64,000 nucleotides of DNA, taken from the NCBI GenBank assembly GCA_025716815.1, contig JAIXMN010000002.1, forward strand, positions 868,001 to 932,000. Direction: 5' to 3'. The stretch's first letter is position 1. Every line of letters begins with the position of its first letter. This DNA comes from Dichotomocladium elegans (lineage: Eukaryota > Mucoromycota > Mucoromycetes > Mucorales > Lichtheimiaceae). This document shows positions 1-64,000 of the stretch, in pieces. The position numbers and the translations under genes were made by a program. The notes under the pieces were generated by a model. The model saw nothing but the letters and a program-made list of their open reading frames with translations, did no database searches and had not been told where the DNA came from.

Positions 1-1085
1 ATGAAGCCCCGGTCGCTCGGAGAATCACGTCGGACCTCCATGGATTCAAGTAGTTTACATATCGTGAAGCGCTACGCACCCGAGCAAACAACTGCAAAGA
101 AGCGGCAAAAATGGACTGCGCGTAAATGGTGGATTCTGTTCTCCAACTCGCTGGTATGCAGTCCCGAAACCATGATAAAGACAATGCAGGAATATAACAT
201 GCCCATGTCTACCAGCTATTTCTTTACGGCCTTGGTATATTTCTCTTCGCGCTCTTGACCTATTTTAAATGTAAAAGCCTAAAAAAAAAATCGATCCCAA
301 TTCTAGTTATCAACTTAACTAACTGCTCTTCCCGTTCCCTCGGTAGTCTATCTTCGAGCGGACGTGATTATTGTCGGCGAACCTATAATTCTAAAACGTG
401 AGTGATCAATTGCACTGCAACACATTTGTACATTATCTGACGAGAACCAAGTTGTATTGGCAACGGGTATTATCTGCCTTGTAACGTCATTGCTGGGATA
501 CACTGGCATCATGCTAAATAACCGTGCTATTTTGGCATACTATAACTTGCTCTTGTGGGGATGTCTCGGTATGATTGCGGCTATCGGTTATGTTGCATAC
601 AGAAAGAACAAGTGGAACATTGAAGGCAAACTTTCGTACCAATGGCACTATCTTCTGACATCGGACGGCCGGGCTAGAGTCCAAGCCAATGTAAGCGAAG
701 GAAATTTGTGCCTGGTCATGAAGTCATATTCATTTCCTTGCTTTATTAGCTTCATTGTTGTGGTTATAAATCGTTTACGGACTTCCACGAAAGATCAAAC
801 AAGTGCTTTCCCCGCACACTCTTACCGGGCTGCAAATTCAAGTATCAAACCTTTACGGTTGAAGCTCTCAAATTATCATGGATCGTCGCCTTTTCGATCT
901 TGCCTGTTCATCTCTTTGTGCTTATTTCGGCGCTTCTCTGTGCAAATCATATCAATCGCAAGTTTGGAAAGAACCTACCGCCCAAAATCTATCGCCTCAA
1001 TTATCAAGGCATTGTCGCTGGAACGCCTACGGGTAGTTCCATCAATCTCCATCACGATGGATTACAACAGAGAAGCAACGCATAA
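1..1085 (+). CDS. Tetraspanin, fungal Tsp2-like
   Basis: Four-helix membrane organiser of the tetraspanin family. Five exons fit GT-AG splicing in one frame: 1-153, 216-270, 347-397, 452-690 and 750-1085. The predicted protein starts with a basic cytosolic tail and a KWTARKWW-type lead into the first helix, then a second exon giving GLGIFLFALLTYFK, a short loop, paired helices, and a large extracellular loop that contains the diagnostic CCG motif (LHCCGY) plus further cysteines. The last helix (about 880-960) is followed by a short cytosolic tail. Position 1 happens to be an ATG in frame, but the gene may begin upstream of the window, so the start is uncertain. The family assignment is strong because the CCG motif appears only after the fourth intron is removed. 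Confidence 0.85.
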
Positions 1086-1313
1086 TAAAACGAAAGACGA
1101 GGATTTGAAAATGCCTCTTTGCAAGTTAGAAAACTGCTGCAACAGCTCACTTGCTTCTGTTTGGAAAACGACGCAATTAACCTGAAGCGGCAGGATATTT
1201 TAGCGCTGTGCAACTTTCTTTCCCGCAACCAAATCGAGCCATAATAACAACAATATGCCTATATATTTAGTTTTGTTAATGCGTGCAAGAAAATAAATCT
1301 TGCTTCTTTAGCA

Positions 1314-2093
1314 ATGCGTTTTATTTCACGGACAAAGATTGAACACATCCTCAGCTTAGTTCTGAACGGAATCAACATGAGCCTTTGCCTTCTGGTAATT
1401 GTTGCCTGTGTCTTCAAGTCCATAAACGGCAGCTTCTCAGAAATCGTCATATGCATTTACGGAGGGTAACAAGCGCACCTATCGCACCGACACACTAAAG
1501 GATACTCCATTGACTATGGTGGAAAATTGTACACAGCATCATAGCAGCACTATGTATAATCAACGAAGCCGTGTCCTTTGATATATCATTCGAATATTTT
1601 CGTTTTCTTTCAATCTATCGAGGGCGCAGCATGGTCTTTATATTGTAAGAGTCAACACTAGAAATTATATTGGAATATTCCCAGAGAGTGATAATATATT
1701 TCATAGCTTTGGATGCCTCGTTCTTGACAACTCCGTGGTCAACATTGTTGCCGGGACACTAAATCTTACTATGGGGTCCGTTTACATGATCATGTCCTTT
1801 ATCACACCTGCCTTTGTCCCTCCAAATCCCGTATCTATCAACTGGCAAAATTGGAAGGATTTCTCTGCCGAAGGACTTGATCTCCCACGTCCACGACCGT
1901 TGGTAAGATGGAATATGTAGTTGTATTTTTGTGTGTGCGTGTGCGTGTGTGTGTTTTCGAAGGAGGTGTTTCTATGACCTTTTATATTAAATATCCAACA
2001 ACATCGCTTTTGCTGCGCTTATATTTGTAGGGGGGCAAGACACATCAACCCAACCTCGTAATAATGGAAACACGATCTCATGCGGCCGTATGA
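1314..2093 (+). CDS. COPI-associated membrane protein family
   Basis: Small four-helix membrane protein resembling the COPI_assoc family, whose members are linked to Golgi vesicles. Exons read as 1314-1465, 1537-1644, 1707-1902 and 2031-2093. After splicing the frame stays open through GSFSEIVICIYGG, a second hydrophobic segment, the conserved cytosolic YFRFLSIYRGR, a third helix, and VAGTLNLTMGSVYMIMSF followed by a PP-containing tail. The order (helix, acidic/aromatic loop, YRG-R, helix, VAG helix) is what the family shows. The last short exon is the least certain; without that splice the frame ends at 1920. The gene lies 228 bases downstream of the tetraspanin, on the same strand. Assignment is from motif memory, not a search. 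Confidence 0.65.
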
Positions 2094-2190
2094 AAGGAAA
2101 GAGCGGCAAAATGATAGCGTATGTATAAAATGCTGAAGTTGGTGTTGGGGAGAGACATTGTTAGATGCATGGTATATGAACAATAAAGTA

Positions 2191-3016
2191 TCAAGATGCA
2201 GATGCAATTTTCCGCCAGAGCTTGTATCCCGATAAAGATCCGCTAAAGAAACCTGCCCATGCTTGCACTCCAGCAGCAAAAGACGGCTGCCAAATGTCAC
2301 ATGCTATATTATATAAATAGTGGTGTGAGCAACAAAAATAAAACTGGTTAATCGCAACTTCCTTTCTGATGCTTACCACAAAAGATACAATCCATTGTCA
2401 ACTTGACAATGGAAATTTGAGTATTGAACACCTTTTCTTGATCGGGCTTTTCTTTGGTTCGCAACCCATGAAGCGTTTTGTAATTTTCTGCCAAATCGTT
2501 GAGGATGCCCAGAAACCAGCAATATATGGCGATCACCTCCGCACGCTTGCCTACCGATGGGCTGACGACGCCAAGCTTGTATAAGCAAAATAGGTCATCT
2601 CCCACCATGTTGCTAAACTCGTTTAACATGACACTCTTTTGCCATAATGGCAACGCAGGCTCAAATAGCAGTGCACGGGCAGGACCGACAAACAGGCCGA
2701 GGCGTAGAATCTTGCGTGTCATTGAGAATTGACTGACCATGGCTGCCCATCGCTTTGGATTCACAAGCTTGTAGTAGAGAAGGATTTTGAATGCGTACTG
2801 GATAATCTTTATGGTCTTATCTCGTCCGTCGAGTTCTTTAAGAAACTTTTGTATTAGGACAAGCATACGCCTATATGTCTGTGCCCTAGAAATCGGAGCG
2901 GGCTGTTGTTTTGAATTCTTTATAGCATAGAATCCCTCGAGATTGTGTTGACCCATCTCGAATGGGGGAGGAGTTGCCACAGGGGTAGGTAGAGATTGTA
3001 AAGTAGAAGAAGACAT
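2191..3016 (-). CDS. PEX11: Peroxisomal membrane protein, PEX11-like
   Basis: Peroxin-11 family protein, expected to tubulate the peroxisomal membrane and promote peroxisome division. Two exons: 3016-2377 and 2303-2191, giving 250 residues, the usual size for PEX11. The N-terminal 40 residues are proline-rich. The core contains LELDGRDKTIKIIQYA-like and FSMTRKILRLG-like amphipathic segments characteristic of PEX11, followed by a long middle region and a C-terminal hydrophobic stretch ending near the stop. The single 73-base intron (GTAAGC...TATAG) joins DCIFC to the C-terminal segment (CDIWQPS). The gene converges on the COPI-associated gene upstream, with about 100 bases between stops. Paralogue type (PEX11 versus PEX11B/C) cannot be told. 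Confidence 0.8.
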
Positions 3017-3093
3017 GACAGTGCTGTGGAAAAGGGGGGATGCATTTCTTTTTTTAAGTGGACGATTCCGCGGAAATCTCTAATGATCTTATT

Positions 3094-5699
3094 TTAATCC
3101 ATCTGAGAGAGAAATAAATACGCGCTCAGTTAATCGAAAATTGGGCTTTTTTCTTTGTTGGACAATGTTTTTGCCTTTTCGTTTACCTTAATAGCAGCAT
3201 AGATCTTACGGATGATGCTATAAGTACCGAAAAACCCGATGGTCCCCGTGCAAAGACCGAGGAGCAAGCATCCCAGTAGTGTATGTGCAATGTAAATCAT
3301 TCCGCTCGTTATTCCTTCTATATTCGTCCGTACCCAGTAGAACACAAGGGCGTATCTGTTATAACCACCATTCATGGTTAGCAAGAAAGTAGGTTAGGTT
3401 GCTCTGCACAGTGCTTACGCAAAAGTGTATAAAGAGGAGGCTGCGCCTATTGCGTACGACATCCACCACCAGTGATAGTCCTTGGAGAAAAACGTTGATT
3501 ATCACAGGATGAGCGTATCGCGTGCAACGTACCTCATTACAAAGCTGGAAAAAGACTAGGGCGATGGATACTGCAGCTGTAGCAATTCCAAGTAGCAAGC
3601 ATGCCAGACTAGCATAGTACAGAGATAGGTGCATCTCACCGGACCACATTGAGGTGAGTAGCTCGTCAAGATCGACAAACACGACAGCAAACGGAATTAC
3701 GCCACCCAATGCGATGCTATGACATGCCATGAATAAGTTGATGCGCTTTAACGACGCATTGTACATCCTACCTCATGGTATAACTTTGGTACCAGCGCTT
3801 TTCGGGGATGAACCGTGGCATTTGAGTAGTACGGGCAGGGTGTTCAATGCGCTCTTGTCGATCACCCACGAAGGAGCCAAGGAACGTTAATGGCGCCATA
3901 ACCAGCAACCATAGCGATACCAGAATCATCCATCCTTTGACAGTCATGGACCTGGACGAATGAATAGACCAGCCGAGGAAACCGTCGAGCATCAATGATG
4001 ACACTATAATGCCTGGCACAATTGTTGCAGTCTACATTTGGTTCATAAATTTAAAATTCTAAAAAAGGTAATTTATCTCGCTGATCTTACCAAGGCTGTG
4101 TTCAGGAACCATGACCGGCCTCGGAACACTTTGTAGATCCGTGCGCTGTAGTATCCCGCAGCCACACTTTTCACGTAAGGAGGGTAGTTAGAGTCCACTC
4201 CAGTAGAATGAGAGAAGCGAAATTTAAAACTCACGATGACAGCACGTAAAAAAAGGCGGCAAGCCTGATGATGGATCCTGGCTGGGCTGGGTGACAAAAT
4301 CCAAAGAGCGTACATACTACCATACAAGTCAGCACACTCGAAATTAATATTATGTTCACATCCAGCTACCTAGACACGCGGTGCCTGTGACAAGTACTTG
4401 TACACCCGATCCAATTAAAGGTGCCAGTAAACCACCATACATAGGTCGTCGAAATACGTCACGATGGATGAGACGCCATCCAACAGCATCCTCGATGTCA
4501 TCATGGATCTTGAAGTCATTATCGTCTAGATGAGGCTGATCACGTTGAACTGTCTTCATCATGATCACCAAAACAACGCCGAGCAAGAAGAGGATGGTGA
4601 TGCTGCTGTTGATTAGAGCATAAAAGTGAGAATCGGTATCAGGCCTGATTATGTACATATCCCATCGGTTTTGCGCGGTTTTTGGAAGTTTTGCCTAATA
4701 TTAGATTCACGGTCAGCAAGCTGTCAAGCACGTGGCGAATTCTATTTACTGTTCCTAACACTTGCCTCCTTCCACCGTACCGAATAGGTGAATGTGATGG
4801 ACTTTCGAGTTTCGGATATATCTTGCATAGTGTAATCTACAGTCGTGCGAGAACACTGCCCATTGGCGAATCTATGGACATGCATGAATCAGACTCTATC
4901 TATGTTTGACAGCGTCGATCACCTACGAGTCGGGATACACTTCAAAGCCAATAATATCAATGCGATCGTGGTAAGATGTGGTGTATAATATATTGAATGT
5001 GACATGGTTGTTGATGAAGGTCTGGTTGTCCTATGGGTTCATACTTTTAATTTGATGCCATGATACATTGCATATGTTCTTTTTCGATGAATACCTTGAC
5101 CTGACCTAGTGGGAATCCAACACGATAAGAACGCGTATTAATCTCGTTCGTATAAGACGCGGTTGCTCCAGGTAATCCGTCTAGCCACCTGAGCAAAGTG
5201 CCCATTGTAAAAACAAAAAAAAAAAGAGATATAAAACCATCACTCATCTTACCATTCCACTTGATATTCGTTTCCAATAAGATCTTTCGCCACCATCGAA
5301 TCCTCCAGCGTCCATTCTTTCGTACATAGAACACTGCAGTCTGTGTTGCTTAATGCAGCGATCTATAACTTGATGCTATTAACACCTGCGTGCCAGATAA
5401 AGGTGTTAAACTGAGAAAGCTATATCCCTCACCTTAAAGTCACTTTGAACAAGCCAGTCTCCTCTCCAGTCCTGATCTGCAACGAGCCAGCTCTCCACAC
5501 GTGGTTTTTGATGCCAGTTATTGTGCGTGTATGGAGGACAGACAAAAGATTGTGTCGCATATTTGTACGGGATCTGGGTGCGATGTGAGAAGAGCTTATT
5601 ATAGTAGAGAGGAATCAATTCCTCTCGCTTGTAGGAAATCGCACGAGCGAGTGTAATGAAGACTGATGCGAGCCAAATCAGCGCACATCGAATTGACAT
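3094..5699 (-). CDS. TM9 superfamily (nonaspanin/EMP70) protein
   Basis: Nonaspanins are nine-helix proteins of the Golgi and endosomes. The first exon (5699 leftwards) encodes a signal peptide and the family opening YNKLFSHRTQIPYKY. Later exons give the lumenal region with VGFPLG, the first membrane helix (around 4620) with the acidic, charged cytosolic loop and GW-L-H-DVFR-P, and the multi-helix core including SARIYKVFRGRSW and GTIGFF. At least seven introns are needed. The final coding exon depends on an 84-base intron (3103-3186, AAG|GTAAAC...CTCTCAG|ATG): splicing makes the C-terminus ...AAIKMD, which is the K-x-D tail used by this family for COPI-dependent Golgi retention. Reading through instead gives a 17-residue extension without it. 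Middle exon edges are approximate. Confidence 0.85.
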
Positions 5700-6112
5700 T
5701 GCACAACGAAATGGAATGGGATAAATGAGAATTGAGGGAAAAGAACGAGAAAAGATGGATGAACAAGCGAAAGGCTGTGGAAGAAAAGCGAAAGGAGCGC
5801 ATGTTAGCTTCTGTCGACAGGCTCAGGCATAGACAGAAGGAGATCTTGCCTTCTGTGGATCTAGCTGTTAGACGTAACGAGTGAATATGGAACAACGAGA
5901 AGCTTGTTTTCCACCAGCCACGTCCCTTTTTAAGGTATCTGGATATTGCAGTCCGTCCTATTTGTCTGTCGGGCTTGGCGGCGAACCTTTACGGTGGGTT
6001 AATTGTCCATGTCCGAGCGGAGCTCCGGACCAGCGCGATAGGGAGCTATGATCCCTCCTAATCAGGTCCACGCTAGGTTTCCGCTCTCTTTTTTTCTACA
6101 AGCTTTTCTACC
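5700..6112. other. Divergent intergenic region
   Basis: Shared upstream region of the leftward TM9 gene and the rightward MARVEL-like gene, about 410 bases. I see pyrimidine-rich stretches just before the rightward start but no TATA box at a convincing distance and no RNA gene. Confidence 0.5.
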
Positions 6113-7419
6113 ATGGGCCGCAATGTGAATGCTAACCTTCCCGAGATTAAAGCGCCCAGAGGCTTTCCTCATACTACGACAGTCAAGTCTATTTTTCACA
6201 TGCTGCAAGCTCTTGCTACTGTGTTAACTATTTGCGTCGTGGCTCCCGTTATTGCCACGGAAGTACATTTTTATGTAAGCCAGCTCTTTTATTTCTTTTC
6301 TACCATGAGTTGAGTGACTCTCATCTGTTTCTGAATGCTTCTCAAAGGGCACTAGTAAACCAGGACCTAACTACACTCTCGCAGTTGGTTTGATGAGTTT
6401 AGCAGTTCCTATCTGCCTTATTACCTTTCCGTGGATCTATAATCGGAATGGCAAGTTTAGACGACTTGGCAAGTTCTGTCTCAAACCCCGCACTAGCCTT
6501 ATTTTTACCGCATTTTATACCGGTTTCTGGGCAACCGCCGGTATTGCCATGACCGTCCATGCGAATGACTCAGATAACTGTATCCTCTATTCCGATAAAG
6601 AGGACGATTTTGGGGACGACTATAGAAGCGCATGGCCGATACAGGTAGGCCTCAGTCAGAGAGAGAGAGAGAGCAAGAGAGCGACAGAAAGGAAGCGATA
6701 AGTATTGAATCTCATTGCATGTTTATATATTTTAGTGTTCCTGTGCTAAGGCGACAGCTGGTCTTGCGTGGACCACATGTATTCTATGGCTCTGCTCTTT
6801 ATTGTGCACCCTCATCATTATTTTTAAAGAAAAGAAACTCATACAAAAGAACATACGCGAACATGAAGCAAATAAAAACGCGGTTCTGATGCAGCAGCAG
6901 GAGCAGCGCGACCTAGATGACGAATTATATGCAGAAGAAATCGGACATCATGGCAGCTACCGTTCCTCTGGATACTATGAAGACGACGGAGAGGAGGGTC
7001 TTGGTGTTATCCGACCGAAGTCATCTGATCAGGCTCGGCCATTTCGTGACCCCATCCACTTTGCTGCAACTGTTCACAGTCAATCGCCCTTTGATTCGCC
7101 GCATGACCCATCAAACAATAACCATGGATCCTATGAGCAACATCAACAAGCATCTCAGGATCTTTATTCAAGTTTACAACAGAAGTATCTACTTTCCCGG
7201 CCATACGGTACATATTCTAAACATCAACAGGACTATCCGATCGAACACTCGCCATTTGACGATCGGTATGCACACGAAACATATCCGATTGGAGAAGAAC
7301 TGTTTTCTGCTCCTCGAACTCCCCCTATATCATCCACTTCAGCGCCGATAACAATGCCTGATCATTCTCAGTACGTTGTTCCACACCAATCCTCATCCGA
7401 ATCAGAACGACATTCATAG
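6113..7419 (+). CDS. Four-helix MARVEL-like membrane protein
   Basis: Exons 6113-6274, 6348-6644 and 6736-7419 join in phase 0 to give 380 residues. Four hydrophobic segments are visible: about residues 28-50, 65-85, 100-120 and 158-185, with a short polar N-terminus and a long hydrophilic C-terminal tail, the topology of fungal MARVEL-domain proteins that organise plasma-membrane domains. The tail is rich in glutamine, tyrosine, serine and histidine and looks disordered. The acidic loop between helices 3 and 4 (DKEDDFGDD) is distinctive. No catalytic motif is visible. The assignment rests on topology rather than a signature motif, so another four-helix family is possible. Confidence 0.7.
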
Positions 7420-9909
7420 TCGTGTAAATAACTCTATTTGAAACATGAGATTACATTGTTTGTTTGAACGTGTGGTCTCTTTTTCTTTTATAACTTATAA
7501 TGCTCGACGTTTCCGCAAATTCGAAATATGCATACAACTAGACAAGTGTTTTAGATAAAATCAGTAAATCTACATAGATAAGCAACCCTTAGATAAGTTT
7601 AAAGAATACGCAATCAAGATCATAAGGTCATATCATTCAATTCTATAGAAGAAACGATCGAGAAGGCGTTGATACAGAGCCTTCGTTATTATTTGTAGAG
7701 AATTATGGCCTTTTATAAGCAAGTGTTGTCCGAGAGATTGCGGTACATATTTTATTTTTTCCTATGTCCTTTGGAAATCAAAAAATGCATATGGCGCACT
7801 AGAAACGGAAGAGAATGATATTATATGCTGGATGTGGAAGAAGTCCTTGCACCCTGCCCCAGTTTTATAGACTTTTGCTATCTGCATGTCTTATTAGGCG
7901 TCAATTACCAGCTATAGAGTCTTGAAAGGCAAGCAAGGCAATGATTCACAGCAGGCATAAAATTCTTTTTTCTAGATTATATAAAAAAAACTAGAGAGCT
8001 TTCATGTCCAACAGTGGTATCATGCTCTACTAGTACCGTATCATACCGCTGATCACACAATACCTATATAGGCACACAAAGCGTGGATTAATCCAATATA
8101 AACCAAGGCATAAATAGCAAGAATAAACGGTCGTAAAATCATGCATGAACGTAGCCTGAACTTTGGTGTATGCTGTTTTTATGACTATCACTCATCTTCA
8201 GTAACGCAGCTGGTTTGTCAGTGTCGTTTTCTTTTTCCCAATATAATGTGTCCTTCCTCCTTCGAACTTCTCGATCACTAGATGGTGCAGCCTACTGTCA
8301 CAAAACACGAAGACTTGCAGTCTACTTTATTGGCGTATTTACATCTATAAATATACATATCCGCTAAGTAGGTCTTGTGCCAAGTCGATTAGATCAGGAA
8401 TAGAAAAATCTATGCCTCATCTACGCGTGCATCCACATGTAAACTGTAATGCTTCCAAAATCTAATCGTACATTGAAGACTTACCATCGTCCACGGCTAT
8501 GGTTACGTAAGTGATTCCCCTATCTTCAGACCAATTATCACATATCCTACTAACTACTTTCTGAATATTTGTGTATTTCTCAGCAAATATTCTTATGCCG
8601 AATTTGCTTTAAAATTGCTACAATGTTACGGTTCCGGATGGTTTACTTGTTTTTAGATTGTGATTGTAACAGGCTGCAAAGTCGATTTGGCTGAACATGG
8701 GTTGTAGAGAGCGTTACACGCGACTCCGTCCATGAAGTCAGGCTGCCCAGCATTGTAGGTGGCGTCGGGTGTGTCGGTTAAGCTTCTCGCCATTAGGTTT
8801 ATGACATGTTGGTTTTCAGTACGGTCTTACAGTTTACAGGATCCATATGGGACCAAGCTAACTATTAATAACTTTTGATTTTCACTTCAGTTAAAAAAAG
8901 CTGTTTATGAACAGGAGAATGCATTTTATTAATAGCAATAACTAGTGATAAAGACATATATTGCTATTTTTCTTCTATCATCATCTTTCTATACTATGTG
9001 TTCATAAGTAGAATGCTTCACCTTCAAATTGACAGCAAAATCTGTCTATCTGGGAAAGATTGGAAGAAAAAACTACCAACCAACAGTCCATTTGGAAAAA
9101 CAGGATAACAATCTGCACCTGACGAGATGTTCGGAAGTAGTATGTATTTGCTCTCAAAATTGAAACATTTACATTCTATCAATCCATGGATGTTCCTGAC
9201 TTTATAGAAAACACCTTTAGTGCAACCAATGTGGCTAAAAATGTGCAAAAGTACCTTATCAATATGAGAGCCTTCAGAAAAGAGAGACCCGAGGTCTGCT
9301 TCGGCATGAGAGGGTGTATTCAACTTGTTTGCTTCTAAATAAGCACCATGTAGAATCATAATCAACGAGCAATCAATGCACTATCCAAGAGTAAATACCT
9401 ACCAGCGACCACTTCCATGTGCATAATTTTTGCCGTAATAAGTTGTGAGAAGTACTGTATAACATCAGCAGTACCTTATGGAAATGGTTTGTGGGTAAGA
9501 GAAAACATAAGTATTGCCGTTTTGTTTTTACCTTATTGAATGGGACGGATAATACCATTTTACATTACTGCATCATAAAAAAATCTACAAGGAAATATTT
9601 TACCATATCATTGACAAGCATAGCTGTCCTAAATCGATCGACTATATTGCCTATGAGAAAATGTACCCTCCTCAACCGTCTGTTCTCACTCCGTATACTT
9701 ACCTAGTGTATCTTGCATGAGCAAGTCTTTACCTGCTGCTGGATATGTCCCGAATAGAGAGAATACAGTCGGCATCCGATTTACCATTGAGCTCTCAGGT
9801 GCAAGTGCCACCGGCAATCGTTGTAGTAACTCCGATTGCATGATTGTAATCCTTTTCGGCTATCATAAGGTAAAGGTTAGATACATTCTCCTATCCTTTA
9901 ACTGTTCAA
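7420..9909. other. AT-rich gene-poor stretch
   Basis: About 2.5 kb with no gene I can support. Open stretches on both strands are short, interrupted and low in codon bias. One minus-strand run of about 58 codons (about 8655-8830) looks more protein-like than its surroundings but matches nothing I know. Plus-strand fragments around 9200-9300 might be the eroded N-terminal part of the Fanzor relic downstream; this is speculation. Confidence 0.4.
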
Positions 9910-10960
9910 ATGATAGCTATTTTTTTGTCTGTCGAACGAGAGATCTTGCAAGTAGTATGTATTCATACTGGTAGTGTCTGTTTTAAGGAGTCCAAGAAAA
10001 CAAATTGCTCTCAATCTGGTTTTGGACAGAGATTTGAGATCCTGAAAGAAGATACCGAGCACATCGATCCACAGATAACTCAGAATGAAGACCATATAGG
10101 TCAGTGGTTCACCGTTGATCCGGGCAGAAAGAACCTGTTATACTCCGTCCATGAGAACTCTTCATTCGATAACCATCAAATCTTCCGCTATACAATGAAG
10201 CTTCGGGATCATACACGGAAGACGAAGTGGTACCGCAGGTTGAGAGAACGGGTCAAGGTAGAACGGCCTCAGGTGGAGTTGGCCGAACAGCTTCTACCTC
10301 GGCTCCAAAGTCGCACGCTTTCCGTACTCGACAACGAGGGATATCTCGCTGCCAAGAACCAGGTCTCTACGCTTCTCAAGACTTTCTACGCAGCAATTAC
10401 AGCGAACCACCCGAACCCTCAATTTTTATTCCGAAAACATCGCCTGTCCGCATTTTACGAGAAGCAGCAAGCTGATGAAAAGCTTCTCGACTCTATGAGT
10501 GCGAAGTTTGGAAGTAAGGCCGTATTCGTGATACCCAATACCACGAGCCTATCCGCGGTATAAGCTTTCGGAGGCTGTTTAAGTAGAACAATTACAATGT
10601 GTATTTAATCGACGATTACCGAACCAGCAAGCGCTACCCCATCTACGGTAATGAGTCTCTCGCTACCTTCAAAATGGTGCTTAATTCACGTCCATATCAA
10701 CGACCCCACAATCCGGTCACCCTCTGCCATGACCTGCTACGATATGAAGGGCTAACAGAGCGTGTATATTTTTCCATAATTTTCTAATATATTGATATGT
10801 CAATAGATTTTCAAATCAAAACTGTAAAGCAGGCATGGCAGAGGGAGTTGGTCTACCAAGGTTATGGAATCAGGATCTGGTGGTGGCTCTCAACATGTAG
10901 CATATTCCCCGTGGTCATCGGGAAGATGGCATCATCCCAGCAAGGTTTCAGCGAGTAAGT
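9910..10960 (+). pseudogene. Decayed Fanzor (TnpB-like RuvC nuclease) gene
   Basis: Fanzors are eukaryotic relatives of transposon-encoded TnpB, RNA-guided nucleases with a split RuvC fold. Visible in order: the RuvC-I motif VDPGRK (aspartate codon at 10117), a helical middle with KNQVSTLLKTFY and FYEKQQADEKLL, the strand SKAVFVI, a frame change near 10530-10545, IRGISFRRL, an in-frame TAG, LIDDYRTSKR, the remains of a zinc ribbon, a probable intron near 10755-10805, then LWNQDLVVALN carrying the RuvC-III aspartate (10874), followed by a TAG at 10898. The ribbon cysteines are replaced by tyrosine. The frameshift, stops and lost zinc ligands make it non-functional. The N-terminal domain is not recognisable. 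Family call is from motif order and not a search. Confidence 0.7.
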
Positions 10961-12269
10961 ACTACACAAGTGTCTGCAGCTCGTGGAAGGCCACGCTCAC
11001 CTGAATTAGAGCAGCGGAACGTGAAACCAAGGCGGTCAAGGCTAGGAAGACCACGGCATTCATTATCAGGCAGATCGAGACGTCCATGACCGCAACTAAT
11101 AATTTTCCGCTGATGCACTCAGGATAATCACATCTCTTGGGATAAGCCTTCTTCCATTGGAAGAACGACGTGTTGTAAGTTCACGGGTGTCATGAAGGAG
11201 TAAATTTGCTGTTGACTAACATACTTTAATCCATGAATTGGAAATTTTTTATCCTATTGATACGTCTTTTTTTTCGTGTTTTGTACCCATTATCCTCGTG
11301 TACAGAAGTTATTTTTGAAATAGAGTATAGCCTGTAGCTGAATTGGTGAGTTGTAAACTTTAAGAAGGATAAAACATTGTTACAAGGACACGCGGTGTTT
11401 AGCTGACCATTTTCTTGAGATACGCTCATCTTGCCAAATTCTACTCAATATGCGAAGGATTTGAAATAAAGTATCATACTATATTATGGTATACAACAGA
11501 ACAATATCTGCGATGTTTCGAATATTTTCTCATAGTGCTATAGTGAAGCCACATATAGTGTTTTCAGTTGTTTAAGGTGGACAGTAAGGATATGAGGAGA
11601 CTCGTGGGTGTCTTTTATACGAATGAAATCGGAATCAATATCCTCGATTGCTACACATTTATCTACTATTTATATGGTTTATGGAATAGATTCTAGTTAT
11701 ATCAACTGAATACTCCGTCTTGATAAAGTGCTCGTGTATATAGGTGACCAATATCATGGATCATGTGTCCTTGTTCCATTCAGACCATCCTCACATTGGA
11801 TCTGGTTATAACGCGGTATCATGGATGCTTCAATCCGTAACCATTTATGCGACGACACGATTCACGATCTACAAGAGTATTTTTACTTCTAAGTATACTA
11901 GAGAGCACAACACGATCATTTTTATACCGTAAGTGTAGGTGATTCCGATGGTTTTTGGGAAACTGCATAAACTGGTGTTTACATCTTTAAACTCAGGTTT
12001 ATGCTCTGCACCTCCGGGGCATTAACCTGTAGCTTTCCGTGTGCATAGCATGATGGCCATCTGGTGCGCCCATTGGGCACTGGTTTTTGATTAGACCCCC
12101 TTTCATCCAGCCCAAGTGGCCACTTTAGCAACACTACACATACGATGGCATACCACCCCCCGCGTCACAATAATTTACGCTTTTGGCATTGCAAATACTT
12201 CTCAAATTGTGGCATTTGAATAAATACGTGCTCCAAAAAAAAACATTAAACCAGTATTTATGACACATG
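10961..12269. other. Intergenic stretch between two transposon relics
   Basis: No supported gene. The first about 130 bases may be the eroded tail of the Fanzor relic. The rest is AT-rich with only short open runs. Confidence 0.4.
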
Positions 12270-12554
12270 ACAGTACTTTTGATTTGTATCACATTCGACC
12301 CGATAAGGCTTGCTAGGGTCGGGGGTTTGCAGCACAAGAGCAGTAGTCAACTTTTCCTTGATCAGATCGAAACTTGCTTGACATCCGTCAGTCCATACGG
12401 TAGGTCTTTTCTTGGGTCTGGAGCCTTTGGTCAAATCGGTAAGGGGTGTGGCAATGCTTGCAAAAGATGGAATGATGCGCGGGTAATGTTGAGCTAGTCC
12501 AATAAATTACCGGACCTCTTGGACATTGGTAGGTGGCTCCCAATCTTGAATAGC

Positions 12555-13262
12555 TTAAAGCTTCTCTTCAGACGGCTTGATCCCTTTGGCGGAAACACGG
12601 AATCCCAAAAGCTCAACTTCCGTCTTGGCAAACTCGCACTTTGATATATTGGCGTATAGCTTGACATCACGCAAATGATCTAGTATCATCTTGACATGTT
12701 TCATATGTTCGTCCGCGGATTTGCTAAAAATCGGAATATCAAGATACACCAAGGCGAAACGATCAATACAGTCACCAAGCACATAATTTGTCAATCCTTG
12801 AAACATTGGTGGAGCATTACATAAATCAAAAGACAATACCAAAAACGAGAATTGACCATAACTGGTATTGAATGCCGTTTTCGGAACATCTTCTTCCCTA
12901 GTATGAATCTGGTGATAGCCCGACTTGAGATCCAAAATTGTGAAGGAATAAGCACCTTGCAGCCGCTCCAAGTATTTGTCAGTCCTAGACAATAGATGTT
13001 GATTGCGGATCGTCACCTTATTTAATAGACGATAATCATTATACATTCTCATGCTACCATCTTTTCTTGTTGACAAGAGTACTGGAGCACTCCAGGGTGA
13101 CATGCTAGGCTTTATGAGTCCAAGTTTGAGTAGGTCATCCAGTTGATGACGCAGTTCCTCCAGCTCTAGGGGGAACATCTTAAAAGGTGGTCTTGAAACC
13201 GGCCTTGCATCTCCCGTATCGATAATATGTTCTAATTCACGTACAGAAGGTAGACCGGGCAA
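12555..13262 (-). pseudogene. Reverse transcriptase domain, catalytically dead
   Basis: About 235 codons of a Ty3/Gypsy-type RT: the opening HIIDTGDARPV, LLKLGLIKPSMSPWSAPVL, a DYR-LNK block, LDLKSGYHQI, the palm motif and LLGFRVSAKGIKP. The catalytic box reads VYLDIPIFSKS, so the second aspartate of Y-x-D-D is missing, apparently with loss of one codon. The cysteine usual before DYR is tyrosine. It is flanked on both sides by in-frame stops. Orientation is the same as the protease remnant to its right. Confidence 0.9.
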
Positions 13263-13400
13263 ATCGTCACGAAATACACCTTTTTACTCATCCACCAATG
13301 CTTGCATAGATGGTGGGATATCCTTTGACTTGGTGTCACGTTCCAGCAAATGTGACAAATATATGGCTTCGACGTCCTTCTTACGCACGGCTTTCCCGAC

Positions 13401-13926
13401 TTATTGATGGAACAACAAGAATCGTACACCAGAGTCACCCAAGTACGGCTCAGGTTCAAGCTTGTACTTATTGCCATCTAAGGCGATATTCCAGACATCC
13501 GTTTTCCGGGCCGCCCCCGGCGTATAACCTACCAGCCAATTTCTTCCAGGGATAACATCAAGTTTGGTGTTCAAACCATATGCATCTACCTGCATATCGC
13601 AACCTGATAATGAAAAAGGGAACACCACCTTCTTGGAGAGTTTGAGTCTATGTCCGCCAGCAGTTTCAGCATCGCGTGCCACAACGTCAATCTGATTCAA
13701 ATCCTTGCATTAGTCTTGAGGAGACATAGCTTGCACTTGCACCCGTATGAATGAACGCCGAAAATGGCTTGTTCCTTGTCATGCTAACGTATAATGGTAA
13801 CGATTCACCAGTGCACGACAATAACTCTTCCAAATGGTAGCAATCTTCGCGCAGCTCATTCTCCTCGGCGAGAGTGTCTTGAACCGCCTCCTCACCATGT
13901 TGGTCACCCACGACTGCGTCCATCAT
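13401..13926 (-). pseudogene. Retroviral-type aspartic protease remnant
   Basis: Two overlapping open segments (13926-13687 and 13700-13401) together resemble the retropepsin of Ty3/Gypsy elements. The active-site region reads AFIHTGASASYVSSRL, where a histidine stands in place of the catalytic aspartate of D-T-G. The downstream part contains DVIPGRNWL, typical of the protease C-terminal half. A frame break joins the two halves. Confidence 0.75.
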
Positions 13927-14098
13927 CCTACCATTTGGAGAACTTTACGAATCATCGGCCTTGGTGTCGGACCCAACAGAGCTTTGCTTGTTATGATGGA
14001 CAGTATTGGTCAATCCCACTGGAGAATCCTTTTCTTGCGGGCTCTCGTGAACACTCCCATGACCCTCCAGCGACCGGTTTTGCTTCCTAAGGGGAGTT

Positions 14099-14400
14099 TG
14101 TCATAGCCCTGCTGTTCATAACACTGCGCTTTTACAGACAGTACTGAGCAGGGTTTATCGGCTCATCCGTCTCTTCTAAAGCACGCCTCGACTGTTCTCC
14201 CATTCCAACGTTACGAAGCCTGCTAACTGGTAAGGATTGGGGACATTGCTCGATGACTACCGCTTGTATCACCACTATCGCCCTGGTCTGAAATCATATA
14301 AAGAGAGGATAGTTTTTCTTCAATAAAGAGGATCCTGTCTCAAAGACTGGATTTTGGTCTTAACGGTTTTAACCCAGCGACTAACTCTCTAACCACCACA
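14099..14400 (+). repeat. Solo or degenerate LTR, copy A
   Basis: About 302 bases starting TGTCATAGCC and ending CCACCACA, so it has TG...CA ends. A TATA-like CATATAAAGAG near 14295 is followed about 20 bases later by AATAAAG, the layout of an LTR transcribed rightwards. It is a diverged duplicate of copy B at 15920. The pol fragment to its left points the other way, so the two may belong to different insertions. Confidence 0.7.
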
Positions 14401-15128
14401 ATAGGGAATACAATGGGTAGGAGAATAGTATAACAGGAGCTATTCACTCGCAAAATCGGGCTCTTTGATCGCGTCGACCGACTGCAAAAATCAATACAGT
14501 CAAAGAAAGAAAATATCAAAGGTGTGCAAATCAACAATGACAAAGAATGACTTCTCTGTTCCGTCACAACAATAAGTCAAACGGTTGGGTTCTGAAGGTT
14601 GGGTAAAAAAAATGAAGGTGTAACCCTTATGGATAGAAGTGACCAAAAAAGCGAAAGAGACACTCTTGATGATCCGGCTTATTCGTCCAATTGGACGCGC
14701 TTAAAAGAATGTCGCTCCCATACTAAAGGAAAGGGCAATAACGCTAGAAATGATGTCGAGAAACTCAGAGATGGGATGATGACATAGGAGCATATAAACG
14801 ATGAGAAGAGATGTAAGCGGACTGATACAGGGACATTAAACTAGTGCAAGCAATAAACTAAGAAAGGATCTAAGCTAGCTCTGTACTAACAGAATTTAAG
14901 TATTTAGCGTAAAAAAAAGGCTAAGAAGATATAGCACGTCTTGAAAGAGCGGCCTTCAAGGGAAGAGGGAAGAAGTAAGAAAAAGGAATGTAAAAAAAAA
15001 ATGAAACAGGACACGGATGTGTCACGTGGGATTGTCCGGACCGCGTGAAAAGGATTTACGTTCTGGACACTGGAATAGCATGGTGGTCGGCCAGAAGGGT
15101 TTCGTCTGGGCGTGTCAAAACAAGGTTC
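14401..15128. other. Sequence between LTR copy A and the tRNA gene
   Basis: About 730 bases, purine-rich on the plus strand in its second half. A 62-codon open run (14599-14787) is not recognisable. No clear primer-binding site follows the LTR. Confidence 0.35.
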
Positions 15129-15200
15129 AGCTGATTAGCGCAGAGGAAGCGCGTTGGGCTCATAACCCAAAGGTCGGTGGATCGAAACCACCATCAGCTA
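15129..15200 (+). tRNA. tRNAi-Met: Initiator tRNA-Met (CAU)
   Basis: A complete 72-base cloverleaf: 7-base acceptor stem AGCTGAT/ATCAGCT, D stem GCGC/GCGC, anticodon stem TTGGG/CCCAA with loop CTCATAA (anticodon CAT), and T stem GGTGG/CCACC. The first pair is A1-U72 and the T loop is ATCGAAA with A at positions 54 and 60. These are hallmarks of the eukaryotic initiator, not the elongator. The T arm doubles as the B box (GGATCGAAACC). There is no intron. Confidence 0.95.
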
Positions 15201-15228
15201 GACAATTACGGGGTGATTCAATCTCATA

Positions 15229-15234
15229 TTTTTT
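15229..15234 (+). terminator. RNA polymerase III terminator
   Basis: A run of six T residues beginning 29 bases after the tRNA gene, the usual Pol III stop signal. Confidence 0.75.
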
Positions 15235-15919
15235 ATAGTTGTAGTTCAGATTCCTCGACCAATCAACTGTCGTAGTCAAAGAAGCAGTAGCCAATCGTTT
15301 TGTTGTAACAATCAAGAAGCTCTCCGCAGCGCTTCCTTCAGTGGCGTATTGTCCTCTGCTTCTATTCAGTGCTTACCATAGGCAGTGCAGCATTGCATTA
15401 ACGTCTTATATCTGATATACATCATAGCTTAACCATTATGTATAACCTTTAGAATAGTATGGATATCACAGTAGCACCATGCATTAAAACGGGAGGAATC
15501 TTCACGTCTCGCTATATTATATTTCTTATCCTTGTTGTTGCTGTTGGCTACGGAGTCTTCTGCCAAATACGCGCACGACACAACTGTGCTCTTATTTTTA
15601 TCGCTTTTCATAGTCCCGAGTATCCTTTTATTCAAGCAGTGTCATTTCTTCTTTTTCGACATCTTTTTACCTTCTAATTTTTATAAACAGAAAATGATAT
15701 AAATATCATTACTTCGCGAAAATAAGGACAACGAAAAAACCAGGGTCTACTACTATATTGATTACTACTCTCCGTCGCTACGTTCTGGATAAGGTTTATC
15801 CGCTAAAAGAAGTCGAAATTGTATCCGTTTTCTCGCCTAGCAAAGGCTGCACGACCGATCTACAGCGCTCTCCATTATTTGCCGTCGATTTTGGCGGATA
15901 AACCGTGGCCAGATGTAGC
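15235..15919. other. Sequence between the tRNA gene and LTR copy B
   Basis: About 685 bases with no supported gene. The T-rich plus-strand open run at 15459-15677 is hydrophobic by composition and not recognisable. Confidence 0.35.
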
Positions 15920-16227
15920 TGTCGTAGCCGTGTTGTTCATGACACCGCACTGCGCTTCTACAGACAGTAATTGCCATGATTGCCGACTTATTCACCTCTT
16001 TTACGTACCATATTGGCTCTATTATCTTCCAATCCCGATACCATGCATGCCGCTCATCAGTAATAACTGGAGGAAAACGCTCGGTGACTATCGCTTGTAC
16101 CAGTTCTGAAAAGTCATATAAAAAGAGAGTTATTTTTTATTCAGCTATAAAGAGGATCCGGTCTCAAAGACTTGATTTTGGGCCCTACTGTTTCAACATC
16201 TACCATCAACTCTCTCTAACTACCACA
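15920..16227 (+). repeat. LTR, copy B
   Basis: About 308 bases with TG...CA ends (TGTCGTAGCC ... TACCACA). It aligns along its length with copy A: the block after the start (gcgcttctacagacagta), the TATA-like CATATAAAAAG, AAAGAGGATCC-GTCTCAAAGACT, and the CTCTCT-CTAAC-ACCACA end. Same orientation as copy A. The two lie almost symmetrically around the initiator tRNA gene (728 and 719 bases away). Confidence 0.7.
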
Positions 16228-16819
16228 GCAGCGACGTATTAGGTGATGGGAAGATAGAATGGAACTTATCGACAATATTTTATCGCATACGCTATTTTGA
16301 TATTTGTGCTGTTTTTGATGTATAATAATAATTTACGGTAATGGTAGAGAAAAGCGGAAGAGTTCTTGACATTGGTTTCTGTCAAGGAGTTGATGGTGCT
16401 GAGGACACTGTAGAAAAAATATTCTGGGAAGCCGTCAGCCATGGATTGTCATATCAATACTACGACATATGTTTCGATATCATTTCTGAAAATAAAAAAG
16501 AAGAACTATTTGAGCTAAAAGAGATATCCACCGTATTTCGATGAAGCAGAGCCTGGTACCTGTTATAAAGCATACCAGCGTAACAAAGAATTGGCGCCGA
16601 TAGATGTTAATTACGCTTAGGATATTGTTGTTGCTGTTGCAACTGCAGAAGGTCACACGTTGTCAAATTAACAGTTAATGAGATGATGTTGATGAAGCAT
16701 TACAGCGTAGTCTATTGTGTATATAAAGTAGGTGCGTGAAAAGTTACTACAGATGAGGAAGCAGAGGCGAAAAAGAGATGACGATGAAATGCAAGAACAG
16801 GGTTTAGTACATATTAATG
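16228..16819. other. Intergenic stretch before the GlyRS gene
   Basis: About 590 bases. One 67-codon open run (16341-16544) has no recognisable motif, and nothing around it supports splicing into a longer protein. Confidence 0.35.
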
Positions 16820-18508
16820 TCATTCTTCGGCGAGTCTATCACTGATATAATGTTGCACATCCTTCCAGTGGAGGCGCTCTTGAGTGCCCGAGTCACGATC
16901 GCGAATTGTTACGGTGTTATCCTCTAGCGATTGATAGTCCACTGTGACACACCATGGGGTGCCAATTTCATCATGTCGATAGTATCGCTTGCCAATCTTA
17001 AGCTTTTGGGCTTCTATCATGGTGAACCATCCACGTCGCCGCAACGACTTGGCGACATTTTCAGCGATAGGCAAAAACTCGGGCTTGCCCGTGAGAGGCA
17101 TGACAGCACATTTGACAGGTGCTAATCGGGGATGAAGCCTGAGAACGTTACGTGGAGGCTTATTATCGCCCTCTTCAGAAATTTGATGGAATGCGTCACA
17201 GAGATAAGCCAACATGGCGCGATTGAGACCACATGAGCTCTCCACGACATGGGGTGTATAGCGAGCAGGGCGCTCGGCAGGGATGAGAGATGTGTCAACC
17301 TCGATATCCGACGTCGTTGCAGATACATCGTCCTCGATTATTTGGAAATTGGCAGCGGTATTCTTCATGTGCATGGTCAAGTCATAGTTACCGCGATGAG
17401 CAACACCCTCAACCTCGCCCCAACCCCATGGGTACAAATATTCAACATCTGTGCAACCGGTTGCATAGTGGGCCATCTCGTTGGCGGCATGATCGCGTTG
17501 GCGGAAATTCTCCTTATGGCATGCATGTTCGAGCCACCACCGGAACCGCTGTTCACGCCAGTATTTGAACCAATGCGAGGCCTCCCATGGAGCAACAAAG
17601 TACTCGAGTTCGAGTTGCTCAAATTCAGGTGTACGGAAAATACCGTGCTCTAAGCGGATCTCGTTCCGGAAGGACTTCCCCACCTGCGCAATACCAAAAG
17701 GCGGACGCTTGTTCATCGTCCGTACCACCTGCTCAAAATTTACAAAGACGCCCTGGGCGGTTTCTGGTCGAAGATATACTGTTGATGGCCGAAGAACATC
17801 GTCCACAGCTGAGCGTACGTTAGTGCTCTTGCGGTGAGTATCCAAGGTTGTTTGGATCACGCGATCGATGGGATCAATGGGGTCCAGGAAAGTTTTGAAC
17901 ATTAGATTAAATGGTCGGCTCGCAGTTAAAAAGGGTGAATTGCTGTTGGGTTCGACATAGCCGTTGTAGTCCAACACAATTGGTTCGCCCATGGTCGATT
18001 CAAACTCGATCCGTCCGCCGTTGCCATTTTCGTCGGGCAGCACGAGCGTCTTGACATGAAGCAGAATCTGCTTACCCTTGAGGGTGGTTGCAATACCCGG
18101 TGCCATGTGTTCCTGGATTGTTTGGTGCCATATCTTGGCGGTCGCTTTGTCAGGAGCGTTTACGGGTATACGCTTGGCGTCCTCCATGTAATGCAGTGCC
18201 GGGGCTTTGTCGGGTCGAAATCGCTCTTTTGTGAGCATGCAATCAACAAGCAAATCGGTGAATTCGTCAACATGCCCTGAGGCCTTTAAAACAGGATGGG
18301 GGGTTAGAATGCTGGTGTCTAGGCCAACTATGTCGTCGCGCCAGTAAACATGACGCTGCCACCATGAATTCAAAATGTTCTTTTTTAACTCGACACCGAG
18401 AGGTCCGTAGTCGTACGCGCCACGCAAACCGCCATAGATTTCTGCAGACTGGTACAGAAATCCACGCCGTTTACAGAGGTCTAGAAGCGCGCGAAATCGT
18501 TGCGCCAT
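16820..18508 (-). CDS. Glycyl-tRNA synthetase, bacterial dimeric type
   Basis: Class II synthetase that charges tRNA-Gly. One uninterrupted exon of 562 codons from the ATG at 18508 (MAQRF...), preceded by an in-frame ATG at 18568 that would add 20 residues. Motif 1 region: EIYGGLRGAYDYGPLGVELK; motif 2: LRPETAQGVFVNF and KSFRNEI; motif 3/anticodon region: PWGWGEVEGVAHR, ESSCGLNRAML and PLTGKPE. The sequence reads like bacterial single-chain GlyRS (FGIAQVGKSFRNEI, FEQLELEYFV), whereas the usual eukaryotic enzyme is longer and differs at these blocks (for example a GHFLNF-type motif). Lack of introns contrasts with its neighbours. A mitochondrial or dual role, possibly through the upstream start, and acquisition from bacteria are inferences. 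Confidence 0.9.
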   Translation of the reverse strand: MAQRFRALLDLCKRRGFLYQSAEIYGGLRGAYDYGPLGVELKKNILNSWWQRHVYWRDDIVGLDTSILTPHPVLKASGHVDEFTDLLVDCMLTKERFRPDKAPALHYMEDAKRIPVNAPDKATAKIWHQTIQEHMAPGIATTLKGKQILLHVKTLVLPDENGNGGRIEFESTMGEPIVLDYNGYVEPNSNSPFLTASRPFNLMFKTFLDPIDPIDRVIQTTLDTHRKSTNVRSAVDDVLRPSTVYLRPETAQGVFVNFEQVVRTMNKRPPFGIAQVGKSFRNEIRLEHGIFRTPEFEQLELEYFVAPWEASHWFKYWREQRFRWWLEHACHKENFRQRDHAANEMAHYATGCTDVEYLYPWGWGEVEGVAHRGNYDLTMHMKNTAANFQIIEDDVSATTSDIEVDTSLIPAERPARYTPHVVESSCGLNRAMLAYLCDAFHQISEEGDNKPPRNVLRLHPRLAPVKCAVMPLTGKPEFLPIAENVAKSLRRRGWFTMIEAQKLKIGKRYYRHDEIGTPWCVTVDYQSLEDNTVTIRDRDSGTQERLHWKDVQHYISDRLAEE

Positions 18509-18687
18509 AGCAAGAAAAGAAAATAACAAGGGGTGGTGGGTAGGTAGATAGATAGAGTGCAGGGTCAAATTGAATTAGGCATCTCTGAAGAAAAACATTG
18601 GAGCTGTGTTGGAATCCCGACGTTTTTGCCACTATTTCTGGCCGTCCTGGGCCAAGATCTCTCGTCATATTAGGATCAACAAATCGC

Positions 18688-18989
18688 ATGATAATGTCCT
18701 CAGCATCTGCATCTACTGAAACGCCGAATTCGGGAAAGGGTTTTGAGAAATGCAATTTGTATGAGCTAGTACAGTACCAATGCGAAGTGACATCGACACA
18801 TATCGAATGCAATCCTTTCGTTCGAGTATTTTTACGGTTTGTTGCAAAGGGGGCCTGTCGACAAGAGGATGTGAAGAAAAACGAGTCTGAGTGTTTCTTT
18901 TTGGGAAAAACAGGTGTCCGGGGAAACCGACAACAGAGGTAACGCCTGAATACGATCACAAGGGCGATCCTGTAACAAGGTATCTCTAG
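18688..18989 (+). CDS. SOM1: SOM1-like mitochondrial inner membrane peptidase subunit
   Basis: Very small gene, two exons (18688-18836 and 18914-18989) joined by a 77-base intron, 74 residues. SOM1 works with the inner membrane peptidase that matures proteins in the intermembrane space. The spliced protein has the family layout CNLYELVQYQC - IECNPFVRVFLRC - PG-P-TEVTPEY, with four spaced cysteines and a hydrophilic tail. The intron falls inside the last arginine codon before the final cysteine. A second ATG two codons on (18694) is an alternative start. It is divergent from the GlyRS gene with about 180 bases between their starts. Confidence 0.75.
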
Positions 18990-19310
18990 AAGAGACGAGG
19001 ATGAGGTGGAGCATCAACCCCTGATGAAGAATATTTAGTGTTGGTTCAAGTGTGTTACCGGATTTTGGTGCAGTAGGTGACAAGAAATCACCACCCGGTG
19101 TCGTCATGATGGAGAACGATAAATGAAGTGATCTACAGACCTATCCATTAATCACGAGCCTTGTCAATCAAAAAAAGAGATGTTTATACCAGTCGTGATA
19201 AAACTCCATCCTCCACGCTTCTCGCCTGTCCTCACTCTCACATTCTATAAATTCATGGCAGCTTGTGGATATGTCCTCTCCTGCTCTTCTCTTGTCATTC
19301 TCTTTTCATC
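18990..19310. other. Intergenic region before the GPI-type protein gene
   Basis: About 320 bases, no gene seen. TATAAATTC near 19247 lies about 65 bases before the next ATG and may be its TATA box. Confidence 0.4.
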
Positions 19311-19853
19311 ATGAGGCTCTTATCTTTGGCGGCTTCCCTCATTCTTCCAGTCTACGTGCTAGCTCAACAACAGTCAGCCGCGATGGACTTTGGTTCCGCA
19401 CTCCGTCAGCTCTATGCATTGTTGGACATGCTTAGTCGTGGTGATTTGGATGCATTCGCTTCCTTCACGGCATTTAATCAACCCGAAGCCGCTGTGGCAG
19501 CGACTGCAGCAGCTGCATCCCCTGGGGTCAACATTCCCGTTGAATATCCGATCCCGACATCTAACATGGCTCCTCCTCAGATATCGCTATGGACGTCGAC
19601 CATCGATGTTTTACCGACAATGACCATGTCTTACAAAACAATCCCAGGCACCACACTGAGCTTACCGACGACAGCCACCATGACGCGCATATCACCGCGA
19701 CTCACAGCCACGAGGAATATTACTGTAACGGTGTATCCGACCTTTGAAACAACCCCTTCGTCTGATGCCCACAGAACCATAGTGCCAGCAGCACCCACTG
19801 TTTTGGTCCTCATTAGCTTTATAATTGCTATTAGATTATGTCTTCGTGGATGA
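19311..19853 (+). CDS. Small secreted, probably GPI-anchored protein
   Basis: Single exon, 180 residues. N-terminal signal peptide (MRLLSLAASLILPVYVLAQQ), an alanine-rich segment, then a threonine/serine/proline-rich region (about residues 85-150) suited to O-mannosylation, and a C-terminal hydrophobic stretch (TVLVLISFIIAI) preceded by a small-residue spacer, as in GPI attachment signals; the short basic end (RLCLRG) means a plain membrane anchor is also possible. No cysteine framework or enzyme motif. The chosen ATG is the one that starts the signal peptide. Function unknown; cell-surface role inferred. Confidence 0.7.
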   Translation: MRLLSLAASLILPVYVLAQQQSAAMDFGSALRQLYALLDMLSRGDLDAFASFTAFNQPEAAVAATAAAASPGVNIPVEYPIPTSNMAPPQISLWTSTIDVLPTMTMSYKTIPGTTLSLPTTATMTRISPRLTATRNITVTVYPTFETTPSSDAHRTIVPAAPTVLVLISFIIAIRLCLRG

Positions 19854-19948
19854 TAATAGCATATCTCCCAGCGTAGAATAAAGATGTGGTCTACTTTCGT
19901 TGATGGGACGGTTTTGCTCCAGGCTCGGCGGTTATTTTTTAATAAATA

Positions 19949-21399
19949 TCATGACAACGCTGAAAACCCTTGAAGGATGCTCCCTGCCAGCAGACCCAGT
20001 TTTTCTATCGTGTAACCGCCCTCTTGTACGAACAAGACCGGGCGTCCGGCAGAACTCTTGGCTGTTCTGATGAGCTTTCCCATCTCCGAGTAAGTATTCA
20101 CTTCCCGGAGACCTTTCATGCCGGCCACAGGATCCTCGTACCATGTATCGAGGCCCATGGATACGATCACCAGATCGGCATCGAAATCAACTACGGCAGA
20201 GCTATTGAGCGTCCCCTCGAGATGGTCCAAATAGATTGCATCAGTGGTCGTCAGCGGATTGAGTGGTATATTGATATTGAAGCCTTTTCCTGCACCGCTA
20301 CCCGATTCACCGGCGGTTCCCGTGTAAAATGGGTAGTCGGGCGAGCCGTGAAGCGACACATACATGACTGACGGGTCATCATAGAATATATCCTGTGTTC
20401 CGTTTCCACTAAAAGAGAAAAGGCAGTACTCAGCGTGTTGTGTAAAAATCGATGGTTTGTTTCGTTGGCTCACTGGTGGTAGTCAATGTCGATAATTAGA
20501 ATCTTTTTCTTGCTTGAATGGTCAGCAGTGCCCGTCAATGTTGTAGGATGGATTGTCCCAGCAGCAAGCAAATCTTTGTCATCAAAAACGAGGGGTTTAA
20601 CGACGGCATCCATCTCCTCGACCGAATAATTTTGGATAAAACGAGTGGCCACAGCGACGTTGTTAATAAAGCAATAGCCTGTATATAGATGCGGATTATT
20701 AGTTCTCGATACGCCATACGTTTTGCGGGGCACGTCTAACCAGCAGCGACGTTGCAAGTGGCATGATGCCCGGGCGGGCGGCACAGTGCATAAACCGCCG
20801 CCGATTTTTCCTTGAGTAATTTATGCGCGGCGGAGAGTGCGATTTGGGCAGATACATAAGTTGAGCGCCACGTGTCTTAAGAAATGTCTAAGTTGTCTAT
20901 ATGCGAATTCCCCGGCCCTGTTCCCCTTGCTTTCCAACTTACGTTCCATAAAGGACACCGACATGTCGAAGGTATAAAGACCAATGCGACCCACTGGACT
21001 TTGACTGGCGTTCTTTTTGATTGTGGCCAGATCTAGTTTGCCGATAAGGCTCGGGTGCACAAAAGTTTCACCGGTGGTGCCTTCCTTGGGTAGTCCGGAG
21101 GCTGCCCACTCGTTGTAAATATTCGCCAAGAACTCGATGTAGTCCTTCTCATGAACTTGCAAAATGGGACCCAGCGAATAATCCTGGGGCTCAAAGATGC
21201 GAAATTGATTCGGCTTGCTGTCAAGATATTTCTTAATCGACGCAAGGCGGGCCGGCGACTCTATGTGGGAAGGCGTTTGGCGTCATGGTCGTAGGATTCT
21301 TTATCATCTCTTTTTACCGAGATAGGGTTTTACTTGACCGCGTGTGACTTCAGTAGGTGGGTCATGCAGCAAACCGTCGGCAGAGTATATGACATCCAT
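19949..21399 (-). CDS. Histone deacetylase / acetylpolyamine amidohydrolase family
   Basis: Zinc-dependent deacetylase of the HDAC superfamily. The start (MDVIYSADGLLHDPPTE) and ESPARLASI after the first intron match the acetylpolyamine amidohydrolase-like branch. Key motifs: RPPGHHA (proton-relay histidines), YCFINNVAVA, and D-Y-H-H-GNGTQDIFYDD, where the second histidine codon is created by splicing (CA|T), so the zinc site is intact. The C-terminal part has YVSLH, SMGLDTW and VQEGGY with the late tyrosine typical of catalysis. At least five exons. No nuclear localisation signal is evident, so substrate (histone, other protein or polyamine) is open. Exon edges between 20470 and 20960 are approximate. 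Confidence 0.85.
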
Positions 21400-22016
21400 T
21401 AGAAAAGAAGGAAAAAGAAGTGAAGACCGAAAGAAAAGGTACACGAGAGTATGCAGCTGTGACCGGTCTATAAATACGCACGCTCGATAGCGTGAAAACC
21501 AAGAAGGAGCATGTCTTCGTGTCACATCCACGATTATGGGACACAACACGGTCTTCCCCTGTCTGATGCATCTCTTACCGCTCTCATAGACCCAGGGGGG
21601 TGTCGTTTAATTTGTCGGAGAGGGGAGAGAATCTGGGATAGCAACTGTCACCGACTTCTTGGTTCAGATTACTTGCTTCCTTCCTGTCTGAACACGCCGT
21701 TGGCCTCTTATTCAGAAGCTAGACACCATCTTAGCCTGCCAGCCAGTGAGAGAAACATTGCCCGCATTTGGTCCCGGCTCTGTTTTAACATCGATAGCTG
21801 ACTAACAAGCCACACCTCTCGGTAGAAGAGTGGTAGGGATGATATGAAATGGCATGCTTCATGGCAAAACAATTCTTATCTTCTTCCGGCCTTGCCTTGT
21901 GTTCCTCTTAAGTTCTGCACGATGAGCAGTTGCCAAGCCACTCTATGCTTTCTAAAAATGGAAGCTGTCGCGACGCGGAACTTGCGCTTCTCCTATCCCC
22001 TTTCCTCCCGTGCCGC
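21400..22016. other. Divergent intergenic region
   Basis: About 617 bases between the leftward deacetylase and the rightward FYRN/FYRC gene. No gene or RNA seen. The start of the deacetylase is preceded by TTTATAGACC-type sequence on its strand near 21470. Confidence 0.4.
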
Positions 22017-23194
22017 ATGACGATCGATAAGACGCCCAATGTGAGGTGAGACGCCAATTCGCAGGTGTGAGCATGATTGAACGAATCTCATTAGGTTGTT
22101 CGATAAATAGCCAATATGAGCTCAAACGACAGCGAATGATTGAGGAGAATCAAAAGCTCCTTCAAGACCTCGGTTTGGCCGAAGCTGGAACAAACCATGG
22201 AGAACGCGACATGAGTGCTTTCAAGGTAGAAGCTCTTCTTAAGAGGGTCCTTTTGAAATGGGCGTCCTTATTCGAAAAGGAATGACTAGACCGAAGATCG
22301 CCCTGCATGGAAGAAAGCGCGATCACGATCGTACAAACCTGCTAAACCCCCTCAAGCACCCGTACGACTTTCTCGTAGACTCAAGGGTGAAGAGCCAGAC
22401 GACACGGTAAAAGAAAGAGAGATATCAAAGGCATTCAAAGATTGAATGACACATTCTATTTAAGGTGGACCTGGAAGAACTCGTAGATCAGAACGACAAG
22501 GTCCGCCAAGTGGCCTCTGAACTTACGCGCAAGTCAGTCGCTGAGCTAGAGCAACTTTATCGACCACAGCAGGTCTCTGCACCACTGACGCTATGTAAAG
22601 GATCTCATTCGTCGTCGAAAGAGCATATAAATCCAGGGAATTCTCATACCTTCTATAGTATCCATTGGCACAACCATATGGGACCAGGGACGACTGTTTA
22701 CTGGAAAAGGCAGATCAAAATACTGGAGCGGAAGAGGAGTAAAGAGATAAAAGAAAATGTTATTGAGAGGTTAAAATGAGCTCATTTCCTTTTCTTTTTC
22801 TCTGACTCATAGTGTCGGTATCGGCATCTTTATCCAGTGGGCTTCAAGGCCTCCAAGGATCATTTTGGAAATACGTATCACATGTCCATTGAAGAAGGCA
22901 AGCCTGGCGAAGGTCCTGTGTTCAAAGTGCAGGTGAACGACAGCAAAACTGTCTTCGTAGGCAGCTCACCCACTGCTCCGTGGACGGATGCGTGTAAGAA
23001 AAGCCGATCTCAGGGCACGCGCGTAAGCGGACCTCTTGTAAGTATTTCAGGAAGTGTCCATGTGACCGATAATCTAATGCCGTATGGATGGCATCAAGTT
23101 CTTCGGATTCTCAGATATTGTAACAATACGGATGATTGAGGCCATGGAAAACTACGATCTAGCATCTTCTCCCGAAGAAACAGAAAGCGAATGA
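22017..23194 (+). CDS. FYRN/FYRC-domain chromatin-type protein
   Basis: Six exons fit: 22017-22045, 22111-22225, 22290-22406, 22465-22572, 22813-23037 and 23099-23194. The N-terminus (YELKRQRMIEENQKLLQDLGL) resembles the short charged motif found ahead of WDR76/YDG-type chromatin proteins, followed by a basic, proline-rich linker ending in RLSRRLKG. The C-terminal half has an FYRN-like block (RHLYPVGFKASKDHF) and an FYRC-like block (VFVGSSPTAPW, then FFGFSDIVTIRMIEAM), pairs found together in chromatin regulators such as TBRG1 and MLL-type proteins. The first exon is chosen because it makes a clean start and phase; an ATG at 22073 is the alternative. Predicted length about 229 residues. No catalytic domain is visible. 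Confidence 0.7.
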
Positions 23195-23453
23195 GAGTGC
23201 TCTTTCATAATACCACGAAAAACAAGCATTCTGAGTACATATACATCCAAAGTCATACACCCTCTACCATTGAATACATGCACCTATTTCCCATCCACTT
23301 AATTACACTATGTCTGGCAAGCGTTCAGAGCGGACGCGTCGGTACTTTGCAGTAATAGAAAAAGGCAATGTTCGAAATTCCCACGACTGCAACCTAAAAG
23401 CAGCGAGAATGCGTCTGGTGTGCTTTTCTCTTTCCCCGTCTTCTCAGATAAAC

Positions 23454-24671
23454 ATGGTCTATGGTCCCGCCCAGCCCTTGCTGCGTTCCGCTTTTCTTCA
23501 TTCGCATAAACGCGCTTTCATTGTAGCAAGCCGCACCGTCCATACCGAGGTCGCCCCAGCAGCTGCTAGAGAGGCTTACGTCGAGCACTTGCGTGGTGAC
23601 AAGGAAGGTATTGCGGTTCTCAAGCTCAATCGACCCGCGGCTCGCAATGCCTTGTCTGTAAAGCTTTTGGGGGAATTTCGCCAGGCGTTGGCAGACCTTC
23701 GTTTTTCCAGGTGAATGACCCACTTGTGAAAAAAAAAAAAAAACATAATCCGAGCAAAGCGCTCATACAACGCGTAATCGGTCTTGTTAGTGAATCGCGA
23801 GTAGTCATTGTCCAAAGTGTGGTGGATGGCGTGTTTTGTGCTGGCGCAGACTTGAAAGTAAAGAGAAGGGGATAGGACGGTTGCGTGACAGGAGCTGTCT
23901 GACTGATTGGGGTGCAAAACAGGAACGTGCTACAATGAAGCCCGCTCAGGTGACCGAGTTTCTCTACAATCTGCGGCAAGCATACCGCGAGTTAGAGGTA
24001 TGGTGCGAGATAGGAATGGTCTATTTGAGATAATAACAGCCTCGCAGACGTTGCCTATTCCGACCATAGCTGCCATTGACGGCGCTGCTCTCGGAGGGGG
24101 TCTGGAGATGGCTTTGTCATGCGATATGCGAGTGGCAGGACCAGGCGCCAAGATCGGACTTCCGGAAACAAAGCTGGCCATCATTCCAGGGTAAAAGGGG
24201 ACAGGACTGTGGAGGGGAAGCGCTTCATGGAATATAATATTGTGATTAGTGCGGGTGGCACCCAGCGACTGACCAAACTAGTCGGTCCTTCACGGGCGAA
24301 GGAACTCATCTTTACTGCGGAGGTGCTAAACAATCAGCGGGCATGCGAATACGGCATTATCAACCATGCCGCTGAGACAAACGCGTACGATAGCGCCGTC
24401 GCGCTAGCTCAAAAAATTCTTCCCCAGGCACCCTTGGCCATTCGTGCGGCCAAGCTGGCAGTCGACCGCGGTGCATTAATGGAAATGTAAGCACGAAAAG
24501 AGGAACTAAGGAGCAGGGGTGGGGGTCAAGCTCATTCATGCTGCGTACTTTAGTGATACCGGACTGGAGATCGAGCAGGCTTATTATGGGCAGTTGATTC
24601 CCACAGAAGATAGATTAGAAGGCTTGCGCGCTTTCAAGGAAAAGCGAAAGCCCATTTACAAGGGTCGCTAA
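23454..24671 (+). CDS. Enoyl-CoA hydratase, methylglutaconyl-CoA hydratase (AUH) type
   Basis: Crotonase-fold enzyme, probably mitochondrial, hydrating 3-methylglutaconyl-CoA in leucine breakdown. The first 45 residues are basic and hydrophobic with few acids ([14 protein letters not shown]), as in a mitochondrial presequence. Then [13 protein letters not shown], the oxyanion-hole segment [39 protein letters not shown] and [19 protein letters not shown], in which the second catalytic glutamate region is typical of AUH-like members. Ends [12 protein letters not shown]. Five or more exons, with short introns between about 23710 and 24560. The crotonase fold is certain; the exact substrate is inferred from resemblance. 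Confidence 0.85.
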
Positions 24672-24835
24672 TAAACGAGCATTGGGTTCATCCAAGGGGA
24701 GGGGATGGTTCTCCATAGTACAGCAGTAACTTGATCCATAATAATAATAATAATAGTAATAATAAAAAGGCATAACATGGTCTCCGTTGTGTGTACGTGT
24801 TCTTTTTCTCCGTCCCCCACCGCGTTATTATTACC

Positions 24836-25333
24836 ATGGAACCAGACGCCATTGATCCAAAATTCCTGATCCATCAGACATCACACATGTACATTACAGA
24901 GCCGATCTTTTTCCAGGCCGTGCAATTGGACAAGAGTGTCTTTATCTGGGCGGGAAAGCAAGAGGCAAACCTGAAGAACCTGTCAATTGCCATGCCATCT
25001 TTGATAAATCAGGTAAGCAAAAAGGAAACGACACGCGTCGTGATGCGTTGAACTCAGGAAAAGCGCGAAACAAGATTCCACCCTCCACAACGGTGCTCGG
25101 CCAAGACGTGTCCGAGCAGAGTCGAAACCTTGCTCGTAGACTAGGTAAAAAGCGTCCCTAGTGTGAATGCTTTCCGAGAAAAGGTTCAAACTCATGCGGG
25201 TATGTGCGTATGGATAGCGGCCAAATACGGATTACAGTTCTTCGTGTCGCTCAACATTGGTAATCAAGACGAGATGCTTGTTGCCTTTACCGAAAAGAAA
25301 ATCACTGAGTTCATAAAGGGCATCTTCGGTTGA
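24836..25333 (+). CDS. Proteasome assembly chaperone 4-like protein
   Basis: Exons 24836-25012, 25075-25144 and 25218-25333 give 120 residues, the size of PSMG4. Conserved features are a beta-strand start, QLDKSVFIWAGKQ, LSIAMPS, STTVLGQDVSEQSRNLARRL and FFVSLNIG with a charged C-terminal helix. The family assists assembly of the 20S proteasome alpha ring. The middle acceptor (AAACAAG|ATT) was chosen because it alone keeps the frame and places LGQ after the MPS strand. Confidence 0.7.
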
Positions 25334-25604
25334 GGGGGGGGAAAGCATACGATATCCTATTTCCTTAATTAAATGGATCGGTTGATTCGCCAAGCAGAAG
25401 GAGCGCGAGGAAGGGAAATTGCTGCAAAGAATGTTCATGCGGTGGCCGAGTGGGAAACGGATGATGGTTGGAGCAAGAAAACTTATCCAGCGTCCTTTGC
25501 TGCATGCAGAGTTCTTTTTAAACATAAAAAAGAGATCACAAAAAGCCAAAGTCGGAAATATTCTTGCTTTTCTCTCTCCTTCTCACTCTTTTCTCTGTCC
25601 CATT

Positions 25605-26846
25605 ATGGCGAGAAATGGCAACGTGGTGAACACAAGCGATGATGAAGGCCGTCCACCTTGCACACAACAGGAATCCTCTCTCGGCATCAGCCAAGCGTTA
25701 AAATCACCAGCATCCAAAGCAGAGCGGGAATCTAAAGGCAGGACATCGTTACGAGATGAAAAGCTGCCTGAAGCGTCTGATTCCGATACGGCCCTTGCTT
25801 GGGCACGGTTCTACATATCACTTTATTATAATAAGGTAACAACAGGTCATTGAGTTGCGTGGGCGGCACGGATACGCTCTCCACCTTCTTTGGATTGTAT
25901 TCATAACAAAGCGATGCAAAACAAGTTAATGGTTGGCTTATTTGGGTGTATGACAGGATGGGAATGGTACAACAGGTATTAAAAAGCTCACGTTACTACT
26001 AAAAAAGAGCTACTGACAAATACGGTGCCCATAGACTAGATCAATATGTGCTCTTGGGCGCCCTTCCAACACCGACTCATGTCCGACAACTCCATTCACG
26101 CGAACGTGTAATTGCCATAGTCAATCTTTGTGCCGAATTTCCAGGCTATCGACAACTGTATTCGTCCCTGGGCATAGAGCAAATCCGGCTCGCAACGAGC
26201 GATTTTACAATTCCATCGTATGATTCGATTGAGCTGGGGGTGGAATCAATATGCAGGCTTCTCCGTGAGAATGAAGGCTGCAGCGTTTACGTTCATTGCA
26301 AAGGCAAGCCTTTTGCTGTTAGATTTTGCAACATTGTAGCTCATCATCCATGTGCTCATAGCCGGTCGCGGAAGGAGTGCTGCGATTGCGTTATGTTATC
26401 TTCTTCGCATGTATCAACTCAGTCCTGCTCAGGCACAAGAAGTGTTGCTCGAACGTCGACCCCAAGTAAAATCCGCGCAACGCTAAATCATATTTGTGAT
26501 CTCATGCAACTCCGTCGTCAATAGGTTGACAAGGATCTCTTTCAGACGGACGAAGTGCGCATGTACTACAAGGAGCTCGTCTCTCTTGCAGAGTCGGGTA
26601 AGATCACACGTCTATCCTGTCCCATTTGAACAACTGATGATGATGATGGCGCACGCCCATATACGCTTACTATTCCCACTACATACATTGTCCCCACCTC
26701 TATTTTGTGATCTAAACGTTTCCTTTCTGGCGTATAAAGACGCATTGCATGTTATGAGGGATATGAAGTGGCCTGATCCGACAGGGACCCCGATGGGGTC
26801 TCAGCTTATCCCGTCTCGAACCTCCCCGAGAACGACAAGTCGGTAG
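25605..26846 (+). CDS. PTPMT1-like dual-specificity phosphatase
   Basis: Phosphatidylglycerophosphate phosphatase-type enzyme of cardiolipin synthesis. Six exons: 25605-25835, 25926-25975, 26035-26303, 26362-26465, 26525-26597 and 26740-26846. The sequence after a disordered, charged N-terminus shows WYNRLDQYVLLGALP, VNLCAEF, LATSDFTIPS (general-acid aspartate) and the catalytic P-loop HCKAGRGRS. The P-loop is split: the third intron (26304-26361) interrupts the alanine codon right after HCK and starts with GC, not GT (AAAG|GCAAGC...CATAG). Without that splice the P-loop is lost. The C-terminal exons read RRPQVDKDLF, as in PTPMT1 relatives. Mitochondrial location is inferred from the family. 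Confidence 0.8.
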
Positions 26847-27431
26847 CTGGGTTTTACTCCACCCTTCGGAGAAATGAGCCTCATTAGTACACCTAAAAGA
26901 GGGCAAATGGCCGGGGGCGAGTAAGACACATTACCGATACCCCGCCTTTCTTGGTTTCTTGAACTGAGGCCTGTGTTTTCATAAAAAAAAAAGCAAACAG
27001 CGGGTTTTGGCTCTACCGGCGGATGATCCTCTTTTGTCTTTTAATAAAACAGTTTTGTGTGGGAAAAAGATCTGATTAGGTAGTTTACCTGTGGAGATGT
27101 GACACGATCGGAACCGGACTTTTCATCCCCCAGATTTGTGCAAAGAAGAGGGGCAGCACCCCACCTTTTCAACGAATCGGAAAATAAGTCCCACTCGTCC
27201 CTCAACAAATTTCTTCGGTCGGTGTTTCAGTGATGGGATATCGTAATTGTTCTGTTTCTTACAGCAGCGGGGAAGTGGGGAAGGAACGGGCGGTGGCGGG
27301 GGGAGGGGCGGCAACTGTTCATTGTTCGCCCGCTGGCATTGCCTTTTCGGTGTTGGGTGGCAATATATAAAGTCGTTACCTTTTTGCAACTCGTTTCTAA
27401 CGTCTCCCTCCACAGCATCACATAACATTCC
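26847..27431. other. Upstream region of the sugar transporter
   Basis: About 585 bases, no gene supported. A G-rich, purine-rich block lies near 27265-27315 on the plus strand, and AATATATAAAG near 27361-27371 is a good TATA-box candidate about 65 bases before the transporter start. Confidence 0.5.
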
Positions 27432-29443
27432 ATGGATCCACCAGCCGATTCAAAGATTGTGCCCAAGACAGGTTGGCGTGTATACCTTGCTGTTGCCTTT
27501 GCTTGTAGGTGTCACAAAAACAAACCTTCAGCTTTCCATATGAATAACACAAACCCCCTTTTTTTTTTCTGTAAAAAGCAATTGGCGGCTTCCTTTTTGG
27601 CTATGATCAAGGTGTGATGAGCGGTATCCTGGTGATGCCGCACTGGCTCACGTACTTCAATTACCCGGACGACGTGCGAAGAGGTTTCATCACCAGTATC
27701 TATCTCCTCGGTGCCTTTGCGGGCGCTTTCTACTCGGGCGTCATCTCCGAACGCATTGGTCGCAAGATGAGTATCATCATGGCGACGCTCATCTTTTGGC
27801 TCGGAACCAGCATGCAAGCCGGCGCAAGCAACGACGATGTGAGTGCTTTCCGTCTCTAAGAAACTCCCAGTTGAGGGAAGATGAACTTACAATTAGTTTT
27901 GACGGACACAGCTCTTACTTGCCGGTCGTTTTATCCAAGGTATGGCCATTGGCCAATACTCGCTCAACGTCACAGTTTACCAGAGTGAATTGAGTCCTGC
28001 CCACCTCCGTGGCCGTGCCATCAGTCTCCAACAGTTCAGTATTGTGTTTGGGTAAGCCTCGGAATCAGGTCCACGGAAGCTGTTCCTGAAGCTGTGACTT
28101 ACGCGGAGAATTTACCTTTTTTTCACACCAGTATTATGGTCGCCTTCTGGATTGGATACGGCTGTGCCTAGTAAGTTTTCATTCGGAGCCCAATACGCAC
28201 AAGGGGGCCGCGGTTTCCTAACAAACGGCCCGTATTGTTCTCTTTAGTATTAATAGCGATGCTTCATGGCGTGTGCCTCTCGCGCTCCAGCTTGCGCCGA
28301 GTGTCCTCTTGTAAGTTTGCCATATCGACACACACATGCGCCCGCAATGCACTTATGCTCGTTCCGCTTCAGGTTCGTTGGATGCTTCTTCTTGCCTTAT
28401 TCGCCTCGCTGGCTTGCCAGCCGCGGCAGACACGAAGAATGTCTTCAAACACTTGCGAAGCTCCATGCTGGAGGCGACACCAACGATCCTTATGTGCGTC
28501 AGGAATACACGGAGATCATGGATCAAGTCAAGTTCGATAGCGAAAAGGGCGCCAAATCATATCTCGAGATCTTCCGTGATGCATCCACACGCCGACGAGT
28601 GATCCTTGCGATGGGCATTCAGTGCATGCAGCAATGGATTGGTATCAATGCAGTGCTCTACTATGCACCTTACATTTTCAAATCTGCAGGTATGACCGAC
28701 GACCTTTCTACCCTGCTGGCTACGGGTGTGAACGGCATTGTGTGTGTGATCTGCACCATCCCTGCCGTCATCTTTGTCGATAAATGGGGTCGTCGCAACA
28801 CGCTCCTTTGCGGCGGTCTAGGCATGGCATTGTCGATGATGATTGCCGGTGCGTTGCTCAAGGTCTACCCCTACGTTGAAAACGGTAACAACAACACTTC
28901 TGCCCAGTACGGTGCCGTCGCGATGATGTACATCTTCAGCGCCTCGTTTTCATTCTCCTGGGGTCCTGTTGGCTGGATCTATCCCGCCGAGATCTTCCCC
29001 ACGCGTGCCCGTGCCAAGGGTGCATCTTGTACGTATATGAATGAGCGAGCACATACATGCGAATGCTGACCCGAACCATGATGGATAGTGGCCACGGCTA
29101 CCAACTACCTCTTCAACTTTGTTATTGGTCAGATCACTCCCGTGATGATTGAAAACATTGCATACGGCACCTACATGTTCTTCTTTGCCACCAACATCGT
29201 CTGCATCGGAATCGTCTACTTCTTCTATCCCGGTATGTGTCTTGCGCTTCTGCAGCCTCCGACTGAGATACTCAAACTTTTGATCTAGAAACCAAGAATG
29301 TCTCTCTTGAGGATATGGAGGTCCTTTTTGCTGGCAAGGACGGTCAGGCCTCGGAGGGCAAGATCAAGCGAATGGCCCCTAATGCGACGGACGAATCATC
29401 GTACGCCACGGATGAGAAGACCGCCATAGAGAAGATGGCTTAA
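27432..29443 (+). CDS. Major facilitator sugar (hexose) transporter
   Basis: Twelve-helix MFS symporter of the sugar porter family. Signatures: GGFLFGYDQGVMSG in helix 1 after the first intron, ERIGRKMSI, GRFIQGMAIG, YQSELSP-HLRGR, PYSPRWL after helix 6, QQWIGINAVLYYAPYIF in helix 7, DKWGRRNTL, and W-YPAEIFPTRARAKG with a C-terminal ETKNVSLEDMEVLF. These are the diagnostic sugar-porter motifs (R-x-G-R-R, PESPR variant, PETKG variant). About eight exons; introns near 27506-27580, 27840-27912, 28052-28132, 28170-28248, 28311-28373, 29030-29088 and 29232-29288. The C-terminal tail is short and acidic, without the long signalling tail of glucose sensors. Substrate specificity cannot be read from sequence. 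Confidence 0.9.
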
Positions 29444-30143
29444 AAGAAAGCGAGCTCCCTTCCCATTGTACATTTTATTCTCCTCTTTCCTTACGCTTCC
29501 TAATTTATACATATATATTATATATGCATCTCCATTCTGTATTCCATAAAGCGAGTTGCTGGCTCGCGTATTCTGTCTGGAGGGGAACCAGGCGTATGCC
29601 TCGCAGAGTCTGTGACACTAGACAAAAATGTAAGAAACGAGAGGTGTCATCATAACGAAAGCAAGTGACCCGGACGTTGATTCCGGGTGGGCGCTTCGGC
29701 TTACTGTATGCTTTCTGCTGACTAGAGGTGGAATGGGCCCAAAAGGGAAATCCGCACTCCAACGCTATTCTGTTAACAGAAAATAAAGTACTAGTCATGC
29801 TTTTTGACCACTTTTCGTGCGATTCGAATCCCCGACCATGAATAAAGTTATTATCAAGCAGCACTGGGCACAAGCCAACCAAAGCTTAAAGACAGTGAAC
29901 TCTGAACAATAACGATGATCTGCGTGTGGTAAATTCATGTGTGTTCCAACGCAAGCAAGGTCATACGATGTGCCCAAGGGTGGACGGTCGCGCATATGAA
30001 CGGCTCTCTCCGCCACCCCCACAACGCGTCTTTATCTTTCTTCTCTCTCTCTTTCTCTCTCTTTCTTCCTTTTTTTTTTCCCTTTCCCCACCTTTCATTG
30101 TATCACCGAAGGAACTCAAAACAAAACAAACACTTCGATTGTC
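29444..30143. other. Intergenic region with a CT-rich tract
   Basis: About 700 bases. A pyrimidine tract of roughly 70 bases (CTCTCTCTTTCTCTC type, about 30030-30095) lies 50-110 bases before the next ATG, typical of fungal promoter/5' leader sequence. Nothing else supported. Confidence 0.45.
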
Positions 30144-32371
30144 ATGTCAAAGAAATTCACTGTCGAAGAAGTTGCCAAGCACCGCGACGAGAAGGATTGG
30201 TACGTAGTAGGTACAACAGTGGCCGTCCAATCCCTACCTAACCCCTTCGGACCGCTTGTAGCTGGGTCATCATACATGGCAAAGTTTACGACGTAACCGG
30301 CTTCCTCGATGACCATCCTGGTAAAATATGATACGTGCGAAACGATTCTTCACCTAATTCCACATACAAAAAGGTGGCAAGAAAGTCATCCTTAAGGTTT
30401 CTGGCACCGATGCTACCAAACAGTTTGATTCTTTCCATTCCTTGTCCGTGCTTGAGAAGATAGGGTCCAAGTTCCTGATCGGTGAAATCGGCACTGCAGC
30501 CAAAGAAGAGAATGAAGAGGAAGAGGAAGAATTTAAATCACCTCTGCAGGTGGGTACCACGTTTGGGGAGATGGTACCCTACGGCGATCCGATGTGGTAA
30601 GTCTTTTTCTCGTAAAAACATTGAAACCTTTGCTCATGCCGATGCTCATTTGTCCTTCTCTCCTCGCGGCTGTCAGGTATCAAGACTGGTATAGGTAAGA
30701 AATAAAAACATTCATGAGAGACAGGGTCCCATCAAGGAACGGATGAGAAGAGGGTGCTCAACAGCTTCTTTCTTCAGTCCCTTTTACAATGACAGCCATC
30801 GCAAGCTGAGAAAATTCATGCGCGACTTTGTCGAGAAGGAGGTGATGCCTTTTACGCATGAGTGGGACGAGGCCAAGCGCCTGCCACCCGAGTTGTTCAT
30901 CAAGGCCGCAAAGGCTGGTATCCTCGCCGGCTCGTGCCATCATCCACCGGCCGACCTCCTCCCTTACGGCTATCCTACCGGTATTAAGCCCGAAGAATGG
31001 GACTCCTTCCACAACCTGATTGTCGCTGACGAGTTGTCCCGCTGTGGTTCTGGTGGTGTAAGTCCCAAGTATGATTCTTGTTTAGGATTGTCACCTTATT
31101 GCTTTGGTAGATCACCTGGGGCTTGATTGGCGGTCTTGCCATTGGTCTTCCACCTGTTGCTCTGGTAAGCAGGGAGTGGGCGTCTTTCTCTCTCTGTTTT
31201 CTCAGTTTATTCCCTCCATACCGTAGTTTGGTTCAAAAGAACTTCAGCGACGCATTGTCCCCGGTGTTCTTGCGGGCGAAAAGTTCATCTGTTTGGCAAT
31301 CACTGAGCCCAGCGGTGGATCGGATGTGGCCAATCTTGTGACTGAGGCCAAGGACATGGGCGATCACTATTTGGTCAATGGCGAGAAAAAGTGGATCACC
31401 AATGGTGTATTTGCCGACTACTTTACGGTAGCCTGCCGCACAGGTGGTCCTGGCTTTGAGGGCGTCTCGTTCCTGCTCATCGAACGCTCCTTCCCGGGTG
31501 TGTCCACGCGTCAGATGAACTGCTCAGGCGTCTGGTCGTCCGGCACAGCCTATGTCACCTTTGAGGATGTCAAGGTTCCAAAGGCAAACCTCATTGGCGA
31601 GGAAAACCAGGGATTCAGATATATTGTTGCGCAAGTAGAGAGAAAGAGAGAAGGAATAGCCCGGCTCATCACACTCATTCTTACCTCTCTATAGAAACTT
31701 CAATGCGGAGCGTATGGGAATTGTCATCCAGGCAAACCGTTTCGCTCGCGTTTGTATTGAGGAGTCCATCAAGTACGCCCACAAGCGAAAGACATTTGGG
31801 AAGCGTCTTATCGACCATCCGGTCATTCGCAACAAGATCGCCCACATGGTTCGACAAGTCGAAGCCACACACGCTTGGGTGAGTAAGACCAATGTTTGCT
31901 AGAACCTTGTCTATGCTCATGCAAATCATACATTAACGATGTCTTAGCTTGAGATCCTCGCGTATCAGACTCTGCACATGCCTCTTGACATCCAACCCCT
32001 GCGACTCGGCGGCAATATTGCGCGTAAGTCTGTGTCTTCTTGCCTAGACACCTTTCATCGCTGAGCAAATGAAATAGTATGCAAGGCACAAGCGACGCAA
32101 ACATTCGAGTTCTGTGCCCGCGAAGCGGCCCAGATCTTTGGTGGTCTGGCCTACACGCGCGGCGGACAGGGGGAGAAAATCGAGCGACTCTACCGTGAAG
32201 TGCGTGCCTATGCGATCCCAGGTGGATCAGAAGAAATCATGCTAGGTATGTACTGAAGAGACGGAAAACCCACAATGAAAAAGCTACTCATGGATCCAAA
32301 AAATTTTTCGCACAGAGCTGGGCGTTCGTCAAAGTCTTAAGATCGGATCTTTCATGGGGGCCAAACTGTAG
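30144..32371 (+). CDS. Cytochrome b5 - acyl-CoA dehydrogenase fusion
   Basis: Two-domain flavoprotein. Residues 1-80 form a cytochrome b5-like heme domain: [21 protein letters not shown] (first heme histidine in HPGG) and FDSFHS (second histidine). After an acidic linker rich in glutamate comes a full acyl-CoA dehydrogenase: LAITEPSGGSDVANL, EKKWITNG, ERMGIVIQANRFAR, GKRLIDHPVIRNK, QIFGGLAYTRGGQGEKIERLYR and YAIPGGSEEIM, where the glutamate in GGSEEIM is the catalytic base. Eight or more exons with short introns, ending at GAKL. This fusion is known from fungi. It would feed electrons within one polypeptide; the physiological substrate and compartment are not evident from the sequence. Confidence 0.9.
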
Positions 32372-32578
32372 AGAAACCTTTACCTCCTCTTTTTCTTTCA
32401 CCACACCCGAAAACGTCTCCATAAAAAAATAAGAGTCCTGGCATGGTAATATATATCCATGCCGTTCATCAGAAGAAAAAGTAGAAGGCGCGGTAAAGAG
32501 TTGCTTTATTCTCTCGTTTCAGGAAGACAGAAGGTCTTAAACAGTGATGAGCGATGAGTATGTGTGTGTATCATGTCT

Positions 32579-32959
32579 TTAGGACATGGCCTGTTCTTCT
32601 GGCATATTGCCTTTCTTTGTCTTTGGAGGAAGGAGGCTGTCATGAATAAATGGAAGGACACCACCCTGGGCAATGGTGACATTGGATAAGAGTTTGTTGA
32701 ACTCCTCGTCGTTGCGGATGGCAAGCTGGATATGGCGCGGCGTGATGCGACGTTTCTTGTTGTCCCGCGCAGCATTCCCGGCAAGCTCTAGTACCTCAGC
32801 AATCACGTACTCTAGCACGGCAGCGAGGAAGACAGGAGTCATGGCACTGATGCGATACGGACTAGCCTTGATTAGCAAGAAGCGGTGGACACGACCCACA
32901 GGGAACTGAGTGCCAGCGCGAGCTGAGCGAGACGTGGGAGGGCGTCTCAAAGGTGGCAT
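32579..32959 (-). CDS. Divergent histone H2A variant
   Basis: Intronless, 126 residues, with an intact H2A fold: [60 protein letters not shown] and [13 protein letters not shown]. The acidic-patch residues in LEY..AEVLEL and NDEE are kept. It differs from the canonical H2A at 41504-41899 in several telling places: the N-tail ([16 protein letters not shown]) has no lysine, the L1 loop reads [15 protein letters not shown] instead of the [17 protein letters not shown] type, and the C-tail lacks the SQEL end. The start lies only 84 bases from the stop of TYW1 on the same strand. No ACGCGT box is seen upstream, unlike the canonical histone genes, so replication-independent expression is likely but inferred. 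Confidence 0.9.
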
Positions 32960-33043
32960 TGCAGATGAGAAAGAGACAGAGAGAAATAGACAGAGAGAGA
33001 GAAAGCAAAAAAAAAGAGGTATTTATTGACAACATTCAAAAAC

Positions 33044-35338
33044 TCAAGATGCTGCTGCTGCAGCTACCGACGCATCCGTAGTTGCGTCTACCACTTTCCG
33101 ATTTTTACGATAGAACCGGGTTTCTTCAGGATCAAAACCGCCTTCAGCAGCGCCAAATACGGCCCAGTCGGGTGTCTTTGCAACATAGTCGAGGCTGTTA
33201 AACGGTTTACCGCTCTTGACGAGCTCGAAGAACTTGGGATAGTCAATATGCGTGTACCACTCGCCATCTATCTTGAACACCGTTTGCGCAATCAGAATCG
33301 AGCATGAATGTGCATGCTCCGCAGCAATCTCATAGCCTGGCCCAAGTTTGGCCACCAGCTTCTTGCAGAACTCGACTACTTCATGGTGATAGGGCACGTT
33401 GGCCATCGTCAGATTGCTTGCTCCACTGTAGCCACAGTACGTGACACCCTTGACCTCTATAAATGAGGGCCGGCCGCGGCGTACAAGTTCCACGTAGTTG
33501 TCAATTTCTTCTGTATTATGTTCCTTGACGAGCGTCATCCGGTACACCGTACGCTGACCCTTATCTGCCAAGGCCTCGAGACTACCGATGAACCGCTCCC
33601 AAAAATCCCGGAAGAGCGGCCGGTCTATCTTCTTGAGGCCCTCTTTGGTTCCTGCATCGATGCTCACATAGAGTTGCGTCACCAGTTCCATGTCCTTGAT
33701 CTTATCCGGGAATTGTGCGTTTGTCACCAAAAACGAAGAGATGTTGCGTTCGTGCAAGAGTCGGACAAATTCATTGATGTGAGGATACTAAATAAGAAAA
33801 ACGTGTGAGCCGTACCATGCATATGCTTCTTCTCCTTATCATTGCTGCGTAACAAAAACTCACAAAGATGGGTTCGCCAACAAGTGATAGGGCACAATGC
33901 TTGATTGTCGATGCTTCCTGGAACCGCTCTGCTTTAACTCCGGGAACACCCTTGAGCTGCTTGATCATCTTGTAGTGATTCTCCATAGCTCCGTCTAGAA
34001 TGAACTTGGGATCATCGACTTTCCATCGCCAGGTAGTGCCAACGGGGTTGGTGTGGTGACGCCAGCAAAAGACGCATTTGTTGGCACAGGCCAAGGAGGG
34101 AGTAGTCTCCATACACAAGTGGCTCTGGATACCGTAAAAACTATGCTTATAACAGAAGCCGCGGCCACGAAGAGCTGCCTTGGTCCATCGGCAGATCTTG
34201 ACGCCCGAGTGAGAACCGACAATTTTATAGCCCTGCTTAGTAAGATTTTTGTGCAGCATGGGTGACACCATCTCGCGTGCTTCAGCCGACGGTTGCTTCC
34301 TCGACTTGATCCCATTGCCATTTTCCTCTTCGCCGATCGTTCGCTTCGCCTTTGCCTGCGCAACCTCAAATTCATGCTCTTCGCGCTCACGATTCGCCTT
34401 TGCAGACTTTAACTTGGTCGCCATCATGCCCATGTCTTCCAAATCAAGCATTGCATCCTCCCCATCCGATCCAATCGGCAGGCCCGGCTCCCCCTCGTCC
34501 GCAACTTCCTCTTCCGCGTCTGAATCGTACTCAATGTGTGTTGGTGCAAACTCAAGCGAGCGCTTATCGTGCAGTTCTTGCACAAATTGCTGTGCCCATG
34601 CGTCGAATTGCGCTTTTTGATCCGCATTCTTGTCGCATGCACCTAGTGGATAGATCCGCGTGGCACCCAGTTGGCCGAGCCATTTGTCAATCTGGCCAGC
34701 AGCGACATTAAACTCGTCACCATACGCAGAATCGCCTAAACCGCACACTGCATATCGCAGCTTTTGTAACGCAAGTCGATCCACTCGCCAGTCGTACCGA
34801 AGATCACGAAGCCACTTTGTAAACCTATCCATCCCTTGAAGCGTCAACTTCTCTCTCGCTGGCTTCTTTCAAAGGCATCATTATCTTACCAGTCCAAGGG
34901 TCCCTCAACATTATACGACGAGAGCAGAAAGACACAGACCGAGGTCTCGGTCAGTAGATCGTCATTGTCGTATTCAGTGATGTCAACAAGGTGGAGTTGT
35001 TTAATGGTAATATGGCTATCATTCTGGAGTTGCCTTTCGAGCTCGGCAGCAAATGTTTTTGCTGTGCCCGTCAACGTTGAGTAAATCAACTTCATGGATT
35101 CGATCTCTGTAGGGCCAACATTTCCATGTCCGTGTCCACCCTTGCCGCCACAGCAGCCTGCTGCCGGAGTCACCCGTTCGACAGTCTCCGTCTTTGCTGG
35201 CGTATTTTTGCAACATCCTCCTCCAGGATTACTGCCCTGCGATCCCGCACAAGCACAGCCACTCCGGTCCTCGGGATCTTGACCAAGGGCAAGCATACTT
35301 GAGAAGCCGTTTAATAAGCTGTTCACCACATTGTTCAT
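33044..35338 (-). CDS. TYW1: tRNA wybutosine-synthesising protein 1
   Basis: Flavodoxin plus radical-SAM enzyme that condenses N1-methylguanosine with a two-carbon unit from pyruvate to build the tricyclic base at position 37 of tRNA-Phe. N-terminal region of about 80 residues is cysteine- and glycine-rich (CACAGSQG, CCGGKGG). The flavodoxin part has YSTLTGTAKTFAAEL and CGLGDSAYGDEF. After an acidic linker (YDSDAEEEVADEGE) comes HRCMEAT-like text (SHLCMETTPSLACANKCVFCW), carrying the C-x3-C-x2-C cluster for the 4Fe-4S centre, then LSLVGEPIF, FLVTNAQFP, RMTLVKEHN and VKGVTYCGYS. Three exons, with introns near 34845-34890 and 33780-33865. A complete, full-length family member. Confidence 0.92.
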
Positions 35339-35951
35339 GTTGCGTAAGGAGAGGTAAGTGGAAAAATAAAAAGAATGGCAGTTTTTTTTTTTCACAACTC
35401 TCACAGAGGAGAAATGAAATCCGAGGTTTCAGCTTGCAACTCTTTCGGGACAAACGTGACTTCGCCGATTTTTGGGGGGTGGGGACGCGCCGGTGAATAG
35501 AACCCCCCATCATTGATTTATACCGGTCAAGAGCTCGTCGCTCAGAGATATTCTCGCGTTATTGTTAACAATTGTATGTCACTGCGTTTGCTGCTACGCC
35601 AGAAGATAGCGAGAGGGATGAAAGGAGAAGAAGAAGATAATGCATCAAATCAATTCACGTAAAAGGCATAGATGATATTCCTTTAAAAGGGCACAATAGT
35701 AACACTGCTCAGCCGCTGAGATTACGACACATGCTCTATTGTAAAGAATCGTTAGCGTTATGGTATAGAGACAAAGGCATCGCTTTGTTTTCTTTCTTTT
35801 AGAAAGGTTCCTTGTATCTATTTAGCCACACTGCATACTCGCAGTGAATCTAAGAATATCAAAACCTTGTCGCTATTCGGTTCGTCTCAGCTCCTTTTTA
35901 TTTTTTCAATCTCTGCGAATTGCTTGTTCTTAGCTGCACCATCCTTGAGGC
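35339..35951. other. Divergent intergenic region
   Basis: About 613 bases between the leftward TYW1 gene and the rightward coiled-coil gene. TATAAATC-type sequence on the minus strand near 35516-35523 is a possible TATA element. No gene seen. Confidence 0.45.
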
Positions 35952-38711
35952 ATGGTTCCCCTGAAACAACGTCAAGCTGAGCACGCGCCCAGCAATCGTC
36001 CCACATCGCGCGCACGTTACGCAGAGGATACCTGGGCTAATTTGTCCATGCCCTTACCACACGGCAATCCCATGGCTCGACGGCGCATTTCAACACGAAA
36101 AAGCGAATTCGACCTTACAACTACAAGTGCCACCACAGCAGCAAGCGATAGATCGGTTATCTTGGAAGAAGCACAGGCATCTGTGACTCGGTACTATGCA
36201 CAGGCAAAAGAGCTAGATGATCAGCTTGCGAACGTTCGGCAAGAACGCAATGAGCTCGCCGCTAAAATTCAGGAATTGCAAGCATCCCATGAAAAGCAGC
36301 TCAACACGCTTATTGTCAAAATTGACGACCAAAAGAAACTGATTAAGCGGTACCAGTCCCTCGGCGATGTGGATGAATTGGAACATCTCCAGGTGGACGA
36401 CACGGTGCACGTTCAGCAGTTGCGGGATTACAAGGACCGCGTGCTGCGGCTCGAAGAGGAACTGTCCAAGGCAAAGGATCAGGCGCAGGACGACCGCGAC
36501 GATGCCCTGGCCTACGAAAACTTGCTTGTTGAACGCAACAATCAGATCAATACGCTTCAATCCGAAAATGAGCAGCATGCGCGCAGGATTGCCCAGCTTG
36601 AGCAGCAGATCCAGGCCGACAAGAGCAGCGAGTCAATGTACGTTCAGCAGCTGCGCGAATGCAAAGACCGCGTGGCCCAGCTCGAGGAGGACTTGGCCAA
36701 GGCAAACGACTTGGTCCAGCAGGAGAAGGGCGACGCCATCGCTTACGAAAATGCACTTACTGAGTGCAACAGTCAAATAGACGCACTCCAGTCCGACAAC
36801 GACCAGCAAAGCCGCACAATTGCCCAACTCGAACAGCGTGTACGCGATGCCGAACAGGCAGAAAAAGATACCCGCAATGACGTTGTGACCTATAAGAATT
36901 TGCTCATCGATCGCAACAGTAAGATCAATACGCTGCAGACGGAAAATGAACAACTGTCTCGCAGGATCACCGAGCTTGAGGAGCGCGTACAAGACACTGC
37001 GAAACAGGTCCAGGTAGAAAAGGACAATGAATCCATGCAGGCTCAGCAATTGCACGAATACAAAGAGCGCTTGCTTCGTCTTGAGCAGGACTTGGCCAAA
37101 GCAAAGGATCAAATCCAGCATGATCGGGATGACGCGGTGGCCTATGAGAACGCAATTGCAGAACGCAACGATCAAATCAATGCGCTTCAGGCAGATAGTG
37201 AGAGACAAAGTCGCATCATTGTCCAACTTGAGCAGCGCATACGCGACGCAGAGCAACAGATGGCGTTGGAAAAAAGCAACCAGGATGATGTTACAGCATA
37301 CAAGAACTTGCTCAGCGAACACAACGGTACAATCAAGTCGCTTCAGGACGAAAACACTCGACTCTCTCGCGAGATCATAGCGCTTGAACAGGCTATAGGT
37401 GATATGGAGCAAAATGCACGGGAGAAGAAGAAGATATTGGAGGACGAGCTAGCCGATATCAGAAAATCTTACAAAGATACCTCAAGAGAAGCCGAAGAGC
37501 TCAAGGGAGAACTCAAGCGCCTTATGTTGGAAAATAAGAAGGCTACTACGGCCTACGAGGAAATTGCTCGAGAGCTGGATGAACTCAGGAACGAACATCA
37601 GCGCGCATTGATCGAAAAAAAGAAGATTACAAACGAATTGGAACGGGCCCATTCCACCCTCAAACATGCCCAAAAGAAGGACGATATCATCAATACTCTT
37701 TACGCTGCCCGATCAAATCTCTCGCGTGAGCTCACTGAAACTGCATCGCATTTGAATCAGATGGCTGAAGAAGCAGCTCGACGGGAGCAGCAGCTGTCGA
37801 GCATGGAAGAAGCCCGCCGTCAAGAGCTGAATGCTGCGAAAGAACACGAACGAGAGCTTAGCGGCAAAATTGCCGAGTTAGAGAAGACGATAGCAGGTTA
37901 TGAGAAACAGCTCTCCAATTTTGGCACGCTCGAACAACAAATGCAGGACCAGAACGCGTACATTGATGAACTTCAGGACGCCCTCCACGAGCGCGAAGCG
38001 CGGATGAAGGAGGTGCAGCACGCAGCGGATATTGCACAAGACGACTTAGCACACAGCAAGGAGGCGCTCGACAAGGCGCTGGTACACGTTGAGCGGCTTG
38101 AGCATGAGTTGAATGGGCTGAATGACGAACGGCGGAAGAAGACGGAGCAGATCGCGCGTCTTCATAATGCTGTGGCGAAGGCCGAGGAAGAGCAAAAGAG
38201 GCTGGAGGTCGAGCTCACGAGTCGACAGCAGGATTTCAAGCGAGTGATTGCCGAACGGGATGAAACCGTAGATCACCTGGAGCAGACAGAAAAGAGTCTC
38301 GCAGAAGCCCATCGCACGATCGACGATCTCGAAAAGCATCTCCAGGAAGCACAAGTGACATCGCGGGCTCAAGAAGAGGAGCGCATCATCCGGATAGGAC
38401 AGTTGGAACGGTCGGTCGAGCGAATTCTGGAGGACCTTGAGCTGACACGCACACAGCTTGGCGATGCAGAGCGAGTCCGGGGAACACTCCAGGACGAGAT
38501 TAGGCGATTACGGATACAGATCAAGGAGCATGAGAACAATGACGAAGATAGGGCACGGCTGCTGGCGCGAAGTCAGCGTAAGCTTGCCGCATTGCAGGAA
38601 GAGAACAAGAACTGGTTGCTGCAGCTACAGCAGGCGGAGACAGAGGCTGTTCGTTTACGACAGGTTCTTGGTGATCTGACAAAATATGGCGAGGAGGCGC
38701 TGGCACAATGA
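35952..38711 (+). CDS. Long intronless coiled-coil protein with internal repeats
   Basis: A single open frame of 919 residues. Residues 1-75 are basic and serine-rich; from about residue 78 to the end it is nearly continuous heptad-patterned coiled coil rich in E, Q, L, K, R and A with almost no glycine or proline. Between about residues 150 and 475 a block of roughly 75-80 residues recurs (variants of QQLRDYKDRVLRLEEEL, then DDALAYENLLVERNNQINTLQSEN, then RRIAQLEQQI), at nucleotide positions about 36412, 36643, 36880 (partial), 37045 and 37295 (partial). It resembles tethers, spindle-pole or myosin-tail-like proteins, but no head domain or targeting motif identifies a family. Lack of introns is unusual beside its neighbours. 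Confidence 0.85.
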   Translation: MVPLKQRQAEHAPSNRPTSRARYAEDTWANLSMPLPHGNPMARRRISTRKSEFDLTTTSATTAASDRSVILEEAQASVTRYYAQAKELDDQLANVRQERNELAAKIQELQASHEKQLNTLIVKIDDQKKLIKRYQSLGDVDELEHLQVDDTVHVQQLRDYKDRVLRLEEELSKAKDQAQDDRDDALAYENLLVERNNQINTLQSENEQHARRIAQLEQQIQADKSSESMYVQQLRECKDRVAQLEEDLAKANDLVQQEKGDAIAYENALTECNSQIDALQSDNDQQSRTIAQLEQRVRDAEQAEKDTRNDVVTYKNLLIDRNSKINTLQTENEQLSRRITELEERVQDTAKQVQVEKDNESMQAQQLHEYKERLLRLEQDLAKAKDQIQHDRDDAVAYENAIAERNDQINALQADSERQSRIIVQLEQRIRDAEQQMALEKSNQDDVTAYKNLLSEHNGTIKSLQDENTRLSREIIALEQAIGDMEQNAREKKKILEDELADIRKSYKDTSREAEELKGELKRLMLENKKATTAYEEIARELDELRNEHQRALIEKKKITNELERAHSTLKHAQKKDDIINTLYAARSNLSRELTETASHLNQMAEEAARREQQLSSMEEARRQELNAAKEHERELSGKIAELEKTIAGYEKQLSNFGTLEQQMQDQNAYIDELQDALHEREARMKEVQHAADIAQDDLAHSKEALDKALVHVERLEHELNGLNDERRKKTEQIARLHNAVAKAEEEQKRLEVELTSRQQDFKRVIAERDETVDHLEQTEKSLAEAHRTIDDLEKHLQEAQVTSRAQEEERIIRIGQLERSVERILEDLELTRTQLGDAERVRGTLQDEIRRLRIQIKEHENNDEDRARLLARSQRKLAALQEENKNWLLQLQQAETEAVRLRQVLGDLTKYGEEALAQ

Positions 38712-38921
38712 TTTTTTCCATATTCCCCCCCACACACACAAACATTCATGTAAATAGCTTAACTTCTCCCTAATAAACGGACATTTCAACAAGATGCGCT
38801 TTGGAAGTACGAAGTTGTTATTTGGTACGACGAGTATTAGAAGAGGTGACGAAAGAGTTGTTATGTACAAAAGAGGAGGAAGGAATTATGCATTTGATTT
38901 GATTTAATAAATAGGAAGTGC

Positions 38922-40267
<1,346 letters not shown>

Positions 40268-41503
40268 ATGCAACAGCGATCACGCTCATTTCTACTTTTC
40301 GTCTTACCTAAACCCGAAATTACTTTTTTTTTTCTCTTCTCCCCCCAACCCCGTGCTTATTATCCTCGTCCTTTCTCTCTCTATTTCGACCTTTTCATGT
40401 TATTTTCCGCTTCATTCTGAAAAAAATACATGTAACGGCACATACTTGTAAATAAAACATTGATCATTGTTGCGTTGCAATCCAAGATATTTCTCTCTGA
40501 CTCGACTATCGGCATATGCAGTCCATCGAACCGCGTGTACCAAACATTGAGGCCAGCCTGCTAGAGCACTAGATGAACTTATCCTTGCTTCACCTTTGGA
40601 GCATGTGCGAGCACCGGCTGAGATTAATGACCAATTTAATTGTAACACTTTGTTTCATTCAAGTGTCGGATGGTCCATGACGGGTCATTCTTTTACTCTT
40701 GTTACTCAGGGAATAGTCATAGATGCAATCGTTAATTCCGGGATCTACATTAAAAGACTGCTTATTTTGTATGATTCCCATTCAAGAAAGTTTTTTTTGT
40801 CAATTTGTTATTCAAGCTGGAGAACGCGTCGTAGAATGGGGTGTGTGTGTGTGGAGCAACGCGCTGAAGGCTCACTCGCGTTACAAAAAAAAATATTATA
40901 TAGAAATGGCCCCAGGGGCGTTGCTTTTTTTTTTTTTGGAACCCCGTAATAGTGTGATTTTGCGCGTTACCAGAATCCAGCCACCCCCCCCCCAAAACGC
41001 GACATAAACAAACCTTGTTGCCACGCGAACAAAATCAAGATTCGGGTGATACAAGCATGAAAGATATTCCGATTTCCGGTCCATGGGGGCAACTTTTTGT
41101 ACAATGACAAACGTGTCCATCGCAGACGGGTATTAATTAAATACAGTCAAGACAACAAAAAAAATGCATGCAAATGCTCTCGTTTTGTCATGAACACCAT
41201 AAACAGATCGACGGTCGTTTTCAAACAGACGGGTGATATGTCCAACGCCAAGGACTAAAAAAAGAGCCAATAAAAAAAAATAAACGGACATCCTTGGGTT
41301 TACACACTTGTTTTATTAATAGGGGGAAGCTTTTTGATATAGCGAGGTATTATATACAAAGGACTTGCAGTGCGACAGAAAGAGAAAGAGATAAAGCGAT
41401 AAGACAGAGGTTGTGCGCGAGAGGATGTGTGTACGTTCACATTGCGTTCCTGTTGTTGAACAAAATAGAAAAAAAAGGACGAAGAAAATAGAGCGAAATA
41501 TAT
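40268..41503. other. Intergenic region between H3 and H2A
   Basis: About 1.24 kb holding the 3' ends of H3 and H2A, which converge here. Open runs are short, and several contain homopolymer tracts (A, T, C). No gene or structured RNA supported. AATAAA at 40451-40456 is a likely H3 polyadenylation signal. Confidence 0.45.
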
Positions 41504-41899
41504 TTAGAGCTCCTGGGAAGCACCGGCCTTCTTGGTCTTGGTGGGCAAGAGGGAGGTGTGGATGTTGGGCAAGACACCACCCTGGGCGATGGTGACGTGA
41601 CCGAGAAGCTTGTTCAACTCCTCATCGTTGCGGATGGCCAACTGCAAGTGGCGGGGGATGATACGGGACTTCTTGTTGTCGCGAGCAGCGTTGCCGGCCA
41701 ACTCAAGAATTTCAGCGGTCAAGTATTCCAAGACAGCGGCGAGGTAGACGGGAGCACCGGCACCGACACGCTGGGCATAGTTACCGCGGCGAAGAAGACG
41801 GTGGATACGGCCAACAGGGAACTGAAGACCGGCCTTGGCGGAACGGGTTTGCGACTTGGAACCAGCAGCGGATTTGCCTCCAGATTTGCCTCCAGACAT
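41504..41899 (-). CDS. Histone H2A (canonical, H2A.X-type tail)
   Basis: Intronless, 131 residues. N-tail [22 protein letters not shown], core [21 protein letters not shown] and [19 protein letters not shown], ending in SQEL, the S-Q-E-(hydrophobic) motif phosphorylated at DNA breaks, as in most fungi where the major H2A acts as H2A.X. Divergent partner of H2B. Confidence 0.97.
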
Positions 41900-42270
41900 G
41901 TTTGATGAAGTGAGTTGTTCGGGGATAAAAAGTGTGGTAAGTGGCGGTCTATGTGGACATGTTTGTATATTTATATACATATCCCATTTAATCTCCGCAC
42001 CCTTCTTCTCGCGTCTGTCCAGCCCGCCCGCTAACTTTTTTTTTTTACTTTTCATAAGCGATTTTTTTTTTCCATTGCAGGTGGGTTCTGTACGCGCCAG
42101 ATCGGCGTGATTACGTGTCCGTTTCGTGATAACACGTTTGGTTCCTTCAAACGACCGTACGCGTTCAATTGAAACAGCGCAACGCGTCTAGGTCCCATTT
42201 ATATAAAAGCGAGCCAACCCCCCGCCCCTCTCTCATACTCCGTTATTTATTTCCACATACACACAAAACA
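41900..42270. promoter_or_regulatory. Divergent H2A/H2B promoter with MCB and TATA boxes
   Basis: About 371 bases. TATA boxes at 41969-41977 for H2A (minus strand) and 42200-42208 for H2B. Two exact ACGCGT hexamers at 42159-42164 and 42182-42187, the second only 13 bases upstream of the H2B TATA box. Same box pair as the H4/H3 promoter. Confidence 0.7.
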
Positions 42271-42648
42271 ATGGCTCCCAAGACTGATGCTGCTGGCAAG
42301 GCCCCTGCCAAGACCACCACTGACAAGAAGATCAAGGCTTCTGGCGACAAGAAGCGCAAGATCTCCCGCAAGGAGACTTACTCCTCCTACATCTACCGTG
42401 TCTTGAAGCAGGTCCACCCCGACACTGGTATCTCCAACAAGGCCATGTCCATCCTGAACTCCTTCGTCAACGATATCTTCGAGCGTATCGCCTCCGAGGC
42501 TTCCAAGCTCGCCGCCTACAACAAGCGCTCCACCATCTCGTCCCGCGAAATCCAGACCGCTGTTCGTCTCATCCTTCCTGGTGAGTTGGCCAAGCACGCC
42601 GTCTCTGAGGGCACCAAGGCCGTCACCAAGTACACCAGCTCCAAATAA
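42271..42648 (+). CDS. Histone H2B
   Basis: Intronless, 125 residues. Lysine-rich N-tail, [55 protein letters not shown] and the C-terminal AVTKYTSSK containing the lysine that is ubiquitinated by Bre1-type ligases. Start is the ATG following ACACAAAACA; an in-frame ATG farther up is in the 5' leader. Confidence 0.97.
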
Positions 42649-42993
42649 GCTCAAAGAAAAACATCGCCCTTTATTCCATCTCTTTTTTTGCCGCATCATT
42701 TTTCTATCTATCTCTCTTTCTTCGCCTTCCCTTTAAAGCTTTATCACATATGTCGCCGCTTTTTTCTTCTGTACAGAACACACTCGCTTCTATCATAATA
42801 AAAAAATTGTAAAAAGTTGCAAAAAATATTGATATTTCGTTCCATTTATTTATTGCCTCATGAAGCGTGGGCGGGAGAGCATCAATGGAGCCATTTTTTC
42901 CCTTTTCCACCCCCCTCTCTCACTCTCTTTTCGACTACGGTATTCATCCTTCAAAAGGAAGTATTCTAGTTTATTGCAAAAGAAAAACGCACT

Positions 42994-43744
42994 TTAAGCA
43001 ATCAACTCGACAACTATTATGCATAATAAAATGGATTAATACAAAATTCCCCAGCTCGTTCGCGCTGCGGTGCCCAAACGTTCTTACCTCCACCGGCCTT
43101 CTTGATCTTCTCCTCAGCACGACGAGAGACAAAACGGGTGCGGACAATGACAGGCTGGGAAATGCTACCCTTGGCCAACACCTTTGCGTAGCCATTCTCC
43201 AAGGCATCGATGACAGGCACCTTCTCGGTGTTCTTGTACTTTTCGCGGACACCTTCGCCGGCCAAAGTCCAGAGCTTGTCAAGGTTGACGACAGGCTTCC
43301 AGTACTGGTTGCGCTTCAGGTGGAAGTGACGCATACCGACCTTACCAAAGTAACCAGGATGGTACTTGTCCATGTTGATACGGTGGTGATGCTGACCACC
43401 AGCAAGACCACGACCACCAGGATGCTTACGGTGCTTGCCTGCATAGTAAAAGTAATACCGGTTGATGAGGATGACAATGTCAATTTATTTAGCCGTTCAA
43501 TCGAAAAAGCGTCATGGATGCGCATGCGAAGATACGTTACCGACGCGACCGTGACCAGCTGAGACGTGTCCTCGCTTCTTTCGGTTGTGATGAAGACGGG
43601 TAGGCTACAGATGTTAAGGTAAAAGCCGAATACGTAAGCGGGTCCATCTAGTAAATCATTCGTTCATCCATCCGTCCATCCATCCATCCCATTCATCGAT
43701 TCAATGTTGTTCATAGATGGATAGACGTTGATCGCTCTCACCAT
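42994..43744 (-). CDS. RPL28: 60S ribosomal protein uL15 (L27a/L28)
   Basis: Large-subunit ribosomal protein. Exons: 43744-43742 (the ATG alone), 43604-43541, 43438-43088 and 43013-42994. The first intron begins directly after the start codon (ATG|GTGAGA), giving the standard MPTRL...[26 protein letters not shown] opening. Further on: [20 protein letters not shown] and DKLWTL. The last intron (43014-43087) leaves a six-codon final exon that restores the family ending AGGVVELIA; reading through it would give a foreign tail. 148 codons approximately, normal for the family. Confidence 0.9.
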
Positions 43745-44482
43745 GGCGTATGATCCTTACGGACTTGAGAGAAAGAGCTTCTACAGCCTATGCACAGGCA
43801 AGTATCCAAACCCCCCCCAGGAATTTATGACTCCGCAATGGTATCTTTTTTGGGATGTGTAGGCCTTGTTGCTGAGAGAAATGGAAACAATGAGTTTGGC
43901 CATAGTCCCCACCAGTACGGCGTAACAAGGAAAGGACCCTCTCTCTATCGGTATCTTCCTTGGATTCAATACAATGCCCACTTTGGCCCGGATTGCAACC
44001 ATGTTGTAGGTCTATTTACAAAGTTTGGCAAAACACTTGGTTTCCTCCTCGGTGTGTCAAGCAGACCGGCCACACTTTTTTCTTCCGTTCTAGAAAAAAG
44101 AACCTGTTCGATGAATCGCACATACTCTCACGCAGGTAGAAAGTGAAGATAGTAAATAGCAACCCAATCAGGACCAAGCGAATTGTATTGTCCCACCGCC
44201 TCCCGAAATGATACACTGCCCAACCTGATGTCACTCTCCACGCGATTATATTCGAACAGGAGGCTCATATATCTTGTATTTAAACCAGCAAACCCCTCTT
44301 CTCTCCGGTTCCCAATAACATAATCTTTCAAAATAAAAAGAAAGATAGCCAGGTGACAAAAAAAAACTTCTTACAAGATCATCTCGACGTTTATTGAGAA
44401 CCGATCACAAAGTAAATAACCAAGCGAGCGCACCAAACCAACGCCACCGAGGAGAGAGACAGAGAGAGAAAGAGCGAATAAT
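43745..44482. other. Intergenic region between two ribosomal genes
   Basis: About 738 bases between the 5' end of uL15 and the 3' end of ubiquitin-eL40, same strand. A CCAT-type tetranucleotide run lies just inside the uL15 first intron (about 43664-43690). No gene or snoRNA box pair I can support. Confidence 0.4.
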
Positions 44483-45093
<611 letters not shown>

Positions 45094-45419
45094 GGCGGAT
45101 ACTACAAATGGATGTATAAATGAATGAATGGATGGATTCGTAAGATGAGTCAACGGATTGAGATCGTATCTGTGTTGGATGGATGCGCACCTTTGTTGCA
45201 AAGACGACGAAGGAAGTTAAGCGTATATCCCTCGACCCGCAAAGTAATGGCCAGCTGAGTACGAATCTCTCTTAAAAATGCCCAACCACCCATACCCCCC
45301 CCACACTTCTTTCCCGAGTATGTATTATGTGTAAGCGCATATCCACTTTTATTAACACATAATATATATATATATATGTATTGTGGATAATGACAACCCA
45401 TGATTCCATTTATTTGTCA

Positions 45420-48400
45420 TTAATATTTGATCTTTAGCCGATTCACTGGAAACCGGCGTGCAAGATAGGCGTGGACGGGTCCGAGCACTATGAACTTCTC
45501 GTATACCAGTGCAGCAAGGACGTTGCCGACGCAGAGTGACCATAGTTTCCACCGGAAGTCCACCGGCATAACGTTGTGGCCTAGTGGCGTGTCATATGGA
45601 ACAAGCCTGCTATGCGACGGCAAGTTATACCCAAGCTGGGCCAAGACACTCCTCGTGCCGCAGTTGATTTGGAAGAGGCAGCCGAATGGATTTGGATCGG
45701 CAAGAGTCCAATAGGAGATGATGGTCAAGTAACCTGCCCAGAGCAGCACCAACGGAACATTACGCCACCAGCTCTGCCGGAACTTGTAACCAAAGTTGAA
45801 GACTGCTGCATTGTTGACAAATTGGGTGAGGCAAACGATGGAGGCCACCTCAGGTTCATAGTATTTTGAGAGCAGCGTCCACTTGCTCACATCCACCGTA
45901 GTGCTGTCAAACTCATTACAACGGAACCAGCCTATTCACACACAAACGCACAGATCGGGTTTGATAGATATAATCTGTCAGAAAAGGGAGAACGGTAGAG
46001 CAGGAAAACCACCCACTGACTTTGTTGGAAGAGCATAGCGAACGCGCCAATCATGAATATCCAATTGATCGCCACTAGTCCAATACACGAGGCAAGTGTC
46101 TGGGGACCCAACAGACGTGCAGTCGGGCGCTGGTCCTCAAGCGTTTTGGCTGGCTTGGACTGCGATACGGCCCAGGTCAAAAGGACAGTGATGAAGAGAT
46201 CGACCGCGATCCACACATTTTGGGGCATGCTCATGGAAAAATAGAATGAGAAGATTTTGAGCGCCATCATCACTTGGCCATACACTATGTTTTTTTTAAG
46301 GGAAGAAAAGGGGAAACCGTCATGTCAGTACTGTGCGTTTTGGGCATAAGATCCTGTATACACACATATCAGGTACTTGTATCCTGTCAGTGATGTTGCC
46401 AAAGCACCTCGGCCTTGTCGGATAAGTTCAACGCACGACGCCACACTGCGACGACTTGTGCTGAAGGGTGACACAATTGATGCTTCCGCATCTGACATGG
46501 CAATGCCAACATGGGCGGCCCGAAGTGCCCCGCAGTCATTGCCGCCATCGCCGGTCATCGCTGTGATGCCGCGCTCCATGTGAAGCTGGACACACTGAAC
46601 CTTTTCGTTTGGTGTCATTCGCGCAAACACGCGAATGTCCAGCAAGTATTGACGGATCATGTCGTGTTCTATGAGCCACTGGAACGCCTTGCCAGTTACC
46701 GCGAGCTCAGTAGGGGACTCACCGAGCCTCATTAGCGCCTTTTCGGTGTCGATGGGAAGTGCATCTGGCTGATCCACATCTGTCCAAACCACCGTGTCCT
46801 GATGTATGTCATAGTCCCCGAGCAATACATTGGTTCCTGCAGGTACCATGCCACATTGGCGAGCAATATACGTGCCTGTCAGGGCCGTGTCGCCCGTGAT
46901 CATAATCGTGCGTGTGCCGCCGCTTTTCAGCTTGGCAATATTCTCGGCTGTGTCTGGTTTGAGCTGATTTTTGAATACAAGAAGACCCATGAAATCAATA
47001 TGTTCTTCCATTTGATCCCGTGTCCATTCCCGGAAGCCATCCATACCGCCCACCGCTTGAAGATCCAGCTGACGGTGAGCCACAGAGAGAACATAGCACC
47101 CTTGACGAGCAAGGTCTGCAGTGACGCGGTCATAGTTGGCGGGTAACGATTCAGATCGGCACAAGTCCTTAATTTTCTCGTAAGCGCCCTTGACAAAAAT
47201 ATGCACCCTATCTGTCTGGGTGTCCAGCACAGCAACGGACATGGACATCCGTGCGTGGACAAATTCAAATCGTTTGATGATGTGAACAGGGTCCGCGTGC
47301 TGGCCAGGAACAGTTGCGGGTGGAACCATGGTGCTTAGATAGCGTCCGCTTTCCTGAAGCGTCCATTTTGATGCGCGAAACATCTCGATATCGACGGGGT
47401 TACCAATGAACTGGTCGTTGAGTAGCGTCACAGAGTGACAGGTGGCAATGCTGATCTGCATCAGACGGGGCAAGTCTCCGACGGCCAGCCGATGCTCGTC
47501 AAAGCAAGGCAAGGTGTCCCCTTGATAATTTGAGGATGCCTGATCGATTGGTTGAGCACCGTAAAACTCGAGACCTTCGCGTGTCAAGGTCCCTGTCTTG
47601 TCGAAACAAAAGAGCTGGACCTTGCCTGCCATCAGAATCCGCGGAAGATCTTTTCCCAATATCCGCGATGGGGAGGGGGGATGTATGAGCTTTGCTTATC
47701 AAAAAAAAAAAAAAAATAGAAAAGAAAAATATTGCCAAAAATATTACCAACGCAGTATATCTGCTTCTTCTTTAATCGACTGGCAGCCACAGATTGTCCG
47801 ACAACGAGCGCGGCAGGTAGTAAGGGCGACACGAGCTGGGCGATAGCAAACGTCGCATAAAACCAAGCGGGCGTTCCAGCGGCGTAGAGCCAGACAGCCA
47901 GCGCAAGAATGACCATGCCACAACAGAGTAGAATCAATATGACAAGCTTAATCTGCTCGTCAAAGATGAACGAGACGCGAGTGGGGAACAGGATCTTCTT
48001 GACCAGCTGTCCTTTGTCAGTTGCGGTGCCGGTGTGTGTGACAAGGGCAGTGACCAGCGTATCAGGAGTGCTTGGCTGGGCTTGCGAGATTATCGTGCCT
48101 GCGAACAAAGTACTCATCTTGCCCTGGCCCATTCGGTCGTAACAAGTACTGTCATCGGGTCGAAGTGGTAATTTACGGATTGGCAATGGTTCTCCGGTCA
48201 ATGAACTTTCGTCAGCCACAATTTGGCCGCTCAGGACAACAGCGTCGCATGGCGCTACCTTGCCGGCCTCTATCTGGATTACATCTCCAGGCACAAGATC
48301 GGCCGTCGATAGGCTTTGCCACGTGCCATCGCGTAGGATTGGTATCTGGTCAGTGAATTCGGCCATCTTTTTATATTGAGGGCTCATAAGTTTTATGGTA

Positions 48401-50327
48401 TATTTCGCGTTTATTTCATTTCGCTTACCTTTTGAATACGCCGTTCTGCCTTGAGACGAACAATGACCTTGACGAATGCTGAAAGTAGGATCACAGCCGT
48501 ATCAGCGATACCCACCTGCCCTATATATACATATATATGGATTTGCGCAAAAGGTTGGAAAATATTTTTCTCGGCGAAAAAGATCTGGCAACTTCGCATT
48601 AATGTGGATACACTTACAGTAGTCGTAGTAGTAAAACAGCCAGAGAATAGTGAATTGATAGACGTAAAAGAAGGATGCAAATTCACGCAATAAGGCCATG
48701 GGAAAATTGGGGACGTACACCTCAATGAAGTTGGCACCGATCATCTCGAGACGAGTCTGTGCTTGCGCGTTCGTCAGACCGGACGTCTGTGATGCCAGGT
48801 CGCTGCAGGTATCCCCAAGATGAAACGCGTGCGGTATAAACTGCTGTTGCTCCTGGTGGAACACGTAGCGTGTGCATTGGTAGACAAAATAACGCTCCCC
48901 CAAACGTGTCCTTGACAGCGGGACAGTTGTTACAACGACATCCTGGCCGAGTCGAGATTTTAATACCCTTTCGAGATACCGCACGAAATTTATGATGCTG
49001 TTCCCCTCCTCGATGAAAATGATGGCTAAAAGAAAAGAAATTAAGACGAATTCTTCATACTTCCTCTGCTCTTACCCGGTTCGTCTTTTTCGACCTGAAC
49101 ATATTCTCCCTCAGTATCGTCGCATTGGATGCGAAAAAAGTTGGGCAAGCGGTCTCGGAATAGCACGAGTGCAATAAACCAACCAGTGAATATGTACCAC
49201 ATACCAATGTACGTCTAACATCATAAGTGTACAGCATTAGTGAGTGGCCATCGGTCGAGAAATCTGTAAGAGCCCTTACACTGGTTTGGATAAGCTGGTT
49301 GCCTTTGAAAAAAAGATATCCATTGTAGTAGTCATATGTCATGAGTATCATGTAGACAACCATCCCAAGTGTTTGCACTCCATAAAGGACAAAACATGAC
49401 GTTCCAAGGAAGTCACATCGATACGCCCGGACCAGCATATCGTCATTGCCATTACGAAGGCATGGTGTTTCTGGCAAAGAAGAGGCATCATCCAAGGATG
49501 GCTTCTTTTCATTCTTATGATCGTCCAAATGCACACGTCTTTTCTCACGTGCTGCACATCCGATTCTCTCTGCTGTATGCGCACGTGCGTGCTTTTTCAA
49601 GTGCCAGTGTGTTAGCAGCGCCTCGTTTTTCCAGCCATCGCCCGTGTATGAATCTTCCCCCTCCGACAAACCTTTTCTTTCTTGTGTTTATAAAGATACC
49701 AACCACCGAGGGTGGCCAAACACGAACCGTAAAATATATAAAGAGAAATAAAAATAGGCTCAACAAAGGTGAGAACACCGTAGTCTGGTGCAGGGCATTG
49801 GCCCCACATGCGCTCAGCCGGGTTGGGCACCCAATTTGAAACTGGACTAATATCGAGGCCAGATGCGCACGCGGAGTATGACTGGAGTGTCGAATTATAG
49901 TTGGGAATGTCGACGGTATTTCCTGAGCGGCACGGGTAAACTGCAGCGCCTTGAAGTGCCGGGGCACCAGGGCAGCTGCAGAGTGATATAAGATCGGTAG
50001 GGCAGCGGTCACGACATGTACCGTCGACGCAGTATATCCTGCCTTCGTCGCAGGTAGGGCGAATGGACGGTGGACATAGCGCGATATCACGCACGCAGAG
50101 GCGCGGGCATGGGTATGCATGATAGGTTTGTAAAGGACAGCGTTCGCCATTGAGTTGGTAGCCGTTGACTAGGAGCACATGAAGAGAGGTTGATTTCGCT
50201 AATACATTTGCAGAATAGATAGATGTTTACCTTGGTTGAAACGCGGGATGGCAGTAACGCTGCAGAGCAGACATGCGACTAACAAGAGTATACTGAAATA
50301 GGACGGCGACACTGAAACCGCCATCAT
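45420..50327 (-). CDS. P5-type ATPase with cysteine-rich N-terminal ectodomain
   Basis: Large membrane ATPase, about 1250 residues in many exons. Starts with a signal peptide (SPSYFSILLLVACLLCSVTA) and a cysteine-rich segment of about 130 residues (CPRLCVRDIALCPPS, CVDGTCRDRCP, CSCPGAP) before the first helix. Then the P5 N-terminal helices, LVPGDVIQIEAGKV and DESSLTGEPLP (actuator), the phosphorylation motif CFDKTGTLTREG, KGAYEKIKDL, ITGDTALT and TGDGGNDCGALRAAHVGIAMSDAEAS, closest to P5B (ATP13A/Ypk9) pumps, then the six C-terminal helices. The M4 motif reads SPLLPAAL where P5B usually has PPALP. Substrate not readable; P5B members export polyamines from lysosomes. Start choice (50327) fits the signal peptide; exon edges are approximate. 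Confidence 0.85.
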
Positions 50328-51009
50328 CGATCTCTGAAGAGACAGGGAGAAGGGGACTAAACAAGAGGAAGAAAGGTAGTATACCAATGCTTCGATGAAG
50401 TTGATGCAAGAAAAAGAAGGATAGTCGATGGACCATATTTTCAGGAGTGATGTTGCCTGGTCAAAAGTGAAGGTTTGCCCTTTCCCTCTCGCTTAAGGGG
50501 CGCATAGAAATCGGGTTTTTAAGTTTACAAAAAAAGGGAGCAACTTTCCACGATCTCAATGTACGCACTGTCACAGTCATCTGCCACCGTTTCCCCGACG
50601 AGCGAAGAACTTTTTCAGCCGCTGACAACGGTTGCAACAGTAACTTCGTGCCTAGTGGCATCGTGACGGTCCCTTTACAGAGATCAATCTATCTTTCTCT
50701 TTTTACCTCAGTCTCTCAATGAAGTAAAGGACGAAAAGAAAAGGCTATGGTTGTAGTGGTGGATAACCACATCAAAGTTATGCAGGATGTCTCCAAACCA
50801 ACTTCATCCGACGTATCACCATTTTTGGATAGCATGCAACTTGATCCTATTTCATAGCAGTTTGGCAAGTATTTTAAAACTACATTAACATCCATGATGA
50901 TGAAGCGAGGACAGAAATGCTCATCACTATCCAGCGGGAAACGTTACGGGCATGCATCATTTTTTTTTAGTTCTTTTATGTAGTCGTTGGACAAATAAAG
51001 ATGATTTTT
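50328..51009. other. Intergenic region
   Basis: About 680 bases between the 5' end of the P5 ATPase gene and the 3' end of NAC-alpha, both leftward. No gene supported. Confidence 0.4.
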
Positions 51010-51735
51010 TTACATGGTCAATTCCTACGCACAGTTGTCAGTCAGTTATCCTATACTAACATGGTCATCCTACTGCTTACCATGATGGCATTGACAATGT
51101 CGTTGTTATTATTCTTCAAAGCCTTGATGGCCTTGTTGCGGGAAACACCTGCCTGGCCAATAACCAAATCAATGTCCTTTTCATCGACACCGGTGGCATC
51201 GACTTCTTCGTCATCGTCCTCCTCAGCAGCAGTAGTCGAAGCATCGGCAGCTACGGTGGAAGGAGCGGCGGCCTCAGTCTCGTTAGCCTTGGCAGCAGCC
51301 TCAGCCGCGAGCTGCTCTGCAGCGGCAGCCTGGGCGCGAGCGCGCATGTCCTCGACCTGGACTTCACCAAACACAATGTATGTCTCCGAGTTGGTGCTCT
51401 TGTAAACCTCGGGCTTGCCAATAGCGAAGACAATCTATTATCGATAGGGTTACGTTCAGCTCTTTTACTTTGTATTTTTTTTTCCTTGGATGCATGTGCA
51501 TGAATATGTGCGCGAGGGTTGAAAACGTAAAAAAGGTACGTACACCGCGGGCACGCGTAAAGGTGACACGCGTGATGCCAGGAACAAGCTTCAAGCCCTG
51601 ACCGAGAATGGCCTTGCGAGCCTTCTTCTCACCACGAGACTGGGGGGTCTCAACCTCATGGGCATGAGTGTGCTGGGTCTCCTCAAGGGTCTCCTCAACT
51701 GAGACAGGCTTTTTCTCGTCAATTGGGGCGGACAT
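51010..51735 (-). CDS. EGD2: Nascent polypeptide-associated complex subunit alpha
   Basis: Ribosome-bound chaperone subunit. The first exon (51735 leftwards) has an acidic, histidine/glutamate-rich start and the [10 protein letters not shown] ribosome-contact region, then [10 protein letters not shown] of the NAC domain. The second exon continues [23 protein letters not shown], an alanine/glutamate-rich linker and a UBA domain ([29 protein letters not shown]). The last intron (about 51025-51079) leaves a five-codon exon, giving the ending ELTM, close to the ELTL type usual for the family; without it a different tail would follow. Confidence 0.9.
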
Positions 51736-52472
51736 TCTCTAATTGCGTGGAGGGAAGAGGTTGTACCTATTTCAGTTTCATCCATCCTATAAATCTTATA
51801 ATCCATCCATCCCTTGTTGTCTGGTTTTGCGCGCTCGATATCTCTTCTTTGATCCTTTCTTCATCCATCCCCCCGATCGCGTGTCGGTTCATTCGTTCTG
51901 ACGTACCTTCAGTGTAAAGGGGAAAAGGTGCCTTGCGCACGGTGCTTGTGATCTTCCCAATGAGCGGGGGCCCTGCACATACCCTGAGCTTTCACATTGG
52001 CTGCGCTGATCCACAGCTTCCGTTAACTCTCCTCTGTCGTTGTCCGGCCAATCAACTCCGCCTCATGACAACAAATATGATTCTCCTCAGTTTTTACAGG
52101 AAATAGTGTACGCACATTAGTCCTCCCGTACGGCTTCACGAGTAGAGTAATCAACACAAATATTGCAGAGCATATGCAGTAATGTTATTATGAATGTCCT
52201 GCTTGACCTTTCGTCTACTTTGTGAGCCAAAGCCTCTCTTTTATATAGAAAATCAAGCTTTCCGTAGACACAATCTATGCTCACTCGCAGTCCTCGCATC
52301 GTATTTTCATTCATCCGGACTGGATGATTCCAGTATTCGTATCATACTTTTTCTTTTGTTTGGTGAATACCATCCGACTGTAATATATCTTTATGTAATC
52401 CAGTACTGTCTCCCTTTTCTTTGATGAAGCTGATGTGCTGAAGTGTTGCAATGAACGTGTCTATATGTTGAT
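51736..52472. other. Intergenic region
   Basis: About 737 bases, upstream of NAC-alpha and downstream of the uL23m gene. A 12-base near-repeat ATCCATCC occurs around 51780-51870. No gene supported. Confidence 0.4.
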
Positions 52473-53001
52473 TTATTTCTTCTGCTCGGCATTGAGGCGT
52501 GCGTGTAATTCCTCGTCGATTTCCTTCATTCGAGATCGCTCTTCGGCAGGTCCTCTGAAGCGCCATCCCTTCATCTTTCGTCCAGCGTTCTTTGAGCCAA
52601 GCTTGAAGCGCTCGAGCTCGAGGCTGCACCATTCCGGCGCAGCAGGATACTCAAAAGCTTCGTCAATAGTGACAATGGCCTTCTTGTATGCAGGCTGCTT
52701 GACCTCGAGCTTGCCATTCCGTGCCTTTTTGTGGACGGTAGCATAGTTCATTGTTCGTACTTCTTGCACGTTGACGCCGTAGATATTCGTCAAGTAAGAA
52801 TGAATGTCGAATTTGTTGCAATTGGGGGGAACACGGAAAGCGACCTGGTTGGGCTGGAGGTTAGGTGCCCGTACCATTTTGAACACAATGTTTGGCAGGT
52901 AGACCTTTTCTGCAAAATGGGATTACGCGTTGTCAATGACCGATTCATAAACGCAAAAGTTCGTGCGACTTACTCAGGCCTTGACGGAATGGAGTTGACA
53001 T
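52473..53001 (-). CDS. Mitochondrial ribosomal protein uL23m
   Basis: Mitochondrial large-subunit protein of the uL23 family (yeast Mrp20 type). Exon 1 (53001 leftwards) encodes MSTPFRQGL, exon 2 continues KKVYLPNIVFKMVRAP, VAFRVPPNCNKFDIHSYLTNIYGVNV and RTMNYATVHKK, then a basic, alanine/glutamate-rich C-terminus. The short N-terminus is compatible with direct folding rather than a long presequence. Splicing is supported by GTAAGT at the donor and TTTTGCAG at the acceptor. Confidence 0.85.
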
Positions 53002-54111
53002 GAGCTGAGGAATGTGTGAATGTGTGTAGGAGGTGGGGGGGGGGCGAAAGGGTCGAGACGAATATCACAAAAAAAAAATTCTGGTGCGACGGAGGGGGCT
53101 TGGTTATTTGCCCTTGCCCATCGCCTCTCCTGGCTTCCCTGGCTTTGGGGGGGGGAGACATTCCCGCCAGCCCCCTCCGCCTCCCCGATCTAACACCCCT
53201 CCCCTAAAGGGGTTACGTCACAAATTTGAATCATAAGTCACACTTATCGCTTCGCTCCGTACGGATTACTCAAATGCTCTGTCGTGCAACCATCGCCGAT
53301 CGGTGTATGGTATTTGTCGCCAGCTGCATAACATCTCCTTCTCTATTAGATGCGATCACACACAGCTCGATCTCATTAATCGCGCCATTCTTCCTTTGTA
53401 CTAAGGTTTCTATCCATGATGTTGAAGATACATGGTTTGAGTGGAGAATTAGTAACCAATGGTACCGCTTCTATGCTTATGAGATGACAACAAGTCGCGA
53501 ACAATTTAACAAGATACCAGGCTTTTCTCCCATTGAATCAAAGCATTTCACCCTTGATGAGGATGAACCAGTGAGAATCTAAATCGTTTATTATGACTGA
53601 TAGAATGTTGTCAATCAAATACTATACTGGTGCCGCCGCAGCAGCATCACGTGCAGCTTTTGGGACAGGTTTTCCGCACTCCTCAAGTGTAGGATGATTC
53701 GTCTCTTAGGAGATGCACGTAACACAAGACCTATCCCGTTTGCAGTCAGCCGTGTCCCCCTCGAAAAAGGAAGCTTTTGATAAATCGGAAAAGATCTGTA
53801 CAAGCTGATTTACTTTCTTAGAGAACAAAGAAAGGTGGTAATGGGTCAGCAGCAAAAAGAAGTTGATAAAGGAGAGAAAGAAAAAGAAGGAGCGATAACG
53901 AGCTTTTCTTGAAATACGGTTTGAAGTAGTCCATTTGCTTTACGACGGCTGCAGAGGTCTACTTTTAAAGGCAGGCACATTATAGGGTCTATAAAGGATC
54001 CATTGGTTCTCCGCAATACAGAGAGACATCCCGCACCCAAGGGTGGATATATGCCTCTACATTGGCACACTCCACTTCTTTTTTCTGTTCTCCATCTCTC
54101 CTTCCTCGAAA
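53002..54111. other. Intergenic region with GC-rich repeats
   Basis: About 1.1 kb. Near 53030-53210 the sequence is G/C-rich with runs of G and C (for example ggggggg near 53035 and 53148). The 118-codon plus-strand open run at 53226-53582 lacks an ATG at its start and has no recognisable motif; I do not support it as a gene, though its last 50 codons look more protein-like. Confidence 0.4.
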
Positions 54112-55157
54112 ATGTCAGTAGCCACCATTCCCGAAGCAACCTACGAAGCTAGCGTAAACTACCTGAATTCGCTGATTCCCGATCACTTTAAGAAACCCAA
54201 GCTGGGCGTCATTTGCGGTTCAGGCCTCGGAGGTCTCGTCGACACGATCGACCCGTCGTCGAAGATTGAAATCCCTTACCATGAAATCCCCGGTTTCAAG
54301 TCGAGCACAGGTAAACGTTTACTTTACGCTTGCGAAAAGAAAAGAAGTGGCAGGCTGATACGTGGGGGATGATCGGGATCAAAGTGGCGGGCCACTCTGG
54401 CAAGCTTGTCTTTGGCTATCTTGGCGAGCACAAGACAGTGACGGTATTCATGGTGGGCCGCGTCCATCTTTATGAGGGCTATACCCCGCAGGAATGTGCG
54501 TTTCCCGTGCGTGTGATGCATCTTCTCGGTGTGAAAGTTCTCGTGGTGACAAATGCATGCGGCGGCCTGAGCCCGGATTTGAAAGTTTGTGATATTGTCG
54601 TGATCAACGACCATCTGTCCATGCCGTCCATGACCGGCCAGAACCCACTGTGTGGCCCGAATCTCGAGGGCTTTGGTATCCGTTTCCCAGCTGTGTCAGA
54701 TACTTATACATACGCCTTGCGCAAGCTTGCCTTCCGCGCTGCCTTCGAGACTGGGATCGCTGAAAGCAATATTCGCGAGGGTGTCTACGGCTACACCACA
54801 GGTCCTATGTTTGAAACCCGTTCCGAAGCACGCTTTCTCGCATCAATTGGTGCCGACGTTGTCGGCATGTCCACCGTCCACGAAACTATTGCCGCACGCC
54901 ATGCAGGCATGAAGGTCCTCTGCTTAAGCTTGGTTACCAACATCGTCGTTACCGGTCGCGGCAGAGATGCCAAAAAGGAAGTCATGGCCGAAATGGGCAT
55001 CGCAAACATTGTCGATAATGAGCCTGACACAGACCAGACGACAGCAAATCATCTGGAAGTCCTCCAGTCAAGCGCAAGGAGAGCAGATGACTTGCAGCGT
55101 ATGGTAAAACGCTTTGCAGACCTTTGGGTAGAAAATGAAGCCAGCAACACAGCATAG
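54112..55157 (+). CDS. PNP1: Purine nucleoside phosphorylase
   Basis: Phosphorolysis of inosine and guanosine in purine salvage (trimeric, low-molecular-mass family). Two exons, 54112-54310 and 54385-55157, 323 residues. Motifs: GVICGSGLGGL (phosphate-binding serine), the junction-spanning STVAGHSGKLVFG, VMVGRVHLYEGY-like text, VTNACGGLSP, and ETRSEARFLASIGADVVGMSTVHET with the purine-binding glutamate/asparagine block (NACGG, VVGMSTVHE). Ends EASNTA with no targeting signal. All key residues seem present. Confidence 0.93.
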
Positions 55158-55603
55158 ACATATCAAACTAAAGAGAGCTTGTTATTTAATGACTGTAAAT
55201 GGAGCCTATGCCTTCCTAGAAGGAAGGGAACTTAAGTCGATTGTCCGTGCGGGATGTACACGTTCTATGTATAAGTGATATGTTTTATTCAGCTACCAGC
55301 ATTGCTTTGGAGTTCGCGATCTTCGTTCGTATGCAACCATAATGAAGAAGCAAAGATGGTTGCCATTGTGACGGAGAGTGTGACCTAGTTTATTAATGCT
55401 GCTTTCGTAAATTCTTCCATGCATAATTTATCTGATATTGTTTGGGCATGTGCCTCTTGGGGGCACAGAGAGGTACTTGGCGGCTGAACACACCGAAGCT
55501 AGGTGAGTACATCGAACACCAAGGATTCATTCCGGCGTAAGGATAGATGGATGCATAATCAGAATTAAGATACAACAAATAATAAAGAACCGTAAAGCTT
55601 GGA
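55158..55603. other. Intergenic region after PNP
   Basis: About 446 bases between the PNP stop and the stop of the leftward Zn2Cys6 array gene. A 74-codon minus-strand open run (55617-55393) overlaps the end of the array gene in another frame; not supported. Confidence 0.4.
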
Positions 55604-57471
55604 TCAGTCAAACTCATCCTTTTCCTGGATAAAATTATTTACTTGTGAAGCAGAATGAGGTTGTATCTCGTCAATAAGAGGTAAGGGATTTTCAAGAGCA
55701 GAAGGATACATTGCAAACACGGTATAAGTACCGTCGACTCCTTTCTTTTTCGCCTTGCTTTCAAGCTGTTTATACGGTATGTAGGTGTCTTCTCTGTAAG
55801 GGCCATTATAGCTATCTTCATGGCAGAATCAGGAGTGTAGTTCAGTCAGCAAACAAGGGAATGAGAGAGTTATATGATTGCTTACTCAATTCTGGTTTCC
55901 TTTTTTCCAGCGTCTTTATCACAGGATCACTACACCTGTCAGCTCGGCCTAACTTGACACATCGACTGCAAGGGCGTTCCTTTTCGCATTTTGCTTTAGT
56001 GCCTTCACAGGAGGCTGATGACCAAATCAGGGAGGGAGAGGATGCGAAACAAGTGATGAGCAAATAAATAAACAAGATAAGAAGAACCTGGTAGATTACT
56101 CACAGCAACGACTAAAAAAGACCCCTTCTGGCGGTAACTCGACGCATAATTCACCTATGCCCAATTTGATGCATCGAGAACATGGAAGCGAGCTTGAACA
56201 TGACACGCAATCTTCGTAGCAATTGTCTGTCGAATGGATGATGTGAGCAAGCAAGTACCCAAACAGATGAAAAAATGAATACTTGCAGCAGCAGCTCTTT
56301 TTCGACGACTTCTTCCGCCTTTTTACAGGGATGTTGGAACATGAGCCATCTATGCCTAAACTGACGCATCGCAAACATGGATATTTTCCAGAACATTTTA
56401 AGTTATGCCGACGACAGTAGTTACATCGTATAATGTCTGCATATCTTCCGGGTTTGTCCCTGCATGAATCGCCCTTTCCTAACGCGACGCATCTCGGGCA
56501 CGGGCGTTGATTGGAACACATTCCATTTGTTCTTCGACATGCAACTGATCGAGGAAAGCAGTAATACGAGGATATGTGTGAGAGCTTGCATTATAATGTG
56601 CTTAAGGAATACTCACCACAACGTCGCTCGACTTTCTCTCCTAAAGGGTTTTCATAACATGGTTTTCTAAGTCTGGTGCATTCCGAACATGGGCGTTCGC
56701 TGGAGCATACGCGGTTTTTGAGCTGACACTCGGCTGGCGAGCAGAAGAATCATGTGAGCTACCGAATAAACAAACAAAAAGCTTGTACTGTCAAGCCACT
56801 CACCGCATGGCGTTTCGGCAACGCCGACACATGTTTCATCCAAACCTAACGTCGCGCAAAATTGGCACGGTCGCTGGCCAGAGCAGTCGCGGATTTGTTG
56901 CTTTATACAGTTAGCTGGAGATAGTAATAGGTGTTAGACTATGCCGACAAAGAGAGGCAGTGATAGCTATTTACTGCAGGGCTCGAATCGTCCGATCTGT
57001 CGCCTCTTTGGTTTTGCCTTGAAACATTGTTTCCGAGGCAGGTCATTGTCGTAACCTTCGATTTTGATTGAGTTCTATGCCCAGATACGGTCGTTTAACA
57101 ACCGTGAAATATAAACGATAAGAGTAATATAAATCATACTTACGGATTCTTATAGTGTGTCATGTGTAAGATATGGGAGAGAGCATTCGATAGTAAAGAA
57201 GCGAGATATATGAATAGGCAGGCAATCAGGCAAACAACCAAGAAGCTGTCGTACAGGAAGAAGCTCACCATCAAAAATCACGTTTAGCTTGCTTACAGGA
57301 CACTGTTCCAATAAATACGCCTTCGTCTCTGATCGATCAATGCAATTTAATGCCTGCTGACATTTAGAGAAGATGTCGACAATATTATGTGGTCAAACTC
57401 ACAGTGACGTCCTGATCTTCGGTGGTGGTTTTCCGTTTTCTTTTCGTGGTCATGACTGCAATGTTTTCCAT
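55604..57471 (-). CDS. Protein with six tandem Zn2Cys6 (fungal binuclear cluster) domains
   Basis: Nine exons by eye: 57471-57403, 57353-57297, 57074-56975, 56914-56804, 56733-56617, 56544-56287, 56226-56104, 56014-55886 and 55815-55604; 391 residues. The N-terminus is basic (KRKRKTTTE). Residues 75-306 hold six Cys6 motifs beginning near 75, 112, 151, 192, 237 and 278. Five fit C-x2-C-x6-C-x5-C-x2-C-x6-8-C; the first has x7 between its second and third cysteines. They share a PC.RC..LG core; the fourth (CNYCRRHNLKC) is nearest to classical DNA-binding clusters. Each junction except the third/fourth carries a phase-1 intron between cysteines 1 and 2. One intron (56227-56286) uses a GC donor (GCAAGT). 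The tail of about 85 residues is hydrophilic. No fungal_trans middle-homology domain is seen. DNA binding is inference. Confidence 0.85.
55886..57074 (-). repeat. Exon-level tandem duplication of the Zn2Cys6 unit
   Basis: Exons 56914-56804, 56733-56617, 56226-56104 and 56014-55886 each carry one unit of about 37-43 codons and begin and end in phase 1; exon 56544-56287 carries two units. Lengths 111, 117, 258, 123 and 129 bases are all multiples of three, so units can be added or lost without changing frame. Confidence 0.8.
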
Positions 57472-57960
57472 GGTGACAATGACTGTAGGTTCAGGTTTTT
57501 ACGATGTTACTGGGAATTATAATGGAGACAAAAGTCAATGACTTCCTTAAGCTTCACGCTGTCAAGAAAGATAAAAAGAGACGAAAGGAAGCCACATCCG
57601 AGATTCCTTTTTCTTCCTTCCAGCGGTGCTGGAAATCTCGGAAAAGTTTAACGGAAGCAACAAAATTAACAGCTCTGCACCCCTTGGCTTCAGACGTTTC
57701 AACACAGGTACGACAGGAAAAACAGCAGAGCGGACATAGCAAAATAACCGTATACCTACTTAATGAATAGCAGTAACTATATGACATTAGCGATCAACTG
57801 TGTGGTTGTAGGCGGAAGAAAGTCGTCACGTTTTTTGCATTTAAGGCCTGCTGCATGATTTTATTGATGGGAGAAAAAGTGTCTATCCACGACGTTGCGT
57901 ATTATTGTCATTATCGTATCGTTTCCTATATATTGAAGAGATGATTGTTGGATATATTGA
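57472..57960. other. Intergenic region
   Basis: About 489 bases between the 5' end of the Zn2Cys6 array gene and the CMC2 stop. The 88-codon plus-strand run at 57504-57770 starts only 33 bases from the array gene start on the other strand and has no motif I know; unsupported. Confidence 0.4.
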
Positions 57961-58300
57961 TTATCTCGAGCCGGCCGTTGGGGGTTCTTCCATATCCTTC
58001 CATATCTTCTCCATCCGCTTCCGCTTTTCGTACGATTTGTGCTTGTTCTCTGCCCGGTCAGCAAGGAACTAGACAAGCATATCATTAAACGCAGTCTAGT
58101 CAGTGAAGGTTCTGTTGCTCAGATAGATAGATAGATATATTTCTACGAACCTCCTCTTTCAAGCACTGATCAAGCGCCTGTTTTTTGGCATTACAAGCAC
58201 CAGAGAATTTGTTTAGGAATCCAGCACGATGACATTCCTCAAGTGCTTCGATGGCTTCCAAGCAACCTTGATGCTTATGCTGAGCTAATGGTGGATGCAT
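57961..58300 (-). CDS. CMC2: Cytochrome c oxidase assembly protein CMC2
   Basis: Small twin-Cx9C protein of the mitochondrial intermembrane space. Exons 58300-58151 and 58068-57961, 85 residues. The first C-x9-C is CLEAIEALEEC and the second CNAKKQALDQC; the start MHPPLAQHKH and FSGACNAKK match the family. The C-terminal half is a charged helix (KRKRMEKIWKDM). Upstream in-frame ATG at 58369 would add a hydrophobic leader and is less likely. Confidence 0.88.
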
Positions 58301-58542
58301 TATGAAGGTCGTTTCTTGAGTCCCGGGAAGAGAAACAAAAAAGAAAACAAAAAAAGTCAGCTGTTCCAAAAAGTTAAGAGAAAGAATGTGTTGTTTGGGG
58401 GAACGCGGGGGACGGAGTCGTGTAGCTTGTGAAGCACCGCGCGCAAAATGCAGAACGTTAAACTGTACGTGCGCAAATCCAACAACAGAATAGCTTTCCT
58501 CTCATCTTTTCCCTTTTCTTTTTTTGCTCACTAAAGCGTAAT

Positions 58543-59901
58543 ATGCAGCACTATGAAAGCGCATTACCACCCAGGGCGCAGTGGGAGTTAGCATTCATAT
58601 ATGCTTTTGTTACTGTCTTTGGTGGTTTTGACAGACAAGGAATACATGCCTTTCCGGATCTACAGCCGGAGGTAAAGAAAAATGTGACAACATCGTGACA
58701 GCTTCCTCATTTTCGTGATTGATCTCCATTGACTGAATAGGATTTGGAACGATCGCTTAATGGAGAAAATAATCCTTTACTAAATGATCTGCTGACGAGC
58801 TTCCTGAGCAACACACTCAATCGTAAAAAACGACTAGAGTAAAGTGAAATTCTTCGGAACGTGCCTTGTAATAACGACTCAAATCAAATGTGTATCATAC
58901 AGCATTAAGCAATGTCACAAAGAATTGTTGAAATTGATTAATTCGAAAATGTCGTTAATGGAGGCAGATCTTCAAACGAACCCCTTGCAAAACAATTCTT
59001 TTGAGCAATTAGAGCCAACAACCAAGGTTAGTCTTTCCCTCTTCAAGATGCGATCCAGAGTTTGGATTTATGCGTAATTTTTCTGACATGGTTATTCCCT
59101 TTTACACGAAACACTCGTTAAGCTCACCTTGCTTCGATATATGGTGGAATGGCAGCTCCAAGACAGCAACATCATCCGGAGTATCGTGGATACATCAAAG
59201 GGAACCAGCGAGCCCTCGATTCGCTCAATGCCTGTCGGGACAGACAGCAAAAAGAGAGCCTACTGGCATTTTGGTGGTAAATAGAGAAGGTTTAACGTTG
59301 GGATTTGGCTTGATGAGCGTAACCTTTCATTTTGTTAACAAAAGATGCGCCATGGTTATGGAGAGAGAAATCAAAGCTAAGATCAGGATGTCAGTGGGAA
59401 ACAGGTAAGAGTCTTACGATGACTGTAGTGACAATAGTCGTTTTTCTGACAAAGTAGTCAGTATCTCGAACCATAGAAGAACTACAACACTTTGCAGAAT
59501 CGCTAGCCAAAGACATCCGCTCTGAACGTGAACTTGCAGAATATATCACGCAAGAAATTATTCCACTCGCAGAAGAGGCTGTCCGCCGCAAACAGCGGAA
59601 AGAGAGGGAGCGCGACAGACAAGTCTTGGCCGAGCAGCTGATTACAGAACGTCGGTTACGGCCGCGACGGGGCGTTCGCCCGGCTAGATATAACTTCGAC
59701 GATATGTACAAAGACGAGGATTTCGCAGATAGAAGCGATGATTATATATGTGAATCTCCTGCTGCAGTTGAACAGTCTACACCTCCCACTCGATCGAGCA
59801 ACAGACTCAATCCTCGACCTTCCTCGCTACCCATGTATATAGATGAACACTGGACAATTCCAACGACTTCTGCAAAAGATGTTCGCCCCATTGCGGAGTA
59901 G
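58543..59901 (+). CDS. DDT-WHIM domain chromatin protein
   Basis: Resembles accessory subunits of ISWI-type remodelers. The DDT-like start reads QWELAFIYAFVTVFGGF ... LQPEDLERSL ... NDLLTSFLSNTLN, then IKQCHKELLKLI, the WHIM1-like KLTLLRYMVEWQLQ and the WHIM2-like SIRSMPVGTDSKKRAYWHFG, followed by a WETVSRTIEEL-type block and a basic, arginine-rich tail (RRKQRKERERDRQ, LRPRRGVRPARY). Seven exons or so; exon edges between 58850 and 59460 are by eye. No PHD, bromodomain or ATPase domain is present, so it would act with partners. Length about 330 residues. Confidence 0.7.
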
Positions 59902-60488
59902 AATGTACATATTGAAGTTTTATAAAAGTATGCTCGGACCGTTTGCTGTCATATTTGTTCATATATACTACTAATATTTCCTGAAAAAATGCGAGGTTGG
60001 CCATAGCAGTATTGACGTCGAAGGATATCACTGTAGCCGGTGGCTATTATCCCAGTAGATCATGTTTTCATTTGATCTGCTCTGAGTCGACCCTGTGGAT
60101 TTTCTCAAGAATACGCTTCTTTCTTATCGCTTCATAAGGAATAGATTCGCGATAGAACATAAGGTGTCCCATCGCGAGAGACTTTCAAGATCAGCGAAGA
60201 GCACCACGTGGTCTTGCGGGCTAGCAGTGACGAAGGTGTCTATCTGTGCATCTGTCAATTCTGATATTGCTCCTCTTCATTCCACTTCTGCCTATTGCAT
60301 TACTCATTGACAATATCGGCATCCATGGTGCTTATTTTAGAGCAAAGCTGTCATTGGATGTTGTTGAGCCATTAAGCGTAGGCAGGACAACTAAGCGTAT
60401 CATCTGTTTATTCGTCCGTATCGTCCAAGTGCTGCTACGAGTAGTCTAGTCACTATCCGACTGGTCACCCAGAAAAGAGACATTAAGT
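59902..60488. other. Intergenic region
   Basis: About 587 bases between the converging DDT-WHIM and HIRIP3-like genes. No gene supported. Confidence 0.4.
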
Positions 60489-61920
60489 TTATTGCTTGGC
60501 GTTTCTTCCTGTCCCGGTTCCTGCTTGCTCTAAGTTACACTTTTCATCGACAAAGGCACATAATATCCTACTAACCTCCCCCTCATCCTCGGATTCGATT
60601 ATACGTCTCCGTTTCTGAGATCGAGTGCCACGTCGCCCCCGAGTCTCTTCGTCCAGAATATTCTCTTTACTCAAGCTTTCAATCTCTGCTTTAAGTTCGC
60701 GTTCGGCTTTGATTTTTTGGCACTTTTCAAGCGTTGGCCGCCCTGTTTATGTGTATAGCAGATGAGAGCGCTGTGCGGGTATTGTATCCAGAACAACTTC
60801 ATTTTTTACCCTCCACGCCGATATCCCTAAGTATACTCTTGAGCCTTTCGATCTGGGAGTTCACTGTTTCGCAGTCGGCTAGCTCCTTTATCCACATTTT
60901 GCGCACTCCACATTTGAAAACGTATGATTTTAAGCGCTTTACAGTTTCCTCTGCTGCTGAAGAAGATGATGGCGATGTCGTTTTACACAAAGCGGACTTT
61001 TGTTATGTGAATAAGAGGAAAATTCGGAATTCTTATATATACATCAATACAACATGAAAATGCTAGAATACTTACTTTTGATTCATTCTTATCTTTTGCT
61101 TTTGCCGTTGCAGAAGCCTTTTCGGACTTTCGCTTTCGTTTAGCTGGAGGCGTTTTCGCAGCGGGCTTCTGGTTTTGCTCCCCTTCTTCTTCGTCTTCGG
61201 GGTGATCCGCTGGTTCGGCTGGAGGCGTGTTCGCTGGGGACTTTTGGTTTTGTTCCTCTTCTTCTTCAACTTCGGGGCGATCCGTTGGTTCGGCGGGGAT
61301 TTGCTCCTAGAGATCATGTCCCAGTGCTTTCATCAATATATATTCACTCTTTTATATGCCCAAATTGATCCTACGTGCTCAGATTGGGGCGATTGTGAGG
61401 TTTTATCCGTTGGTTCGTTGTTCTCTTCCTGCTCCATTATTTTGGCCTATATAAACTGATCGTTGAGCTATGTCTTTGTAGTTATGTACTTGCTCAAGCA
61501 GAAAAAATGAGAAACACTTGCAAATATCGCATCAATCTTGCTGTTGATAATCTTCTTATATTCGTCTAGCGCTTTCTCCTCTAGATTCTATATCATGCAG
61601 CGCATGAGCAAAGCCGTATCTTTTAAATAATATGCTCGCAAACGATAATAATCAAATAGCTTACAAGTTTCCTTTCGAGCTCGCGGCGTATTTTGAAAAC
61701 CGTCAAGACGCTCATGATGGCAGATAGATCAGCATGCATAATTTGTGGCTGGACCTTTGCTTTAGGGACTTACTTCGGATCTCCATTGCGGATTATGCTA
61801 CAACAATAAAACAGAACACATGAATATTGCAATTCGATATTTGGCCATTATAGCACAGTACTTTTCCAGCTCGTCGTGGACGACTTCCGATTGCACGTAA
61901 TCTTCGCTAATTTCTACCAT
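60489..61920 (-). CDS. DEK_C plus HIRIP3/CHZ-like histone chaperone
   Basis: Start at 61920 (MVEISEDYVQSEVV). The first exons give HDELENIIRNGDPK, SVLTVFKIRRELERKL and a K-I-I-N-S-K-I helix, the pattern of the DEK C-terminal domain. A long acidic and lysine-rich middle with two near-copies of a proline/glutamate unit (PAEP-DHPE-EEE-EQNQK, around 61150-61300) follows. The C-terminal block VKRLKSYVFKCGVRKMW, SQIERLKSILRDIGVEG and RPTLEKCQKIKAERELKAEI matches the HIRIP3/CHZ module that binds H2A-H2B. The last exon ends RNAKQ, by a possible 50-base intron after SEDEGE. Several introns; middle exon edges approximate. Confidence 0.7.
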
Positions 61921-62070
61921 AATAGAGTGCAATTATAAATCTCGATAATCGCGCTCTGCCATAAAAAAAAAAAGAGGACGCGACATTTTGCGCTCGCCAA
62001 AATTCCCGATTTCCTTTTTCATACACGCATACAACCTTTTTTTTTTTAATTTACACTACACACGAAACCA

Positions 62071-63328
62071 ATGCTTGAGGCCGACGAAGAAGCCCTAACT
62101 TTGTAAGGACACTGTTTTGAGAAAAAGCAACCATGAAGATTCATCGCGTCAGCACTCTAGCCTCCCGACAGAGGACGACAGATTAAAGGCAGAAGTTAGC
62201 GATCTACGACACCGCTGTAAGCATGACGCACATTACCACACAAGTCAAGCCAGCGCTGCATTTAATATATGCAGTTCTAGACAGCTGAAACTTTTCCCTT
62301 TTTTTTGCTCAGTACACCGTGCCAGGGAAGAGAAGAGACGACTTGAGCGAGAGGTGCTAGAAGAACGACTCGCTCTCATTGCAGCTGCACGGTTCTCTGA
62401 GGAAATTCGAGGTATAGTCGAAACAAGGGGCACAAAAGTAGCAGATATCCTTCAACATGATTTATTTTCTAGACGCCACACGGAACAAGGCGGCCGATAT
62501 GAAAACAATACACAAGGAGGTATGATGTCTACGAGATCATAGATAGGACGAGCACAAGGTTTGGTCTTGGCTTAATCATTTCAATGTAGCTTTTGGACCA
62601 ATGGATGGCGACAGCTTCAGCACGGTGCCTGCAAGAAGTCATTGCGTATTATCGGCTGGGTGGAATCACCACGTTCAACTATCAAGGCGTATATACGGGT
62701 ATTCGCATGGAGACATTCTATCGCAGCAAGTAGTGCTTACGTTCGATCCACGGAATGATATGCTGAACAAGAAAACTATTTTAGATACCTTCTGCGAACC
62801 CTATTACCTCTTGTTCGAAAGCGAGAATATGGATAGCGACCTGACTATAGCCAAGCATACCCTCCCACACTGTGTCCCTCTTCAACAAATTTCAGCCGCT
62901 TTTGTTCCGCACGATCTGGTGGTAAGAAATATCGAGGTGGAATGAACGAGAAAGAAAACAGGCGATTTACATGAGAAATATCACTTTAGTCCTTCTTGCG
63001 AGTTGTACACGATTTTTTGCTTGCATACGTCTCTCGACGAGAACAAGTCGAAGAACTCAAGAAGATTAAAGCGCAACGTCCATCACTCGTCAGCGTTACC
63101 ACGGAGCATGCCGCGAAGGACAAGGTCACATTGATTGAGAAGGTCAACCGACGGCAGGCCATCCGTATTCAGTTGTTTTACCAGGACAAATCAAGCGACT
63201 ATCCCTCTGAAGTGCGGATTAGAGAAAGCCCACCATCAGGGCGTTCGTTTGACGACATGGAGGAAGTATTTATGAAGAACAAATTACTCGATGCATATCA
63301 GATGGCATTTAATATAAACAATTCATAA
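62071..63328 (+). CDS. Kinetochore protein CENP-O/Mcm21-like
   Basis: Inner-kinetochore subunit of the COMA/CENP-O group. Exons are short: MLEADEEALTF, a coiled-coil-forming segment (DDRLKAEVSDLRHRC, REEKRRLEREVLEERLALI), then the RWD-type core: AYYRLGGITTFNYQGVYTGIRMETFY, FCEPYYLLFES and AKHTLPHCVPLQQI, with the family H-T-x-P-x-x-x-P-L element. The C-terminal exon continues HDFLLAYVSRREQVEELKKI and IRIQLFYQDKS. Last residues are NINNS. Family level is inferred from motif order; start at 62071 with a 5' GT donor after TTT. Confidence 0.75.
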
Positions 63329-63356
63329 TGAATGGGGTAGGACATGAATATTCGAT

Positions 63357-64000
63357 CTAAACATAAGGGTTGATGGGATATACATTGATGATCGGCGGCG
63401 ACCGTGCGATGGCTGCTTTGATCAGTACGTCAAATTTAGTAAAAACTTTTAACTGCTGCATCCCAGTATCAGGATCATAAGTTTCGCTTGGTAGCGCAGC
63501 AATCTGAGAGGGTTTAGCAACTGGGAGGCTTGGACATGACTCAATATCATCATCACTAGTGCTTTCGACGGGCTCCATAATATAAGTGGGCGAGCCGTCC
63601 TCGCGTGATGGCACCGGTACTCCCTTTTGCCAGTAGATCGACAGCGAGAAATCGGAGGAATCAAGCTTTGCCTTCGTGATAGGTAATGTGTCCAAGGGAA
63701 TCCGTTTCTCAATGCCGTATTCCGGCACAATAACATCAAAAGCCTCTTTGGTCACCTGAACAACAACTGCGGATCGAATAATCGGCCCAGAAGTTTGTTC
63801 AAGTCTCTGCAAATAATGAGCAAGATAAAGTTGAATACTTTGATCCTGGGCATTTCTGGCTCCGTCGCTTTTGCGATTGCAGTCTAGCGCAATTTTCTGA
63901 ACCTTCTTGGTATCATATCCACTCGCTTTTTTGCCTTGAAGCGATGCATCGAGAAGTCGATGTACAATGATATCGGCATAGCGGCGGATAGGTGAAGTGA
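63357..64000 (-). CDS. RNB-type exoribonuclease (DIS3L2/SSD1-like), 3' end
   Basis: Partial gene running off the right edge. The visible 214 codons begin within the RNB domain (TSPIRRYADIIVHRLLDA, the conserved C-terminal RNB signature) and go on through YLAHYLQRLEQTSGPIIRSAVV and an S1-like beta-bar (VTKEAFDVIVPEYGIEKRIPL) to the C-terminus FDVLIKAAIARSPPIINVYP. The catalytic aspartates lie beyond the window. DIS3L2-type enzymes degrade uridylated RNA; SSD1-type relatives are often catalytically inactive. The visible part does not separate them. Confidence 0.85.
   Translation of the reverse strand, partial: TSPIRRYADIIVHRLLDASLQGKKASGYDTKKVQKIALDCNRKSDGARNAQDQSIQLYLAHYLQRLEQTSGPIIRSAVVVQVTKEAFDVIVPEYGIEKRIPLDTLPITKAKLDSSDFSLSIYWQKGVPVPSREDGSPTYIMEPVESTSDDDIESCPSLPVAKPSQIAALPSETYDPDTGMQQLKVFTKFDVLIKAAIARSPPIINVYPINPYV

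Follow-up and report, generated by a model that had tools for sequence, protein, structure and literature searches.

The window, i.e., the whole stretch of 64,000 nucleotides of the Dichotomocladium elegans (Mucorales) genome analysed here, harbours on its minus strand a gene whose eight exons join into an open frame of 372 residues, ending with a TGA at 55604. The encoded protein carries six tandem Zn2Cys6 clusters (Table 1), an anatomy that is very probably real. The neighbouring genes code for a PNP_UDP_1 phosphorylase (54330-55157), ribosomal protein L23 (52473-52886) and a Cmc1-like protein (58100-58501), and show no evident link to the array.

Table 1. Coordinates of the six-cluster gene, its units and the two-cluster loci of the same genome.
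Feature	Position	Strand	Remark
Gene for the six-cluster protein	55604..57471	-	Open spliced frame; corresponds to NCBI protein P0001
Exons of the 372-residue model	57471-57403, 57074-56975, 56914-56804, 56733-56617, 56544-56287, 56226-56104, 56014-55886, 55815-55604	-	
Exon 1	57403..57471	-	ATG start, basic KRKRK stretch
Exon 2	56975..57074	-	Flank KPKRRQIGRFEPC, whose last residue is Cys1 of unit 1; similar to PKRKQVKNAC of the family
Last exon	55604..55815	-	C-terminal tail without known domain (frame and Pfam)
Possible extra exon	57297..57356	-	Mostly included, and extended, in P0001
Intron 5	56227..56286	-	GC-AG, 60 nt, stop-free; coding in the NCBI model
Unit 1 (residues 56-85)	56829..56978	-	Intron 56974-56915 inside the first CxxC
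Unit 2 (residues 93-119)	56657..56807	-	Intron 56803-56734
Unit 3 (residues 132-160)	56462..56620	-	Intron 56616-56545
Unit 4 (residues 173-201)	56339..56425	-	Intronless; sole unit retaining the tail R (+8) and K (+13)
Unit 5 (residues 218-246)	56144..56290	-	GC-AG intron 56286-56227; loop 1 position 4 is Cys, family-like
Unit 6 (residues 259-287)	55932..56107	-	Intron 56103-56015
Two-cluster loci	C69:36693, C35:775818, C79:402644, C50:3558, C48:376976, C35:1695875		

Gene model and NCBI annotation

Six of the seven introns are of the GT-AG type, the fifth requiring a GC-AG donor. The gene is already present in NCBI as 'hypothetical protein BX666DRAFT_1894703, partial', a D. elegans entry of 421 residues (P0001), which differs from the 372-residue model in two respects, namely, more coding sequence within the first intron and the retention of the fifth intron as coding. 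The join between exons 1 and 2 is uncertain, the NCBI model having added coding sequence within the 328-nt first intron; the clusters are unaffected. In this intron (57402-57075), P0001 apparently includes an exon of 5 nt (AATCC), a possible sign of transcript support.

With regard to the fifth intron, we read the stretch as a putative GC-AG intron, located as in the other units, whose splicing would restore unit 5. Its donor is GCAAGT, the usual form of GC donors, and a branch-like CTCAC lies 21 nt upstream of the acceptor. That the stretch is stop-free and 60 nt long explains how a gene caller could keep it as coding. The same motif expression detects six clusters in the 372-residue model versus five in P0001, where cluster 5 is lost. 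Pfam Zn_clus stretches likewise number six and five, respectively, although at different limits (E 10 and E 1), and a looser expression gave six matches on P0001, one of them spanning units 1 and 2. Were the NCBI model correct, the stretch would be coding, unit 5 broken, and the protein would consist of five clusters plus a hydrophobic insert. We attribute a low probability to this alternative, which concerns the anatomy and is compatible with any of the functional readings discussed below. It agrees with the retention in P0001 of a stretch that is in frame, and with the seeming 5-nt exon, whereas the donor, the branch-like site and an intron position identical to that in the other units speak against it, as does the fact that splicing brings back a C-x2-C of the C-x-N-C type that the related family has.

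Cluster anatomy and relationship to the Pho7-type family

The six clusters follow the pattern C-x2-C-x6/7-C-x5-C-x2-C-x6/8-C. The original prediction of five x6 first loops and a single x7 loop is confirmed here in the 372-residue frame, unit 1 being the one with x7; the last spacing is x6 in unit 2 and x8 in the other five. Among the 39 Cys in the 372 residues, 36 occupy ligand positions, Pro precedes Cys4 in all six units, and consecutive units are separated by linkers of 7, 12, 12, 16 and 12 residues. The protein has a pI of 8.97. Among 100,000 residue shuffles of it, 99,833 contained no motif, 167 contained one, and none contained two.

The whole protein scores 60.5 bits against Pfam Zn_clus (PF00172), for which the cut-off is 21, and thus belongs to this family. 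The six Zn_clus hits expected from the original prediction were recovered as six stretches of the whole protein at the lax limit of E 10, but only four of the six units matched when cut out singly: units 2, 4 and 6 were above the 21-bit cut-off, unit 1 reached 20.9, and units 3 and 5 gave no Zn_clus match. The full-length single-cluster relative P0003 has no Zn_clus match either, and the Pfam model is insensitive to the Pho7-type subfamily. The predicted lack of a middle-homology domain was borne out, neither this nor any Pfam domain besides Zn_clus being detected at E up to 10; the array therefore lacks the Gal4-type combination of a single cluster and a middle-homology domain. Structure prediction of the whole NCBI protein alone gave a pLDDT of 37 and was left unused, while that of unit 4 with 32 relatives gave a middling pLDDT of 72 and three helices. 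The predicted unit 4 structure had no match in the PDB by Foldseek or VIA-align, so that the fold evidence comes from sequence only.

Sequence features suggest that the array probably derives from the Pho7-type zinc-cluster family. Searching the genome with a 27-residue probe listed 17 matches, among which nine loci have the NCQKACKK or HCQKACKK cluster type (E at most 1.4e-7), the remainder being weaker, including two that represent the window gene itself. Two of these Pho7-type single-cluster genes, C46:128020 (L053) and C46:142705 (L050), are separated by about 14.6 kb and point in opposite directions. Units 1, 2, 3, 5 and 6 of the array carry a phase-1 intron one base past the Cys1 codon, and the same Cys1-adjacent phase-1 intron was found in all nine Pho7-type loci; for one (L048), the donor giving the family flank was taken from two possible ones, and for another (L049) the donor was found on re-inspection. 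In five of six other zinc-cluster genes with a late-starting Pfam match, the intron splits the Cys1 codon (TG|Y), two bases off, the sixth being ambiguous and the comparison covering these six among the late-starting Pfam matches. A zinc-cluster set with an RVS(K/R)AC flank (L006, L029, L031, L034 and L047) has the intron splitting the Cys1 codon. Intron position seems to mark zinc-cluster subfamilies.

A further link is the KPKRRQ flank preceding unit 1. The single-cluster paralogue L055, which matches the PDB structure of the fission yeast Pho7 DNA-binding domain at 53.7 bits, has 209 relatives (E up to 0.001); 120 of them (P0003-P0122) were listed and fetched. Among these 120, PKRRQ occurs in 16 and PKRKQ in 49, and two carry a source name derived from the Pho7 locus C27B12.11c. 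The Pho7 structures are also the best PDB match of the array, via unit 2, but the match is weak (E 0.0029).

The cluster cores are more ambiguous. A profile of 116 family clusters gave 11.7-26.1 bits with the six cut-out units, compared with 2.2-11.5 bits for 19 R/K-rich D. elegans clusters, a range that unit 2 barely exceeds; the single clusters L017 and L019, with 24.3 and 15.8 bits, fall within the range of the array units, and, when scored in the context of the full protein, the six domains yield only 4.9-21.7 bits. Cys-preserving shuffles attained the scores of units 2 and 4 in 1 of 200 cases each with the core profile, and that of unit 2 in 2 of 200 with the flanked profile. When ranked by substitution score, only units 1 and 5 have the family consensus as their nearest sequence; for units 3 and 6 the nearest is L017 (C40:483655), for unit 4 it is L019 (C29:546639), and for unit 2 a cluster at C35:775818. 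Since four of the six cores are nearer to some other cluster than to the consensus, our confidence in a Pho7-type origin is fairly good rather than high, and the case for it depends chiefly on where the introns lie and on the PKRRQ flank. The six units retain all 36 ligand cysteines, while at non-Cys positions they agree with the family consensus in 35 of 136 cases (26%; from 3/21 to 8/23 per unit), a count that omits one loop residue of unit 1. A link between the C-terminal GPY and the family's RGPYKK was dropped, as the profile match of unit 6 ends before GPY. At the DNA level, BLASTN of introns and exons within the gene returned just three matches of 9-10 bases, and the duplications are therefore taken as old.

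The tail after the cluster distinguishes the units. Arg at +8 and Lys or Arg at +13 are present in 116 of 116 family clusters among the relatives listed, yet both are kept in unit 4 alone of the six, so that the array as a whole lacks the family tail. Pro at +4 is shared by units 2-5, Pho7 and 43 of the 116 relatives listed. In Pho7, Arg326 and Arg331 map to +8 and +13 after Cys6; according to PMC5559640, the double change eliminated Pho1 expression upon phosphate starvation. None of the six units has a QKACKK-like first loop; that of unit 5 lacks Lys and Arg, and the net charges of units 1 and 5 are 0 and -1. The position of Gal4 Lys18 is Asn in units 2-4, as in Pho7, and Cys in unit 5, as in all 116 aligned relatives among those listed. 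Its loss was rejected as proof of lost DNA binding, since Pho7, a DNA binder, has Asn there (PMC5559640). The original prediction had argued from poorly basic first loops that some units would not bind DNA in the classical way: the tails uphold this conclusion, whereas the loop argument does not suffice by itself, given the Pho7 example. Overall, the tail is a better sign of DNA binding than the R-x-R-K-x-K loop pattern.

Occurrence of the array and codon usage

Protein searches with the whole protein or with residues 50-300 found no relative array: the former returned P0001, and the latter added one weak single-cluster match (E 4.2). The database covered annotated proteins of Lichtheimia, Circinella, Fennellomyces, Phascolomyces, Zychaea and Syncephalastrum, and a close array in these related Mucorales would likely have been seen, although the searches considered only sequences with short words in common (607 and 243 candidates), a procedure that can miss a strongly diverged array. 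Among the 120 relatives listed, the same expression found exactly one motif in 116, none in four and more than one in none. No second array was seen in the D. elegans genome, by searches that give lower bounds, and among the listed results of open-access literature searches, which fall short of proof of absence, no paper on arrays of more than two clusters appeared. The six-cluster gene is apparently lineage-restricted. Six P0001 peptides had no match in viral contigs; a match to an unannotated phage record (E 0.5) was weak and taken as chance.

Six D. elegans loci (L027, L028, L032, L065, L066 and L067) show a pair of Zn_clus matches within a single frame, both clusters being read fully at three of them and the first being visible only from its third cysteine at the other three; L068 has no two-cluster frame. 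These loci form two sets, one of R/K-rich tandem pairs and one of longer proteins with a partly visible first cluster. Two-cluster proteins have also been published (PMC7295025 and PMC10305253). The original statement that zinc-cluster regulators normally have a single cluster accordingly has exceptions, the array itself being an unusual architecture.

Synonymous codon choice in the array gene equals the window background, 500 of 1000 random synonymous versions scoring as high, with a GC3 of 0.445. The codon score is below those of seven reading frames of the window (leave-one-out 0.021 to 0.099) and of 25 zinc-cluster frames (-0.066 to 0.054, unspliced). On a whole-codon score the true frame, at -0.132, shows no advantage over the other frames, which range from -0.187 to -0.085. 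Such background usage fits weak expression, youth or relaxed constraint.

Proposed role and comparison with known systems

Zinc clusters are among the largest fungal regulator families and are viewed as having one cluster per chain, acting as dimers or monomers. The best overall explanation, which we put forward with slightly less than even confidence, is that the locus would be a real, lineage-restricted gene for a Pho7-type six-cluster array acting as a multivalent nuclear DNA binder. The array may have arisen from a single-cluster Pho7-type gene by in-frame tandem duplication of an intron-carrying segment (linker, Cys1, intron and rest of the cluster), unit 4 having either lost its intron or been copied without one. 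Each unit would fold around two zinc ions, i.e., about twelve per molecule. The N-terminal KRKRK and the basic linker after unit 4 suggest a nuclear location, where this basic protein (pI about 9) would act as a multivalent binder. Unit 4, with its Pho7-type tail residues, may serve as the anchor on DNA, the remaining units providing weak extra DNA contacts or binding a partner protein; given the linkers, we estimate that neighbouring clusters could occupy positions no more than roughly one helical turn of DNA apart. Since no activation or dimerisation domain was recognised, the protein would likely compete with or modulate single-cluster relatives rather than activate alone, and we tentatively propose, from these sequence features, that it could be a DNA-binding competitor of its nine single-cluster relatives. 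A bolder proposal, which we regard as doubtful, is that it would represent a fungal counterpart of poly-zinc-finger proteins, having arisen in one mould lineage, whose six Pho7-type modules in a single polypeptide read a long composite DNA site or bridge several sites without dimerisation.

Among the alternatives, a nuclear protein-binding scaffold, in which the clusters would be structural beads no longer reading DNA, is unlikely; the tails lost in five units, the unit 5 loop devoid of Lys and Arg, and linkers short enough (7-16 residues) for compact beads would suit it, but unit 4 retains the loop Asn and the tail R/K of Pho7, and no binding partner or interaction motif is known. That the locus would be a young or decaying orphan gene without important function is rather improbable. 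The lack of a relative array in searches covering related Mucorales, together with background codon usage without frame preference, is in its favour; however, the 372 codons are open across eight exons, and the full conservation of the ligand cysteines contrasts with 26% identity elsewhere. Had Cys been lost at the same rate, the probability of this outcome would be about 6e-22, a crude figure that assumes independence and ignores constraint before duplication, for units that were picked by their cysteines. Another alternative is the metal-storage or metal-sensing option of the original prediction, i.e., a zinc buffer or sensor holding twelve zinc ions in a small protein that has lost DNA binding: although the abundance of ligand cysteines, the five missing tails and the uncharged or acidic units 1 and 5 would be in keeping with it, we consider it quite improbable, as the ligand spacing and the invariant Pro before Cys4 are those of the DNA-binding cluster type, the basic stretches suggest the nucleus, and background codon usage, ill-suited to an abundant storage protein, disfavours such a store.

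A six-cluster chain would show that zinc-cluster modules, much as animal zinc fingers, can multiply within a protein through duplication of a segment with an internal intron, and that ligands can be kept while DNA-contact residues drift, offering a testable case of re-use of a DNA-binding module.

With regard to known systems, Gal4-type Zn2Cys6 activators have the six-cysteine motif in common with the array. They carry a single cluster, dimerise through a coiled coil and often possess a middle-homology domain. The clusters at C40:483655 and C29:546639, which are candidate ERT1/AcuK-like clusters, have an RPC-x-RC second half and resemble units 3, 4 and 6 more closely than does the family consensus; they differ from the array in being single and in lacking an intron in the first CxxC. 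The two-cluster proteins, i.e., the six D. elegans loci and Pleurotus PoZCP55 (PMC7295025), resemble the array in having more than one Zn_clus per protein, but they have just two clusters and different flanks, and those at C69:36693, C35:775818 and C79:402644 differ by their R/K-rich loops. Finally, the Pho7 DNA-binding domain of Schizosaccharomyces pombe (PDB 6e33 and 6o19) and its Mucoromycota family share with the array the RPC-x2-C second half, the intron following Cys1 (in nine D. elegans members) and the PKR-x-Q flank before the cluster; among the relatives listed, this family has one cluster per protein versus six in the array, and an R/K tail after the cluster that unit 4 alone has preserved.
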